Shown here: positions 1 through 64,000 of the stretch, in pieces | Layout of the letters: the number at the start of each line of letters is the position of its first letter | Numbering within the stretch: position 1 is the stretch's first letter | From: an uncultured Sunxiuqinia sp. | GTDB lineage: Bacteria; Bacteroidota; Bacteroidia; Bacteroidales; Prolixibacteraceae | NCBI RefSeq assembly: GCF_963678245.1 | Contig: NZ_OY782770.1 | Coordinates: forward strand, 1,364,001-1,428,000 | Direction of reading: 5' to 3' | DNA length: 64,000 nt | Made by a program: the position numbers and the translations under genes | Notes under the pieces: generated by a model | The model's input: only the letters and a program-made list of their open reading frames with translations | The model's database searches: none | What the model was told of the DNA's origin: nothing

Positions 1-552
1 TTGTTTTTCGAAATCCGGCTGTTGTTCTTCGGCCAACTGAACCGGTTGTTGATTTGTCGTTGAATAATTCCAAATAGCATAAACAAAAAAGGAAAGGAGC
101 AAAACAGCTGCAACGTGACTTGCCCAAAGCATTAAAATTTTGGTGTTTGATTTTTTGTAAAGCCGTTCCTTGTCATTAAAAACAATATCGGGTTCAACTT
201 GAAGTTTCGTTCTCAGGAATTGGTCAAAATAAAGCTCTTTTTTAGGATTGCTGGTAATTTCATGAATAAACGCTTTTTCATCTTCTATACTCAAGTCGTT
301 TTCCATCAGGGCAATTGCCCGATAATCAAATTCGGGAGATTCAGTCAACGTATTTTTTTTCAAAACTTCTTTTCTTGGTAAAACCGTTAAATCGGGCTCC
401 AGCTTTTTAATAGCCGAAACCGCTTTTAGTTCTTCATGAAGATCAGGATTGTCATTCAGGAAATCTAAAAACACATCAACCTGATTATCAAGCAAAGTAC
501 CGTCAAGATAATCCAAAAAGTAAATCTCGTAATTTGTACGGTCAATATTCAT
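1..552 (-). CDS. Putative anti-sigma factor, single-pass membrane protein (3' end outside window)
   Basis: Reading from the ATG at 552 down to the window edge gives 184 codons without a stop, so the C-terminus is missing. The first ~140 residues are soluble and acidic, opening MNIDRTNYEIYFLDYLDGTL, a short helical N-terminus like those of zinc-less Bacteroidota anti-sigma factors. One hydrophobic stretch follows (about residues 145-165, ILMLWASHVAAVLLLSFFV), then a Gln-rich segment likely to be periplasmic. The start lies 3 bp after the stop of the ECF sigma gene, so the two are almost certainly co-transcribed. The role as membrane anchor and inhibitor of that sigma factor is inferred from position and topology; I do not recognise the family. 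Confidence 0.7.
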   Translation of the reverse strand, partial: MNIDRTNYEIYFLDYLDGTLLDNQVDVFLDFLNDNPDLHEELKAVSAIKKLEPDLTVLPRKEVLKKNTLTESPEFDYRAIALMENDLSIEDEKAFIHEITSNPKKELYFDQFLRTKLQVEPDIVFNDKERLYKKSNTKILMLWASHVAAVLLLSFFVYAIWNYSTTNQQPVQLAEEQQPDFEKQ

Positions 553-555
553 AAG

Positions 556-1041
556 TTAAACAAGCACATCTAATTTGCCAATATAATTCTTCAAAAACAC
601 CCGGGCTCGATAAATATACACCTTCACCTGGGATTCACTCAGAGCGGTTAATTCGCTAATCTCTTTGTAAGAATAACCTTCATAGTCGCGCAACATCAGT
701 ACCGATCGCTGATCCTCCGGGAGCAAACGAATGGCCTGATTCAGCACTTCGCCAATATCAGAATATTGCTGATCATGCCCTTCATCTTGAAGTTGCAGAT
801 CATCGTAACGTTTTTGACGCTGATCTTTTCGGATCACATCAATTGTTCGATGGTAAGCCGTGGATAATAAATATGATTTTATTTTGCATGAATCAACCGT
901 TCGCTTATGCATCCAAAGCTTTTCGAAACTATCCTGAACAATATCACGTGCCTTTTCCTGGTCTTTGATATTCTTCAAAACAAATCGAAAAATTCCATCT
1001 GCATAAAGATTTACTGCTTGGTTATATTCTTCAACCGTCAT
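556..1041 (-). CDS. RNA polymerase sigma-70 factor, ECF subfamily
   Basis: A 161-aa protein with region 2 at residues ~10-75 (QEKARDIVQDSFEKLWMHK, the core-binding and -10 recognition helices) and region 4 at ~105-155 (LLPEDQRSVLMLRDYEGYSY, then a helix-turn-helix with ALSESQVKVYIYRAR). Length and two-domain layout are standard for ECF sigma factors. It lies 40 bp downstream of the S41 peptidase gene and directly upstream of the anti-sigma-like gene, all on the minus strand. The target regulon cannot be told from the sequence. Confidence 0.9.
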   Translation of the reverse strand: MTVEEYNQAVNLYADGIFRFVLKNIKDQEKARDIVQDSFEKLWMHKRTVDSCKIKSYLLSTAYHRTIDVIRKDQRQKRYDDLQLQDEGHDQQYSDIGEVLNQAIRLLPEDQRSVLMLRDYEGYSYKEISELTALSESQVKVYIYRARVFLKNYIGKLDVLV

Positions 1042-1080
1042 ACTTATTTGGGTCGTTACACCTTTATGACGGGTAAGGTT

Positions 1081-2718
1081 TTATTTTGTTACAGCAAGTA
1101 ACTGACTAAGTTGTTTTTTTGACTGAGAAAGCTGAATTGCCCGTTGCAATGTTTCATCGATATCCTTAATAATTGGGAAGAATCCTTCCTCTCCGATAAT
1201 ATTGCGAGCGATGTAGGCTTTTATTTGAGTTTCAATAATTTTCCCACTTTTTGCCAAGCCCTTTCGATCAGTTTCCAAGCCTTCTTTGCTGGCATACACT
1301 AAAAACTGATCCAAGATTTTAGCATCATCCAGGTAATTATCGAACTCTTTTGCTGTTTTAAGTTCATTTAATAATTCCCGGTTGTTATCGCTATATTGGT
1401 ATGCGAAATGATAAACCAGTGCTTTTTGCGTAATCTTCGAATAGTAATCGGAATAGCCGGATGTATCGGCAGCCACAAAATAGTCGGGCATCACGCCACC
1501 ACCACCATAAACGATGCGTCCACCTATCGTTTCATACTTCAGGGAGTCGGCGAATTGAATGCTATCAGCTACTTGAAATTCACCATGCTCGGCTCGGTCC
1601 ACAATGTCGTGGTAATAATCCAGCTGGTCGCCTTCAACATAGGGTTTTTGAATACACCGACCACTAGGAGTGTAGTAACGGGCAACAGTTAGCCGGAGTG
1701 CTGAACCATCTCGGAAAGGAATTTGCTCTTGCACCAGTCCTTTTCCGAAAGAACGACGACCAACAACTAATCCACGGTCGTTATCCTGAATGGCTCCTGC
1801 AAAAATTTCGCTGGCGGAAGCCGAATATTCATCAATTAAAACAATGATTTCTTTGTCTAAAGCAACACCCGATTTCGTGGCGTTGTAGGTTTTGCGAGGC
1901 TGTGAATTTCCTTCGGTATAAACAATTAGTTTTCCTTTGTCCAAAAATTCGTTGACCATATTGACCACTGCCATCAGGTAACCTCCGGGATTTCCACGTA
2001 AATCAACGATAATTTTTTGTGCTCCGGAGTTGGTTAGTTTTTCAACAGCTTCAACAAACTCTTCATGTGTCTTTTCAGCAAAGCGGTTTACTTTTACAAA
2101 ACCGGTTACATCGTCAATCATATAACTTACGTCAATACTGTAAATTGGAATGTCGCCGCGTGTGATTTCAAAATCGATCAGCTCTGGAATTCCCCGACGT
2201 TTGATGCCGACAGCTACTTTGGTTCCTTTTTCGCCACGAAGAACATTCAACACATCTGTATTATTGATGTTAACGCCTGCAATGACTGAGTCGTTGACTG
2301 TCACAATTCGATCGCCCGCTAAAATGCCTAATTGATATGAAGGGCCACCGGAAACGACATCAACCACTTGCACGGTATCGTTGTGGATCGAAAACTGTAC
2401 ACCGATTCCACCAAAGTTTCCTTGCATCTCTTCATGAACTTCCTGCATGTCTTTAGCAGGAATATAGGCCGTATGCGGATCTAAATTTTTCAGCAATTCC
2501 GGAATTGTTTTTTCAACCAACTCGTTCGTTGAGACTGAATCAACATATGCCTCATTTATTAATTCAACAATGGTGCTCAACTTATTGGCTCGCTGAGGAA
2601 GGAAGTTTTGTGATGACGGAGCCTGTATTTTGGTCAAACTATTGCCAAGTACAATACCAATAATTACTGATACAGCAATTAAGATCGGCATGTAAACATT
2701 TGTCTTTTTTATATTCAT
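1081..2718 (-). CDS. S41 family C-terminal processing peptidase
   Basis: A 545-aa serine protease of the Ctp/tail-specific protease family. An N-terminal signal anchor (residues ~8-27, MPILIAVSVIIGIVLGNSL) sends it to the periplasm. A PDZ domain follows at about 85-170 (GGIGVQFSIHNDTVQVVDVV), then the S41 core with the Ser nucleophile in EYSASASEIFAGA (~residue 303) and the catalytic Lys in RRSFGKGLVQ (~328), the Ser-Lys dyad of the family. The C-terminal ~150 residues are helical and family-typical. It begins 10 bp after the dCMP deaminase gene, so they form an operon. It probably trims the C-termini of exported proteins; the substrate is unknown. Confidence 0.93.
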   Translation of the reverse strand: MNIKKTNVYMPILIAVSVIIGIVLGNSLTKIQAPSSQNFLPQRANKLSTIVELINEAYVDSVSTNELVEKTIPELLKNLDPHTAYIPAKDMQEVHEEMQGNFGGIGVQFSIHNDTVQVVDVVSGGPSYQLGILAGDRIVTVNDSVIAGVNINNTDVLNVLRGEKGTKVAVGIKRRGIPELIDFEITRGDIPIYSIDVSYMIDDVTGFVKVNRFAEKTHEEFVEAVEKLTNSGAQKIIVDLRGNPGGYLMAVVNMVNEFLDKGKLIVYTEGNSQPRKTYNATKSGVALDKEIIVLIDEYSASASEIFAGAIQDNDRGLVVGRRSFGKGLVQEQIPFRDGSALRLTVARYYTPSGRCIQKPYVEGDQLDYYHDIVDRAEHGEFQVADSIQFADSLKYETIGGRIVYGGGGVMPDYFVAADTSGYSDYYSKITQKALVYHFAYQYSDNNRELLNELKTAKEFDNYLDDAKILDQFLVYASKEGLETDRKGLAKSGKIIETQIKAYIARNIIGEEGFFPIIKDIDETLQRAIQLSQSKKQLSQLLAVTK

Positions 2719-2728
2719 TGACTTTTAT

Positions 2729-3154
2729 TTATTCATCCATTACAACCTGAACGACCTCAATGTCAGCTCGCTTCAGTAAGTTGATGCCATCTTCCAACCG
2801 GTAACTATCGGTAAACACAACACGTTTGATTCCGGCTTGAATAATCAGCTTAGCACATTCTAGGCAAGGAGATGACGTAACGTACATGGTACCACCCTCG
2901 CTGCTGTTACTTGATTTTGCAACCTTTGTAATCGCATTGGCCTCGGCATGAAGCACGTATGGTTTTGTCTTATTATTGTCGTCTTCGCAAATATTTTCGA
3001 AGCCAGACGGCGTTCCATTATAGCCATCGGAAATGATCATTTTGTCTTTCACCAAAAGTGCACCAACCTGGCGTCGCTTACAATACGAATTTTGAGCCCA
3101 AATAGTGGCCATCTTCAAATAACGTTGATCAAGCAAAAACTGTTTATTTTCCAT
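2729..3154 (-). CDS. Deoxycytidylate (dCMP) deaminase
   Basis: A 141-aa zinc-dependent cytidine/deoxycytidylate deaminase. The zinc site is complete: HAEANAI (His and catalytic Glu, residues ~69-75) and SSPCLECAK (two Cys, ~96-104). The N-terminal QVGALLVKDKMIISDGYNGT motif and the short length match ComEB-type dCMP deaminases that make dUMP for thymidylate synthesis. It is cytosolic. It heads a minus-strand operon with the S41 peptidase 10 bp downstream, an arrangement I take as incidental co-transcription. Confidence 0.92.
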   Translation of the reverse strand: MENKQFLLDQRYLKMATIWAQNSYCKRRQVGALLVKDKMIISDGYNGTPSGFENICEDDNNKTKPYVLHAEANAITKVAKSSNSSEGGTMYVTSSPCLECAKLIIQAGIKRVVFTDSYRLEDGINLLKRADIEVVQVVMDE

Positions 3155-3214
3155 CGAATGAAGTGATTAATTGGCAAAAGTAATAAATCATCAGTCTTAA
3201 GTTACCGAATACAT

Positions 3215-3254
3215 TACAAAAAAACGTTCACCTCTAAAAAGAAATGAACGTTTT
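3215..3254 (-). terminator. Rho-independent terminator of the response regulator gene
   Basis: Inverted repeat AAAACGTTCA (3221-3230) and TGAACGTTTT (3245-3254) with a 14-nt loop. Read on the minus strand the stem is followed by a run of T broken only by one G. It lies 27 bp beyond the stop of the response regulator gene. An A/T tract on the other side could let it work in both directions. Confidence 0.75.
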
Positions 3255-3280
3255 CAATATATTTTTTTTACACACTGGTT

Positions 3281-3655
3281 TTAAACGTGCATGTATTTTT
3301 CTACTGTGTTTAAAAGGTCTTTGGATTTGATGGGCTTTGCCAGGTAATCGTCGCAACCTGCATCCAGCGCCTTTTCCCGATCATCGGACATGGCGAAGGC
3401 GGTTTGCGCTACAATTGGCAAGTCGGGCCGTTGGGCTTTCATGATTTTAGTTGCTTCATAGCCATTCATCTCGGGCATTTGAAGATCCATCAATACTAAA
3501 TCAACTTCTTCCCTATTGAAGATTTCAATTGCTTCCTTTCCATTTTTAGCCCAATAAATTTTCGCCTTAATTTTGCTTAAAACAGCACTCAGGTATAAAA
3601 AATTGGATTCAACGTCTTCTGCAATAAGTATTTTAGGATTATCTATTATTGTCAT
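3281..3655 (-). CDS. Single-domain response regulator (CheY-like receiver)
   Basis: A stand-alone receiver of about 124 aa: acidic pair in KILIAEDVES, phospho-acceptor Asp in DLVLMDLQMPEM, Thr in PIVAQTAFA and Lys in DYLAKPIKSK. No output domain follows. I chose the ATG at 3655 over the in-frame ATG at 3688 because a perfect TAnnTTTG element at 3686-3693 would place transcription start downstream of the longer start. The neighbouring PocR/PAS histidine kinase is transcribed divergently and has no receiver of its own, so it is the obvious partner; that pairing is inference. Confidence 0.88.
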   Translation of the reverse strand: MTIIDNPKILIAEDVESNFLYLSAVLSKIKAKIYWAKNGKEAIEIFNREEVDLVLMDLQMPEMNGYEATKIMKAQRPDLPIVAQTAFAMSDDREKALDAGCDDYLAKPIKSKDLLNTVEKYMHV

Positions 3656-3685
3656 GGTTGTATTCTTATTCTTGTTTATTATAAC

Positions 3686-3693
3686 CAAAGATA
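3686..3693 (-). promoter_or_regulatory. Bacteroidota -7 element (TATCTTTG)
   Basis: Minus-strand TATCTTTG matches the primary sigma -7 consensus TAnnTTTG exactly and sits ~31 nt upstream of the ATG at 3655, giving a leader of ~24 nt. No clear -33 TTG is visible, so the assignment is moderate. Confidence 0.5.
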
Positions 3694-4032
3694 TCGAAAG
3701 ATTTATTTAAATGCCATAGTTTATCTTATTTTTTAAATCAGTAAGTAGAATTTAAGTGTCAATCTTATTGCTTTCAAACACAAACGAAGAACGAGTGTTA
3801 ATTTCTTCGAATCATTTCTAACAATAGAACTCGGAAAGTGATCTGAAACTCATTTACTACTCGCTAAAAACTCTCTTCTTTTGCTAATTTAAATTCTGGA
3901 TATTTGCAGTAAAAGTACATACTATCGCAAGAAGTTCAAAAAAAAACCACCAACGAGTGCTCTTCTCTTCAAGTTATTTATTTACTTTTAATGGCAACGG
4001 CAAAAATTAAAAATAGTTAATCTAGCAATTGC
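3694..4032. other. Divergent intergenic region between response regulator and histidine kinase
   Basis: About 340 bp, strongly A/T-rich, without a plausible reading frame. It must contain the promoter of the kinase gene at 4033; TATTTGCA near 3901 is only a partial match to the Bacteroidota -7 element. No repeats or hairpins stood out. Confidence 0.5.
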
Positions 4033-7000
4033 ATGGAATCGGGAAATGGCGGGACGACGGTAAAGGGACATCTTAATATCAGCGAGTTTTTCGAGATTGC
4101 AGAACTCCAAAAGCTACAAGACTTATTCTCAGAGGTGCACCAGATTGCTTCATTAATTACTTATCCTGATGGGACTCCGATTACGCAAGCCTCTAATTTT
4201 TCTAGCTTGTGCTCCGATGTGATCCGGCAAACAGAAAAAGGGGCTCGCAATTGTTCCCGATCAGATTCTGTTATTGGACAGTACAATACCGATGGACCAA
4301 CTGTTCGGAGATGCTTAAGTGCGGGATTATGGGACGCCGGGGTTAGCATGAAAGTTGGAGATAAACATATTGCAAACTGGTTAATTGGCCAGGTTAAAGG
4401 AGACGACTTTGACGAAAACAGCATTGTCAGGTATGCCGATAAAATCGGAGTTGACCGAGGAAAGTTCATTCGCGCTTATCGTGATGTCACTGTTATGAGC
4501 GAGTCCAAATTCCGGAAAATTGCTGAATTGCTTTATGTTTATGTAAATCAACTAACAGAAAAGATTCATACCAAACAACTTTTAGTTCAGGCAAATACTG
4601 AATTTGAACAGATTACCCAAAGCCTGTCCGATATTATCTGGATGGGCGAATGGAATACTGATACTGGCGAGGTAGTACATTCCTATATTTCAGATGTTGC
4701 CGACGAGCTTCTGTTACTTCCCAAAGATACAATAGCCAATAGTTTCGATACATTTTTCTCATATATACTACCAGAATATATAGAAAATGTAAATGTCGTT
4801 CTTTCAAAAGCATTACAAGATCAGGAGAAAGAATATTCCATTATTTATGAAATAAAAAAAGGGAATGGGGAAATTTCATGGTTCGAATCTACAGGTAAGA
4901 GTCATAAACATGGAAGTGCAGTAAGAATTGTTGGTGTTACGAAGGACCTCACGGAAAGTAAAAAGATAAAACAACAATTAAAAGAAAACGAAGTACGATA
5001 CCGGGAACTAGCTGAGCATCTTCCTTCGGGGGTTGCGGTGTATCGACCAATAGAAGATGGCAACGATTTTGTTTTTGTCGATTTTAATTCATCTGCTGAA
5101 AGAATAACAAGTACCTCGAAAGAAAATATTATTGGAAAAAAGCTTTCTGAACGATTTCCCAACATGGCAGAATCTCCTCTATTCATAGCTGTCAGGAAAG
5201 TATACGAAACGGGAGAAGAAGCTCATATTGATCCTATTTATTATTCGGATAGTGCTAGAAGTGGATGGCGTGAAAACTCAATTTATAAGTTGCCAAGCGG
5301 CGAAATAGTCGCTATTTTTAAAGATGTGACTGCTCTTAAAAACGCGCAAGACAAACTGAAACGAAAAAACAAGAAACTAAAAGAAGCCAAGAGAATAGCG
5401 AAACAAAATGCTCATCGGTTTAAAGCATTGCATGATGCATCATTTGGGGGAATAGCCATCCACGACAAAGCCGTTATTCTGGATTGTAATTTCGGACTTT
5501 CGAAACTTTCGGGCTATTCGCATGAAGAATTAGTTGGCATGAACGGTTTGCTGCTAATTGCTGAAGAATCCCGGGAGTTAGTCATGAATAATATTATTGA
5601 AGGATATGAAGAATCATATGAGGTAATCGCTGTCAAAAAGAATGGTGAACGATATCCGGTGAGACTAGAAGGAAGAATGATTCACTACAAAGGTGAAAAA
5701 GTAAGAGTCGTTGAATTCAGAGACATAACCGAAAGAAAAAAACTCGAGATGGAACAAATAAGAAAGGAACGACTGCTTAATGAAACCGGGCGAATCGCAA
5801 AAATAGGAGGCTGGGAGTTTGATGTTCTGACATTGAAACCCTATTTATCAAACGAAGTCAAGCGGATATATGGACTTCCTATTGATGAGGAGCTTCCGGA
5901 AGGAACTGACATTCTTCGAAACTATCCTGGAGAAAGTTTGAAAACGATAAAGAAATCTCTAAATCAACTGATTAAAACAGGTACATCCTATGATATAGAA
6001 ACTCCATTTATTAGCGAAAAAGGTGAAGAAAAATGGGTTCGATCAATTGGGCTGGCGGAGAAAGAACATGGAAAAGTTGTTCGACTTTATGGAACAATAC
6101 AGGATATTACTGATCAAATTAAACAAGAACAGCGAAACTTGAGACTCAGCGAAGCGATTGAACAAAGCCCTGTAAGCATAGTCGTAACAGACCTGAAAGG
6201 AAGAATTGAATATGTGAATCCGGCGTTTCAAAAAGTTACCGGGTATACTCAAGAAGAAGTGATCGGGGAAAAAACGAACTTGTTGTCATCGGGCTATCAC
6301 AATTCTCAATTCTACAAAAATTTGCGGAGTACATTATTGTCAGGAGAGAGTTGGCAAGGTGAGTTTTGTAATAAAAAGAAGAATGGAGATTTGTATTGGG
6401 AAAGTGCACGCATTTCTCCTATAAAAGACAAGAATGGCAAAACACTCAACTATCTGGCAATAAAAGAAGATATTACAGCGACTAAACAAATGATTAGTGA
6501 TTTAAAAGAATCAAAAGAAAAGGCTGAGCAATCTGATCGATTGAAGTCAGCATTTCTGGCCAATATGAGTCATGAAATCAGAACTCCGATGAATAGTATC
6601 CTCGGCTTTATTGAGCTGATACAAATACCCGACTTAAATGATGATGATCGAGCTGAATTTTCGAAGGTTATTAATGAAAGTGGGGAACGACTTCTCGATA
6701 CGATAAATGATTTAATCGAATATTCTAAGATTGAAGCAGGAGACATTCCTCTTGTTATTGAAGAGTTTAGGCTCGCTGGAGTTTTTGAATTTCAACTTAA
6801 TTTTTTCGAACTAATTGCAAGAAAAAAAGGCTTGGATATTTCTCTGAGCATTTCGGAGGACCTGCAAAGTACGATTGTAAAAACAGATAGAAATAAGCTG
6901 AATTCGATTCTAACAAACCTCATGAACAATGCCATTAAGTTCACCAACCAAGGAAAGGTAAGTTTTGGTTTTGAATTGGAGCAGAATCAGGTGAAATGCT

Positions 7001-7230
7001 ATGTTTCTGATACAGGAAACGGCATCCCTAAAGAGAAGATTGACGCGATTTTTGAACGCTTCATACAGGCTGATTTGAATTTGACGAGGAAATACGAAGG
7101 ATCCGGACTTGGCTTGGCAATTTGCAAAGGATATTTGGAGAAGATGGGGGGAAGTATCTGGGTAGAATCAGAAGTCGGGAAAGGAAGTACATTTTACTTC
7201 ACGGTTAACGATAACAATGGAATTTCTTAA
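4033..7230 (+). CDS. PocR-domain, multi-PAS sensor histidine kinase
   Basis: A 1065-aa cytoplasmic sensor kinase. Residues ~12-175 are a PocR ligand-binding domain (start LNISEFFEIAELQKLQDLFS; cysteines at SLCSDV, NCSRS and RRCLSAG). About five PAS/PAC modules follow (roughly 195-310, 318-435, 465-575, 585-695 and 700-815), then a HisKA domain with the phospho-acceptor His near 847 (ANMSHEIRTPMNSILGF) and an HATPase domain with N box (LMNNAIKFTNQG), DTGNGIPKEKI and GSGLGLAICKGYLEKMGG. There is no transmembrane helix and no receiver. The divergent CheY-like gene is a likely phosphorelay partner. The PocR domain suggests a small soluble metabolite as signal, which cannot be named here. Confidence 0.92.
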   Translation: MESGNGGTTVKGHLNISEFFEIAELQKLQDLFSEVHQIASLITYPDGTPITQASNFSSLCSDVIRQTEKGARNCSRSDSVIGQYNTDGPTVRRCLSAGLWDAGVSMKVGDKHIANWLIGQVKGDDFDENSIVRYADKIGVDRGKFIRAYRDVTVMSESKFRKIAELLYVYVNQLTEKIHTKQLLVQANTEFEQITQSLSDIIWMGEWNTDTGEVVHSYISDVADELLLLPKDTIANSFDTFFSYILPEYIENVNVVLSKALQDQEKEYSIIYEIKKGNGEISWFESTGKSHKHGSAVRIVGVTKDLTESKKIKQQLKENEVRYRELAEHLPSGVAVYRPIEDGNDFVFVDFNSSAERITSTSKENIIGKKLSERFPNMAESPLFIAVRKVYETGEEAHIDPIYYSDSARSGWRENSIYKLPSGEIVAIFKDVTALKNAQDKLKRKNKKLKEAKRIAKQNAHRFKALHDASFGGIAIHDKAVILDCNFGLSKLSGYSHEELVGMNGLLLIAEESRELVMNNIIEGYEESYEVIAVKKNGERYPVRLEGRMIHYKGEKVRVVEFRDITERKKLEMEQIRKERLLNETGRIAKIGGWEFDVLTLKPYLSNEVKRIYGLPIDEELPEGTDILRNYPGESLKTIKKSLNQLIKTGTSYDIETPFISEKGEEKWVRSIGLAEKEHGKVVRLYGTIQDITDQIKQEQRNLRLSEAIEQSPVSIVVTDLKGRIEYVNPAFQKVTGYTQEEVIGEKTNLLSSGYHNSQFYKNLRSTLLSGESWQGEFCNKKKNGDLYWESARISPIKDKNGKTLNYLAIKEDITATKQMISDLKESKEKAEQSDRLKSAFLANMSHEIRTPMNSILGFIELIQIPDLNDDDRAEFSKVINESGERLLDTINDLIEYSKIEAGDIPLVIEEFRLAGVFEFQLNFFELIARKKGLDISLSISEDLQSTIVKTDRNKLNSILTNLMNNAIKFTNQGKVSFGFELEQNQVKCYVSDTGNGIPKEKIDAIFERFIQADLNLTRKYEGSGLGLAICKGYLEKMGGSIWVESEVGKGSTFYFTVNDNNGIS

Positions 7231-7334
7231 TTAAACATGCAGTGGTTCAACCCAGTCACATAACTCAGTTGATCCACCCTCATCGCGTAATGGAGTTACT
7301 AACGACTATTGTTGTAAGTTTACATCAATAAATA

Positions 7335-7611
7335 GTGCAACGAGATCAACCTGAAACGGAAAAAGCAATCGCTAAAAGTCAGGACTTCGCCAATGTGGAA
7401 GGAAACAGCTATTTTCCAATTGAATCATTAAATAAAGAATATTTTAAAGATGGCGACACTCAGACGGCTTGCCACTGGAGCGGAACCGCATTTTGCGATG
7501 ACCGGGAAATTGATGGTAAGGTAAATCACAATGCCGTTTGGTTTCGCTGAGCCGTCGGGCATAGCAAACAGCATCAAAGGGCATGTCACATTTAAAAAGG
7601 CATACAAGTGA
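7335..7611 (+). pseudogene. DUF427-family protein, frameshifted remnant
   Basis: The first 71 codons read like the C-terminal part of a DUF427 protein (ETEKAIAKSQDFANVEGNSY, then HWSGTAF and EIDGKVNHNAVW) and end at TGA 7548-7550. The expected continuation AEPSGIANSIKGHVTFKKAY appears at once in another frame (GCT at 7546, stop TGA 7609-7611). A frameshift near 7546 therefore breaks the gene, and the usual N-terminal region also looks short. It lies upstream of the ergothioneine-type genes in the same direction. Family assignment is from remembered motifs; the function of DUF427 is unknown. Confidence 0.6.
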
Positions 7612-7688
7612 TCAGTAATTAAGTTCAAATAAACATATAAACTAACTCAAATACATTTTGTTGTTTGTTATAAACGAAGACAATCTAA

Positions 7689-9008
7689 ATGAGTAATAAT
7701 TCTATGTTTACTGAAATGTCGACAAACGAGTTGGTGGCTTTATTGTCATCTCCCAAAGCAAAATTTATTGACATCCGTCCGGTTAATGCCTACAATGGTT
7801 GGCGGCTTCAAAATGAACCAAGAGGTGGTCACATCAAAGGTGCAAAAACTCTGCCTGAAAAGTGGGCGAATTATATTGACTGGATTGAAATAGTCCGGTC
7901 GAAAGGAATTTTGCCCGAACATGAAATTGTACTGTATGGCTACTCAATAGATAAAATAGAAGAGATCGCAATCCGCTTTCAAAAGTCTGGATACAACCAA
8001 ATTAAAATTTACAATCATTTCCATGATGAGTGGTCGCCAAACACTGAATTACCGATGGATTCTCTTCCTCGATTCGAGAATTTAGTGCCTGCAAGTTTTG
8101 TAAACGAGATCATTTCAGGCGAAAGGCCATTGGAGTACGAAGGGAAAAAAGTGGTCATCGTTCATGCTCATTATCGCAACCGCGATGCTTATTTGAGTGG
8201 GCATATTCCGAGGGCAATTGATATGGATACACTCGCCCTTGAAGCCACGGAAACCTAGAATCGCCGATCGCCAGAAGAATTAGAGCAAGCCTTGCTTAAG
8301 CATGGAATAACGTCAGACACACTGGTTATTTCATACGGAAAATTCATGTTCCCGGATAATGATGACGAATTTCCGGGTAGCGCGGCCGGCGACATCGGAG
8401 CCATTCGCAATGCTTTCATTATGATGTATGCGGGCGTAAAAGATGTTCGGGTACTGAATGGCGGATTCCAATCCTGGGAAGATGCAGCATACGAAATTGC
8501 CACCGATGATGTTCCCAAAACTCCGGTTGAAAACTTCGGGGTAAATATTCCTGTAAAATCTGAACTGGCTGTTGACATTCCGGAAGCGAAAGAAATGCTG
8601 GTTTCTTCAACGGCCGACTTGGTCTGCGTTAGAAGTTGGCCCGAGTATATTGGCGAAGTAAGCGGTTACAATTATATCGAAAAAAAGGGCCGTATTCCCG
8701 GAGCTATTTTTGGCAACTGCGGTTCCGATGCCTATCACATGGAAAACTATCGCCATGTGGATCATACAACCCGCGAATTTCATGAAGTAGCGCAGATTTG
8801 GAAACAGGTGGGCGTTACCCCGGATAAACATTTGGCCTTTTATTGTGGTACAGGATGGCGCGGTAGCGAAGCCTGGTTTAATGCATGGCTGATGGGCTGG
8901 CCTCATGTTTCTGTATTCGACGGTGGTTGGTTCGAATGGAGCAACAATCCGGAGAATCCTTACGAAACGGGCATACCTGAAGACTCGAATGCTGAAATTT
9001 ATTCTTGA
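7689..9008 (+). pseudogene. eanB: EanB-like rhodanese (hercynine sulfurtransferase) interrupted by an in-frame TAG
   Basis: One frame of 440 codons runs from 7689 to TGA 9006-9008 and is broken only by TAG at 8256-8258 (codon 190). Sequence on both sides is continuous with one protein: ...DMDTLALEATET, stop, NRRSPEELEQALLKHGI. The expected residue is Trp, so a single TGG to TAG change explains it. The protein has tandem rhodanese domains and the active-site loop FYCGTGWRGSEAWFN with Cys386 (codon 8844-8846). This motif and the stretch around DEFPGSAAGDIGAIRNAFIM match my recollection of Chlorobium EanB, which transfers polysulfide sulfur onto hercynine to make ergothioneine without oxygen. 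The next gene, 4 bp on, is the matching methyltransferase. A TTG at 8292 could restart translation but would lack the N-terminal third. Confidence 0.8.
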
Positions 9009-9012
9009 AATC

Positions 9013-9975
9013 ATGGAACAACCAACGCTTATTTCTGAAATTGGTGCCGACACACTAAGCGGCCTTTCTGCAAATCCGAAATACCTTCTGTCGAAATATT
9101 TTTACGACGATCAGGGAAGTTCCATTTTTCAGGATATCATGCAAATGCCGGAATATTACCTGACCGATTGCGAATTTGAAATTTTCTCAACGCACAAAAA
9201 ACAAATTACCAATGCGTTTAAAGATGGTGTTCAGGCATTTGATTTGATCGAATTAGGATCTGGTGATGGATTGAAAACAAAAGTCCTCTTACAGTTCCTC
9301 ATGGAAAGTTCGGTTAACTTTCGTTACATTCCAATAGACATTAGTCACAAAGCCAATGTGGAACTGGTAAGCAGTTTAAAAAAAGAACTTCCGTCATTGA
9401 ATGTCAGCTCCCAAACCGGCGACTATTTTCAGGAAGTAAGAAAATTGAATGGCCACTCCAGCTTACGCAAGGTGATTTTATTTTTGGGTTCGAACATTGG
9501 AAATTTTTCTGAGGAGGAGATTGACCTCTTTTTCAGTCAACTCTCCGGTCTCTGTCATCAGGGAGACCGGGTACTCATCGGTTTCGATCTGAAAAAATCA
9601 CCGGATGTGATTATGAACGCATACAATGATTCCCACGGACACACCGAGAAATTTAACCTCAACCATTTGCTGCGGCTGAATAGAGAACTCAATGCCAATT
9701 TCAATCCAGCCAATTTTGAGCATCATACCGAATACAACCCGGAAACAGGAAGAGTTAAAAGCTTTTTGGTCTCCAAAACGAAACAAACAGTCTCTATCGG
9801 CGATCTGGATAAAGATTTTCATTTCAACTCATGGGAAACTATTTTCATGGAACTTTCCCAGAAATTCGATTATAAAGGCATTGAAAAGCTCGCTCAAAGC
9901 CATGGCTTTAAAGTGCTAGAAAATTTCACCGATAAGCAGAATTATTTTGTAGACTCACTTTGGCAAAAAGCTTAA
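9013..9975 (+). CDS. eanA: L-histidine N-alpha-methyltransferase, EgtD/EanA type
   Basis: A 320-aa SAM-dependent methyltransferase of the EgtD family. Markers are the N-terminal LLSKYFYDDQGSSIFQDIM with PEYYLTDCEFEI, the SAM-binding motif DLIELGSGDGLKTKVLLQF, and LFLGSNIGNFSEEEIDLF, all in the family order. It would trimethylate histidine to hercynine, the substrate for EanB. The start at 9013 lies 4 bp after the eanB stop; an upstream in-frame GTG would overlap eanB by ~100 bp and lacks support. Unlike the genes on either side this one is uninterrupted, so hercynine could still be made even if eanB is dead. Confidence 0.87.
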   Translation: MEQPTLISEIGADTLSGLSANPKYLLSKYFYDDQGSSIFQDIMQMPEYYLTDCEFEIFSTHKKQITNAFKDGVQAFDLIELGSGDGLKTKVLLQFLMESSVNFRYIPIDISHKANVELVSSLKKELPSLNVSSQTGDYFQEVRKLNGHSSLRKVILFLGSNIGNFSEEEIDLFFSQLSGLCHQGDRVLIGFDLKKSPDVIMNAYNDSHGHTEKFNLNHLLRLNRELNANFNPANFEHHTEYNPETGRVKSFLVSKTKQTVSIGDLDKDFHFNSWETIFMELSQKFDYKGIEKLAQSHGFKVLENFTDKQNYFVDSLWQKA

Positions 9976-9985
9976 ACTCGAAATT

Positions 9986-10858
9986 ATGGAACAAACAGAC
10001 TATTGGCAAAAGTTATCTATCTCCTTTAATGACGATTAAAAAAAGATTCTGCATCGGCAACACATTGCAGTTCAATTTATCGCCTTCGTTGGCCGATATA
10101 TCATTCCCGAGAAGCCCGACAAAAGCAATATTAATATGCAGTATATTCCCAAAAAGCAGATTTTCCTGGGAAGTCAGTTAGCTCGCGGAATATGCGTTGG
10201 CCTGCAATTACACCAATTAAAACTCCAAATTCTTGATGAAAATTTGTCACTGCTCAGTGAAATTTCTCCGGTGGGGAGATCATTTGAAACTTCATTCTTT
10301 GAATTGAAAACTGAACTTGAAAAACTGGGAGTAGACGTTAGCCAGTTAAAAACGAAACAGCCCTACCAACTCAATATGGATTTGCTGAAAGATGGATTCT
10401 GTAGTCATGTTCACTTAGCTGAAATGGTTGACGAGAGCATCCGATATCGGCATAATGCAGAACTGGTCATGAAGGAATTTGCCCCAACCTTTTCAACTGT
10501 TGAACCGGTGCGTATCTGGCCTCATCATTTTGATACCGGTACTTTTGCCACGTTGGTACAAAATAAAAAGGGAGAAACTTCTAAAACCATTGGGCTTGGC
10601 TGGGCTATTCCCGACAGTATGGTTGAAGAGCCCTACTTCTACCTAAGTTTTTCGTCTAAGAAATCGAATGACCTTTCGGACGAATTAAAAGAATTACCCG
10701 AGGGGAAATGGATGACTCCCGATTGGAATGGGGCTGTTTTACCGTTAAGCGAAATCCTTAGTCAATCAACTGCGAATCAACAATACGCTGGAGTCAAGTC
10801 GTTTTTAAAAAATGGTATTGATCAGCTCCTAAAGCATATTCAACTCGATAACCAATAA
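9986..10858 (+). pseudogene. Uncharacterised protein, third gene of the ean locus, interrupted by an in-frame TAA
   Basis: An ATG at 9986, 10 bp after eanA, opens a frame MEQTDYWQKLSISFNDD that hits TAA at 10037-10039 and then continues in the same frame (KKILHRQHIAVQFIAFVGRY) to 10858, about 290 codons in all. An internal ATG at 10136 would give 240 aa. The protein has no signal peptide or membrane helix and contains VRIWPHHFDTGTFATLV and GLGWAIPDSM. I do not know its function; the His-His-Phe-Asp stretch could be a metal or substrate site. Spacing implies co-transcription with eanB and eanA. Confidence 0.65.
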
Positions 10859-10919
10859 ACCATGAGAAACCCAATCCGGTTGTTAGGATTCGCAAAACCA
10901 ACAATTGTTTAGTGGAAAA

Positions 10920-11048
10920 GGATGGAACCGGCCAGACGTCAAGTTCATTGGCCATGCCCATCTCATATTGGGAAACGTGATGGAAAAGCGTAATGAATTG
11001 CTACGAGAGAATAGACTTTTGATTCTTCTCCCTCCTTTTATGTTTTAA
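10920..11048 (+). pseudogene. Possible short coding remnant
   Basis: The frame beginning GGA at 10920 reads WNRPDVKFIGHAHLILGNVM, then EKRNELL, to TAA at 11046-11048. It looks protein-like but has no start and no upstream frame. It may be the tail of a lost gene of the ean locus. Weak. Confidence 0.2.
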
Positions 11049-11110
11049 AACTTTCTAGCTCTTTTTATAAAAGTTTTGTTTTATCTTATTGGAAACAAAG
11101 TATAAAGAAC

Positions 11111-12058
11111 GTGGTAGAACGAGAAAGAAAGAAAAAGGCAAAGCCCATTTATGTCGTGTCAGGAGGGAAAGGATTAGCCGGAAACAACATGGTTCAGTCA
11201 GTTCTAATTCAATATCCTAATAACGATGTTCCGGTTATTATTATTCCTAATGTGTCGGATGAAAAAAAGCTGAAGGAAATTGTATCTAAGGCAAAAAAGG
11301 ATGGAGGCTTGATTACCCATACCATGGTTAACTCCGACTTAAGAAAAAGCCTGATAAAACAAGCAAAGGAAGAGGATGTCAAGCAGATTGATTTTATGGG
11401 TGAGCTGGCCGATTACCTGGATAGCACATTGGGCATTCCTTCGTTGAAATCACCCGGCCTTTTTCGCGAAATTAACCAGCGGTACTTCAATCGTATTGAT
11501 GCGATTGAGTTTACGTTGAATCAGGATGATGGAATGAGTCCGGAGCGCCTACACAAAGCTGAAATTATTTTGTGCGGAGTGTCGCGATCGGGCAAAACAC
11601 CGTTAAGCGTATACTTGTCGATGTATGGATGGAAAGTGGCAAACGTTCCCTTAGTGAATGGAATTAAGCCACCCCGGGAGTTATATGAGGTTGATCCGAA
11701 AAGAGTGTTTGGGTTACATATTAGCCCACAACAACTGATTGCCCATCGAATCAAGCGATTAAAAAGTTTACCGCGTCATGATAGCTCAAAATACACCGAT
11801 GAAAAGATGGTAAAAAACGAAATTCGGAACGCTTCATTTGTATTCAAAAAGGGCGGTTTTACTGTAATTCACGTATCAAGTAAACCAGTAGAATCCAGTG
11901 CTAATGAAATCCTGAATATTATGAATGAACGTTTTGAATACGGAGGACGGAAAATTACATCTCCTTATCAGGATGCGGCAAATCCGGTTGGGATTAATGA
12001 AAACATTGAACATAATACAAACTTTGAGGCATCATCAGAAGACGCCCCAAAGGAATAG
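11111..12058 (+). CDS. Kinase/pyrophosphorylase (PEP synthase or PPDK regulatory protein, DUF299)
   Basis: A 315-aa protein of the DUF299 family, which switches pyruvate phosphate dikinase or PEP synthase off by ADP-dependent phosphorylation and on by Pi-dependent dephosphorylation. Key features are the P-loop GVSRSGKTPLSVYLSMYG (~residues 157-174), the strand WKVANVPLVNGIKPPRELYE and the preceding RIDAIEFTLNQDDG. Translation appears to start at GTG 11111. The last ~30 residues form a low-complexity tail overlapping the convergent DksA-like gene by 65 bp. The target enzyme is not in the window. Confidence 0.87.
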   Translation: MVERERKKKAKPIYVVSGGKGLAGNNMVQSVLIQYPNNDVPVIIIPNVSDEKKLKEIVSKAKKDGGLITHTMVNSDLRKSLIKQAKEEDVKQIDFMGELADYLDSTLGIPSLKSPGLFREINQRYFNRIDAIEFTLNQDDGMSPERLHKAEIILCGVSRSGKTPLSVYLSMYGWKVANVPLVNGIKPPRELYEVDPKRVFGLHISPQQLIAHRIKRLKSLPRHDSSKYTDEKMVKNEIRNASFVFKKGGFTVIHVSSKPVESSANEILNIMNERFEYGGRKITSPYQDAANPVGINENIEHNTNFEASSEDAPKE

Positions 12059-12317
12059 CTTGTTTGCAGCGGGCACAAAGTCCGAAATTCTCATCATCAA
12101 CTTTTGTTAATACACCATTGAGTTTAAACAGTTTTTCTTCGGCTTTACGCAAAGCCGCTTCTGCAACACTTTTATTGTTGATGGCATCCGTTCTGGAAAT
12201 TCGACCGATCGCATTCTCCGGAGCAATGGGTTGAGTGTTTTCTTTGTAATCAATAATGTATTGGCGAGTTTTTTCAATCTCCCCAAGAATTCTGACTCGA
12301 ATTTCTTCTTTGTTCAA
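11994..12317 (-). CDS. TraR/DksA-type zinc finger protein
   Basis: A 107-aa DksA/TraR-like protein with an N-terminal coiled-coil-forming region (EIRVRILGEIEKTRQYIIDY), a central ISRTDAINNKSVAEAALRKA segment and the zinc finger start FGLCARCKQAIPLGRLLMMP. The usual second Cys pair is incomplete: the C-terminus reads SLYYVQCFH, with Tyr where the third Cys is expected. The 3' end overlaps that of the convergent DUF299 gene by 65 bp. It is probably a small RNA polymerase-binding or stress-response protein; function is not shown. Confidence 0.75.
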   Translation of the reverse strand: MNKEEIRVRILGEIEKTRQYIIDYKENTQPIAPENAIGRISRTDAINNKSVAEAALRKAEEKLFKLNGVLTKVDDENFGLCARCKQAIPLGRLLMMPQSLYYVQCFH

Positions 12318-12814
12318 TTTTTTATCTTTTGCAATTTATCTAATTTTGACTACTTCTCAAATTACGATTAACGATATAAATAACTTATATGCGATACTTT
12401 GTCTAGCGCACAACACGCTGATAATCTGACGGATTTTCATTTGTATCAAATGTCGAAATATTCAAATCCATTGGAACAACTTGATTCAATGTTGAGAAAT
12501 AGTTTTACAACATGTTTGGATTCAACTTAAATTAGGAGAAACCGGATATCCTGATCTCGAAAAACGATTTAAATTTTTAAATTTGCTCTGCCTAAATCAT
12601 AGAGCATTGGGATGCTTTTTAAATAAACCTAAAATAATACATGATGGAACCGATTAATAAACTGCACTTTAGCACAGCTGATTTTTATGCTATTGTTTAT
12701 AATTCTGTATTTTCTGGTTCTTTTAAGCCTGAATTCTCCCCTAGCGCGATTAACAAACTAAAATTAACTTAAATAATAATAAATAATTTAAAATTATCCT
12801 TAATTAACTTAATT
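12318..12814. other. Gene-free region upstream of the MFS transporter
   Basis: About 500 bp, A/T-rich and full of stops in every frame. It should carry the promoter of the sugar transporter at 12815 and of the minus-strand DksA-like gene. A short hairpin GCTCT...AGAGC near 12582-12605 is the only structure I noticed, and it is weak. Confidence 0.4.
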
Positions 12815-14278
12815 ATGCAAGAGAGTAAGAAGAATTATGTAGTGCCAATATTTATGATGATTTTACTTTTTGGTATGATCTCATTTGTCACCAACTTGGC
12901 AGCACCGATGGGTATCGTACTGAAAAATCAATTCAATGTTTCTAATAGTTTGGGAATGCTTGGAAACTTGGCAAACTTTATCGCCTATGCCGTTATGGGT
13001 ATTCCCGGAGGTATTTTACTTCAAAAAGTTGGATACAAAAAAACGGCGCTTATTGCTGTCGTTGTTGGGTTCGTAGGGGTTGGCATCCAATACCTGTCAG
13101 GACACGCTGAAAGTTTTACCGTGTATTTGCTAGGTGCCTTCATCGCGGGATTCTCCATGTGTTTGTTAAACATTGTGGTAAACCCGATGCTAAATAAACT
13201 TGGAGGAGAAGGTAACAAAGGAAACCAGCTTATCCAAGTGGGTGGTTCTTTCAACTCAGTTATGGCCACATTTACCCCGGTATTTGTAGGTATTCTTATT
13301 GGTGAAGCAACAAAAGCTTCTATTCCCGATGTATATCCGATCCTTTACATTGCCATGGCTGTTTTTGCTCTGGTATTTTTTATTCTTCGACTAACGCGAA
13401 TTCCTGAACCACATGCCGACCAACCCAAAGAGTCACTGGGTGGCCTTATGTCCGGAGCTTTAAAATTCCGTCATTTCGTCTTGGGAGCCATAGGTATTTT
13501 TGTATATGTAGGGATCGAGGTTGGAACTCCAGGGATTGCCAATTTATACATGACAACTCCTACGGAAAGCCAGGCTGAAACAATTATTGCTGAATATGAG
13601 AAACAACAATCCGATGCAGCGTACCTTGAAGAAATCACAGCTCTTGATGTTAAAAATGCGAGCGTTGATGGATATCGTATGCAAGTTGTCAGTGAAATAG
13701 CCTACGAAAGTTCAAACAGAATTATTGACGGTAGAGATACGCCGGGATTGGGAATTGGAGCCGGAATTGCCGGTGGAATTGTCGGATTTTACTGGTTGTT
13801 GATGTTGGTTGGTCGTTTGACTGGTGCCGCAGTTGGAAGCACTGTTTCCAGTAGAAAGATGCTAGGTTTTACTTCATTTTTTGGAATCGTTTTGATTGTG
13901 TTGGCAATTTTCTGGCCGGAGGGAACGTTGATCTCAATGCCGGCATTTCAATCAGGAACCGCCGGTTTGAGTTTTGGCCTTGTTCCTGTTCCAATTAAAT
14001 TCTTATTCATTGCATTGGTCGGACTCTGCACCTCAATCATGTGGGGAAGTATCTTTAACCTTGCAGTTGAAGGACTCGGTAAATATTTGGCAGCTGCTTC
14101 AGGGATTTTTATGGTGCTCGTAGCTGGTGGAGGTATCCTTCCCGCAATCCAGGGATGGCTGGCCGACATAGCTGATTATCAGGCGAGTTACTGGTTAATT
14201 GTGGTTTGTTTTGGATATCTGTTATTTTATGCAGTTATTGGAAGCAAAAACATTAATACAGATATTCCGGTTGAGTAA
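12815..14278 (+). CDS. Sugar MFS transporter (FucP/glucose-galactose permease type)
   Basis: A 487-aa inner-membrane permease with about 12 hydrophobic helices, opening VPIFMMILLFGMISFVTNLA, the conserved first helix of Bacteroidota sugar:H+ symporters. A hydrophilic loop of ~70 residues (around residues 250-310) follows helix 7, longer than in E. coli FucP but usual in Bacteroidota homologues. A ROK-family sugar kinase follows ~40 bp downstream, so uptake and phosphorylation of a hexose (glucose, galactose or an amino sugar) are probably coupled. The exact sugar cannot be read from sequence. Confidence 0.88.
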   Translation: MQESKKNYVVPIFMMILLFGMISFVTNLAAPMGIVLKNQFNVSNSLGMLGNLANFIAYAVMGIPGGILLQKVGYKKTALIAVVVGFVGVGIQYLSGHAESFTVYLLGAFIAGFSMCLLNIVVNPMLNKLGGEGNKGNQLIQVGGSFNSVMATFTPVFVGILIGEATKASIPDVYPILYIAMAVFALVFFILRLTRIPEPHADQPKESLGGLMSGALKFRHFVLGAIGIFVYVGIEVGTPGIANLYMTTPTESQAETIIAEYEKQQSDAAYLEEITALDVKNASVDGYRMQVVSEIAYESSNRIIDGRDTPGLGIGAGIAGGIVGFYWLLMLVGRLTGAAVGSTVSSRKMLGFTSFFGIVLIVLAIFWPEGTLISMPAFQSGTAGLSFGLVPVPIKFLFIALVGLCTSIMWGSIFNLAVEGLGKYLAAASGIFMVLVAGGGILPAIQGWLADIADYQASYWLIVVCFGYLLFYAVIGSKNINTDIPVE

Positions 14279-14318
14279 GTAGTTACTCTAGACTATAAAA
14301 ATTAAAAATTATAATGAG

Positions 14319-15294
14319 ATGAAAAAAAGTTACAATAGGTGTTGATATTGGTGGAACGAATACGGCAATTGGTGTGGTTGACAGCAAGGGCCAGGTTATG
14401 GTTAAAGACGCAATTTCAACACCATCGCACGGAGATATCGACAAATACATCAATGAATTAACTGTTGCTATTCAAGAGTTGATTAAGTCGGTGAAACTGA
14501 TGAATGACGATATTGATATTTTAGGAATTGGTATCGGTGCTCCAAATGGTAATTATTACAATGGAACAATTGAATATGCTCCAAATCTATCTTTTAAAGG
14601 AGTTGTTCATTTTGTTAAGCTTATGCGTAAAAGTTTCCCCGAAATGAAAGCTTTAGCGCTGACTAATGATGCGAATGCAGCAGCTATTGGCGAAATGATC
14701 TATGGCGGAGCTAAAGGCATGAAAAACTTTGTCATGTACACCCTTGGAACAGGAGTGGGAAGTGGCGTAGTTATTAATGGCGACTTGGTTTACGGACATG
14801 ATGGTTTTGCTGGAGAGTGTGGACACACAACCTTGATACCGGGTGGTCGTTTGTGTGGCTGTACCGCTAAAGGACACTTGGAGGCCTATTGTTCTGCACC
14901 AGGTATGAAGCGTACTGCTTTTGAAATTATGGTTCGCGACAACGCCACAGATAGCTTGTTGGCTGATAAATCGTTTAATGAGTTAAACTCTAAAATGATT
15001 TTTGATGCTGCCGAGAAAGGAGATAAAGTGGCCTTAGAGGTTTTTGAGCAAACCGGGAAATGGTTGGGACAAGGATTGGCGGATACCGTTCATCACTTGA
15101 GTCCTGAAGCAATTTTCTTATTTGGTGGGCCAACAGCAGCAGGTGAGTACATTTTTAAACCAACAAAAGCGAGCCTGGAGGAACACTTATTGCCAATCTT
15201 TAGTGGCAAGATTAAAGTTCTGCCTTCAGAGTTAAAACCTGGAGACGCTGCAATTGTTGGTGCTAGTGCTTTGGTTTGGAAGGAAGTTGAATAG
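14319..15294 (+). pseudogene. ROK family sugar kinase (glucokinase-like), frameshifted just after the start codon
   Basis: The body encodes a complete ROK kinase: phosphate-1 motif GVDIGGTNTAIGVVDS, TNDANAAAIGEM with catalytic Asp, LGTGVGSGVVINGD, and a zinc-binding segment RLCGCTAKGHLEAYCS (His replaces one of the usual Cys). The natural start ATG-AAA-AAA-GTT-ACA would need six A residues, but 14322-14328 has seven, so translation from ATG 14319 ends after eight codons at TGA 14343-14345. The in-frame GTG at 14374 would lose the ATP phosphate-binding loop. Either a mutation, slippage-dependent expression, or a consensus error is possible. It is paired with the MFS transporter. Confidence 0.8.
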
Positions 15295-15320
15295 TACGAT
15301 TGATTAAAACCGATATATAA

Positions 15321-15357
15321 AAAAAACGGGAGCTCAGCTGAGCTCCCGTTTTTTTTA
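15321..15357. terminator. Bidirectional rho-independent terminator
   Basis: A perfect, mostly G/C stem AACGGGAGCTC...GAGCTCCCGTT (about 15325-15350) flanked by A7 on the left and T8 on the right. It lies between two convergent genes, the ROK kinase and the epimerase, and can terminate both. Its right edge reaches the epimerase stop codon. Confidence 0.93.
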
Positions 15358-16378
15358 TATAATATCTTTCTGAAAAAGATGCGCAATGTCAGCAATGGTC
15401 GTATCTAAATTGCGGTAATGAAAATCAATTGTCTTTTGAATTTTATCTCCGTTGTAATGGTTGATTCGGTTAGATCCCGAAATTGCTTCTTTTGTAATTT
15501 GCGGGCGTTTCCCCGAGAAAAAACTGGCTACCCGCGCAGCACGCCAGGCAACTTGTAGAATCATATCGGAAGCGAAAGTTCTTGGGCGCGGCTTTTGCAA
15601 ATTGTCAGCTATTTTATTGAAAAAATTCTGATAACTCATATTGCCGGCATTCAGGATGAACCGTTGGTTTTTGGTGTTGTTAAAGTTGTTATCGTTCATG
15701 AGCTGAACCATTGCTGTTGCAACATCGCGAACATCAACAAATCCGGTTTCTCCCTTGGTGTAATATTTTAGTCCTTTCCCAATTGCTTGAAAAAGCTTGG
15801 GGCTGCCAATATCCCAGTTTCCCGGCCCGAGGATTATCGATGGGTTTACAATCACCGCGTCAAGCCCTTCTTCAATGCCGCGCCAAACTTCCATCTCCGA
15901 AAAAAACTTACTCAGGCTATAGCCCGATTTTTGTTTCGAAGGAATCCAATAAGTTTCTTCGTTTATTTCGCTACCATCCTGCGTTCTTCCCAAGGCTGCA
16001 ATAGAGCTGATGTGACCGAACTTTCTAACCTTGTTATGGATGGCCGCATTAATCAGGTTGGCAGTTCCTTTTACGTTATTATTGAGCATGCTGTCGCGGT
16101 CGTTCGCATGAAAAGATACGATAGCGGCACAGTGATAGACTTCAGTGGCTCCAACAAGCAAATTTTCCAGACTATGGTAATCCAGAATATCTCCTTCAAC
16201 CCATTCAATTTGGCTGAATAGCTCTTCGGATTGATCGCTGTAGTACGAAAAAACTTTCTTCACCCCTTTAACATGGCTGGTCGGACGTTTTTAAAACGCG
16301 CACCTTTTTACCTGAATTCAGCAGGTTAAATAGCAAATGTGATCCAACCAATCCGGTACCTCCTGTCACAAAAATCAT
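15355..16378 (-). pseudogene. NAD-dependent epimerase/dehydratase (SDR), frameshifted near the N-terminus
   Basis: The conserved start is at 16378: MIFVTGGTGLVGSHLLFNLL, a full Rossmann GxxGxxG nucleotide loop. After VRVLK the frame breaks at an A5 run (minus strand, about 16291-16295); with four A it would read LKRPTSHVKGVKKVFSYY and join the 302-codon frame below 16263. That frame has HCAAIVSF, the YSLSKFFSE motif (Tyr-Lys catalytic pair) and NPSIILGPGNWD, as in extended SDR enzymes of the dihydroflavonol reductase type. As written, the product lacks its cofactor-binding domain. Whether this is mutation or a sequencing slip cannot be decided here. Confidence 0.8.
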
Positions 16379-16445
16379 AGCTTGTTTTTCATTTGGATGA
16401 ATTGAAGTAAAAGTAACAAGATCTATTGATTTGCCCAATTCTTCA

Positions 16446-16937
16446 TCAGTCCTCTTTTTGATTCCAGGGAGTTACTGCTTTGGCTCCAAAAACTTTTCCT
16501 TTTATGTTTTTAATGCGCACTTTCATAATGCCAACATTAACAACAGCAGGTTTGCTAAACTTAAATTCGCGGTTGCTGTATTGAGCCATTACAATCTTGA
16601 GCAGACGGTATTTTTCATCATAATCGTCAACAATTTCAACTTCTCCTTCAACAACCACCGATTTTGATTTAACACGATAACTGCATCCAACACTCACATC
16701 TTGCCAGGCAAGTTCTTCGCCCAATGTCCAGTTAATACAGATGTTGGGATTCTTTTTAATCGTCTCCCACATGCGACCTTTCTGTGCCGAATGTAATATG
16801 ATAGTGTCATCTTCCAAGGCGAAATTCATCGGCAATACATACGGCCGGTCATCATCAGACATGGCAACAAAGCAGGTTTTGCATGCTCTTATTACTTTGT
16901 CGATCTCTTCTCGATTTTCAATAAACAGGGTTCTCAT
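16446..16937 (-). CDS. Pyridoxamine 5'-phosphate oxidase family (NimA-like) flavoprotein
   Basis: A 163-aa split-barrel flavin-binding protein. The N-terminal CKTCFVAMSDDDRPYVLPMN and the following FALEDDTIILHSAQKGRMWE match the small FMN-binding PPOX/nitroimidazole-reductase group rather than true PdxH. It is cytosolic. It begins 9 bp downstream of dnaG, so read-through from the primase gene is likely. Substrate unknown. Confidence 0.82.
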   Translation of the reverse strand: MRTLFIENREEIDKVIRACKTCFVAMSDDDRPYVLPMNFALEDDTIILHSAQKGRMWETIKKNPNICINWTLGEELAWQDVSVGCSYRVKSKSVVVEGEVEIVDDYDEKYRLLKIVMAQYSNREFKFSKPAVVNVGIMKVRIKNIKGKVFGAKAVTPWNQKED

Positions 16938-16946
16938 ATCTTTTCT

Positions 16947-18905
16947 TTAACGGGTAATCGTTCGGTTTCCAAGTTGAATGGAAAGGTGTTTTTCCACTTT
17001 TTTTAGATTGAGATATTGGTTCTGAATCGTCATGACTTTCTCCATGTCGTTGTCGGTAGCTGCCAGATGGATGCCTTTTTCGAGATCCGAAAGCATATTT
17101 TTCACCTTACGCAGTTTATATTCCTGAACGATTTTGGGAACCAATAAATCCAGAATTTCATCTTCTGCTTCAACAAAAGCACCCCCTCTCGCCCATCGTT
17201 TGCTTTCAGTGTATTTTTCTGAAATCAAATCACTGGCCATTTGACTGATTCGCTGATCCTGGTGGTGGGTAAAAAACTGGCTTGGATTAAATTTCTTGTT
17301 GTCCAGATTTTCCCTGAAAAAGTCCAGAAACTGATTGATTAGCTCGTTATCTGAATACAGGCCATCGTTCTCAAGTTCGCTGAGCACAAAATGCCCAACT
17401 GAAATAGAAAATTTTTCTTCGGGGTTTTCGCCTTCTTCTTCAAAAACTTCAGTGTGGAAGTACTTCATCAATATTCGCAAAATCTCTCGTTCTTCAATTT
17501 CGCACAGGTTTTTGATAACCTTCGGAGTGGGTGGCGGCGCAGGCTGTCGCTGCTGTGCTGCCTTATCGCGGTATTCCCTCCGTCGAACCTCCTCGGACTC
17601 TTTTTGCATCATCTTGCGAATCTCGGTATACAAGATGTTTTCTTCAACATCCATCAGACTGCTGCACTCTTTAATGTATAACGATCGGGTGATTGCGTCA
17701 GGAACTACCGATATCGAATGAACAATATTATTAATCAGCCGGGCTTTGCTTACCGGATCGTTATCAGCGTCTTTTAATAACAAATTTGTTTTGAAACGAA
17801 TGAAGTCCGTTTGATTTTTTTCGATATATTCCTGAAGTTCCGTTGAGCTCATCGATCTTGAAAACGAGTCAGGATCTTCACCTTGGGGAAGTAGCAGCAC
17901 TTTGACATTCAACCCTTCTTCCAGCACCAGATCAATTCCGCGGAGTGACGCCTTAATTCCGGCTTCGTCCCCATCGTAAATAATGGTAATGTTAGGTGAA
18001 AAACGCTTGATTAATCGAATTTGATCAGAAGTTAATGCCGTTCCTGACGAAGCAACCACATTTTCAATCCCAGCCTGATGAAAGGCCAACACATCGGTGT
18101 ATCCTTCAACCAAATAGCACTTGTCCTGCTTGGTGATTTCACGCTTGGCCTGAAAGATACCGTATAGCACCCGGCTTTTGTGATAAATATCTGACTCCGG
18201 CGAGTTCAGGTATTTGGCTATTTTTTTATCATCCTTCAGTGTTCGTCCACCAAAGGCAATCACGCGGCCGGCTACGTTATGAATCGGAAACATCACACGG
18301 CCGGCAAATCGGTCGCGCACCCAATCATCGCGCTTGATAGTCAGTCCCGTTTTTTCGAGGAATTCCATCTGGTATCCTTGTCTTTGTGCCGCTTGGGTAA
18401 ACTTATCTTTCCCATCCGGACAATAGCCCAGCTCAAACTTTTTAATGATGTTATCCTGCAACTGCCGCTCGCGCAAATAGCTGAGCCCAATCGTTCGACC
18501 CTCATTTTCTTCCCACACAAACCGGGTAAAATATTTCTGAGCAAAAGCCGAAACAATCATCATACTTTCGCGCTCGTCTTTGAGCTGCTTCTGTGCTTCC
18601 GTTTCTTCCTCTTCTTTTACATCAATATGGTATTTTTTGGCCAACCACTTCAACGCTTCAGGGTACGAAAGGGATTCGTGCTCCATGATAAAGTTCACAG
18701 AATTGCCTCCTTTTCCGCAACCAAAACACTTAAAAATACCTTTCGCAGGAGATACCATAAACGATGGAGTTTTCTCGTTGTGAAACGGGCATAACCCAAG
18801 CTGGTTAGTTCCCCGGCGCTTTAAGCTTACAAACTCCGAAACTACTTCTGTAATCTCTGCGGCATCCATTATGCGGTCAACTGTTGACTGGTCGATCATA
18901 GCCAC
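16947..18905 (-). CDS. dnaG: DNA primase
   Basis: A 652-aa primase with the N-terminal CHC2 zinc finger (LCPFHNEKTPSFMVSP then FKCFGCGKGG, residues ~38-67), the RNA polymerase core with TOPRIM motifs (CYLVEGYTDVLAFHQAG ~262 and ITIIYDGDEAGIKAS ~308), and a helical C-terminal helicase-interaction region. It makes RNA primers at replication forks with DnaB. Met3 is an alternative start. The gene is intact and housekeeping, in contrast to several broken accessory genes nearby. Confidence 0.96.
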   Translation of the reverse strand: MAMIDQSTVDRIMDAAEITEVVSEFVSLKRRGTNQLGLCPFHNEKTPSFMVSPAKGIFKCFGCGKGGNSVNFIMEHESLSYPEALKWLAKKYHIDVKEEEETEAQKQLKDERESMMIVSAFAQKYFTRFVWEENEGRTIGLSYLRERQLQDNIIKKFELGYCPDGKDKFTQAAQRQGYQMEFLEKTGLTIKRDDWVRDRFAGRVMFPIHNVAGRVIAFGGRTLKDDKKIAKYLNSPESDIYHKSRVLYGIFQAKREITKQDKCYLVEGYTDVLAFHQAGIENVVASSGTALTSDQIRLIKRFSPNITIIYDGDEAGIKASLRGIDLVLEEGLNVKVLLLPQGEDPDSFSRSMSSTELQEYIEKNQTDFIRFKTNLLLKDADNDPVSKARLINNIVHSISVVPDAITRSLYIKECSSLMDVEENILYTEIRKMMQKESEEVRRREYRDKAAQQRQPAPPPTPKVIKNLCEIEEREILRILMKYFHTEVFEEEGENPEEKFSISVGHFVLSELENDGLYSDNELINQFLDFFRENLDNKKFNPSQFFTHHQDQRISQMASDLISEKYTESKRWARGGAFVEAEDEILDLLVPKIVQEYKLRKVKNMLSDLEKGIHLAATDNDMEKVMTIQNQYLNLKKVEKHLSIQLGNRTITR

Positions 18906-19041
18906 AAAAGTAGAAAAATAGAGTTGAATTGATGAAGCCTGTTGAAAAGTAATTGGATTTCAAACTACGTGGATGCCAAGAGTACTATCTTTCTTTTTTC
19001 AGCTTGAATAAATTATCTTTAAAACAAAAAAAACAATATTC

Positions 19042-19731
19042 ATGAAAAAGAAATTAGTGATATTGACCGGTGCCGGGATGAGCCAGGAAAGTGGAATCCG
19101 AACTTTTCGGGATATGGGAGGTTTATGGGAAGAATATGATGTTACCGAGGTGGCTACTCCTGAGGCATGGCACAAAAATCCGGAATTGGTCATGAAATTT
19201 TATAATGATCGGCGAAAGCAACTATATGGGTGCAAGCCAAATTTGGGACATATTGGCTTAGCCGAACTGGAAAAAGATTTTGACGTACAAATTATTACTC
19301 AGAATGTTGACGATTTGCATGAGCGGGCGGGGAGCTCGAAAGTGTTGCATTTACATGGCGAACTGAAAAAAGTGCGAAGTACACGTTACGATGACTTAAT
19401 CTATGATTTAGATAGCTGGGAGTTGAAGTTTGGCGACACCTGTGAAAAAGGCTTTCAGCTTCGTCCACATATTGTGTGGTTTGGCGAAATGGTTCCGGCT
19501 ATGGATGAGGCCATGCCACTAGTGAAGGAAGCCGATATTTTTGTGGTGGTCGGTACTTCGCTCAATGTATATCCAGCTGCCGGATTAGTACATTACACTC
19601 AAGATGGAGTTCCAATTTTTGTGGTTGATCCCGAGCGTCCGCCCGTTCATCGAAATGGAATAGAATTTATTGAGGAGAAAGCTGGACTTGGTGTATCTAT
19701 TCTGAAAGAGAAACTTAAAAAATTGAAATAA
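19042..19731 (+). CDS. cobB: NAD-dependent protein deacylase (sirtuin, CobB type)
   Basis: A 229-aa sirtuin with LTGAGMSQESGIRTFRDMGG (NAD loop), QNVDDLHERAG, and the catalytic His in LHLHGEL. The segment FYNDRRKQL carries the Tyr-x-x-Arg pair that in SIRT5 and E. coli CobB accommodates succinyl/malonyl lysine, so desuccinylase activity is plausible. The four zinc-binding Cys usually found after the catalytic His are absent (KKVRSTRYDDLIYDL instead), as in other Bacteroidota members I recall. The next gene starts 1 bp after the stop. Confidence 0.92.
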   Translation: MKKKLVILTGAGMSQESGIRTFRDMGGLWEEYDVTEVATPEAWHKNPELVMKFYNDRRKQLYGCKPNLGHIGLAELEKDFDVQIITQNVDDLHERAGSSKVLHLHGELKKVRSTRYDDLIYDLDSWELKFGDTCEKGFQLRPHIVWFGEMVPAMDEAMPLVKEADIFVVVGTSLNVYPAAGLVHYTQDGVPIFVVDPERPPVHRNGIEFIEEKAGLGVSILKEKLKKLK

Positions 19732-19732
19732 C

Positions 19733-20359
19733 GTGAGAAGAATTTTACTTGTTGTACTATTTGCCCTGACGGTTTTTGCGCTTCGGGCACAACGCTTTGA
19801 AGGTGGGGTTTTGGGTGGATTTAATGCGGCTCAGGTTTCGGGAGATAACACCAATGGTTATCGCAAACCCGGCATATTACTAGGTGGTTATGTGATGCGG
19901 GATTTCAGTCGGGACTTATTCTTTGGAATGGAAATTAAGTACTCGCAAAAAGGAAGCCGCAAAAATCCATCGAATAAAACCACCAATGTGCAACAAGAAG
20001 ATCTTGAAAAATATATCATGCGTTTGGGCTATGCTGAAGTACCTTTCTCTTTGGGGTATCGAACAAGCGATCATATTTCAATCTTGGCAGGACTATCGGC
20101 CGGATACCTGGTGCACAGCAAAGAACTGGACAATTATGGTGAAATTCCGGAAGTTGAACAACGGAAATTCAACGCTTTCGATTTTCAGGCTTTTGTTGGC
20201 ATGCGATATGACCTTACTGACCGCCTAGCACTTGATTTAAGACTTGCCTATTCTGTTCTTCCCATTCGCGATTTGCCGGGCCAAGCTGTTTTCTATTGGC
20301 TGGATGATCAATATAGCAATGTAATAAGTACTGGTTTGTACTGTCGGCTAGGTCGCTGA
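19733..20359 (+). CDS. Outer-membrane beta-barrel (PorT-like) protein
   Basis: A 208-aa exported protein starting at GTG 19733, one base after the sirtuin stop. A signal peptide (RRILLVVLFALTVFALRAQ) is followed by FEGGVLGGFNAAQVSGD and repeated amphipathic strands (GILLGGYVMRDFSRDLFFG, ISILAGLSAGYLV, LALDLRLAYSVLPI), typical of small 8-stranded Bacteroidota barrels. Function unknown; translational coupling with the sirtuin is likely. Confidence 0.8.
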   Translation: MRRILLVVLFALTVFALRAQRFEGGVLGGFNAAQVSGDNTNGYRKPGILLGGYVMRDFSRDLFFGMEIKYSQKGSRKNPSNKTTNVQQEDLEKYIMRLGYAEVPFSLGYRTSDHISILAGLSAGYLVHSKELDNYGEIPEVEQRKFNAFDFQAFVGMRYDLTDRLALDLRLAYSVLPIRDLPGQAVFYWLDDQYSNVISTGLYCRLGR

Positions 20360-20496
20360 ATTTGGTTATTTTCGGAGCTTTGCAGTAGCAACTTCCTGCA
20401 TTTATTTCATTTTTTTGACAAAAAAACTGCAACGTTTGGGTATTAAGGTTGTCTTATAGAGAAAGCTGGAAACAAACAACTGAAAACAATTAGAAA

Positions 20497-22851
20497 ATGT
20501 TCAGAAAATTACTTCTCTTAGTTGCTGTATTGCAAGGTGCAGTGGGGCTGTACTATGCACATGCTGACGAAGACGACAAAGCTGATCGAAAGATTATCAG
20601 TGGTCATATTCTCGATTCTGAAAGTGGTGAAAGCCTGATCGGGGCGTCCGTATTAATTAAGGAATTGGGAGTTGGCACGATCAGTAATAGTTATGGTTTT
20701 TATTCCCTTTCAATTACTCCGGCATCATACACGTTGATTTGCAGCTATATCGGTTATGAAGATTATGTGCAGAAGGTTGATATGACTAAAGATCTCCGCT
20801 TGGAGATTGAGCTGACTCCCTCATCAGAAGAATTGGACGAAATTCAGGTTAAAGGAGAGCGCCGCGACCAAAATATCAAGCAAGTTGAAATGGGAGTAGA
20901 AAAACTTCAGCCCCATACCATTAAATCGATTCCGGCATTAATGGGTGAGGTTGACCTGATTAAAGCCATCCAGTTATTGCCGGGAGTTCAGGCCACTTCC
21001 GAGGGTGGTTCCGGCTTTAGTGTTCGAGGAGGAAGTCCTGATCAGAACCTGATTTTACTTGATGAAGCAACAGTCTACAATGCTTCGCACCTGATGGGTT
21101 TCTTTTCGGTATTTAATAATGACGCCATCAAGGATTTGAAATTGTACAAAGGTGACGTGCCATCGCAATATGGTGGTCGCTTATCGTCGCTTTTGGATGT
21201 GCGAATGAAAGATGGTAACTCGAAAAAATTTGAAGGGGCAGGAGGAATTGGTACTATCTCAAGTCGTTTAACAATTGATGGCCCGCTGAAAAAGGATAAA
21301 ACCACCATGCTGTTGTCGGGGCGACGAACGTATATGGATCTGTTTTTGCCATTGTCGTCGGATGAAGATGTGCGTGACAGCCGTTTGTATTTTTACGATG
21401 CCAGCATGAAATTGACTCACCGGTTAAACGATAATAACCGCCTCTATGTTAGTGGATATCTTGGTCGTGATGTGATGAAGAGTTCCTTTTTCAGAATGGG
21501 TTTCGGGAACAAAACCTTCACTGCCCGGTGGAACCATATTTTCAATCAAAAATTGTTTATGAATCTGACGACCGTTTGGAGCCGCTACGACTATGAATTA
21601 GGCACCGCAGAAGATGAACCTGAATCCTGGCTTTGGGAATCAGATTTAGAAGATATTGGCTTGAAAGCTGATTTTGGTTATTACATCACACCCGAGCATT
21701 CGCTGAAGTTTGGGCTACAAAGCTCTCATCACACATTTAATCCTGGTGCAGCTATGGGCGTTGGCGATCAGTCCATATTTGGCGAATACATTATTGGCAA
21801 GAATTATGCTCTGGAGCATGCTGCTTATCTAGAGCACCAGCATAAAATAGGCGACAAACTGGTATTCAAGTATGGAATCCGAGCTTCACTTTTTCAGAAT
21901 ATCGGCGACGGAACAGTATACGACTTTGACAACAGTTACGAGGTGGTTGATTCCACAGTCTACAATTCAGGAGAGGTGTATAAAAACTATTGGGGATTGG
22001 AACCGCGTTTTGGGGTAAACTACTTATTTGCAAAGGACTGGTCGTTTAAATTCAACTACAACCGATCTCGTCAAACCATTCAGCAGGCTACGAACACGTC
22101 GGCAGGCAGCCCGCTGGATATTTGGTTCCCGGCGAGTCCAAATGTGAAGCCACAAGTTGCCGATCAGTTTGCATTGGGGATATTCCGGAATTTACAGAAT
22201 GGCGTTTACCAGCTTTCTGTTGAGGCATATTACAAAGACATGAAAAATACCATTGATTTTGCAGATCATGCAGAATTGTTGCTCAACAAATACCTAGAAG
22301 GAGAACTCCGGGTTGGAAAGGCAAAGGCTTATGGAACCGAGTTTTTAGTAAAAAAAACCGAAGGGAAATTAACCGGATGGATCGGCTACACTTTGTCCAG
22401 ATCGGAGCGAAAGATTCCTGAAATTAATGATGGGAAAACTTACTCCGCACCTTTTGATAAAACGCACGATTTAAGTGTGGTACTCAATCATCAACTAAGC
22501 AAACGTGTTTCATTGTCGGCCAACTGGGTGTATTCAACTGGTCAGCCGATTACTTTGCCCGTGCAGCGCTACGAGGTTAATGGTACAATTATCCCGTATT
22601 ACTCGGAACGAAATGGCGCCCGTTATGATGATTATCACCGACTCGATTTATCACTGACACTTCAATCTAGAAACAGGAAACAAAGACCATGGAATGGCGA
22701 GTGGGTTTTTTCAATTTATAATGTTTACAACCAAAAGAATACCTGGGCACTAAATTTTGTTCAGGATGAAGAAAACCCTAATGAAACGTATGCTGAGAAA
22801 ACTTATTTGTTTCCGATAATTCCGGCAGTTACTTACAACTTTAAATTCTAA
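20497..22851 (+). CDS. TonB-dependent outer-membrane receptor with N-terminal carboxypeptidase-like domain
   Basis: A 784-aa receptor. After a signal peptide (residues 1-23) comes a CarboxypepD_reg-like domain (IISGHILDSESGESLIGASV, about 33-110), then a plug domain (FSVRGGSPDQNLILLDEATV) and a 22-strand barrel ending in TYNFKF with a terminal Phe. It is shorter than SusC proteins and lacks a SusD neighbour. Instead a DUF4249 lipoprotein gene follows 5 bp later, a common two-gene arrangement in this phylum. The ligand is unknown. Confidence 0.9.
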   Translation: MFRKLLLLVAVLQGAVGLYYAHADEDDKADRKIISGHILDSESGESLIGASVLIKELGVGTISNSYGFYSLSITPASYTLICSYIGYEDYVQKVDMTKDLRLEIELTPSSEELDEIQVKGERRDQNIKQVEMGVEKLQPHTIKSIPALMGEVDLIKAIQLLPGVQATSEGGSGFSVRGGSPDQNLILLDEATVYNASHLMGFFSVFNNDAIKDLKLYKGDVPSQYGGRLSSLLDVRMKDGNSKKFEGAGGIGTISSRLTIDGPLKKDKTTMLLSGRRTYMDLFLPLSSDEDVRDSRLYFYDASMKLTHRLNDNNRLYVSGYLGRDVMKSSFFRMGFGNKTFTARWNHIFNQKLFMNLTTVWSRYDYELGTAEDEPESWLWESDLEDIGLKADFGYYITPEHSLKFGLQSSHHTFNPGAAMGVGDQSIFGEYIIGKNYALEHAAYLEHQHKIGDKLVFKYGIRASLFQNIGDGTVYDFDNSYEVVDSTVYNSGEVYKNYWGLEPRFGVNYLFAKDWSFKFNYNRSRQTIQQATNTSAGSPLDIWFPASPNVKPQVADQFALGIFRNLQNGVYQLSVEAYYKDMKNTIDFADHAELLLNKYLEGELRVGKAKAYGTEFLVKKTEGKLTGWIGYTLSRSERKIPEINDGKTYSAPFDKTHDLSVVLNHQLSKRVSLSANWVYSTGQPITLPVQRYEVNGTIIPYYSERNGARYDDYHRLDLSLTLQSRNRKQRPWNGEWVFSIYNVYNQKNTWALNFVQDEENPNETYAEKTYLFPIIPAVTYNFKF

Positions 22852-22856
22852 ACATC

Positions 22857-23714
22857 ATGCCATTCAAATATATATTTTCAATCGTTTTTTTAATTGTTTT
22901 GGTACAATCATGCACCGAACGTGTAGATATTGACCTGGAAGAGGCTGGGGAGCATCACTTGGTTGTTTTTGCAGAAATAACCAACGAAGTAAAAGCACAC
23001 GAAGTCTGGTTGGGGAAATCAGCACCCTATTTTAGTAATCAGTCTCCGGAAATGGTTTCCGGAGCTGTGCTTACTATTGAAAATGATTTTCAAACCATTC
23101 AGCTAACTGAAGATACAGATCGACAGGGAATCTATTTAACACCAAAGGACTATAGAGGAGTGGTTGGTGCGCATTACAAATTAACAGTTTCCGGTGTTGA
23201 TGTGAATGGAGATGGTCAACTGGAAACTTATGAGGCCGAAACCGAAATGAAAGCTTCAGCTCCGGTTCAGGGCGTTGCGGTTGCGTATAATGCCAGCTGG
23301 GAAGGCTGGGAAGTGGGACTTTATAGTAAAGATCCTGCGGAAACTGAAGATTACTACTTGTTCAAAGTCTACAAAAACGGGGTGCTTTATACTGACTCTA
23401 TTCATAATTATTGGACGGCGGATGATCGTTTTTTTAACGGAAATGAGATCAACGGCCCTATTGTTCAGTATTTTGACAAAGAGAATGGAGAGTTTCTAGA
23501 GCAAGGAGATACCGTTATGCTGGAAATGGCTGGAATTACGAAGGAATATTACGATTTTATTGCGGCAGTAGATCTTGAAACTGGCGAAAAGGTTCCCATG
23601 TTTAGCGGACCATCGGCCAATCCTAAAGGAAATATAAGCAATGGTGGACTCGGCTTTTTTGCTGTAATGGAAGTACAACGTGGACAAGCAATTTATAATG
23701 GGATTGAAAATTAA
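22857..23714 (+). CDS. DUF4249 domain lipoprotein
   Basis: A 285-aa lipoprotein: signal FKYIFSIVFLIVLVQSC with the lipid-accepting Cys at ~19, then a beta-rich DUF4249 domain (HHLVVFAEITNEVKAHEVWL, PEMVSGAVLTIEND). It starts 5 bp after the TonB receptor stop, so they share a transcript and probably work together at the outer membrane, the lipoprotein perhaps capping the receptor as SusD does. Family role is not experimentally known to me. Confidence 0.85.
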   Translation: MPFKYIFSIVFLIVLVQSCTERVDIDLEEAGEHHLVVFAEITNEVKAHEVWLGKSAPYFSNQSPEMVSGAVLTIENDFQTIQLTEDTDRQGIYLTPKDYRGVVGAHYKLTVSGVDVNGDGQLETYEAETEMKASAPVQGVAVAYNASWEGWEVGLYSKDPAETEDYYLFKVYKNGVLYTDSIHNYWTADDRFFNGNEINGPIVQYFDKENGEFLEQGDTVMLEMAGITKEYYDFIAAVDLETGEKVPMFSGPSANPKGNISNGGLGFFAVMEVQRGQAIYNGIEN

Positions 23715-23741
23715 TAGCAAGAGGGGTATTGTTTTCCCGGA

Positions 23742-24446
23742 TTAGGCAATGGCCAGCGTTAGCAGACTTATTTTACAGTCGCAGCTTTTTATAATCGTGG
23801 CAGCACAGGCCTCTAAAGTGGCTCCGGTCGTGACAACATCGTCAATTAGTAAAATATGCTTATTTGTAAAGTTTGCCGGGCTGATAACCTGGAATATATC
23901 TTCTACGTTTTCCCAACGTTCATAGCGGGTTTTTCGGGTTTGTGTACTGGAAAACGTCTTTCTGACGAGGGTATCATTTTCAATCGGAATTTGCAAAACA
24001 TCAGAGAGTCCTTTAGCCAGATGATAGCTTTGGTTGTAGCCTCTTTTTCGCTCTTTGCGCGGATGAAGAGGGACCGGACAAATCAGATCGATATGTTGAG
24101 TGAAGTTGGAATCTTTGATTTCCCCGGCAAACCGACTCCCCATAAATTCACCCAATTCTTTCATACCCTTGTATTTTAGATGATGAAGAATCTTTTGATA
24201 GTTGCTCCCTTTTTTAAATTCAAAAAAGGCGGTAGCTCTTTCGATTGGAACACGACCGTAGAAAACTTTTTCCATTCGGTTTTCAGGCTCTAAATGGAAA
24301 TTAGTGCGTGGAGCATGTAGTAGGCATTTTAAGCAAATGTAGTTTTCATCTGCAATTAGCTTTTCCCCACAAACCAAGCAAAGGTGGGGATAGAAGAGCT
24401 CCAGGAGTGCATTTATATAATTCAGGTTTAACGGCATTTTAAACAA
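23742..24446 (-). CDS. ComF family phosphoribosyltransferase-like protein
   Basis: A 234-aa protein with an N-terminal zinc ribbon (CLVCGEKL...YICLKCLL, residues ~23-47) and a C-terminal phosphoribosyltransferase fold whose PRPP-like loop reads HILLIDDVVTTGATLEACAA. The intermediate PVPLHPRKERKRGYNQSYHLA is diagnostic for ComF, a protein tied to DNA uptake in competent bacteria and kept in many non-competent ones. It is convergent with the DUF4249 gene. Confidence 0.92.
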   Translation of the reverse strand: MFKMPLNLNYINALLELFYPHLCLVCGEKLIADENYICLKCLLHAPRTNFHLEPENRMEKVFYGRVPIERATAFFEFKKGSNYQKILHHLKYKGMKELGEFMGSRFAGEIKDSNFTQHIDLICPVPLHPRKERKRGYNQSYHLAKGLSDVLQIPIENDTLVRKTFSSTQTRKTRYERWENVEDIFQVISPANFTNKHILLIDDVVTTGATLEACAATIIKSCDCKISLLTLAIA

Positions 24447-24565
24447 TTGCGGTGACTCAAATATTTCAGAAAGGTTTAGTTAATATACCTTGGCTTTTGG
24501 TTAACAATAGGTTGATGCTATTATAATTCAGTCGTAATATAAAGATAAAACAAGACCCTTAATTT

Positions 24566-24744
24566 CGGGAAGGTCAACATAAAAATGATTGACAATTAAA
24601 ATTATAAAAAGAAATTTTAATATCATACGAAAGTGAGTCTGTTAATTCTTGATGATTTCAGATTAACAGGATTATTCTCGACCTTCCCGTTCTCTTTTTT
24701 GAAACTATTCCCAAATGAGGTTGCTTCCCGGCAACCTTTTTTTC
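24566..24744 (+). ncRNA. Candidate structured RNA (three-helix fold plus terminator), undescribed
   Basis: In a gene-free 366-bp stretch, three nested complementary pairs can be drawn. P1 is CGGGAAGGTC (24566-24575) with GACCTTCCCG (24680-24689), a perfect 10 bp. P2 is ATGAT and ATTAAAATT (24585-24589, 24595-24603) with AATTTTAAT and ATCAT (24613-24626). P3 is CTGTTAAT (24639-24646) with ATTAACAG (24662-24669). P2 and P3 lie inside P1, so a junction closed by a G/C-rich stem results, and a rho-independent terminator follows 28 nt later in the same direction. No ORF fits, and no plus-strand gene precedes the terminator. The closed-end architecture recalls 6S RNA, but I see no sequence match. 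Promoter: TTG near 24513 with TAATATAA 20 nt later is a partial fit. Confidence 0.5.
24718..24744 (+). terminator. Rho-independent terminator with no upstream protein gene
   Basis: AGGTTGC (24718-24724), loop TTCCCG, GCAACCT (24731-24737) followed by a T run and TTTCG. The adjacent genes on both sides are on the minus strand, so its natural client would be the candidate RNA at 24566. Confidence 0.8.
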
Positions 24745-24812
24745 GTTTTTAGATTTTTCAGGCTTAGTGTATGGTTTTGATTTGGGGCTGATGAATATTT
24801 GCCACAGTAACG

Positions 24813-26162
24813 TCAGTTTTCTTGATCTAAAACGTGCATCAATTCACGGTAGTGGAAGATTATCTCTTCCTGGTCATCCTTCTCGGAGACAAACTTCCGC
24901 ACTGCCCGTTCAATCATTTCGCCGTGATGCTGAATAACCGCTGACTGTTCTTCTTGTTGAGCAAGGGTGGCCATCGTTATTAGGGTTTCTAAAAGTCGTT
25001 TTAATACTGAAACATGACTGCTTCCATATTGTCTGATTTGACTGAAAGCAGTATTCGTTATGCTTGTGAACGATGTTGTTTTTAGTATGACGCGTAATCG
25101 GCCTTCTTCATCTTTTAAGTGGGGAGAAGGAAATTTTCGGTTGACCAGTTTGCATAAAATTGATCCCAAATGATCAATGCAGGTGAGCGCTGTATACGGA
25201 TCATTTATTCCAGGAGATAGCGCCCTGATAGCCACTTCAACCAACTGATGAATAGCAAATTCCGCATCTTGTTCCGGAGTTCTTTTCGCTCCGATAATAA
25301 ATAGACTTCCGATATGGCTCTGGAATTCATCGTCGAATTGATTCATGCTTTTTACCGTTACGAATTGATTTCCTTGAACGATAAAATCACCCGGGCGATA
25401 CTGACAATCAACCAGACAATCGTTTTCCTGAGCGGCCTCAATAAGTCTCTCATGATCAATCGCTTGCAAATATCCGCTTCTTTGGGCATTAATCGTGTAT
25501 GTGCCTGTATATTTTTGTTTTTCATTCTCAACATCTAATGCTTTATCTTCATTTTTTGGGTCTTCAATGGTATTGGGGAATAACAGATCGATTCGATTAT
25601 CCAATTCATGATATACATTCGCAACGACTTGGTCAGCTTGAATTGAGGTAGCTACATGGTGAATAAAATAGATGAACATACCCACGTTGCCAATGGCCAG
25701 CAGAACACCAAAGTTAACAGATAGCACCGGGACAAAAGCATGTTCTTCACCAGCATAAATGGAACGAAGCACAATCAGGCAGTAAATAAAGGTAGCGATA
25801 AATGTTCCAAGTGCGACTTGATTCCCGACATCCTTCATAAAATTGCGCAACAACCGAGGACCAAATTGCGAGGAAGCCAGAGAAAGTGCAACAATAGTAA
25901 TAGAAAAGGCAACACCGGCTACAGTCACCATCGATCCGGCAATTGTAGCCAATACCGAACGTGCTCCTTCTGGTCCCACATCAAACAGGATTGGCGACAC
26001 CGAAGAAGAGTCAACATCAATCGTCTTATCCATGGCAATCATGAATAATGCGGCTACAATGGAGGAGAGTAACATCAATGATGGAATAAACCAAAAGCTA
26101 GTGTGGATCGCTTCCCAATTATTGGACAGCCTTGTTTTGATAAACTTAAATCCGATGCGCAT
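24813..26162 (-). CDS. DUF2254 family membrane protein
   Basis: A 449-aa protein with four hydrophobic helices in the first ~160 residues (SFWFIPSLMLLSSIVAALFM; SMVTVAGVAFSITIVALSLA; ALGTFIATFIYCLIVLRSI; VLLAIGNVGMFIYFIHHVA) and a large cytoplasmic C-terminal domain containing RALSPGINDPYTALTCIDHL, the hallmark of DUF2254. The function of the family is unknown. Nearby minus-strand sequence upstream may be a decayed membrane-protein gene. Confidence 0.87.
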   Translation of the reverse strand: MRIGFKFIKTRLSNNWEAIHTSFWFIPSLMLLSSIVAALFMIAMDKTIDVDSSSVSPILFDVGPEGARSVLATIAGSMVTVAGVAFSITIVALSLASSQFGPRLLRNFMKDVGNQVALGTFIATFIYCLIVLRSIYAGEEHAFVPVLSVNFGVLLAIGNVGMFIYFIHHVATSIQADQVVANVYHELDNRIDLLFPNTIEDPKNEDKALDVENEKQKYTGTYTINAQRSGYLQAIDHERLIEAAQENDCLVDCQYRPGDFIVQGNQFVTVKSMNQFDDEFQSHIGSLFIIGAKRTPEQDAEFAIHQLVEVAIRALSPGINDPYTALTCIDHLGSILCKLVNRKFPSPHLKDEEGRLRVILKTTSFTSITNTAFSQIRQYGSSHVSVLKRLLETLITMATLAQQEEQSAVIQHHGEMIERAVRKFVSEKDDQEEIIFHYRELMHVLDQEN

Positions 26163-26173
26163 AATTCGTTTTT

Positions 26174-26588
26174 TTAAGGTGACTCATTCTTCGGAAGAAT
26201 GGTTAATGCACTTCCAACAAGCATGTCGGCAATAGGCCGTGTCGAAAAATTTTCGCCCGGAGCTAATTTGGACTCAACCAAACCGCCAACGAAAACAACC
26301 ATTAAGCTAACTGACAATAAAAGAGCTTCAGAAATGGTCAGTAGCCAAAATTGCGCGGAAGATCGTTAATTGGTCCAAATTTCGTTCAGTATACCTTTCC
26401 CGGTAATTGCCTTGAAAAGCAATATAATTAAAAACGGAAAGACCGGTGTTTTGTTCGGGACACAAAAAAAATGAATGGTTGAGCCTGTTCCCCCAAAGGG
26501 AAATTAACCAATTCCATTGTCTTGCGCTAGCGTGCAGCTAACTTTTTCGGTTTTGAATCAGCATATCAATAATTTCTGCATTGGTCAT
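26174..26588 (-). pseudogene. Possible decayed membrane-protein gene in a gene-poor stretch
   Basis: The interval 26163-26789 has no intact gene. On the minus strand an ATG at 26588 begins MTNAEIIDMLIQNRKS and stops at once; further down, 26174-26302 reads MVVFVGGLVESKLAPGENFS, then TRPIADMLVGSALTILP, preceded in frame by hydrophobic residues (WLLTISEALLLSVSL). These pieces look protein-like but are separated by stops. They may be remnants of one membrane protein next to the DUF2254 gene. I do not recognise it. Confidence 0.3.
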
Positions 26589-26789
26589 TGGTAGGTTTTT
26601 GTAAATTTGAGTGTTTTAAATTTAATTACAAATAAATGAGGCAATTCATTCCGATCGATTTCCGATCAAAATACTTGCCCAAACTTTTGAATCGCATTAT
26701 GAAACGAGCATATAAAAATTCTTGCAAAAAGGAAGAAGATTATAAGCGAGTTCCATACGATGCCTTTAAGAATAAATAATTATAATCAC

Positions 26790-27377
26790 ATGAAACTTGT
26801 TTTTGCTACCAATAATCCACACAAACTAAAAGAACTTCAGCAGATACTGGGAGGACAAATTCAGTTGCTCAGTTTAGCGGAAATTAATTGTAAAGAAGAA
26901 ATACCGGAAACCAAGGAAACCTTGGAGGGAAACGCTGCTGAAAAATCGTTTTTCATTTACAACAAGTATGGCTACAACTGTTTTGCCGACGATACCGGTC
27001 TGGAAATTGAAGCATTGAACGGAGCTCCCGGAGTGTATTCGGCCCGGTATGCCGGTGAAGAAAAGGATGCTGTTGCCAATATGAAGAAAGTTCTTGATCA
27101 GCTAAAAGAAATAAAAACCCGGAAAGCTCGTTTTAGAACCGTAATTTCACTTGTTATTGATGGCCGGGAAGAGCAGTTTGAAGGGGTTGTTGATGGCGAT
27201 ATTCTGAAAGCTAAACAAGGCGAAGAAGGTTTTGGTTACGATCCGATTTTTCAACCGGAAGGATACCGCCAGTCTTTTGCGGAAATGGATGCGAAACAAA
27301 AAAATAACATCAGCCATCGTGGGCGTGCTGTTCAAAAACTGGCTAACTATTTGAAAACATTGAACTCAGATTTATGA
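26790..27377 (+). CDS. rdgB: Non-canonical purine NTP pyrophosphatase (RdgB/HAM1)
   Basis: A 195-aa house-cleaning enzyme that hydrolyses dITP, XTP and ITP to monophosphates. I place the start at 26790 ([20 protein letters not shown]), which is where the family begins; the upstream ATG at 26760 adds ten unrelated residues. Motifs: [20 protein letters not shown] with the catalytic Asp, and [14 protein letters not shown] for base recognition, then NNISHRGRA. The last 4 bp overlap the start of the PorZ-like gene (ATGA). Confidence 0.94.
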
Positions 27378-29701
27378 TACGATTTAATATTCTGTGCCTG
27401 TTTGTTTTACTTTCATTTGGGCTTTCTGCTCAGGTTGGAGTTGGCAAGTGGATGGGGCACTTATCTTATTATTCAGCTCAAAAAGTAATTGTCAACGATA
27501 CTAAAGCGTATTGCATCACTACCGGAGGACTTTTTATTTACGACCAGACCGATAACAGCATCCGAAAGTTGAATCAAATCAATGGATTGTCAGATGTTTC
27601 GCCAAGGGCAATGGCGTTTGGCGAGCAAAATAGTGTCGTTGTTCTGGCCTATGAAAACAGCAACCTCGATTTGATTTATGAGAATGAGATTTTCAATCTT
27701 TCTGATATTAAGCGAAAACAAATTCAGGGAGACAAGAATATCTACAACGTTCTGGTTGTTGGATCAACAGCCTATTTGTCGTGTGGGTTTGGCATTGTTG
27801 CTGTGAATCTGGATAAGAGGGAGATAAAAGATACCTACTACATTGGCGAAAACGGATCTCCGGTTGTTGTAAATGCAGTGACCTATGATGGTGAGTTTTT
27901 CTATGCAGCTACCAAAGAGGGCATTTTTAAAGCTGATGCGAATGAGCCAAGCTTGCAGAATTTCAATAATTGGACTCGGATTGAAACAATACCTCATGCC
28001 GATGAAGAATTTACCCAACTTGGTTTTTTAGGTAACTCAGTAATTGCCTGCTATTACAATGCTTCAGGCGGTAAACATGAGTTGTATAAAGGATCAGGGG
28101 ATAACTGGACTGCTTATTTGAGAACAGTTGATAAGGTGATTGACATGCAGGTATGTGACGACCGAATTGTTATTTCGCAAGGCGGATTCGTGGGTATTTA
28201 CGATGAAAATGAACAACTGGTTGAAGATGTCATCGACTACAATTATCCGAACAGAAAAGTATATGACATTGTCGTTGCTCAGGGATACTACGACAAAGAT
28301 GGGGCTGTTTGGCTGGCGGATAATAACGAAGGATTAGTTAAAAAAACGGGCGGAGACTATGAGCAGATTACACCTCAAGGTCCTATTGATAATCAGGTGT
28401 TTTCTATGACGACCAATGGTTCCGATTTATGGGTGACAACCGGTGGCCGTTCTAGTCTTTGGGGCAATCTGGATAAGGCTCCGCAGCTCCAGTTATTTCG
28501 CGATGGAAGCTGGAGTGTTTTTAATCGAAAGACGCACGATGAATTTGAAGCATTTGAAGATATTGTAAATGTTGTAGCCGACCCGGCCGACCCCGATCAT
28601 ATATTTGTTGGAACCTGGGGCTTTGGGGTAGTTGAGATGCAAGGCCGAGAGTATGTCGATCGGCACGATCAGTTCAACAGTACCTTACAAACTGCGATCC
28701 CCGAAGATTCTGCTTCGGCGTATGTGAGAATAGGAGGAATGGCTTTCGATTCAGAAAATAACCTGTGGGTTACCAACTCCCAAGTTGGAGAACCTCTGTC
28801 GGTTTATAAAACAGATGGAACCTGGGAATCGTTCCAGTTCCCCGGAGTTGATAATACAGTTGTTGGTGATATTGTTATTACTGGCAATGATGATAAATGG
28901 ATTGTTTTACCGCGGGGCAATGACATTTTTGTTCGAAAAAGTGATGGAACAGATGGAAGACACCTAAAATTAACAACTTACTTCACCAATGGCACGGTGG
29001 AAGAAATTAACCGGATGAGTGATATTTATTCGATTGCCAAGGATCATGACGGTGCTATCTGGATCGGTGCTTCCAACGGAGTCGCCGTTTTTTATAATCC
29101 CGAGGATATTTGGGACGAAAGTACTTTTTATGCAACACCGCCTACCCTGGACTTGAATGATGGTATTTTTCACGCCTTGTTACGAACGGAAAAGGTGACT
29201 GCGATTGCGGTGGATGGGGCAAACCGCAAGTGGTTCGGGACATCAAACTCCGGTGTGTATCTGGTCTCAGAGAACGGCGACAAAGAATTGCTCAATTTTA
29301 CAGTAGATAACAGCCCGTTACTATCGAACACCATTCAAAGTATAGCCATCAATCCGGAAAGTGGGGAGGTGTTTTTCGGAACACCCGAAGGTATTATTTC
29401 ATACCGTGGTGAGGCAACAGTTGGTACTGACGATTATGCTGATGTGTATGCCTTTCCCAATCCCGTTCGCGAAGATTACGACGGGGATATTGTTATTACC
29501 GGATTGTTGGCTGATACCGATGTGAGAATAACGGACATAAGTGGAAACCTGATTTATAAAACCACCTCGCTGGGTGGGCAAGCTATTTGGGATGGTAAAA
29601 ACCTGAATGGCAACCGAGTTAGTACGGGTGTTTATGTCGTTTTCGGAAACGATAAATCTGGTGAGGAAACATTCACTACTAAGATTCTTTTCATTCACTA
29701 A
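27374..29701 (+). CDS. porZ: PorZ-like beta-propeller protein of the type IX secretion system
   Basis: A 775-aa secreted protein, the same size as I recall for Porphyromonas PorZ. A signal peptide (residues 1-19) is followed by [20 protein letters not shown] and [20 protein letters not shown], the PorZ N-terminal propeller signature, then further propeller blades with reg_prop-like repeats ([35 protein letters not shown]). The last ~80 residues ([40 protein letters not shown]) form a type IX sorting domain. PorZ helps attach anionic LPS to T9SS cargo at the cell surface. The start overlaps the rdgB stop by 4 bp and recO follows 13 bp on. Confidence 0.8.
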
Positions 29702-29714
29702 CAGAAATAGAACC

Positions 29715-30440
29715 GTGCTGGAAAAAACCCGAGGCATCTTTTTGCATCACATTAATTATTCTGAAACGAGCATCATTGCCCGGATCTACACCGAAAAATT
29801 TGGCAATCAGTCATACCTGATCAATGGCGTTCGTAAAAAGAAGGCTACGATGAGGAAAAGTCTTTTCCAACCACTATTTCTGTTAGATTTGGAAGTTTAC
29901 TATCGACCGGGGCGTAATTTGCAACGCTTGAAGGATGTAAAACTTAGTATCCCCTTTGAACATATTCCTTTTGACATTGCAAAAAGTTCGCAGGCTATTT
30001 TTTTGGCTGAAATTCTGCTTAAGTGTCTCAAAGAAGAAGAAGCCAATCCTGAGTTATTCGACTTTCTATATCATGCCATTGCTTTGTTGGATATGAAGAA
30101 GGACGGAATCGCGAATTTTCATCTTGCATTTTTGTTTCATCTCTCCCGTTTTTTAGGTGTTGCGCCGCAGAAACCGGAGCATGCCAGTACGGTCTTTTTT
30201 GATCTGGAATCGGCTGCTTTTTCCGTCTCCGAACCTTTGCATAACCAATATATGAATGCCGAAACGGCTGGAAACTTCAAACAATTATTTCAATTCGATT
30301 TAGGTAAAATTGAACAACTTTTAATCGATAAACATCAGCGGACTATCTTATTAGACCAGTTGATAAAGTACTATCAAATTCATCTGGATATCTCTTCAAA
30401 CTTAAAATCATTAGTTGTTTTAAAAGAAGTTATGGAGTAA
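29715..30440 (+). CDS. recO: DNA repair protein RecO
   Basis: A 241-aa recombination mediator that loads RecA with RecR. The GTG at 29715 (LEKTRGIFLHHINYSETSII) matches the family start; upstream in-frame codons overlap the PorZ-like gene and do not fit. The N-terminal OB fold contains IARIYTEKFGNQSYLINGVR, and the helical C-terminal part has FLFHLSRFLGVAPQKPEHAS. Cys residues of the usual zinc site are absent, as in other Bacteroidota RecO proteins. Translation is probably coupled to the upstream gene. Confidence 0.9.
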   Translation: MLEKTRGIFLHHINYSETSIIARIYTEKFGNQSYLINGVRKKKATMRKSLFQPLFLLDLEVYYRPGRNLQRLKDVKLSIPFEHIPFDIAKSSQAIFLAEILLKCLKEEEANPELFDFLYHAIALLDMKKDGIANFHLAFLFHLSRFLGVAPQKPEHASTVFFDLESAAFSVSEPLHNQYMNAETAGNFKQLFQFDLGKIEQLLIDKHQRTILLDQLIKYYQIHLDISSNLKSLVVLKEVME

Positions 30441-30504
30441 TTGATTGGTTTGAATTAATTCCGTAATTTTAGACATACTCTCGATGGACTATCACCACTT
30501 TTGT

Positions 30505-30512
30505 TATTTTTG
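30505..30512 (+). promoter_or_regulatory. Bacteroidota -7 element (TATTTTTG)
   Basis: Perfect TAnnTTTG 18 nt before the ATG of the aminotransferase-like gene, implying a short leader and favouring the start at 30531 over the in-frame TTG at 30501, which overlaps the promoter. No clear -33 TTG. Confidence 0.5.
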
Positions 30513-30530
30513 CAAACTCACTGCTTAATT

Positions 30531-31682
30531 ATGGTGCAATCGAAATTACCCAATACGAGTTCAAGTGTTTTTTCCTCGATTAACAAACTAATCGAAGAAT
30601 CCGGAGCTATTGATATGGCTGTTGGAAAGACAGATTTTAGTTGTCCTCAGCAATTGATTGATCTGGCGACTAAATATTTCAATAATGGTTTTAATAACTA
30701 TGCACCTCTAGAGGGCGTTCTTCCTTTGAGAAAAGCCATTAGCGATATGGTTGAGAAGAAGTATGCTCAGAAGTTTAACCCACATACCGAAATTACCATT
30801 ACTGCAGGAACAATACAGGCTATTTATACAGCGATCAGTTCAATCATAAAAGATGATGATGAGGTCATTGTGTTTGAACCGGCCTTTGAGTCGTTCGCAC
30901 CCTCGATTATTTTAAACGGTGGTCGACCTGTTTACGTTAAGTTAAAGGCTCCATCATTTAAAATTGACTGGGAAGAACTCCGTAAAATGGTTTCGTCCAA
31001 AACCCGGATGATCATTTTAAATTCGCCTCATAATCCTTCGGGAGCTGTTTTGTCAGAGAACGACCTTTTCCAGTTACAGCGAATTACCAATGGAACAAAT
31101 ATTATCGTTTTGAGCGATGAAATCTTTGAGTCCATCATTTTTGATAATCAAGTTCACCAAAGTGTCGCCCGCTATGATAAGCTGGTAGAAAGAAGTTTTA
31201 TCATCTCATCTTTTGGCCCGCTTTATAACATCAATGGATGGGGAATTTCATACTGTTTGGCTCCTGAGAAACTCATGCGCGAATTTCGTAAAATGCAGCA
31301 AATTCAAATTTACAATGTGAATACACCCTTGCAGTATGCACTGGCTGACTACCTGCCTATAAATCAAAATTTTGAAGAAGTTTCAGAATTATTTCAGGGT
31401 AAACGAAATTATTTTAACCGCTTGCTGGAAGGTAGCCTTTACGACATTGTTTATGCACAAGGTGGTTATTTTCAACTGTTGGATTACTCCCAGCTTTCAG
31501 ATGAGCCAGATTTTGCTTTTGCTGAACAGCTAGCCAGGGATTTTGGTATTGGAACAACTCCTGCTTCTTTTTTTTATCATGAGAAGACCAGCCAGAGTTA
31601 CCTGCGTGTATGCTTTGCCAAGGACAATGGGAAACTGGAGCAAGCAGCCGAAAAATTACTGCAAGTTCCGTCTATGATCTAA
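30531..31682 (+). CDS. Fold-type I aminotransferase homologue (YbdL-like) lacking the PLP lysine
   Basis: A 383-aa class I/II aminotransferase homologue, closest in layout to methionine aminotransferase YbdL. Conserved parts include FNNYAPLEGVLPLRKAIS, the PLP-ring stacking region ITAGTIQAIYTA, NSPHNPSGAVL (Asn), LSDEIFESIIFD (Asp) and the C-terminal Arg in YLRVCFAKDNG. The expected active-site SSFGKTYHxTGWKxGY reads SSFGPLYNINGWGISY here: the Schiff-base Lys is Pro and the second basic residue is Gly. There is no frameshift. It may be inactive as a transaminase, or have another role. Confidence 0.85.
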   Translation: MVQSKLPNTSSSVFSSINKLIEESGAIDMAVGKTDFSCPQQLIDLATKYFNNGFNNYAPLEGVLPLRKAISDMVEKKYAQKFNPHTEITITAGTIQAIYTAISSIIKDDDEVIVFEPAFESFAPSIILNGGRPVYVKLKAPSFKIDWEELRKMVSSKTRMIILNSPHNPSGAVLSENDLFQLQRITNGTNIIVLSDEIFESIIFDNQVHQSVARYDKLVERSFIISSFGPLYNINGWGISYCLAPEKLMREFRKMQQIQIYNVNTPLQYALADYLPINQNFEEVSELFQGKRNYFNRLLEGSLYDIVYAQGGYFQLLDYSQLSDEPDFAFAEQLARDFGIGTTPASFFYHEKTSQSYLRVCFAKDNGKLEQAAEKLLQVPSMI

Positions 31683-31980
31683 TAAGAGACGATCAAAATT
31701 TTAAAATCACAACCCAACTTAATTGCGCAATCCTCAAAAATTGAGTCACTTGTTAGTCTAGCTGATATTTACATACCTGTGAGGAGACTTATTTTTTTGG
31801 GGGTGGTGCTGAATAAAATTTGACGCCGGCTGGATCGCATTGAGATTTTGGTACAAGAATATAGATCGTTGGGCGACAAAAAAACCTGGGATTAACAGAA
31901 GTGTTGTCGCAAATTATTACTTGCCGTACAATCAAATACCATTAGTCCCAAGTCTAAACGTGAACGGTTCTATCGTTCGA

Positions 31981-32490
31981 TTATTTTTTAATCAGCAACC
32001 AAGTGTCGGCATATTTGGGGTAATTATTTCTGATTTGATGAACCCGTTTTCTTGCTTCAAGCTCTTCGTTAAACGAGTTAACACAAACCCGGTAATACCC
32101 GGTTTCGCTGTGCAAAACAATGGGGTTAAACCCTTGCGGGATTAACTCTTGTTTATAACGATTGGCATTTTCGTTACTGCTAAAACTTCCAATAATTACA
32201 AAGTAAGTGCTGCTTTCATTTTTTATCTGATCTTCTTTCTGAGCAAATGTAAATGTCTCACTCTGAACACGTACTGGTTTTTCCGTTTCTTCGGGCTCTT
32301 CATACATTCGATCCGAAGTAGGATTTTCTCTCACCTCAGAAGTTGTGGCTGGCACTGAAAATACTTTTGCTTGAGTATCTTCTTGCATGGTATCGGTGGT
32401 TTGTCCATCATCCTTTTTAAGTTTTTCAAAAACCTTACATCCTGATGATAATACTCCCAGGGCTAGAACGGCAACCATTATTTTTTTCAT
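31981..32490 (-). CDS. SPOR domain lipoprotein
   Basis: A 169-aa lipoprotein with signal KKIMVAVLALGVLSSGC (lipid-accepting Cys ~18), a low-complexity acidic linker (residues ~25-90) and a C-terminal SPOR domain (TYFVIIGSFSSNENANRYKQ to RNNYPKYADTWLLIKK) that binds denuded peptidoglycan at division sites. A -7 element at 32518-32525 lies between this ATG and an upstream in-frame ATG at 32553, so the shorter start is right. Confidence 0.88.
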   Translation of the reverse strand: MKKIMVAVLALGVLSSGCKVFEKLKKDDGQTTDTMQEDTQAKVFSVPATTSEVRENPTSDRMYEEPEETEKPVRVQSETFTFAQKEDQIKNESSTYFVIIGSFSSNENANRYKQELIPQGFNPIVLHSETGYYRVCVNSFNEELEARKRVHQIRNNYPKYADTWLLIKK

Positions 32491-32517
32491 GACTATTTTT
32501 TTAATTGTTTTGATCTT

Positions 32518-32525
32518 CAAAAATA
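32518..32525 (-). promoter_or_regulatory. Bacteroidota -7 element (TATTTTTG)
   Basis: Minus-strand TATTTTTG, a perfect TAnnTTTG, 28 nt upstream of the SPOR lipoprotein start, giving a leader of about 20 nt. It decides the start codon of that gene. Confidence 0.55.
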
Positions 32526-32588
32526 CGAAAAAGCAATGCGGCTTATTGTGCATTGTCAGACAGATTATTAACGATTGATTGTTGAAAT

Positions 32589-32834
32589 CTAAAAATTAAG
32601 AATCTTTTTCAGGTATCGCTGGCCTGCAACGCTTCGGTAAAACCGACTTCGGCGAATGGCCTCTTGTTTACTAGCGAAACCTTCGTTGTAAAGAATTACC
32701 CAACCGGCGAGGCCTTTGGTTACTTCTACTTTCCCCTCATTGTGGGCAATCTCGGTTTTTTTTAGATTCTGGCAAAATCCGTAGTAAAAACGGTGATGCT
32801 CCTGATTGTATATGACGTACGAGTAAAAATTCAT
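32589..32834 (-). CDS. GIY-YIG domain protein (UPF0213-like)
   Basis: An 81-aa single-domain GIY-YIG nuclease-fold protein: YSYVIYNQEHHRFYYGFCQN carries the degenerate GIY...YYG pair, followed by LKKTEIAHNEGKVEVTKGLA, GWVILYNEGFASKQEAIRRS and RFYRSVAGQRYLKKIL. Such small proteins are widespread in Bacteroidota; cellular role unclear. A -7 element ends 5 bp before the ATG, so the mRNA may be nearly leaderless. Confidence 0.82.
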   Translation of the reverse strand: MNFYSYVIYNQEHHRFYYGFCQNLKKTEIAHNEGKVEVTKGLAGWVILYNEGFASKQEAIRRSRFYRSVAGQRYLKKILNF

Positions 32835-32838
32835 TCTG

Positions 32839-32846
32839 CAAAAATA
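32839..32846 (-). promoter_or_regulatory. Bacteroidota -7 element (TATTTTTG)
   Basis: Minus-strand perfect TAnnTTTG, 5 nt upstream of the GIY-YIG start. The predicted transcription start falls at or just before the ATG. No -33 TTG is clear. Confidence 0.45.
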
Positions 32847-33068
32847 TAAAAAGAGATGAACTCTTTACTGTGATTTTCATTATGACTTCAAAATCCTTTA
32901 TCATACAAAAATATATTTCCCTCAACTTTAACACCATGACTATAACAACCAATAAACCAAAACAATATGTCAATTTTTAAAGTTGTAGATTAACAAATGA
33001 GCACTATGCATTAACGATTTGACTACCAATTCTAAACATTTCTTCATACCTTTTGAATGGTTCTCGCC

Positions 33069-33076
33069 TACTTTTG
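33069..33076 (+). promoter_or_regulatory. Bacteroidota -7 element (TACTTTTG)
   Basis: Perfect TAnnTTTG, 43 nt upstream of the GH31 start at 33119. It places transcription start near 33083, after the longer in-frame start at 33053, and so supports 33119. Confidence 0.5.
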
Positions 33077-33118
33077 AGTTTGGAGAGAACACTAATTGAA
33101 GAGAATAAAAAAGAAACC

Positions 33119-35956
33119 ATGAAGAAGTTAGTTGTCATCGCATTGATTGCAGTATGTTGTTTTTCCTGTGCGCGAAAAAACTGGGAAGCAAGTGAGAAAG
33201 GAATCGTTGTTTATCCTGAAGTAAATTCGGACAATGGTGCAAAGGCCGTTCGAATTATGCCTATCAATGATGAGATTGTTCGCGTTACAGCGTCAGCTAC
33301 AAAGGCATTTACCGAAGATAAAAGCTTAGTCGCTCTGCCGGTTACCGAAAGCGTTGATTTCTCGACAAAAAAGCAAGGTGATATCATCCAAATTTCAACT
33401 AAAAAAACGAATATTGAGGTATCAAAAAAAACTGGCGAGGTACAGTTTTTTGATTCGGAAGGCAACCGCTTGCTTCAGGAAAAAACAGCCGGAGGAAAGG
33501 AATTTGAACCGATGGAAATTGATGGGAGCGAAGGATACTCCATTCGTCAGGTTTTTGAATCGTCAGAAGATGAAGCACTCTATGGCCTAGGTCAGCATCA
33601 GGCTCACGAAATCAACTACAAAGGCAAAAACGAAGAGCTTTTTCAATACAACACCAAAGTGTCAATTCCATTTCTTATTTCAACAAAAAACTACGGATTA
33701 CTTTGGGACAATTACTCTTTTTCGCGTTATGGAGACAAGCGGCCATATGGTCAGGTTGACCAGTTCAAGCTCTTTAATGCTGACGGAGACGAAGGTGGTT
33801 TAACAGCCACTTACATTGATGATACCGAAAGTAACCATGTTTTTACCGTTCGTCAAGAAAACACGATTGACTACGAAAACCTGACCAGCATTAAGAGCTT
33901 CCCGGAAGGGTTTACTTTTAATCATGCTAAAATTACCTGGGAAGGCGATATCCAGCCGGAAGAGTCCGGCCTGTTTCATTTTCTGCTTTATTATGCCGGA
34001 TACACCAAAATCTGGATTGACGGTCAGCTGAAAGCCGATCAATGGCGGACAGCCTGGAATCCTTCCGTGGCCAAATTTCAGTACCAGATGAAAGAAGGAG
34101 AAAAGTATCATTTAAAACTGGAATGGATTCCTGATGGTGGCGTTTCATACATTGGGCTAAAAGCCCTTTCTCCGATTGATCCCGAGGTGCAGGACGATAT
34201 CGCTTTTTGGTCAGAAATGGGGGATCAGATTGATTACTATTTTATGCATGGTGACAATATGGACGGAGTGATAAAAAACTACCGGACATTGACCGGAAAA
34301 GCTCAGGTGATGCCCAAATGGGCTATGGGATTCTGGCAAAGCCGCGAACGTTATAAAACACAGGATGAACTCCTCAATACACTGAAAGAATTCAGAGAAA
34401 GACATATTCCTATTGATAACATCGTGCAAGATTGGTCGTACTGGGAAGTTGATAAGTGGGGCTCCCACGAATTTGAAACGGCGCGTTTTCCCGATCCAAA
34501 AGCCATGATGGATGAAGTGCACGATAACCATGCCCGAATCATGATTTCGGTGTGGCCTAAGTTTTATTTAGGAACGAAGCATTACGATGAGTTTGATAAA
34601 AACGGATGGATGTACCAACGAGCAATAGAAGACAGCGTTCGCGATTGGATTTCCCCCGGATATATAGGCTCTTTTTACGATGCCTACAACCAGGAAGCAC
34701 GCAAGCTATTTTGGGATCAAATTAATGACAAGCTTTATAAAAAAGGAATTGATGCTTGGTGGTTGGATGCGACAGAACCGGATATTTTATCGAATGCCAG
34801 CATGGAGTATCGCAAAAAATTAATGAACCCAACAGCGCTCGGGTCTTCGACAAAATACTTCAATGCCTACGCTTTAATGAATGCTAAGGGAATCTACGAA
34901 GGACAGCGAAAAGAAAATCCCGGAGATCGTGTATTTATACTTACTCGTTCGGGCTTTGCCGGCTTGCAACATTATGGAGCGGTAACCTGGAGTGGCGATA
35001 TTGGTACAAGCTGGGAAGATATGGAAGCGCAGATTCCTGCAGGAATAAATTTTGCGATGTCAGGGTTACCTTACTGGACAATGGATATTGGTGGTTTTTG
35101 TGTGCAAAAGCGCTTCGAAAATGCCAAGGAAGGAAGCGAAGATCTGGAGGAATGGCGCGAATTAAATACCCGCTGGTACCAGTTTGGCGCTTTTGTTCCC
35201 TTATTTCGTGTCCATGGACAATATCCATATCGCGAAATTTACAACCTGGCACCGGAGAATCATCCGGCATACCAATCGATGCTGTATTACAATAAACTAC
35301 GCTATCGTTTGATGCCTTATATCTATAGTTTGACAGGAGCCGTTTATCATGATGACTACACGATTATGCGTGGTTTAGCAATGGATTTTGCAGACGACCA
35401 CCGGGTGCAGAATATTGGTGATCAGTATTTATTTGGCCCCTCGTTAATGGTTTGTCCGGTTTATAATTACAAAGCACGTCAGCGCGATGTTTATTTCCCC
35501 AATAATGGTGGTTGGTACAATTTGTACACTAGCGAGTACATTGCCGGAGGACAGAAAGTAAATGTGAATGCTCCATTTGAGCGAATGCCGGTATTTGTAC
35601 GCGAAGGATCGATCTTGCCAATTGGCCCCGAAATTGAATATACGTCGCAGAAAAAACCCGAGTTGATCAAGCTATATGTTTATACTGGAGCCGATGGTTC
35701 GTTCGAGCTGTACGAAGACGAGGGAACCAATTACAGTTACGAAGATGGGGCATTTTCAACTATTCCGTTTTCGTATAACGAAGAGTTAAAAACACTGACA
35801 ATCGGTGAGCGGGAAGGTGAATATGAAGGTATGTTGGCTGAGCGTCAGTTTGAAGTAATCTTTGTAAAAAAGGGTAGTTCCATGACGTTAGATTTTTCGA
35901 AAAACAACGGAAAAGTTATAAGTTATGCGGGTTCGAAAGTGGATGTAGCAATGTAA
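33119..35956 (+). CDS. GH31 alpha-glycosidase with PA14 insert (alpha-xylosidase type), lipoprotein
   Basis: A 945-aa enzyme. Signal KKLVVIALIAVCCFSC makes it a lipoprotein. An N-terminal beta-sandwich contains a PA14 insert at about residues 245-345 (KITWEGDIQPEESGLFHFLL, then YAGYTKIWIDGQLK), as in BoGH31A-like alpha-xylosidases. The GH31 barrel has the nucleophile Asp in WWLDATEPDI (~550) and the acid/base Asp in WSGDIGTSWEDM (~627), then C-terminal beta-domains. It would release alpha-xylosyl or alpha-glucosyl units from oligosaccharides such as xyloglucan fragments. I chose the ATG with the lipoprotein signal. The adjacent hybrid regulator that should control it is broken. Confidence 0.92.
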   Translation: MKKLVVIALIAVCCFSCARKNWEASEKGIVVYPEVNSDNGAKAVRIMPINDEIVRVTASATKAFTEDKSLVALPVTESVDFSTKKQGDIIQISTKKTNIEVSKKTGEVQFFDSEGNRLLQEKTAGGKEFEPMEIDGSEGYSIRQVFESSEDEALYGLGQHQAHEINYKGKNEELFQYNTKVSIPFLISTKNYGLLWDNYSFSRYGDKRPYGQVDQFKLFNADGDEGGLTATYIDDTESNHVFTVRQENTIDYENLTSIKSFPEGFTFNHAKITWEGDIQPEESGLFHFLLYYAGYTKIWIDGQLKADQWRTAWNPSVAKFQYQMKEGEKYHLKLEWIPDGGVSYIGLKALSPIDPEVQDDIAFWSEMGDQIDYYFMHGDNMDGVIKNYRTLTGKAQVMPKWAMGFWQSRERYKTQDELLNTLKEFRERHIPIDNIVQDWSYWEVDKWGSHEFETARFPDPKAMMDEVHDNHARIMISVWPKFYLGTKHYDEFDKNGWMYQRAIEDSVRDWISPGYIGSFYDAYNQEARKLFWDQINDKLYKKGIDAWWLDATEPDILSNASMEYRKKLMNPTALGSSTKYFNAYALMNAKGIYEGQRKENPGDRVFILTRSGFAGLQHYGAVTWSGDIGTSWEDMEAQIPAGINFAMSGLPYWTMDIGGFCVQKRFENAKEGSEDLEEWRELNTRWYQFGAFVPLFRVHGQYPYREIYNLAPENHPAYQSMLYYNKLRYRLMPYIYSLTGAVYHDDYTIMRGLAMDFADDHRVQNIGDQYLFGPSLMVCPVYNYKARQRDVYFPNNGGWYNLYTSEYIAGGQKVNVNAPFERMPVFVREGSILPIGPEIEYTSQKKPELIKLYVYTGADGSFELYEDEGTNYSYEDGAFSTIPFSYNEELKTLTIGEREGEYEGMLAERQFEVIFVKKGSSMTLDFSKNNGKVISYAGSKVDVAM

Positions 35957-36028
35957 GACGTCAAGAAAAGCTGTTATATCCTTAATAGTATTTCTTTTTT
36001 CTTGTATCTTTTACGGCTCTAATACAGG

Positions 36029-39000
36029 ATGTTAATGAGTGACTGTCTGCTGAAAAAAAATGAATTAAAAATTGCTAATTTATTGTTGGCTCTTTTGCTG
36101 ATTGGCATCATGGGTTTTGCCAACGAATCTCAGGTAAACACGCAGTATAAATTCATGCACCTGACGATTAACGACGGCTTGTCAAATAATCAGGTGCGTT
36201 CAATTTTGAAAGATAGTCAGGGTTTTATGTGGTTTGGAACAGGGCGGGGATTGAATCGTTTCGATGGGTTGAGATTTAAAACCTACAAGCACGATCCTTA
36301 TGATAGTACATCTATTCCGTTTAATGCCATTGACTTTTTATCTGAAGATTCGGCAGGACAAATTTGGATTAAGTCAGTTAACGACTTCGCCATTTTTAAT
36401 CCGCAAAAGGAGACGTTTTCAAGTCCAGATTCTTATTTGGGTGAATTTTCAATTCCTTTGATATCTTTATATTCTATTTTTAACGATCAAGAGGGGAATA
36501 CGTGGTTCGTGAATAATTCCTCTGGTCTTTATCGATTGAATCATTCAAGTCGTTCGGTGACCATTTTAAAACATCTGGAGGACGATCCTACTTCAATTAA
36601 TAGTGATTCAATGATGGCTCTTAATCAGGATTCCAAAGGAAACTTCTGGGCCATTTCTTCATCTGGTATGCTTGAAAAGCTAGACCGATACAGCCTCCAT
36701 GTTTCCTATCGTATTCAACTAAATGAAGAGTTTAAGGGTGCAGTCAATAACTATCGGATTTTTATTGATTCGGAAGACGACATTTGGGTTTATTCAATTG
36801 GTCAGCCTTACGGTGCCTTTTTGGTTGATACCTCCACTGGAAATGTTTTGCATGTTAATACTAAATCAAAGAAAGCCAAATTAAACAATGATCTGGTGTC
36901 GTCAATTCTTGAGGATGAGGACGGCATGATCTGGTTGGCTACCGATCATGGCGGCATAAACAGGTTGAATAAGAATGTTTTTTCTGTTATTTACATGACC
37001 AATAATCCGGATGATAAATACAGCCTCATTCAAAATAGTGTGAACTGCCTGTATAAAGATTCTCAGAATATTATTTGGGCTGGAACACACAAAAAAGGCG
37101 TGAGTTACTATCACCAAAGCCTGATTCGTTTTGATCACTACCGACATGTCCCATCTATCTCATCAAGCTTGCCTTTTAATGATGTCAACTGCTTTGTAGA
37201 AGACAAAAAGGGAAATCTTTGGATTGGCACAAATGGAGGTGGTCTGCTTTATTTCAACCGAAAGAGCGACAGTTACAGGGTTTACAGGAACGATTCTTCC
37301 GATCCGAGCAGTTTGAGCAATAACATCATCGTTTCGCTTTTTATTGACCGAAATGATCAGTTGTGGATTGGTACTTATTTTGGTGGATTGGATCGATTTG
37401 ACGGTCGTGTTTTTCACCATCACCGACATGATCCGGACAATCCTGCATCGTTATCAGATAACCGTGTTTGGGAGATTTTTGAAGATTCGAAGCACAATTT
37501 ATGGATTGGAACCTTGGCTGGAGGTTTAGAGTTGTATGACCGCAAAAGAGGTGTTTTTTATCATTATGCTTCTGAAGATATGAACTCCGTGGGCTCTAAC
37601 TTCATCATGTCAATCATGGAAGATTCCGAAAGTAACCTGTGGTTAGGGACATCTGACGGGGTCGATCGTTTGAATTTGTTAACCAAGCGGTTTGAACATT
37701 TTACGCCTGAGCCCGGTGTCCCCGGAGGGTTGAGTGATAAAAATGCCCTGGGGATTCACGAAGATGCTCGTGGACTAATCTGGATTGCAACTCCCGAGGG
37801 CTAAACCTATATAACAAGCATGAAAACCAGTTCAGGGTATTTACTGAAAAAGATGGGTTGCCGGATTCGAATTTCAAAACAATACTTGAAGACGAACAAG
37901 GTAATTTATGGATTGTAACAACCAATGGTGTTTCTAAAATCGAAATCACCAATTTTTCAGACAATCCGGAAATTGAACAATTGGAGATTCAAACCACCAA
38001 TTACGACATGATGGATGGACTTCAAGGCAAAGAGTTCAATGCAAATGCAGCTTATCGTACGAAAGCCGGCGAACTGATTTTTGGAGGTGCAAATGGGTTT
38101 AACCTATTTAAACCGGAAAACCTGGAAGAGCAAAAACTCAGCAATGAAGTTGTATTGACAAACTTAAAAATTTTCAATCGTGAAGTGCCGGTTGTAATGC
38201 CGATTCAAAATCGGATTATTCTTGACAAATCAATTACACAACAGGATAAGATTACTTTGCTTCATCGCGAAAACGTTTTTTCGCTGGGCTTTGCTTCGTT
38301 GAATTTTTTTCAACCCGAAAAAAACAGCTTCGAATATAAGCTGGAAGGGTTTAATGAAGCTTGGTTGAAAACTGACCCGCAAAACGCAGAGGGCACTTTT
38401 ACGAACTTAAATGCCGGAGAATATGCGTTTCATGTGCGTGTGTCGAATGATGGAGGCAAAAGCTGGCAAGTGCTGCCCCCTCCCCTGAGGATTGAAATAA
38501 CGCCTCCTTTTTGGAAAAGTAATTATGCCTTTGGATTTTATGTATTATTTATCGTTAGCCTGTTATTGCTGGCGCGTCGTATTTTAGTTGAACGAGAGCG
38601 ATTGAAATTCGCAGCCGAGCAAGAACACCAGGAAGCAGAGTGCATTCATCAGCTAGATGGTTTAAAGACAAAATTTTTCACCAATATTAGTCACGAGTTT
38701 CGCACTCCTCTCTCCTTGATTTTATCGCCAATCGAACGATTAATTGGAGAGACGAAGGATGAAAAGTTAAAAGCTCAATTGAAATTTATCCATCGCCATG
38801 CGCGAAGGCTTTTGGCCATGGTAAATCAACTGCTCGATTTTAGAAAGATGGAAGTTCAACAGATTGAGGCCAAGGAAAATTGGGGCGATTTAATTGGATT
38901 TATAAAAGAATTTGGACTCTCTTTTCAGGATTTAGCGGCAAATTAAGGAAATCAAGTTCAGGTTTAAAGCTGAAAAGAAAGATTTGTTTACTTATTTTGA

Positions 39001-39997
39001 TCAGGATAAAGTTGAAAAAGTGATCTTCAATTTATTGTCGAATGCGTTTAAGTTTACGCCTGAAAAAGGTAAAATTACATTGCGGTTAAAATTTATTGAG
39101 TCGGATGTTGACTCCGAAAATAGCAGTCGGCGGGGAGCGGTGTTAATCTCTGTCAAGGATAATGGAATTGGAATACCAGTTGAAAAACAAGAACGAATTT
39201 TTGATCGATTTTTTCAGAATGATCTTCCAAATTCGTTTGTCAATCATGGAAGTGGAATAGGTTTGTCGCTGGTAAATGATTACGTGAAAATATTGGGAGG
39301 TACTATCCGAGTCGAAAGTATCGTAGATAAAGGCAGCATCTTTAAAGTCACTCTGCCGGTGGAGTTGTTTTCGCAAGAACAAATTGATTTAAAAAATCAG
39401 TCCGGGGATTCTAAAGAGCCAGTCATGTATTATCGGGAAAATCGTTCGGTTTTTAACAATGAAGTTAAATTTGATTCGACTAAAAAAAAATATTTTATTG
39501 GTCGAGGATAATGAAGATTTCCGCTTTTACTTGAAAGACAATCTGAAAGAGCTCTATAATGTGTATGAAGCCGGGAACGGTAAAATAGGATGGGAGATGA
39601 CTTTGAAGAAGCTCCCTGACTTAATTGTAAGCGATGTTGTGATGCCCGAAATGGATGGTATTGAATTGTGCTCGAAAATTAAAGGTGATGGACGAACCGC
39701 TCATGTTCCTCTCATCTTGTTGACAGCGAAAGTGGATACCGATCCAACGCTTGAAGGCTTCCAGTCTGGAGCAGATGATTACATTTCAAAACCATTTGAT
39801 TTTAGGATTTTGGAATCGCGCATTGAAATAGAGAGTTGACTGTCTCTGAAATTGCCTATGCATGTGGATTTAATAGTCCCAGATATTTTTCGAGATATTT
39901 TAAAGCCGAGTATAAAGAGCTGCCTTCGGAATACATCAACAACCATCGAAAAAAAACGAAACAGCTTTCAAATGAAACTTTGAAAGCTGTTCAGTAA
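36029..39997 (+). pseudogene. Hybrid two-component regulator (HTCS), multiply frameshifted with internal deletion
   Basis: Parts of one HTCS appear in order: signal and reg_prop beta-propeller (36029-37804), last blades, Y_Y_Y domain, membrane helix (YAFGFYVLFIVSLLLLARR) and HisKA (FFTNISHEFRTPLSLILSPI) at 37805-38946, HATPase at ~38947-39480, receiver (ILLVEDNEDFRFYL; DLIVSDVVMPEMDG) at 39459-39839, and the last AraC helix-turn-helix (VSEIAYACGFNSPRYFSRYF) to TAA 39995-39997. Frame breaks: a G run one base short near 37798; an indel near 38943; an A9 run (39482-39490) where A8 fits. Around 39830 the first half of the AraC domain is missing, a true deletion. It follows the GH31 gene by 72 bp and would have regulated it. 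Confidence 0.88.
39948..39990 (-). terminator. Rho-independent terminator inside the end of the HTCS pseudogene
   Basis: Perfect 12-bp stem ACAGCTTTCAAA (39961-39972), loop TGAAAC, TTTGAAAGCTGT (39979-39990). Read on the minus strand it is followed by TTCG and a T8 run (39950-39957), so it terminates the response regulator gene at 40027-40533. It overlaps the C-terminal codons of the convergent HTCS remnant. Confidence 0.78.
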
Positions 39998-40026
39998 AAT
40001 ATTATAGATAACCGCCGAGATACTGA

Positions 40027-40533
40027 CTAGAAATTTAATCCAAATGTTTCAGGATACAGTAACGCGATAGCAATGATTACAATGATAAAAAGTGAAAGGA
40101 AAACGAAAAACAATATTACTCCGGTTTTATAGCGCTTATTTGTTTTCTCTAAGCTACTAATCGACAATATCTTATTCATCTTGCTCACCATCTTTTTTAG
40201 TGCCATCTGATCTTTTACGATATAATCGTAAGCACCGTATTTCATGGTATTAATAGCAACATCAATGCTGTCCTGCCCCGAAAGGAAAATAAACTCCACC
40301 TCAGGAGCAATTTTTTTTGCTTTCTTTAATACTTCAATCCCATTCATCCCATCTAATAAATAATCCTGAATGATGATTTTAGGTTGACGTTCCATCGCCT
40401 TCAAAACTTCTTCACCGGACAAAAAGGCTTCTACGTTTGTGAACTTATTGGTTTTGAGATAACTTACAACAAGTTTATTATAGACAGGATTATCTTCAAC
40501 TACAAAAATTAATGGACCTTTATTATTTTGCAT
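40027..40533 (-). CDS. Response regulator receiver with C-terminal membrane anchor
   Basis: A 168-aa protein: receiver at residues ~6-122 (PLIFVVEDNPVYNKLVVSYL; Asp in KIIIQDYLLDGMNG; FIFLSGQDSIDVAI; Lys in DYIVKDQMALKKM) followed by a basic linker and one strong hydrophobic helix (TGVILFFVFLSLFIIVIIAI, ~141-160), ending PETFGLNF. No DNA-binding or enzymatic output. Membrane-tethered stand-alone receivers are unusual. Its gene is convergent with the HTCS remnant. Partner kinase unknown. Confidence 0.87.
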   Translation of the reverse strand: MQNNKGPLIFVVEDNPVYNKLVVSYLKTNKFTNVEAFLSGEEVLKAMERQPKIIIQDYLLDGMNGIEVLKKAKKIAPEVEFIFLSGQDSIDVAINTMKYGAYDYIVKDQMALKKMVSKMNKILSISSLEKTNKRYKTGVILFFVFLSLFIIVIIAIALLYPETFGLNF

Positions 40534-40976
40534 CTTTAAAGAATAATAAGTTAGTTATGCTCTTATGCAGAATTTTCATTCTTAATTTTGTTAAAATTAG
40601 TAAAAAATTAAACACAATACCTTGTACATACAAGAATAGGACATAAAAGTATGAAAATTCGCGAATTAAATTTCGATACAATATAAACTTTATTTATTAC
40701 AACTTCATCTCAAATAACAACGAAACAGATGCATTTAGTAAATGCATATTGGAAATACAAATATTGTTTTTACAATCCGGAAACAAGAAAATTGGAAGAG
40801 TATTTGGAGGAGTCAGATAGATAAAATCGCACGGTAGCGGAAAAACCTGATTGCTACTAGTTGTATTTTAAACCTTTTCACGAGCTTTGAGTTAAGTATA
40901 TTCATGCCCGCACACAAATATGAGTATCTTACGTGAATTCCAAGTGTTGCAGTGAAAACCAAACAATTGTAAAGAC
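40534..40976. other. Gene-free intergenic region
   Basis: About 440 bp, A/T-rich, with no supported ORF. It contains a perfect small hairpin ATGCATTT-AGT-AAATGCAT (40729-40747) without a T run, whose role is unclear. It must hold the divergent promoters for the receiver gene (minus) and the broken dehydrogenase (plus). Confidence 0.4.
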
Positions 40977-41934
40977 ATGAAAGCTATTCAATTTCGGAGT
41001 TATGGGTTTCCTGAAAAAGTTCTGGAGAGTAAAGAAGTAGCAAAACCTGTTCCAAAGGAAAACGAAGTTCTAATTCGAATTCATGCGATCGCGATCAATG
41101 ATTATGACTGGAGTTTTGTCAGAGGTAAACCGTATTTATATCGGTTAATGTTTGGCTTATTCAAACCAAAACAGAAAACGCCGGGGATGCAACTCGCGGG
41201 CTTAGTTGAAGATATCGATGTTAATGTTAAGAAGCTCAAAATTGGAGACGCAGTCTTTGGTGACCTATCAGAATATGGCTTTGGCACTTTTGCAGAGTAT
41301 ATCAGCATCAATGAAAATTCGATAGTCAGGAAACCTGATGAATTAAGCTTTCTTGAAGCAAGCGCTATTCCACACGCATCTGCTCTTGCCCTTCAAGCTC
41401 TTAGAGACCATGGTGAAATAGAGCAGGAACAGAAGATTTTTAATTAATGGCGGCGACGGCGGTGTTGGTACAATAGGAGTTCAATTAGCCAAATGCTATA
41501 ATTGTCAGGTAACCGGAGTTGATTCGCATGAGAAATTTGACCTGATGAAATCAATCGGTTTTACCATGTGATTGACTACAAGGCAGTAGATTTTACGCGA
41601 ACCGGAGAACAATATAACATAATACTGGATTGTAAAACATATAAATTCCCATTTTCATATTTAAAGGCGCTGAACCCAAACGGTAAAATATGTGACAATT
41701 AGTGGCCAAATAGCCAACTTAATCCTTGTGCTCTTATGGAGTAACCCGATATCCTTGTTCTCCACAAAAAAACTTCAAATACTCAGGTTTAAGCCCAATG
41801 AAGGTTTAGAGTATGCCTGTGAATCGCTAATAGCAAAAAATATAAAGTGCGAACTTGATGGGCCGTATCCGCTGGAAGATACGGCAAAACTAATTCAGGA
41901 TTTCGGGAAGGACGCCATAAAGGAAAAATTATAA
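40977..41934 (+). pseudogene. Zinc-type alcohol dehydrogenase/quinone oxidoreductase (MDR), three frameshifts
   Basis: The opening KAIQFRSYGFPEKVLESKEV and the GroES-like part (GMQLAGLVEDIDVNVKKLKI) are intact to ~41440. There AAGATTTTTAAT has one T too many; with four T it reads ILINGGDGGVGTIGVQLAKC, the NAD(P)-binding loop. A second break near 41563 follows MKSIGF (VIDYKAVDF in another frame), and a third at an A4 run near 41688 precedes YVTISG. The C-terminus (ALEYACESL-like, TAKLIQDFGKDAIKEKL) ends at 41934. Three breaks in one gene make true decay likelier than chance sequencing slips. Confidence 0.83.
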
Positions 41935-42031
41935 TGAGGATGAAGCACGGCTCATGACTAGTTTGTCAGTATCTTAATCCTATATTCGAACATCAACACT
42001 GCTAACCGTGCTCATAAAAATTTAGCTCGCA

Positions 42032-42056
42032 TGTAATAATCTTTGATTTACGCCAC
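42032..42056 (+). promoter_or_regulatory. Candidate ECF-type promoter element, copy A
   Basis: 25-nt element TGTAATAAT-CTTTGATTTAC-GCCAC, 17 nt upstream of the TTG start of the ECF sigma gene. Copies at 43249 and 44692 keep TGTAATAAT and GCCAC at the same spacing. Suggests recognition by this sigma factor (autoregulation); inferred from sequence only. Confidence 0.5.
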
Positions 42057-42073
42057 CAACTATAAAAAACACA

Positions 42074-42565
42074 TTGAGTAGCGATTTTCACAACACATTT
42101 ATTTTGCCGTTTGCCGGAATAATCATCAAGTTATGTCGGGCATATACGAATTCGCAAGAAGATTTCGAAGATTATTATCAAGAAGTTTGCTTACAAATTT
42201 GGAGGAGTAAAGATAACTTTCGTGAGCAATCGGAATGGAGTACCTGGGTTTACCGAATCTCTCTAAATGTTTGTTTGACCATACTGAAGAAAAAGAAAAA
42301 TAACAGGCAGCATTTTGTATCGGACTTTCTACCGCCTGAAGAAACTGAAGATAATTATGCATTTTCAGACGAATCTCTGGATCTACTGTATACGGCTATT
42401 CGGAAACTATCAGAAATTGACAGAGCCATTATTATGCTTTATCTGGAAGAGAAATCCTATCAGGAAATTGCTGATATTATAGGAACAAACTCCAATAATA
42501 TTGGTGTCCGTATTCAACGAATAAAAACCAGACTAAAAAAAATATTAGATGGAAAAATCAATTGA
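42074..42565 (+). CDS. RNA polymerase sigma factor, ECF subfamily
   Basis: A 163-aa ECF sigma factor starting at TTG 42074 (SSDFHNTFILPFAGIIIKLC). Region 2 holds YTNSQEDFEDYYQEVCLQIW and STWVYRISLNVCLTILKKKK; region 4 holds IRKLSEIDRAIIMLYLEEKS and YQEIADIIGTNSNNIGVRIQ. The unusual TTG is supported by a duplicate at 44737 that keeps the same context. It overlaps the next membrane-protein gene by 17 bp, so the pair is translationally coupled. Confidence 0.88.
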   Translation: MSSDFHNTFILPFAGIIIKLCRAYTNSQEDFEDYYQEVCLQIWRSKDNFREQSEWSTWVYRISLNVCLTILKKKKNNRQHFVSDFLPPEETEDNYAFSDESLDLLYTAIRKLSEIDRAIIMLYLEEKSYQEIADIIGTNSNNIGVRIQRIKTRLKKILDGKIN

Positions 42566-43205
42566 AAACATCTGGAAAGAGGGCTTTCTGAAAAGTGATG
42601 CCTTAATTGCGCCAAAGATAAACGATCTGTGGAAAAAAAAATCAATTCATATCATTGATAAATTCAAACGAATGTTTCGCATCAATCTGATTGCAATTGT
42701 TGTATTCTCTTTTGTCTTTCTAATTGTATCCTATTTTGTAGGAATACCCTTAACGGGCGCCATATTTTTTTTAACACTTACCGTGCTTGTTATTATTAAT
42801 AAAAGCTTACTGAATGGGTTAGATCGTATTGATAAAGGTGAGAACAGCTATCAATACCTCAAAGAATTTGATCAATGGATTAAAAAGCAGGTAGCGGTCA
42901 ACAAACGGATATCCAGAGTTTTGTACCCCGTTATATTTATGTCGCTTATTATAGGCTTTTGGTTTAAAGATGCTGAGGGTATCGCACTAGGCGAACGACT
43001 TTTGAGTGAGGTTCAAAACCGGTTTCCTGAGATTTACCTGATCTTCGGAATCCCATTAATAGGAATCATTGTTCTAGGTGTAATTCTGGGTTTGTTGGCA
43101 TTTTTTGGTGGTCGCATTTACCAATGGGATTTAAACATGGTTTATGGGAGAGTATTTAAAAAACTGGACGAGTTAATGACAGATCTGGAAAGCTTAAACA
43201 CTTAA
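42549..43205 (+). CDS. Membrane protein co-transcribed with ECF sigma, possible anti-sigma
   Basis: A 218-aa protein with a soluble N-terminus (EKSIENIWKEGFLKSDALIA, about 45 residues), two adjacent helices (~46-90), a cytoplasmic segment, and two more helices (~122-140 and 165-190), ending KKLDELMTDLESLNT. It overlaps the sigma gene by 17 bp. A short cytoplasmic N-terminal domain fused to membrane helices is what an anti-sigma would look like, but there is no recognisable ZAS or FecR domain; the assignment is by position only. Confidence 0.7.
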   Translation: MEKSIENIWKEGFLKSDALIAPKINDLWKKKSIHIIDKFKRMFRINLIAIVVFSFVFLIVSYFVGIPLTGAIFFLTLTVLVIINKSLLNGLDRIDKGENSYQYLKEFDQWIKKQVAVNKRISRVLYPVIFMSLIIGFWFKDAEGIALGERLLSEVQNRFPEIYLIFGIPLIGIIVLGVILGLLAFFGGRIYQWDLNMVYGRVFKKLDELMTDLESLNT

Positions 43206-43248
43206 AAGAGTGAAATTTTAAGCCCTTTTAAAAAAGATAAGTCTGACA

Positions 43249-43273
43249 TGTAATAATTATTGCATTGAGCCAC
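43249..43273 (+). promoter_or_regulatory. Candidate ECF-type promoter element, copy B
   Basis: TGTAATAAT-TATTGCATTGA-GCCAC, same length and fixed ends as copies A and C but a diverged middle, 23 nt before the ATG of the 150-aa protein gene. Conservation of only the two ends is what a sigma-factor promoter would show. Confidence 0.5.
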
Positions 43274-43296
43274 TAACCAGAAAAACATTAGAAATT

Positions 43297-43749
43297 ATGA
43301 CATTACAAGAAGCCTATAACTTTTTTGAACGATTAAGAATCCAAACAACGAATAAAGCTGAACGAAAGGCTTATGAGAAATTTGCTCATGTGCTAAGCAA
43401 ATTGAAAAGCAGAGAATTCTCTAAGAATGAGATTCAATCCATAGAAGCGGAACTTGATCGTTTGAATTTAGAGTCAACCCCAGAAAATGGCAAAAAATAC
43501 CGTCATAAAGCACTTCATAAATTTGAAAAATATTTGAGGGATACCTTTTCCTTAACTTCTAAAGGGTATTACTCCAATCGGGGGATAGGCCTAGGATCGT
43601 CTTTTGGTATTCTTTTGGGAGTTGCAGTTTTATCGAGTTTTGAGCGGTCATTAGGCATTGCCTATGGTATTTCTTTCGGAATGCTCGTTGGTTTAATTAT
43701 TGGTCGTAAAATGGATGCTAAGGCCAGAGTAGAAAGCCGAGTGTTGTAG
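43297..43749 (+). CDS. Small membrane protein with glycine-rich helices, unrecognised
   Basis: A 150-aa protein. Residues 1-90 are charged and helical (LQEAYNFFERLRIQTTNKAE; FSKNEIQSIEAELDRLNLES), then two Gly-rich hydrophobic segments (GIGLGSSFGILLGVAVLSSF; GIAYGISFGMLVGLIIGRKM) separated by a short turn, ending with a basic tail. It resembles glycine-zipper membrane proteins. It follows the sigma/membrane-protein pair by 91 bp and has its own copy of the promoter-like element, so it may be a regulon member. Function unknown. Confidence 0.75.
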   Translation: MTLQEAYNFFERLRIQTTNKAERKAYEKFAHVLSKLKSREFSKNEIQSIEAELDRLNLESTPENGKKYRHKALHKFEKYLRDTFSLTSKGYYSNRGIGLGSSFGILLGVAVLSSFERSLGIAYGISFGMLVGLIIGRKMDAKARVESRVL

Positions 43750-43879
43750 TTCAGTAATAAATGAAATCCCCCCTCACATGTCAATTAGATAAATTTCAAT
43801 TCTATACCCTACTACTGCTTCTGGAATGTATTTTATCCCCAAATAATATATTCTAACGATACGAAAGCCACGAGAAAGT

Positions 43880-44370
43880 TAAGAATATTAAATCATTTAA
43901 ATCACCCCCAAAGGCAAATCTTAATGAAGATCCTGATAATGACAAGATACCGATTTTGATAATCGAAGATAATGAAGAGCTCAGGAAGTTTATTATTAAA
44001 TTTCTGGAAGATTATTATTTAATCCTATCTGCAGAAAATGAAGTTGACAATCTTAATAATTATTTCTTAAGCCAAGTGAATGCCATCATCGAAAAAACAA
44101 TGTAAGCGAGAATTTCACCATTGAAAGCTTATCCACCGAAATGAAATTAAGCAGAAGTCAACCCCATAGAAAGCTTAAACAGCTTTCAGTTCAAACTACT
44201 TCAGGATACATCACAATGGTTAAGATGAAAGTGGCAACCTCACCTCTATATTTATAGAGAAACAGTACTGATGAAATTGCCTTCAGGTCGGGGTTAACAG
44301 TCATTCTTACTATACCCGGTATTTCAAAAAAATTCACGATCAATAACCGAAGGAGTTTTTGACTGAATAG
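43880..44370 (+). pseudogene. Receiver plus AraC fragment of a decayed hybrid two-component regulator
   Basis: Translating in changing frames gives KIPILIIEDNEELRKFIIKF (start of a receiver, ~43944), then, after a gap where the Asp-containing half is gone, SENFTIESLSTEMKLSRSQP and HRKLKQLSVQTTSGYI (first half of an AraC domain, ~44105-44210) and VGVNSHSYYTRYFKKIHD (second helix-turn-helix, ~44287-44341). Stops and deletions separate the parts. It is unrelated by position to the HTCS remnant at 36-40 kb and lies just upstream of the intact polysaccharide locus. Confidence 0.7.
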
Positions 44371-44681
44371 AAATAAGAGATGTCCTGATTTCCTAATAGT
44401 CGGTTCCATCTTAATGCACTTGAGCATAAACTCTACTCACTATTCAGGCCTATTTATTTTCTAAAGCTACTAATGACTTAATCTTTCTTTTACATTTCTT
44501 CCAATCCTAAATACCTGTATTTCAAAACTCATACAAAAAAAAACATTCGTCTATAGTAGCATATGCTGAAATTGAAATGAGACAAATGACTAATTTTACA
44601 TCATTTAAAATTTATAAACATAATTCCCAAGATCTATTGCTATTTGCAAACACCGTCATAAAGTGTCTTTTTTATAAACAT

Positions 44682-44797
44682 TTCGCTTGCCTGTAATAAT
44701 CTTTGATTTACGCCACCAACTATATAAAAAACAACATTGAGTAGCAATTTTTATAACACATTTATTTTGCCGTTTGCCAGAATAATCATCAAGTTAT
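44682..44797 (+). repeat. Partial direct duplication of the ECF sigma promoter and 5' coding region
   Basis: This ~115-bp stretch repeats 42017-42134 with few differences: both contain TGTAATAATCTTTGATTTAC, GCCACCAACTAT, ATTGAGTAGC and TTTATTTTGCCGTTTGCC, and similarity stops after ATCATCAAGTTAT. The copies are ~2.66 kb apart in the same orientation. Confidence 0.88.
44692..44716 (+). promoter_or_regulatory. Candidate ECF-type promoter element, copy C
   Basis: TGTAATAAT-CTTTGATTTAC-GCCAC, identical to copy A over 25 nt, in front of the truncated sigma copy. It is ~220 bp upstream of the intact HTCS gene and could still fire. Confidence 0.45.
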
Positions 44798-44820
44798 TAA
44801 CTAAAAGAACTACTACATAA
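44737..44820 (+). pseudogene. Truncated duplicate of the ECF sigma gene
   Basis: TTG at 44737 opens LSSNFYNTFILPFARIIIKL, matching the first 20 residues of the sigma gene at 42074 (SSDFHNTFILPFAGIIIKL), then diverges to LTKRTTT and stops at TAA 44818-44820. Only the amino end survives. Confidence 0.8.
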
Positions 44821-44937
44821 CAGTGGGTTCTAATGTGAATTAATTATTTTTACAATATGATTTAGTATATATAACTTAAGTATTTGTATGATATGAAAGA
44901 CAGCGAAACTTCTTAGCCTCATTATTCATTATCAAAC

Positions 44938-47900
44938 ATGTGTGGAGTTTGTATTATGAGAATATTGTTGAGATATATCATTATTATTTTATTGTCGACA
45001 GTAGTCATTGCTGCAAAGGCTGAATTGACTAACAATATATTCGATATCAGGCATATCGGATATTCGGAGGGTCTCAGCAGTCAACGCGTATTTTCGATTG
45101 TTGAAGATCAGAACAGCGCAATGTGGATTGCCACAAAAGCAGGAATAGATCGCTATAACGGCAATACCATAAAAAGCTATACATTATCAGGTAACTTTTA
45201 CTACGGAGACATGGGCGGGCGTACACTTCGTTTGCTGTACGACAAGCAGTACGGACTATGGGCGTACGACAATACCGGGAGAATATATCGTTATTCAATA
45301 CAGGATGACCGTTTCGAACAATATATGTACCTGGCCCAATTCATCAACGAAGAAATTATTTTAAACAAGTTGTGTCTGGATCAAAACGGGACATTATGGT
45401 TGGGACTTAGCATCGGGCTATATAAGAAAGAAGCTGCAAAACCGATCACTCCGGTCATTCGCGGACAATATGTAAATGACATTATATCTACAGGCGAATC
45501 GCTTTTTATTGGTACATCCACAGGGGTGCTACAGCTTTCGTACGCGCAATTAGACAAAGCGGATTGGCTGCTAAAAGGAAAAGATGTACAAACGCTCTTT
45601 CACGACGTAACGAGTAATGAACTTTGGATAGGTACTTTTAATAATGGCTTGTGGGTGAAGAATCTAAACACTTCTGATCTGCTCCGCTTGGAAGAACAAA
45701 GCTCCGGATTTCTGAACCCGATAAGAGCGATTACAAGCTATAACACGGAAACATTGCTGGTAGGAATAGATGGAGGAGGAGTTTACGCAGTTGACCGGGA
45801 TTCGAAAAAGTGCCATCTACTTATGAGTACGGAGGATAGCACCGATATTTTCTTACCAGGCAACGGGATCTATGCCGTCACCAAAGATAACCAGGGAAAC
45901 ATTTGGATAGGAAGTTACACCGGGGGAGTATCTGTTGCTATTTTATTGAAATACCCGATTACGATATTAACCCATCAAAGGGGAAATCCGCAATCATTAG
46001 CGAATAACAATGTCAATGATGTTGAAGAAGATGCCAATGGAAACCTATGGTTTGGCACTGACATTGGAATCAGTGTTCGTGATAAATCCTCGCATTTGTG
46101 GAGTCACTGGTTAAAGGGTATTGTTGTAGTTGCTTTGAGCAAAGGGGAGAATGGATCGGTATGGGCAGGCACATACGGAGACGGCATATACCTTCTGAAC
46201 AGCCGGAAACAGGTTGTTCGTCATCTTACCAAAAAACAAGGAGGGCTAACAACAAACTATGTTTTCTCGCTCAAACAAGATACAGACGGGAACTTATGGG
46301 TGGGAGGCTTGGATGGACAGCTGTTGATGATGAATAAAGAGGGGCATCCGGAGCGAACATACGATATTAAGTGGATACATTCCATAGAGGAGGTGAATGA
46401 TAACCAAATAGCCGCAGCCACAGTGAATGGATTCTGCCTGGTGAATAAGCGTACAGGGGAAATAAAACGCTATGCAACCTCACAAGAGCATCACGAACAA
46501 AGTGTTAGCGCCTATATTATATCAATGCTTTTTAATGCCGACAGCACTGTATGGCTGGGAACCGAGGGAGGTGGCCTAAATCTGTATGATATGCGAACCC
46601 GGGAGTCAAGAATATTCACCATGCAGGACGGGCTTCCGTCTAACGATGTGTATAGTCTGCAACGAGATGCCAGAGGGCGTTTGTGGGTAAGTACGGGAAA
46701 AGGACTTGCGCTCATCGAGAACTCTCAGGTGTCGAACCTTAATTATTTGGGTGACATCGACAAAGAATATAACAAATCTTCTTTTGCACGGCTTACAGAC
46801 GGGAAATTTGCCTATGGCAGTACAAATGGCGCTGTCTTAGTTACGCCCGACTCGATAACTATGACAAACTATCAGGCACAATTAAAATTTACCGGCTTGA
46901 CAATAGATTATTTGACCGCCGATGAAGAAAAGCGTTTGCGGCCTGCAATCTACGACATGCTGAAGAAAGGCATGGTTGAACTTGACTACAAACACAACTC
47001 ATTCTCAGTATCCTTTGAGTCGATCAATTACCGCTTTCAGCGTGACATTGCATACCAGTATATTCTGGAAGGATACGAGAAATCATGGAGTAGCCTGTCG
47101 TCCAATGGTATGGTGAGGTATACGAATGTGTCTCCGGGCTCTTATCTCCTTAAAGTACGCAGCTTGCGCCGAAATAATGGGAAAACAATATCGGAACAAA
47201 CACTTGTTGTAAAAGTCGCTCAACCCTGGTGGAATTCGTGGTGGGCATGGATGCTTTACATTTGCGTGGTGGGTATTGTCTTGTCTTTTATTTGGCGTTA
47301 CAAGAGTAATCAACTTCAGAAACGGTACGATGAAGACAAAATAAGGTTTTTCATTGATACTGCACACGACATCAGGACACCTGTAACACTAGTTATGGCT
47401 CCTTTGGACGACCTGCGTAAGGAGAAGGGGCTCTCGGACAAAGCCCTTTACCTCCTGGAACTGGCCCACAACAATACGAATAAGCTTTATAAACTGATCA
47501 CTCAGCTGCTCGAATTTGAAAAAGCAGACACCCACAAGCAGCACACTGTATTAACCCCTTTAAATTTCAATGATATCCTTGCCGAAGAGATTGCCGGTTT
47601 CCAGCCATTGTGCGATAAGAAACAATTGCATTTAAGTCTCTCGTTGCCCGATGAAGACGTTTACGTTATGGCAGATTTGCATATTGTTGAGATACTGCTG
47701 GACAATCTCGTTTCCAATGCCATTAAGTATACGATGCCGCAGGGTGATGTTCGCATAAGTTTAAATTACACAAAACGAAAAGCCATCATAGAGATCAAAG
47801 ATAGTGGCATAGGCATTCCGAAAAAGGCAAAGAAACACTTGTTTGCTGATGTTTACAGAGCCGAAAATACACAGAAATTGAACGAAGGAGGAACAGGCTT

Positions 47901-48960
47901 TGGGCTCTTACAGGCACGCCGGATAATAAAAATACTACGCGGAAAGATCACTTTTCAATCCGAAGAGAATAAGGGCAGTACCTTTACGGTAACGCTGCCG
48001 AGAACGTATGCCGTTCCTAATTCCGACTCTAAGCAAGCTGTTACCTCAAAAGAACTCATGTTCCCGAAGACGACAGATGCTGCCGGACAAAAATTAGGCA
48101 AGACACGCAGCATAAGCCAGCAAACAGGAAAAGATACACTGCTTATCGTAGAAGATCACGAAGCCCTTCGCTATTACCTGCGTGAAACTTTCGAGAACGA
48201 TTACCGGGTGGTTGACGTTGCTGACGGGCAGGAAGCGCTCACATACCTCTCAAACGAATACCCAGACCTGATCCTGTCCGACGTAATGATGCCGGGCATA
48301 CAAGGAGATGAGCTTTGCAGGCTAATCAAAGAAAATCCGGATACCGCAGGCATACCTCTCATTCTGCTTACTGCAAAAGTTAATCATGATGCCACTGTTG
48401 AAGGATTAAAGAAAGGTGCTGACGATTATATTCCCAAGCCATTCAGCACCGAGATTCTAAAACTGAAAGTGCAGGGGCTGATTGCCAACAGAAACAGACA
48501 ACGCGACGTTTTTATGCGGCAAGCTCTTCTACAAATTGACGCAAAAAAAGAATATCAGAATAATAATGAAAGCCGGGAAATAACCCAAAACAATAAGACC
48601 GATGAACCGGCTTCGGATATGCTGCCCGAAAGTGATCGTCAGTTTATCATACGAGCAACTCAACTCGTTATCGCGAACATGAGTAATAATGATTTTAACA
48701 TCAATACGCTGTGCCAGGAAATGGCCATGAGCCGGACTCTTTTTTACAGCCGCCTAAAATCGCTGACCGGGAAAGGGCCACAAGAGTTTATGCGTATCAT
48801 CCGACTTCAGAAAGCAGCGGAACTATTGAAAGACGGTAGAAGCGTGACCGAAGTTGCCGCAGAAACCGGATTTGTAAATCCAAAATACTTTAGTTCGTTG
48901 TTTAAAAAACAATTTGGCATACAACCTAGCAAATACAATCAAACCGATTCAGCGCCATAA
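44938..48960 (+). CDS. Hybrid two-component system sensor/AraC regulator (HTCS) of the beta-glucan locus
   Basis: A 1340-aa intact HTCS. An export signal (ILLRYIIIILLSTVVIAAKA) precedes two seven-bladed reg_prop beta-propellers (~25-680; blades such as NLWFGTDIGISVRDK and RLWVSTGKGLALI), a Y_Y_Y domain (~690-755), one membrane helix (WWAWMLYICVVGIVLSFIW, ~770), HisKA with His ~810 (FIDTAHDIRTPVTLVMAPLD), HATPase (SNAIKYTMPQG; GTGFGLLQARRI), receiver with Asp ~1114 (DLILSDVMMPGIQG) and a C-terminal AraC domain (TEVAAETGFVNPKYFSSLFK). Met7 is an equally good start. It senses an oligosaccharide in the periplasm and should activate the GH16-susCD genes that follow in the same direction. Confidence 0.94.
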   Translation: MCGVCIMRILLRYIIIILLSTVVIAAKAELTNNIFDIRHIGYSEGLSSQRVFSIVEDQNSAMWIATKAGIDRYNGNTIKSYTLSGNFYYGDMGGRTLRLLYDKQYGLWAYDNTGRIYRYSIQDDRFEQYMYLAQFINEEIILNKLCLDQNGTLWLGLSIGLYKKEAAKPITPVIRGQYVNDIISTGESLFIGTSTGVLQLSYAQLDKADWLLKGKDVQTLFHDVTSNELWIGTFNNGLWVKNLNTSDLLRLEEQSSGFLNPIRAITSYNTETLLVGIDGGGVYAVDRDSKKCHLLMSTEDSTDIFLPGNGIYAVTKDNQGNIWIGSYTGGVSVAILLKYPITILTHQRGNPQSLANNNVNDVEEDANGNLWFGTDIGISVRDKSSHLWSHWLKGIVVVALSKGENGSVWAGTYGDGIYLLNSRKQVVRHLTKKQGGLTTNYVFSLKQDTDGNLWVGGLDGQLLMMNKEGHPERTYDIKWIHSIEEVNDNQIAAATVNGFCLVNKRTGEIKRYATSQEHHEQSVSAYIISMLFNADSTVWLGTEGGGLNLYDMRTRESRIFTMQDGLPSNDVYSLQRDARGRLWVSTGKGLALIENSQVSNLNYLGDIDKEYNKSSFARLTDGKFAYGSTNGAVLVTPDSITMTNYQAQLKFTGLTIDYLTADEEKRLRPAIYDMLKKGMVELDYKHNSFSVSFESINYRFQRDIAYQYILEGYEKSWSSLSSNGMVRYTNVSPGSYLLKVRSLRRNNGKTISEQTLVVKVAQPWWNSWWAWMLYICVVGIVLSFIWRYKSNQLQKRYDEDKIRFFIDTAHDIRTPVTLVMAPLDDLRKEKGLSDKALYLLELAHNNTNKLYKLITQLLEFEKADTHKQHTVLTPLNFNDILAEEIAGFQPLCDKKQLHLSLSLPDEDVYVMADLHIVEILLDNLVSNAIKYTMPQGDVRISLNYTKRKAIIEIKDSGIGIPKKAKKHLFADVYRAENTQKLNEGGTGFGLLQARRIIKILRGKITFQSEENKGSTFTVTLPRTYAVPNSDSKQAVTSKELMFPKTTDAAGQKLGKTRSISQQTGKDTLLIVEDHEALRYYLRETFENDYRVVDVADGQEALTYLSNEYPDLILSDVMMPGIQGDELCRLIKENPDTAGIPLILLTAKVNHDATVEGLKKGADDYIPKPFSTEILKLKVQGLIANRNRQRDVFMRQALLQIDAKKEYQNNNESREITQNNKTDEPASDMLPESDRQFIIRATQLVIANMSNNDFNINTLCQEMAMSRTLFYSRLKSLTGKGPQEFMRIIRLQKAAELLKDGRSVTEVAAETGFVNPKYFSSLFKKQFGIQPSKYNQTDSAP

Positions 48961-49292
48961 CAAATTTAGGACTGAGTTTTCTATTCGATAGATTATAATG
49001 TAACGTTATTGGCGCTTCTTAATTCTCAAATAGTCCGACTCTACAGCTCCACCTACAGGCAATAAAAAGACGACTGAAAGCCCATTAAATAGGGGAAATG
49101 ATCGAAAAATTGTCTGGAATCGAACCTTATTTGTCAGCTATCAATCCATCGTTTTTAACTACTATTCCCACTTTTGCCCTGCTATTTTGAATAAAAGGAA
49201 AAATGATCTTCCAAATACGCTTCTGGGAGATGTTTAATTCCAGCCTAACTCAAAACAGCCAAAGAAACAAGTTTAATCTAAACAGTTGTAAT
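48961..49292. other. Regulatory interval between HTCS and GH16 gene
   Basis: About 330 bp without an ORF of interest. It should contain the HTCS binding site and promoter of the GH16-susC-susD operon. TGCTATTTTG near 49179 is one base short of the TAnnTTTG spacing. No obvious direct-repeat operator was found by eye. Confidence 0.4.
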
Positions 49293-50114
49293 ATGAGAGA
49301 AACAGCAGTCTTACTACTCTTGGTGTGTTTAATGCTACAATCCTGCTCATCAAACGATGATGAGGATAAAGGAGAACACGGGAATTTATTTTTCAAAGAC
49401 GATTTTGAATCTTTCGATGAAAATATCTGGACCAAAGAAGTGCGTGAAGCAGGATGGGTAAACCAGGAACTGCAAGCTTACAATGCTGCGCATGTTTCTG
49501 TGGGTACAGACGAAGGTAAATCGGTACTGATTTTAACCGCCGAACGCAAAGGCAATAAAATCTACTCCGGACGTGTAAATACCGAGGGAAAAAAGAACTT
49601 CAGATTTAGAAAGATAGAGGCAAGCATTAAGCTTCCCAAAACTGCAAACGGACTTTGGCCAGCTTTCTGGATGATGGGAGACACTGGAAAGCCTTGGCCG
49701 CAATGTGGAGAAATTGATATTTTGGAGATGGGCGAACGTCATGGAATTACCAAAGCTACAACCGAAACATTTCTGAACACAGCAATCCACTATGGGACTG
49801 ATGCTGGCTCGGGACATGAGCAAGAATACCATGCGGCAAACTTCTCACATAGTTTACAGGACGGCCAATACCATATTTACACGCTAGAATGGAACAAAGA
49901 TCGTCTGACAGTGTCGGTTGATAATATCGAGTTTTATTCATTCGACATTAGCGAAACTAGCGGACGCTCTGCGTATTTCCACGATAACTTTTTTATTCTG
50001 TTTAACCTTGCGGTAGGTGGTTCTTTTACTGGCATCTCCGACATAAACGAAATTACTGCTTTAAAAGACGGGGAAAAGGTGAACATGTATATTGACTGGG
50101 TGAAAATCTATTAA
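49293..50114 (+). CDS. GH16 beta-glucanase (laminarinase-type) lipoprotein
   Basis: A 273-aa enzyme. I start it at ATG 49293, where a lipoprotein signal begins (RETAVLLLLVCLMLQSCSSN, Cys ~17) followed by acidic residues typical of surface export. The GH16 catalytic motif GEIDILEMGERHG carries nucleophile and acid/base Glu; upstream LWPAFWMMGD and downstream ALNTAIHYG-like HYGTDAGSGHEQE and TLEWNKDRL fit laminarinases. The extra Met in the active-site loop is typical for beta-1,3-glucanases rather than agarases or carrageenases. It would cut beta-1,3 or mixed-linkage glucan at the cell surface. susC follows 17 bp later. Confidence 0.9.
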   Translation: MRETAVLLLLVCLMLQSCSSNDDEDKGEHGNLFFKDDFESFDENIWTKEVREAGWVNQELQAYNAAHVSVGTDEGKSVLILTAERKGNKIYSGRVNTEGKKNFRFRKIEASIKLPKTANGLWPAFWMMGDTGKPWPQCGEIDILEMGERHGITKATTETFLNTAIHYGTDAGSGHEQEYHAANFSHSLQDGQYHIYTLEWNKDRLTVSVDNIEFYSFDISETSGRSAYFHDNFFILFNLAVGGSFTGISDINEITALKDGEKVNMYIDWVKIY

Positions 50115-50131
50115 TCTTAACTATAAATCCT

Positions 50132-53100
50132 ATGAAACTAAAAGCTTACAAACGCATTTTGTTTAGCGGACTACTAGCTGCCTGCCTATTCGGAAGCATA
50201 TTCCAAATGAAAGCGGCAGGATTAAATTATTCCGCTATAGCACAACAAGAACTCAATGTTACTGGAGTGGTGAGGGATGCTCTTGGCACCATCATTGGAG
50301 CAACTGTTGTTGAGAAAGGAAGTCTTAGCAATGGAACCATAACCAATGAAGAAGGCAAATTCAGCCTAAGTGTCCATCCGGGAGCCACTCTTATCATTAG
50401 TTATATCGGCTATAAAACCCAGGAAGTAGCGGTCAGTCAGGCTCCGCTGGATATTGTTTTAGAACAAGACAATAAAATGGTTGAAGACGTGGTAGTTACT
50501 GCCTTGGGGATTAAGAGAGAACGCAAGGCACTGGGTTATAATGTGGCCGAAGTAAAGGGCGAGGCCTTTACAAAAGCCAAGGAAACCAATGTCATTAATT
50601 CAATGGCTGGCCGTGTACCTGGATTGGTAGTTAGTCAAACCGCCGGCGGGCCATCCGGATCTACCCGTGTTCTCTTGCGTGGTAGCACCGAAATGACCGG
50701 AAATAACCAGCCACTGTATGTAATCGATGGCATTCCACTCGACAATACCAATTATGGTAGTGCCGGTACTTCCGGAGGTTTCGACCTTGGCGACGGTATT
50801 TCAGGCATCAACCCCGATGATATCGAAAATATGTCGGTACTTAAAGGTCCTGCTGCTTCTGCTCTTTACGGTAGTCGTGCCAGCCATGGTGTCATCCTGA
50901 TTACCACCAAAAAAGCAGACGGAAAGAAAAGCTTCGATGTGGAATACAACGGAACCCTTACTTTCGACACACAGCTTGCCAAATGGAACGACATACAACA
51001 GGCTTATGGTATGGGCAGCAACGGTACTTATAGCATTGATGCGGTGTCTAATACCAATAAAAGTTGGGGTGCGAAAGCTGACGGAAGCAACTCGCTGAAA
51101 TACTTTGACGGGGTGGAGCGACCATACTTCATCATACCCGACAATACCTCTGGCTTTTTCCGCACAGGTCTTACTTCCAGCAATACTGCCATCATCAGCT
51201 CAAGCAGTGGTAATGGTGGGGTACGCTTCACTTATTCCGACATGCGTAACAAAGACATTGTTCCGGAAACCCATATGAGCCGTAACATCTTTAACCTGCG
51301 TGCCAATACTTCTATGGGGAAAGTGGATTTTGATTTCAGTGTTAACTATACGCGCGAAGATGTAAAAAATCGTCCTGCTTTAGGAGATAGCAAATCGAAT
51401 ATTGGTAAAAACCTGATGACTTTGGCCACCACTTACGATCAACGATGGCTAAAAACATACCAGGATGCAAGTGGCGAATACGCCAACTGGAATGGTATGG
51501 ATCCCTACAATGTGAATCCTTATTGGGATGTCTATAAAAACAACAACGACTCAAAGAAAGATCAATTCCGATTCAGCGGAAAAGCTATTTGGAATGTTAA
51601 TAAACACCTGAAGTTCCAGGGAACAGCGGGTGCCGAACTCAACTGGTTTGTTTTCGAAGACTATAAAGCTCCCACTACTCCCGGATTTGAAGCAGGACGC
51701 CTTCAAAACAGCTCATTTCAAAACCGGATGTATAATTTTGAGCTACTTGCTCTTTACAACAATAGCTGGGGAGACTTCGACTTTAATGGTACTCTCGGAG
51801 GGAATGTGTACAAGGTGGATAACAAAACCACTGTCACCACTGCTCAGGATATGCAAATTCGCGATGTAGTGGCATTGATGAGTTTTAATGAAATAAGCTT
51901 AGAGCCAAGTAGTTACCGCAAGCAAATTAACTCGGTTTACGGTGCAGCCAATTTGGGGTGGAAACACATGCTTTATTTTGATGCCACGCTGCGCGGAGAC
52001 CAATCGTCGACTCTGCCTACCAGCAACAACATCTATGTCTATCCTTCTTTCTCTGGCAGTTTTGTGTTTTCCGAACTCGCTCAGTTAAAGGAAATCATAC
52101 CTTACGGAAAGCTTCGTATGTCGTGGGCCCAGGTAGGTAGCGATACTGACCCTTACCAGTTAGGGCTGGTATATACTAAGTCTAAATTTACTTATCCCGG
52201 CTACACCATCGGCTATATCGACAACAACACAATTCCAAACAAGGATTTAAAACCTACAAAGACAAACTCTTTCGAGATAGGTTTGGATACAAAGTTTCTA
52301 AATAATCGGGTTGGCGTAGATTTTACCTACTATACGCAGACTAGTAAAAATCAGATTATGGGAATGGCCAACTCCTGGACATCTGGCTACAACTACCGAC
52401 TGATTAATGCCGGCGAAATTGAGAATAAAGGTATAGAAGTAGCTCTTAATACACGTCCCATTGAGACGAAAGACTTTTCCTGGGATTTAAATCTGAACTT
52501 CTCGAAGAATAGCAACAAGGTAAAAACACTCGTCGACGATATGGATATGTTTGAATTGGAAAAAGCTGCATGGCTTGATGTTCAGGTAGCGGCCAAAGTG
52601 GGCGAGGATTTCGGTTCGATTGTAGGGCCAGACTTTAAATACAATCAAAATGGAGATGTCCTCATCGACCCGCAAACTGGTTTGCCTCAATATGATAAGA
52701 GCAATCATGTGCTGGGAAATGCATCCTGGGACTGGACCGGAGGTGCAACTACTACTTTAACTTACAAAAGACTTTCGCTTTCTGCCATCTTTGATATAAA
52801 AGTGGGAGCTGATCTTTACTCCATGTCTGCCCGTGCTGCTTATGAATCGGGAAAGAGCAAAGAAACACTTGCCGGACGTGAAGGATGGTACCGATCAGAG
52901 GAGCAACGTCAAGCTGCCGGAATTGCCAAAGGATCTTCCGAATGGACTCCAACTGGAGGGTATATTGCTCCCGGCGTAATCGATAATGGCGACGGCACTT
53001 ATCGTCCCAATGACATTTACATCAATCCCGAGGATTACTGGATGAGTGTAAGCCGTAATGCGCCGTCGATGTTTGTATTTGATAACTCGTATGTGAAATT

Positions 53101-53323
53101 ACGCGAACTAACGTTGAGTTACAATGTGCCGAAATCTCTGTTAGGAAACGTTGTAAAAGGTCTCAACCTCTCATTTGTTGCACGTAACCCATTTATTATA
53201 TGGAAAAACATTCCGAACATCGATCCGGATTCCAATTATAACAACACAACTGGTATGGGTATGGAGTATGGCTCATTACCATCGCGCAGAAATTATGGGT
53301 TCAACGTAAATGTTAAATTCTAA
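50132..53323 (+). CDS. SusC/RagA-type TonB-linked outer-membrane transporter
   Basis: A 1063-aa SusC-like transporter. Signal peptide (residues 1-30), CarboxypepD_reg-like domain (NVTGVVRDALGTIIGATVVE), the SusC hallmark KMVEDVVVTALGIKRERKAL, plug domain (VLLRGSTEMTGNNQPLYVID; SVLKGPAASALYGSRASHGV) and a 22-strand barrel ending YGFNVNVKF. Together with the SusD-like protein 41 bp downstream it imports oligosaccharides made by the surface GH16. Codon use in this locus seems more G/C-rich than around it. Confidence 0.96.
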   Translation: MKLKAYKRILFSGLLAACLFGSIFQMKAAGLNYSAIAQQELNVTGVVRDALGTIIGATVVEKGSLSNGTITNEEGKFSLSVHPGATLIISYIGYKTQEVAVSQAPLDIVLEQDNKMVEDVVVTALGIKRERKALGYNVAEVKGEAFTKAKETNVINSMAGRVPGLVVSQTAGGPSGSTRVLLRGSTEMTGNNQPLYVIDGIPLDNTNYGSAGTSGGFDLGDGISGINPDDIENMSVLKGPAASALYGSRASHGVILITTKKADGKKSFDVEYNGTLTFDTQLAKWNDIQQAYGMGSNGTYSIDAVSNTNKSWGAKADGSNSLKYFDGVERPYFIIPDNTSGFFRTGLTSSNTAIISSSSGNGGVRFTYSDMRNKDIVPETHMSRNIFNLRANTSMGKVDFDFSVNYTREDVKNRPALGDSKSNIGKNLMTLATTYDQRWLKTYQDASGEYANWNGMDPYNVNPYWDVYKNNNDSKKDQFRFSGKAIWNVNKHLKFQGTAGAELNWFVFEDYKAPTTPGFEAGRLQNSSFQNRMYNFELLALYNNSWGDFDFNGTLGGNVYKVDNKTTVTTAQDMQIRDVVALMSFNEISLEPSSYRKQINSVYGAANLGWKHMLYFDATLRGDQSSTLPTSNNIYVYPSFSGSFVFSELAQLKEIIPYGKLRMSWAQVGSDTDPYQLGLVYTKSKFTYPGYTIGYIDNNTIPNKDLKPTKTNSFEIGLDTKFLNNRVGVDFTYYTQTSKNQIMGMANSWTSGYNYRLINAGEIENKGIEVALNTRPIETKDFSWDLNLNFSKNSNKVKTLVDDMDMFELEKAAWLDVQVAAKVGEDFGSIVGPDFKYNQNGDVLIDPQTGLPQYDKSNHVLGNASWDWTGGATTTLTYKRLSLSAIFDIKVGADLYSMSARAAYESGKSKETLAGREGWYRSEEQRQAAGIAKGSSEWTPTGGYIAPGVIDNGDGTYRPNDIYINPEDYWMSVSRNAPSMFVFDNSYVKLRELTLSYNVPKSLLGNVVKGLNLSFVARNPFIIWKNIPNIDPDSNYNNTTGMGMEYGSLPSRRNYGFNVNVKF

Positions 53324-53364
53324 ACGAATTTCAAGTTTAATTCATTCACAAAGAATATAATACA

Positions 53365-55047
53365 ATGAAATACAATCTATCTTATATTGCAATAATATTG
53401 GTGACCTCTTTGCTGTTCTTTACCGCTTGCAGTGATAAGTACATGGAAGATATGAACACCGACCCTTCGAAGGCTGCTACTGTTGACCCTAATGCCCAGC
53501 TTACTACTGCACAACTGCAAACGTACGGAGATCTGGGGATGGTCGAGATCTATCGCAACTATCTTTACGCATTCAATCAACATCTAATGGGATGTTGGAA
53601 TACAACAAATTTTGGTGGACGCCACACACAAGATAATAGTGAGATGAGCCGTGTCTGGACATCGTTTTATCCAAAGGCCATCAAAGACATCACAGATGCA
53701 GAATCCCGGACTGCTAACGACTCCCTTAAAGTGAATGTTAATTCGGCCTTGCGTATATACAAAGTCTATCTCATGTCTGTTATCACGGACATTTACGGTG
53801 ATGTCCCTTACAGCGAAGCGGGCAAGGGGTTTCTAGAAGGGAAGTTCAATCCCCGTTACGACACGCAGGAAGAAATATACAATGATTTCTTTCTGGAGTT
53901 AAGTAGTGCTGTTGCCAGCTTTGATGCCAGTAAAGATCGAATTACAGGCGATGTTATTTATAAAGGAGACATTGCAGAATGGAAGAAGTTAGGTAATTCT
54001 CTTCGTCTGCGCTTTGCTATGCGAATCTCCGATGTAGCACCGCAAAAAGCTCAGGAAGAGTTTGAAAAAGCACTACAAGCTGATGGCGGTATTCTGGAGA
54101 ATGCCAGTGACGATGCACTTATCAAATACATGAATATTTCGTTCAGCTTTGGGCAGGAAGCTTATTCCGATTATCGGGGTAATGCCTTGTCGCAGTTACT
54201 CTTCGGTAATGACCCTGCCAATAATCCCAGCTACCTTTGTTCTACCTTTTATAATCAGCTTTATGATACCGACGACCCCCGTACTTTCAGGATCGCTCGC
54301 TTCTATTACGATGGGCTTATGAGTTCCACAAGTCCAGACAACCGTATTGACTTAACTGATGAGATCATCGCCAAAGGTGTTGAGACTCACCCGCGTGATC
54401 CGGGAGCTTTCTCTTGGGAACCGTGGCCTACTGGTTACGACAGCGATATCTTGAAAGAGCTTGCCAAAACCAATCCTTCAGTTACACCCAGTGTAGCTCG
54501 CGAAACCGAACCCAAACTGGCCAATAATTTTCTTAGAGGCGATAATCCCGGTGTCGTGATAACTTCGGCAGAAGTGAAGTTTTTGTTAGCAGAAGCCAAA
54601 TTAAAAGGATGGAATGTTGGAGGTACCTCTGTTAACGACCTGTATATTCAAGGAGTACGGGAAGCTATGGATTTTCTGACTGATAATTATAATTGTGAAG
54701 CTGTATCCGACGAGGAATTTAATACGTTCATTCCGAATATTAACATAGGCTACACGAACGAGCAGAAAAAGAAAGCGATTAACACTCAAGCTTGGATTCT
54801 CCATCTCACCAATCCGGCCGAGTGCTGGGCCAACGTTCGCCGATCAGGCTATCCCGCGCTTAAATCTCCTGCCGATTACGGCTTCGGCCAGTTCCTAACC
54901 GGAGGTAATGAAATTCCGGTACGCCTTTCTTATCCGGTACTCGAATCATCATATAACAAAGCAAGTTATGATGACGCATTGACCCGAATGGGAGGTGATG
55001 ATAGCTGGCACACACGCGTATGGTGGAATAAAATAATTACGGAATAA
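53365..55047 (+). CDS. SusD/RagB-type surface glycan-binding lipoprotein
   Basis: A 560-aa lipoprotein: signal ATIALS-type IAIILVTSLLFFTACSDKYM (Cys ~22), then the SusD-like_2 fold: MNTDPSKAATVDPNAQLTTA, helical TPR units (VNSALRIYKVYLMSVITDIY, GDVPYSEAGKG), and the C-terminal INTQAWILHLTNPAECWANV followed by IPVRLSYPV. It forms the lid over the SusC barrel. Part of the GH16-susC-susD operon. Confidence 0.94.
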   Translation: MKYNLSYIAIILVTSLLFFTACSDKYMEDMNTDPSKAATVDPNAQLTTAQLQTYGDLGMVEIYRNYLYAFNQHLMGCWNTTNFGGRHTQDNSEMSRVWTSFYPKAIKDITDAESRTANDSLKVNVNSALRIYKVYLMSVITDIYGDVPYSEAGKGFLEGKFNPRYDTQEEIYNDFFLELSSAVASFDASKDRITGDVIYKGDIAEWKKLGNSLRLRFAMRISDVAPQKAQEEFEKALQADGGILENASDDALIKYMNISFSFGQEAYSDYRGNALSQLLFGNDPANNPSYLCSTFYNQLYDTDDPRTFRIARFYYDGLMSSTSPDNRIDLTDEIIAKGVETHPRDPGAFSWEPWPTGYDSDILKELAKTNPSVTPSVARETEPKLANNFLRGDNPGVVITSAEVKFLLAEAKLKGWNVGGTSVNDLYIQGVREAMDFLTDNYNCEAVSDEEFNTFIPNINIGYTNEQKKKAINTQAWILHLTNPAECWANVRRSGYPALKSPADYGFGQFLTGGNEIPVRLSYPVLESSYNKASYDDALTRMGGDDSWHTRVWWNKIITE

Positions 55048-55072
55048 CAATAAAGAAGTAAATTGAAGAAAT

Positions 55073-56329
55073 ATGAAAACGATATATTTTATACTATTTG
55101 CTGTACTTGCTGTGAGTTTTTCATTTACAGCATGCAACGATGAAGATCCGTTCTCAACAGCTACAGCTGGTGATGATCCGCGGATACTCGACCCCATTTT
55201 CCCGGATCGCGAAAACGGAGAACTGCCTGTAATCGCCAATATAAGCAGAGATGCTAACCTCACAATGGAGCTGACAGTTACTCCGGCCGATTATACCACC
55301 GTTTCATGGCAGATAGACGGAACGGAAGTACAAACCGGAACAACGCTCGACATCAATCTTAAAGCAGGAACCTATCCGTTTAAAGTAACCGTTTCAACCG
55401 AAGCCGGTAAATCGACCTATCGCGAGGGAATTGTACAAGTAAATCCTTTGCAGGATGACCCGTGGGCAACGGAAACAGGCTTTGAGCGTATCATCGCGCC
55501 GGGGATAAACGCACGTCTTTATGGCAACAATCTCAACAACGTAAAAAGCATTATTATCGATGGAACAACCATCACCAATATTGTTTATGTCGATTCAGAA
55601 GACAATGACTATATCGAGTATGAAGTTCCTGCCGATCTGGCTGAAGGTGAGCATCGCGTGAGACTGGTAGATAATGACAACAACGAATATGGTGGTAATA
55701 TCGTCAAGGTTACATACACGGCGCTTATCACTTCAGGAGCCGACCGAACCAATGCGAATAGAGAATGGGTAATGACCGGGATCAATCTCGACCAGATTGC
55801 TTCACTAACATTCGCAGGACAAACTATCACTGAGTTCACACGGCAGTCGTCCACTGAAATCGCACTTACCTGCCCTCAATTGGAAGACGGGGAATACAAA
55901 CTGACAGGTAGTACAAAAAGCGGAACAGACTTGGAATTCTATAAAGATAAAAACGTCGTTACCGAACAGACAGTCACCGTTTCTTCAACCACTGTGCTCT
56001 GGCAAGGACACCATTACGTATCGTGGGATTTGCCGGACGATAGTCCTAACAAAACTTTCAACTTGATTGGCAGTGATGTGTTTACCACGTTAAAAGCTGG
56101 TGCTGTCTTGAGTATTCACTATTCAGTAGCCACTGAAGCAGAATATCACCAGTTACGTACCGTTACCGGCTGGTGGAATGATTTACCAGGTACTGCTGTA
56201 ATCGAGTTCTCGGAAGCCGGTGTAAAAGAGATAGAGCTAACACAAGAGATCCTAAATAAAATTCAGGATGAAAGCGGATTTCTTTGCGTAGGGCATGGCT
56301 ACTATGTGGATATGGTAACCGTACAGTAA
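55073..56329 (+). CDS. Surface glycan-binding lipoprotein (SusE-like position, PKD/IPT domains)
   Basis: A 418-aa lipoprotein (signal TIYFILFAVLAVSFSFTAC, Cys ~20). A PKD-like domain (~45-125: TTVSWQIDGTEVQTGTTLDI) is followed by IPT/TIG-like repeats (~135-290: FERIIAPGINARLYGNNLNN; WVMTGINLDQIASLTFAGQT) and a C-terminal jelly-roll domain (~300-418) with exposed aromatic residues (LWQGHHYVSWDLP; TVTGWWNDLPG) suited to glycan binding. Its position after susD matches the surface glycan-binding proteins of beta-glucan loci. There is a strong terminator 42 bp downstream. Confidence 0.83.
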   Translation: MKTIYFILFAVLAVSFSFTACNDEDPFSTATAGDDPRILDPIFPDRENGELPVIANISRDANLTMELTVTPADYTTVSWQIDGTEVQTGTTLDINLKAGTYPFKVTVSTEAGKSTYREGIVQVNPLQDDPWATETGFERIIAPGINARLYGNNLNNVKSIIIDGTTITNIVYVDSEDNDYIEYEVPADLAEGEHRVRLVDNDNNEYGGNIVKVTYTALITSGADRTNANREWVMTGINLDQIASLTFAGQTITEFTRQSSTEIALTCPQLEDGEYKLTGSTKSGTDLEFYKDKNVVTEQTVTVSSTTVLWQGHHYVSWDLPDDSPNKTFNLIGSDVFTTLKAGAVLSIHYSVATEAEYHQLRTVTGWWNDLPGTAVIEFSEAGVKEIELTQEILNKIQDESGFLCVGHGYYVDMVTVQ

Positions 56330-56370
56330 TAAGTGACAAGAAGACTTATCATTAAGATTATACTACTGAA

Positions 56371-56402
56371 GAGGCTGTCTGCATATGCAGGCAGCCTCTT
56401 CT
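56371..56402 (+). terminator. Terminator of the beta-glucan utilisation operon
   Basis: GAGGCTG (56371-56377) pairs with CAGCCTC (56392-56398), with an inner palindrome CTGCATATGCAG extending the stem, followed by TTCTTTATTT. It ends the GH16-susC-susD-SGBP operon. Confidence 0.82.
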
Positions 56403-56893
56403 TTATTTATGAAAGATCCTCATATCGCGCAATTAAAAGACATCATCAACAAAACACACTTCTTGAGCAGCATAATAGATTCCATAAAATCCCATGGTGA
56501 AAATAGTCTCCTGCAGCCTAGTTTAACAGGTATAAAATGCGACTGGCCTTACCGCATGAAAGCATCCATTTTCTGTACTTTGTTTTCAACAGTCTTAACA
56601 AAGTAATACCAATAACCAGTTTTTAGGACTGTAGATATTGTACTTACTTTTATTTCATATTTGTTACTTTTATATAACTAGAAATGATTAAAGGAAATCG
56701 GCTACTAACACCGTACAAATGCAATGCGTAATAAGTACGAACGATTTAGCAATTAATAAACGGCATGGTACTTTTTATAGAGAAGCTTCATGAAATCCCG
56801 CCCGATACTTAATATGTAACAAGTTTATCATATATTCCCTGATGAGTTGGGAGATGGAAAAGCTAACCGTAATATTCTGACAGTTGCCTCAGT
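56403..56893. other. Gene-free interval between the polysaccharide locus and the LuxR regulator
   Basis: About 490 bp. A short plus-strand frame (56385-56606) starts inside the terminator stem and has no protein-like features, so I do not call it. The minus-strand genes to the right end here. No hairpin with a T run was found for them. Confidence 0.4.
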
Positions 56894-57544
56894 TTAAATA
56901 ATCCGCTTTCTTTTGGCCAGTTCTATCGCTTCAATCTTGGAGTGGACCTGTAGTTTTTTGTATATATTTTCGATGTGCCGGCGCACAGTGGAGGGTGATA
57001 TAATAAGGTTTTCGGCTATTGATGTATACGGGAGGCCAACCGCTAATTGCTCCAGTACCTCCAACTCCCGTCCGGTTAGTTTCACGCTTTCTTCTGCTTC
57101 AGAGTGTGCTAAGAGCAAGGGACTGCGCAACAAATTCAGGGTTTTTGATGCAATCGAAGGAGTCATTGCTGCGCCACCGTCAAGCGTTTGTAAAATGGCA
57201 CTGTAAAGTTCGGGTGATGAGGTTTCTTTTAACAGGTAACCATCAGCCCCCGACTGAATGGCTTTAAAAATATTTTCATCATCATCAAAAACTGTGAGCA
57301 TAATAATCTTGATTTGAGGGTATTTCTGTTTTATTTGTGCAGTAGCTTCAATGCCGTTTAAACGAGGCATTTCAATATCCATCAAAATAAGTTTTATCCG
57401 CATATCGTGGCTTAATCTTTCAAGGCACTGATAACCTTCGTTAGCCGTAAATGCTATGGAAATATCGCTATAAAACGAAAGCTTATCTTTTACACTCTTT
57501 ATCAAAAAGTTATTGTCGTCTACAATTGCTATTCGCGTGTTCAT
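56894..57544 (-). CDS. LuxR-family (NarL-type) response regulator
   Basis: A 216-aa regulator: receiver (RIAIVDDNNFLIKSVKDKLS; Asp ~56 in KLILMDIEMPRLNG; IKIIMLTVFDDDENIFKAI; Lys in GADGYLLKETSS) and a C-terminal LuxR helix-turn-helix (LTGRELEVLEQLAVGLPYTS; STVRRHIENIYKKLQ). It starts 5 bp after the histidine kinase gene and is clearly its cognate regulator. Targets unknown; the adjacent minus-strand genes are candidates. Confidence 0.93.
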   Translation of the reverse strand: MNTRIAIVDDNNFLIKSVKDKLSFYSDISIAFTANEGYQCLERLSHDMRIKLILMDIEMPRLNGIEATAQIKQKYPQIKIIMLTVFDDDENIFKAIQSGADGYLLKETSSPELYSAILQTLDGGAAMTPSIASKTLNLLRSPLLLAHSEAEESVKLTGRELEVLEQLAVGLPYTSIAENLIISPSTVRRHIENIYKKLQVHSKIEAIELAKRKRII

Positions 57545-57549
57545 GAATG

Positions 57550-59388
57550 TTAGGTTTTAATCACATTAAATGAAACACTTGTTTTGATTCCGGGTTCAGA
57601 AATAAGCATTAGTTCTCCGCCAAGTTCCTGAGCTCTTTTGCGCATATTTAGTAACCCGTTACCTGGATCCACTTCATTTTCAACAAAACCTTTTCCGTCA
57701 TCTTCAACCAAAAAATTAACCCCGGTTTCTACTGTACTCATTTGAATTTTTATCTGATTGGCATCAGCATATTTTAGAGCATTGTTAATAGCTTCCTGGA
57801 TGATGCGAAAGATATTTAGTCCTTGTAAAGACGTGAATCGGATGGTTTCAGAAAGTGTCTCGTCTTGTACAATCAATATCTCAATGTTGGGGCACAATTG
57901 TTTGGCCTTTCCAATAAAGTTGGCAATACGCGATTGCAGGTCGCTTATGCTAACCCCCGATTTATTCATTGCCCAAATGGTATCGCGAAGTTCCTGAATG
58001 GTTTCTTTTGCAAAGGAACCGATGTTATTCATCCGGCTTGTAAACTGGTCATTTTTATCGGGCATAACATATTTGATCGTCTCAATTGCCGAAACAATAA
58101 ATGTTAATTGTGCCCCAATATTGTCGTGTAAGTCACGCGATATGGCCAATCTTTGTTCCTGCAGCCGGTTTTGGCTCTCAATCTTTTCCAGTGCCAGCTT
58201 GAGCTCACTGTCTTTTTGTTGTTTTATATTTTGCAGGGCTTGTTGTTTATACAGCAGATAACCAAACAGGGCAATAATGATAACCAGCGACGATAAACCG
58301 ATGATTTCCAGTTTTCGGTTTTTTAAACTTAATTGATGCTCTGCAATTTGTGCCCGCTGCTCCATTATTTGTTTTTCTTTTTGTGCGGTCTCGTAGCGTG
58401 TTGTTATTTCTTCAACATCTTTTATTTTTTGTACGGTGTACAAACTATCATTCAGCAAATTAAAGACTTTTAAGTTTTCATAGGCCAGTTTGTAATTCCC
58501 AAGACTTTCATAATTATCCATTATTTGTCGGTAATTGTAGGTCTGAATATCGAGGAAATCAATTTCTTGAGCTAAAGTATTACTACGCTCAAAAAAAACA
58601 ATTGACTTGTTAAGCTGCTTTGCCTGTTTGTATAGCTCTCCCAAAGCAGTATAGTTCAGCATGATGGCAAACTCCTCGCCTACCTTTTGCCTGATAGATA
58701 ATGCTTGCAGAAGGTAGTCCTCCGCTTTTTTATAATCACTAATAAGCAGTTGGTTGTAGCCCAGAAATTCAAGAGCATAGCCAATTCCTACGGAGTCTTT
58801 TCTGGCTCGCTGAATACGTAGCGATTTTTCGAAGCGCTCGTTGGCAGTTTTATAATCTCCCGCATCGCGAAAAATTACACCGCTCTCGTTGTTGATTCGG
58901 GCTATGCCTTCGAGGTTATTGGATTCTTCATAAAGTTTTAATGCTTTGTCGTAATAATTTAGAGCTCTTTGGGGCTGCTCAAGTTTACGGTAAAGTCGAG
59001 CCATGTCGTCGTATAGTAAGCCCAGATTTTCACTGTCTCGGGTGGGTTCAAGCACCTTTAAAGCCTTGAAATAGTAAACCGAAGCACTGTCAATATTTCC
59101 TTTTTTACCATAAGCCCCGCCTATGCTTCGCAAAAAATCGCCTGAGTTTATGCTATCATTTTGTTGTAAGGCCAGGTTGTACCCAAAATGTGCTAACCGA
59201 AGCGCCTCATCAAATTTTGCAATATAAATTTCTTTTATCTTTTTCTGAAGTACTTCAATCTGCAAATTGTAATTATCCAGCTCTTGCGTATATCTTATAA
59301 TACTATCAGCCGTAACGCCTTTTTGTGCAAAAGAATTATATGCACTTAGTAAAAGGCATAGAGTAAAAAACGTTTTTATATTTTTCAT
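57550..59388 (-). CDS. TPR-containing sensor histidine kinase (NarX/DesK type)
   Basis: A 612-aa kinase. Signal peptide (KTFFTLCLLLSAYNSFAQ), six or so TPR repeats (~55-330, for example DNLGLLYDDMARLYRKLEQP-like and ARINNESGVIFRDAGDYKTA), one membrane helix (~355-378, EIIGLSSLVIIIALFGYLLY), a coiled coil, HisKA_3 dimerisation domain with His ~421 (AISRDLHDNIGAQLTFIVSA) and HATPase (EAINNALKYADANQIKIQ; GKGFVENEVDPGNGLLNM). The periplasmic TPR region is a protein or peptide sensor by inference. Its LuxR partner follows immediately. Confidence 0.92.
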   Translation of the reverse strand: MKNIKTFFTLCLLLSAYNSFAQKGVTADSIIRYTQELDNYNLQIEVLQKKIKEIYIAKFDEALRLAHFGYNLALQQNDSINSGDFLRSIGGAYGKKGNIDSASVYYFKALKVLEPTRDSENLGLLYDDMARLYRKLEQPQRALNYYDKALKLYEESNNLEGIARINNESGVIFRDAGDYKTANERFEKSLRIQRARKDSVGIGYALEFLGYNQLLISDYKKAEDYLLQALSIRQKVGEEFAIMLNYTALGELYKQAKQLNKSIVFFERSNTLAQEIDFLDIQTYNYRQIMDNYESLGNYKLAYENLKVFNLLNDSLYTVQKIKDVEEITTRYETAQKEKQIMEQRAQIAEHQLSLKNRKLEIIGLSSLVIIIALFGYLLYKQQALQNIKQQKDSELKLALEKIESQNRLQEQRLAISRDLHDNIGAQLTFIVSAIETIKYVMPDKNDQFTSRMNNIGSFAKETIQELRDTIWAMNKSGVSISDLQSRIANFIGKAKQLCPNIEILIVQDETLSETIRFTSLQGLNIFRIIQEAINNALKYADANQIKIQMSTVETGVNFLVEDDGKGFVENEVDPGNGLLNMRKRAQELGGELMLISEPGIKTSVSFNVIKT

Positions 59389-59466
59389 TTATTTGCGGTT
59401 CAGCCCCTTTGTTGTTAAAAGAATGAGGTTGAATGAAAAAATTAATTTTTCTCTCGTTACTGCTAT

Positions 59467-59829
59467 TTAACGATTAGCATAATGACTATGTTCAACCTTT
59501 AGTAGTTTTAACGTGCTACTTAACATCTTTTTATAGCTTTCTGTGAACCGCTCTGTTTTTTTGCTGCTCAAATTTGTCTTGGTTGTAGCGTGGGAGAATT
59601 CTTTTTCAAGTTCCTGAAGGCGTTTGTCGATAACGGCATGAAGTTGCTTTTCCATTTCATACATTTCCTTTGCATTATCCAGCAACTCGGTGCGTTTGAT
59701 AAGTTGTATCTCAAACTCTTGCTTTGATCTCCTTATGTCTTTTTGTGTAAGAGCATATTCTTTCAACAGTCTTAAAAACAAGGCAGTTATAACCATTATT
59801 AGGGCGAGCAAAACAATTAAAGTTTTCAT
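59467..59829 (-). CDS. Small membrane-anchored coiled-coil protein, unrecognised
   Basis: A 120-aa protein with an N-terminal helix (TLIVLLALIMVITALFLRLL) followed by a long charged coiled coil (DIRRSKQEFEIQLIKRTELL; EKQLHAVIDKRLQELEKEFS) and a basic tail. It sits 16 bp downstream of a membrane-protein gene and 78 bp upstream of the TPR kinase, all minus strand, so the four genes may form a unit. Function unknown. Confidence 0.65.
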   Translation of the reverse strand: MKTLIVLLALIMVITALFLRLLKEYALTQKDIRRSKQEFEIQLIKRTELLDNAKEMYEMEKQLHAVIDKRLQELEKEFSHATTKTNLSSKKTERFTESYKKMLSSTLKLLKVEHSHYANR

Positions 59830-59845
59830 GGTTTTGTGTTTAATG

Positions 59846-60460
59846 TTAGTAGAGGGAATGGGAAATGAATAATTTTAAAAGCAGAAAAGGAAGAATAATT
59901 ATAACCGAGCCCCAAAAATTTGTTGGAGTAAAAACGTCGGGGAAATTACGAACCACAAACAACATAATCACTGCCCCAAGAATTATGGAAATGTGAAGAA
60001 CAATCATATTGGGAGTGAAACTTCCGAAGCTTACTTTTAATGGAAGTCTGGATTTGTGCAGATAAATGCGCTCTGCTGCTGCTATAATAAGGTTAATATT
60101 AAAAAACAGGTTCTGAAAAAACAGGATGTTCATATTAATCATTAGTAACTCCGGATTGTTCAAATTGGCTAAGAAGCCGAAAAACACCACAATAAAAACA
60201 AAATAAACTCCCATTTGGATAATGGATGCCAGTATTCCGACGTTATTCGGATTTGAAAGAACAACGTCTGGATTATGCTTATAAATCAGCTTGTCAATAA
60301 TTATTCGAACGATTTCGTTCCACCAGAAAAAGTAAATAAGGTAAAATACGGTAGTTTGCCCATTTAGCAACGAAAGTATTGTTAGTACGGTAAAAATGAA
60401 AAAGTTCCATTTCCGGTAGTGAACCAAAGCATGACTAACAAAAGCGTTTGTTTTATTCAA
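59846..60460 (-). CDS. Polytopic membrane protein, unrecognised
   Basis: A 204-aa protein with about five or six hydrophobic helices (WNFFIFTVLTILSLLNGQTT; MGVYFVFIVVFFGFLANLNN; MIVLHISIILGAVIMLFVVR; FWGSVIIILPFLLLKLFI) and aromatic, Asn-rich loops. No family recognised. It precedes the coiled-coil protein gene by 16 bp. A perfect 12-bp inverted repeat lies ~70 bp upstream of its start. Confidence 0.65.
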   Translation of the reverse strand: MNKTNAFVSHALVHYRKWNFFIFTVLTILSLLNGQTTVFYLIYFFWWNEIVRIIIDKLIYKHNPDVVLSNPNNVGILASIIQMGVYFVFIVVFFGFLANLNNPELLMINMNILFFQNLFFNINLIIAAAERIYLHKSRLPLKVSFGSFTPNMIVLHISIILGAVIMLFVVRNFPDVFTPTNFWGSVIIILPFLLLKLFISHSLY

Positions 60461-60530
60461 GGTGCGGTGTTTTTACTTTTATTCTGCATGTCTCTCACCT
60501 GTTTCGGTTGTTGTTGTTAGATGGAAGCCA

Positions 60531-60560
60531 CAAATGCTCAGCGGTGGTGCTGAGCATTTG
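60531..60560. repeat. Perfect 12-bp inverted repeat in an intergenic region
   Basis: CAAATGCTCAGC (60531-60542), loop GGTGGT, GCTGAGCATTTG (60549-60560). There is no T run on either strand, so it is not a typical terminator. It lies between the membrane-protein gene and the lipoprotein remnant, both minus strand. Confidence 0.85.
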
Positions 60561-60715
60561 GGCTGTATTTGCAAAATGAGGATATACATTCGTATTGTAT
60601 TGCTTATAAGCTGTTATAACTTTGTCTTATTGCAGCTTTTCGACAGGGCTGATGAATCTCGCAAAGTGTCATCAGTTTAACCTTGTTCTGCAAATGGCGT
60701 TTGTGTTTTTACCAA

Positions 60716-61030
60716 TTACATAGAGGTTTTTGGCTGCATAAAATTCAAAATCGGCATTCTTCTACCTTGCCTTCGTATTTCAATCCGATGATGCTTACCA
60801 ATGGTTCGTGCTGGCATCTCAACTATAAGCAGTCCATTTTCTATAATTTCATTTGGGGAGCCAGCAATCAGATTGTTTTCCCAGTCAATACCTTGTGTCC
60901 GATATGCCCGGTCAGTCAATTGCCAACTTGTGCCATTATTGTTCGATGTATAAAGCTCCGAAGGTTTTATTCTTCAGCTGCACGAACTCAACAAAAGAAC
61001 CATTCCTAAAAGGGATGCCATCCGTTTCAT
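60716..61030 (-). pseudogene. Short lipoprotein with an in-frame TGA after the lipobox
   Basis: ATG at 61030 opens KRMASLLGMVLLLSSCS, a clean lipoprotein signal with LSSC lipobox, then TGA at 60974-60976. The same frame continues RIKPSELYTSNNNGTSWQLT and EIIENGLLIVEMPARTIGKH to 60716, which resembles a piece of a BNR/sialidase-like beta-propeller repeat. It is either a nonsense mutation or a small indel. It lies 24 bp beyond the 374-aa protein gene, minus strand. Confidence 0.5.
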
Positions 61031-61053
61031 CCTATTGTAATTTTAAGGCGTAT

Positions 61054-62175
61054 TTATTTCTTAAAAAATTTGTTGTGAAACTCATCAACGTGATATTTCA
61101 AGAAAGTTTGGAGCGCTTGTTCCACGCCATTTTTGTATTTGCCGGCATCGGCTTTTATTATAGCAGTGTTCTCCACGGCAATGTCTTCGGTGGTGTACAT
61201 TTTTCCAAAGGCGGTTTCTACCCCAATGTAGCTATTTTTGGTTCTGGCATACGATTGAACTTTCTCCTGACCAAGTACCCCGTTAATGGCTAAATTCTTT
61301 TTCAAAACACCTTTGTAAGTACCAAGTGCCGATCCGCCGATTTTATTTCTTCCGCCCACAAAATCAATGACGGTTCGAGCTGTTGCCGTTACTTCTTTGT
61401 TTTTTGATGCTGTTATACCAAGTTTATCAGTAAAACTGTTTTTACCTTTAGTCATTCTACTTTTTAAGGCATCGTAGGCACTTAAGCGAAGGTTAGTATT
61501 GGCTGTAAGTTTGGCACCCTTGCCCTGATAGGGTTTTTTAATATCCAGAAACAACACGTACATGTCGGCATTTATAATGGTAGCATCATTTAGGTCGCGC
61601 GAAAGTTTTGAATAGCTCATAATCTCACCCATTCTGTCGTCAAGGCCAACAACACTAAACATTCCCTGACGTTTTATTTTGCCTGAGTTTTTAAATCCTT
61701 TCACAAAGAAAGTCGTGTTCGATGGATAGACAGTAAGTACCCCCGGTGCTTCCGAAAGGCTCATTTCCATATTGTCAATGCGTTCATAATCTTTGTAATA
61801 AGGTGCATTTGCTGCAGCATCAGGGTTTATAACATTAAACCCGTTGACTTGTAATTCGGCCACAAAACTTTTGTACGCGTCATCAGTAATTTGTTGCAGG
61901 GTGACAGCCGGAATATCAAGGCCTACAGCCAACGATGCTTTGGTATCGCCCGTCATCACTTTATTTGCAAAACCACCTTTGGTTGACGTTGAGCGGAGGT
62001 TGTACAGTTCAAAATTTACCGAAAAGTTGGCAATATAAACATCTTTTGAAGGGAATTCTCGTGGCCCGTAAGCCCCCCGATCTTCTTTAGGCGAAAAATC
62101 TCCTAGCGTTTGGGCGTTAATTACTATTGTAAAACCTAACAGCAAGGCAATTGTAGCAAAAAATCGTATTCTCAT
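61054..62175 (-). CDS. Exported protein, unrecognised (374 aa)
   Basis: I take the ATG at 62175 because it begins a signal peptide (RIRFFATIALLLGFTIVINAQ) that cleaves after Ala-Gln; nine upstream codons add nothing. The mature protein (LGDFSPKEDRGAYGPREFPS, SKDVYIANFSVNFELYNL) is basic, lacks membrane helices and ends VDEFHNKFFKK. The DMYVLFLDIKKPYQGKGAKL region is hydrophobic beta. I do not recognise the family. It is periplasmic or surface-exposed by inference and may be under control of the TPR kinase/LuxR pair downstream. Confidence 0.75.
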   Translation of the reverse strand: MRIRFFATIALLLGFTIVINAQTLGDFSPKEDRGAYGPREFPSKDVYIANFSVNFELYNLRSTSTKGGFANKVMTGDTKASLAVGLDIPAVTLQQITDDAYKSFVAELQVNGFNVINPDAAANAPYYKDYERIDNMEMSLSEAPGVLTVYPSNTTFFVKGFKNSGKIKRQGMFSVVGLDDRMGEIMSYSKLSRDLNDATIINADMYVLFLDIKKPYQGKGAKLTANTNLRLSAYDALKSRMTKGKNSFTDKLGITASKNKEVTATARTVIDFVGGRNKIGGSALGTYKGVLKKNLAINGVLGQEKVQSYARTKNSYIGVETAFGKMYTTEDIAVENTAIIKADAGKYKNGVEQALQTFLKYHVDEFHNKFFKK

Positions 62176-62749
62176 AATTTTTATATTTTTTGTGTTATGC
62201 AATTTTACCTATTACGTAGACTCAAAAAAATAGGGCAGATGTACCATTTTTTCATGTCGGCTAATCAGAATCGAATAAAAGCAGAAAGCAGTATCGGAAA
62301 TTGTTCCTATCTAGCTTTCGTTCGAAACGCCTGAAAATCCCCACCCAAGCATCTGATTATATTTTGAATAGAAACCTGTGCCTATCCCCGAAGCAAGGGA
62401 GCTACTGGTGTGCTTAAATGGGACATTTATATTGGGAAACAAAACTTACAAAAATCCAGATGAATTTGAGCATGATTTAAAGGTTGGAAAAAAGAACTGG
62501 ACACTATTAATTACTATTGTGTTAACACAACTTTTGACAAACAACCTAAAACACAGCAACATGACACCACCACCACGTGTAAGTCGGACCCCGTCCTAAA
62601 ATATTACTCTGAGTTCATCTAATAGAAATGGGAGTTTGTCGAAATTTGAATGTTATTTTAGAATTAATGGTTACATCACACAAAAAATGCATACTTGACT
62701 GAAAATGAAATACTTGAATAGTAAGAAATAAAATTATATCTTTAAAAAT
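62176..62749. other. Gene-poor stretch
   Basis: About 570 bp with no convincing gene. A 73-codon frame (62378-62599) contains the fragment KNPDEFEHDLKVGKKNW but has no family signal, ribosome-binding site or continuation, so it is at best a remnant. Confidence 0.35.
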
Positions 62750-62929
62750 ATGAACGACACCTGGATTGCTATTGTTACAATTTATATTGTTCTAACGCAT
62801 TTGATTGCAAAGAACATTGGAGAAAAGAGAGAAATAAGATATGGTAAATCAATTTAATGGTCAATGGCTCTGACTCCTATAGTTGGTTTTTTCATCACCG
62901 AAATGAGTAAATCGATAGAAGAAGAATAA
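62750..62929 (+). pseudogene. Small two-helix membrane protein with an in-frame TAA
   Basis: ATG 62750 opens NDTWIAIVTIYIVLTHLIAK, then NIGEKREIRYGKSI and TAA at 62855-62857; the frame goes on WSMALTPIVGFFITEMSKSI to TAA 62927-62929. Two hydrophobic helices joined by a basic loop with YGKS, then a short tail, resemble small Bacteroidota membrane proteins, so the TAA looks like a nonsense change. Function unknown. Confidence 0.5.
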
Positions 62930-63007
62930 ACTACTTGCCTAACATATTTGGCAACCTAGTATGGATCAACATTCATGCTCTATGATGCCCGATTACTTCA
63001 GAATGTT

Positions 63008-63139
63008 TCAACAGACGTACCTTTTAAAATCCGGATCTCTTAAAAAATAGAGTAGTCGAAATTGCTCTGGCTTTATCACGTTGTATTTTAGAAAATCCCA
63101 TAATTTATCTATTTCTTTTTTCTGAATAATTGTTCCCAT
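63008..63139 (-). CDS. Possible small ORF (43 aa)
   Basis: ATG at 63139 gives GTIIQKKEIDKLWDFLKYNV, then IKPEQFRLLYFLRDPDFKR, to TGA 63008-63010. Composition is protein-like and helical, but there is no clear ribosome-binding site and no family match; it could be a gene remnant. Confidence 0.25.
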   Translation of the reverse strand: MGTIIQKKEIDKLWDFLKYNVIKPEQFRLLYFLRDPDFKRYVC

Positions 63140-63411
63140 CTCAAAAGATTCTTAACGTAAGGTCCGGCTTTGTCTGCTTTCAAAAAGCATTGAAAATCAA
63201 AAAATTAAGACTACCGAATCAGGCAGGTGAAAATAGTTACAGTGGTAGTGTTTGTAACTATTTAGTCCGTATTAGATTTCAAAATGCTGGATAGCATATA
63301 TTCCTTGATTACGATATAGCTGTATGTCGTGATATGTATTGTGGAGATTTGTTTCACCCGACATAGAATAAACGAAAGACACCTCCATCTCTGAAAGTGC
63401 CTTGTTTATTT

Positions 63412-63456
63412 AAGTGGCCCACTTGGGCTTGAACCAGGGCCCACCTGATTATGAGC
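63412..63456 (-). other. tRNA(CAT) 3' fragment, probable attachment-site scar
   Basis: On the minus strand the sequence reads CTCATAATCAGG (anticodon loop with CAT and 3' side of the anticodon stem), then CCTGGTTCAAGCCC (T arm with TTCAA) and AAGTGGGCCAC (acceptor end). The 5' half of the tRNA is missing. A 3' tRNA remnant ~145 bp from a tyrosine recombinase start is what an integrated element leaves at its att site. Confidence 0.65.
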
Positions 63457-63602
63457 GGGAAAAATTTCTTTTTCATTAAATTCCACTCCTCTGTATATTT
63501 AATAAATCAGCTGTTTAGGTGATTTCATTTTGAGCCAAAATGATATTTATTTACCTTTATTTGACCAGTTGTTGTACCTATGTTGTACCCGAAGTTGATG
63601 AA

Positions 63603-64000
63603 ATGATTAGTATCAAAACTGTTTTAAAAAAAGAAGAAATTACTTACGAGTAAGTACCTCATTTTTTTTAGAATTACCATGAATCGGAAGTCGATATTTT
63701 TCCGTACTCCATATACATCTTTTTGAGAATGAGTGGGACACTAACCAAGGCATGTTTACAGTAAAAACGACCAACCACTTACATAAAAACAGGTTACTGC
63801 TTATGTTCATGGACAGAGTCACAAGTGTGATTACCGAATTGGAGCAAGAAAAAGGGTATTATACACTAGAAGAAGTAGAGGGTGCATTGCGTTTAGAGAC
63901 CAATCCAAACAGCAAATTGTTGTAACCGTTTTGGGAAGAAATAATTGCAGAATAGAGGCTGGCTGATAGAACTGGTCCTGCCCTCTATAAGGTGGGTTTT
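63603..64000 (+). pseudogene. Tyrosine recombinase (integrase) N-terminal part, decayed, runs off the window
   Basis: Starting at ATG 63603 (ISIKTVLKKEEITYE), shifting frame gives a SAM-like arm-binding region: RITMNRKSIFFRTPYTSF, then, after a frame change near 63722, ENEWDTNQGMFTVKTTNHLH, KNRLLLMFMDRVTSVITELE and GYYTLEEVEGALRLETN. Stops follow in frame at TAA ~63922 and TAG ~63952 (PFWEEIIAE, then RLADRTGPALY). This is the layout of Bacteroidota phage/conjugative-element integrases, and with the tRNA fragment upstream it marks an old integration. It is not functional. Confidence 0.72.

Follow-up and report, generated by a model that had tools for sequence, protein, structure and literature searches.

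In the oxygen-independent route to ergothioneine, EanA trimethylates histidine to give hercynine, and EanB transfers sulfur from a polysulfide-charged cysteine persulfide to the imidazole ring. In Chlorobium limicola EanB, the residues Cys412, Tyr353 and Thr414 are reported to be needed for catalysis (PMC9103826), and MES is a third known type of sulfurising enzyme (PMC9516567). Literature searches on EanB in Bacteroidota or as a pseudogene, and on the loss of ergothioneine biosynthesis genes or their occurrence in Bacteroidetes, showed no title or opening of an abstract about the locus described here among the matches listed. The stretch analysed, referred to as the window, comprises 64,000 nucleotides (G000:C4:1364001-1428000) of a 4.87 Mb Sunxiuqinia genome in 11 contigs. 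Its sequence suggests, with high probability, that an oxygen-independent EanB-EanA locus is being lost in this lineage, with eanA left behind.

All features of the locus lie on the plus strand. The gene eanB (7689-9008), a three-rhodanese-type ergothioneine synthase gene, is interrupted at codon 190 by an in-frame TAG (8256-8258). The ATG of eanA, which encodes an EgtD-type L-histidine N-alpha-methyltransferase (9013-9975), lies at 9013, 4 bp past the eanB TGA (9006-9008), and ten bases after eanA begins the frame of a third, DUF5996-like gene (9986-10858), which is interrupted at codon 18 by an in-frame TAA (10037-10039), a Leu codon in the sister genome. A DUF427 (PF04248) remnant (7365-7613), with a TGA and a TAA inside, is found between eanB and the histidine kinase upstream of it. 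Thus, three of the four genes (eanB, the DUF5996-like gene and DUF427) are broken and eanA is whole. The sister genome (G128), from the same genus and very likely Sunxiuqinia indica, is about 92% identical to the window in DNA and carries matching genes in the matching order, which argues against a chance arrangement; there, EanB reads through all 439 aa without a break and the third gene is whole.

The eanB frame comprises 439 codons, open apart from the TAG, and its two halves (189 and 249 aa) each match the Rhodanese family PF00581 (E 1.8e-11 and 1.4e-19, respectively). When the sister EanB was compared with solved structures, the best match was C. limicola EanB (692.7 bits), aligned as 6ktv across 426 residues, versus 291 bits for the next family, YnjE; the second half of the window frame alone scored 434 bits to C. 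limicola EanB versus 225 to YnjE. The EanB loop recognised by the first-pass annotation, FYCGTGWRGSEAWFN, was found in the frame, and the alignment to EanB that it had called for retained the active-site cysteine, with C386, Y327 and T388 of the window corresponding to Cys412, Tyr353 and Thr414 at a constant offset of 26. All 79 relatives compared share the same residues at these three positions. What the window gene lacks is the full-length frame of a working EanB, since the TAG stands at codon 190; there is strong support for regarding it, as written, as a broken member of the EanB family. When plasmids were queried with the second half of EanB, 115 records came back, every one below 60% identity. 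It was also observed that several Salinimicrobium loci (L105, L109, L118-L120, L126, L130 and L150) carry EanB relatives that share about 70% identity with the query, and that no methyltransferase, DUF427 or third gene turned up in the surrounding DNA that was retrieved.

The adjacent eanA matches PF10017 (E 3.3e-99, 332 bits), lies above the TIGR03438 egtD equivalog cut-off (293.4 versus 290.9 bits) and matches solved EgtD chains with a best E of 1.2e-44. With C. limicola EanB as the best solved match of its neighbour, these assignments bore out the earlier identification of an eanB-eanA pair, in which the methyltransferase, at 320 aa, is intact and free of any visible decay. In the genome that contains the window, one methyltransferase and one EanB were found; searches for a second EanB and for EgtB gave no match.

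Codon 190 encodes Trp in all 19 aligned Prolixibacteraceae proteins and all 80 genome_contigs loci examined, both sets counting the sister, and in 20 of 20 Prolixibacteraceae loci read as DNA; the 80 are the best of 326 confirmed. The TAG therefore does replace an expected Trp codon, as had been proposed, and comparison with close relatives gives the same answer; likewise, the rest of the frame is intact, with a single lesion in 439 codons. Stops noted within other EanBs (three of the 80 alignments and four Prolixibacteraceae matches) were considered as possible parallels and rejected: the seven checked were all terminal or lay in the last residues of the match, so none of them resembles that of the window. 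The view of the eanB break as an isolated hit stood only in part, for the TAG is present but the third gene (by its TAA) and DUF427 are broken as well. Because the third gene carries a nonsense codon and DUF427 is a remnant, the locus as a whole looks decaying, and the likeliest account of the amber codon is a genuine nonsense mutation within such a locus, not recoding.

In the sister, which retains the working form, EanA would make hercynine and EanB would add sulfur to it. In the window, the TAG would end EanB synthesis at codon 190 in a frame of 439 codons, far ahead of the catalytic Cys386, and no active EanB would be expected because the stop precedes this residue. Hercynine, if made, would not be converted to ergothioneine and may accumulate, judging from the sequence. 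The lesions, the orthologs and the kept catalytic residues can be read directly, whereas both stops are presumably real in the DNA of the cell and the product presumably absent. The DUF5996-like neighbour is cut as well, and decay of DUF427 probably started before the split from the sister.

Several measures bear on the timing of this loss. Pairwise dN/dS against the sister was 0.074 for eanB, close to the median of 0.076 across 29 genes; eanA gave 0.094, and the third gene, at 0.209, ranked first among the 29. By part, the value for eanB was about 0.11 over codons 1-189 and about 0.05 over codons 191-439; these values imply that constraint acted on eanB during most of the period after the two lineages diverged. 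Derived changes, polarised with homologs, numbered 17 in the window, 4 in the sister and 1 unresolved for eanB, 10, 12 and 3 for eanA, and 16, 11 and 8 for the third gene. As a control, 21 window genes were polarised against the outgroups G127 and G129, and 80 changes fell on the window branch versus 43 on that of the sister. The window branch is longer overall, the excess in eanB is not significant (p 0.21), and relaxed selection on eanB was rejected as a candidate; compared with eanA alone, eanB gave p 0.027. At sites conserved in at least 95% of homologs, G175R and I376V are particular to the window eanB and none is particular to the sister, with the 79 other EanB homologs showing 0 to 6 differences each at such sites. 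A recent loss, as proposed, is supported by the single lesion in eanB and its near-median dN/dS, but the timing carries no firm date; a fairly recent decay of the pathway is the best reading of these sequences. Among the observations that run counter to decay are that eanB evolution is not significantly relaxed, with an ordinary dN/dS, and that eanA is without any decay.

This last point is where an alternative enters, according to which the loss of eanB was adaptive or neutral, eanA is kept by selection and the locus yields hercynine as its final product. This reading is unlikely. In its favour stand an intact eanA with a dN/dS of 0.094, whose window branch carries, if anything, fewer changes than the 80:43 background would give, and another genome (G100) that has the methyltransferase and no EanB match. 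However, the departure of eanA from that background is not significant (p 0.10), and a recent loss of eanB would have left eanA little time to decay, which makes its intact state weak evidence for selection.

Whether the stops belong to the genome at all was weighed through the pattern of lesions. The comparison took in the 36 sister ORFs that reach 120 aa or more and align over at least 90%, with the first and last 5% of each frame excluded. Although 120 kb extra was fetched per contig, the long plus-strand segments span only 48,033 columns; no lesion was found outside the window, which therefore supplies nearly all of the background. Four of the 36 ORFs carry lesions in the window (eanB, the third gene, an epimerase and a large regulator), and nonsense codons occur only in eanB and the third gene, the other 34 being without them. 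By a rough, gene-wise and post hoc count, the probability that two random nonsense genes both fall among the three of the locus is 0.005. Real decay is favoured because both nonsense genes belong to one locus. Elsewhere in the window, the large regulator-like gene (36029-39983) differs from the sister copy by three frameshifts of one base each and by the deletion of about 286 bases, which makes it a second decaying gene, and a gene that looks like an NAD-epimerase (15355-16378) contains a single additional base (16289) in a T run close to its 5′ end, a frameshift that could be real or an error.

The TAG change itself sits in a CCWGG motif. Among 55 aligned sister CCWGG sites, 15 show an inner C>T or G>A change in the window, and the reverse holds for 7 of 46 (40,523 aligned columns). 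A base-calling artefact at CCWGG was considered and rejected, given that 13 of the 15 changes are synonymous, as for real mutations and unlike random error. As a separate observation, CCTAG and CTAGG together occur 12 times in the window versus 2 in the sister (aligned part), and CCWGG motifs decay faster in the window than in the sister, perhaps by deamination at methylated CCWGG. In a rival reading, the species has a working locus, and one or both stops are sequencing or assembly errors or changes confined to the sequenced clone. The ordinary dN/dS of eanB with its one lesion in 439 codons would fit such an origin, as would the frameshifts that other parts of the window show at short single-base runs, which are possible errors. 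This is nevertheless improbable, considering that two independent nonsense codons and a DUF427 remnant meet in one locus while 34 of 36 ORFs are without nonsense, and that the changes at CCWGG sites do not behave as random error.

Suppression of the TAG, which the first-pass annotation had allowed for, is not supported. Among 46 tRNA genes, obtained by scoring 150 of 332 first-look candidates and all covered by ARAGORN, none carries an anticodon for TAG, TAA or TGA (CTA, TTA or TCA), a search of the genome for PylS gave no match, and TAG is an ordinary stop here because it ends 4 of the 23 listed window genes. That the codon is read through or recoded by a suppressor tRNA, pyrrolysine or similar means, with full EanB still made, is thus very improbable, for the good conservation of the frame after the stop speaks for it but the tRNA, PylS and stop-usage results, the Trp at this position in all 80 other loci and the different stop, TAA, in the neighbouring third gene all speak against it.

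The two neighbouring families were examined for their link with ergothioneine genes. The sister third protein does not match PF19459 (DUF5996), and 2 of 14 aligned homologs do (best E 4.1e-4); the gene was assigned through its homolog in the congener G131, which passes PF19459 (30.3 versus 25 bits) and is 31% identical to the sister protein (E 2.6e-43). An AlphaFold2 model of the sister protein was confident, with a pLDDT of 89.8; Foldseek against the PDB gave 340 matches at E ≤10, none of them at E ≤0.001, and a PDB sequence search with the alignment gave nothing under E 0.47. As for DUF427, the idea that it is degenerate in both species alike was rejected, given that the sister frame is still open over 90 codons, though its start codon is absent; in the window's genome, PF04248 had no match at E ≤1e-8. 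Decay of this gene probably preceded the split, because the sister copy is also without a start codon.

Across 140 Prolixibacteraceae genomes, DUF427 was found in 15, all within the 23 that carry the methyltransferase or EanB (hypergeometric P 9e-15), and the third-gene family in 12, of which 10 lie within those 23 (P 1.1e-7) and two, G112 and G113, outside; these P values are indicative only, the genomes being related. Near the 80 EanB loci, the methyltransferase was found at 57, DUF427 at 30 and a third-gene homolog at 15 (one at 25% identity), and 22 loci had none of the three, many contigs being short. It was also observed that genes of the DUF427 and DUF5996-like types go with ergothioneine genes whether the sulfurising enzyme is EanB or EgtB (window 9986-10858 and 7365-7613; L042:4695-5884), and literature searches for ergothioneine together with DUF427 or DUF5996 found nothing. 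It is tentatively suggested, with less than even confidence, that both families are unrecognised parts of ergothioneine metabolism, with either EanB or EgtB, and that this genome is losing them together with EanB stepwise while keeping EanA, with hercynine as the product. Two uncharacterised protein families are thereby flagged as tracking ergothioneine genes in Prolixibacteraceae.

Loss of the EanB-EanA locus, the preferred reading, is gene loss in a known pathway, with no new chemistry and no recoding. It offers a snapshot of the oxygen-independent ergothioneine pathway under loss, with eanB, eanA and the third gene intact in the sister; because that relative, about 92% identical, retains intact genes, the order and the consequences of the loss are testable. 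Among seven genomes of the genus, the methyltransferase is present in three and EanB in two. The five EanB-less genomes retain the neighbouring PpsR gene, and tblastn over 10 to 15 kb of the sequence surrounding that gene detected no ean genes; in G131, the ergothioneine genes are on a different contig from PpsR.

Compared with known systems, the locus resembles C. limicola EanA-EanB (EanB structures 6ktv and 6h98) in the adjacency of eanB and eanA and in the kept catalytic Cys, Tyr and Thr, and differs from it in that the window eanB is cut by a TAG. The window pair also has DUF427 and DUF5996-like genes beside it. With the three-domain sulfurtransferase YnjE of E. coli, the second-best family in the structure search, EanB shares the rhodanese superfamily and layout, but YnjE reaches less than half of EanB's score (291 versus 693 bits). 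The oxygen-dependent type is represented by G131, with the order egtB-like, egtD, DUF427, DUF5996. Unlike the window, this congener encodes an EgtB-like protein with FGE-sulfatase and DinB domains and is without a close EanB (best match 27%), whereas its methyltransferase is related (55% identity) and is directly followed by the same two accessory families.
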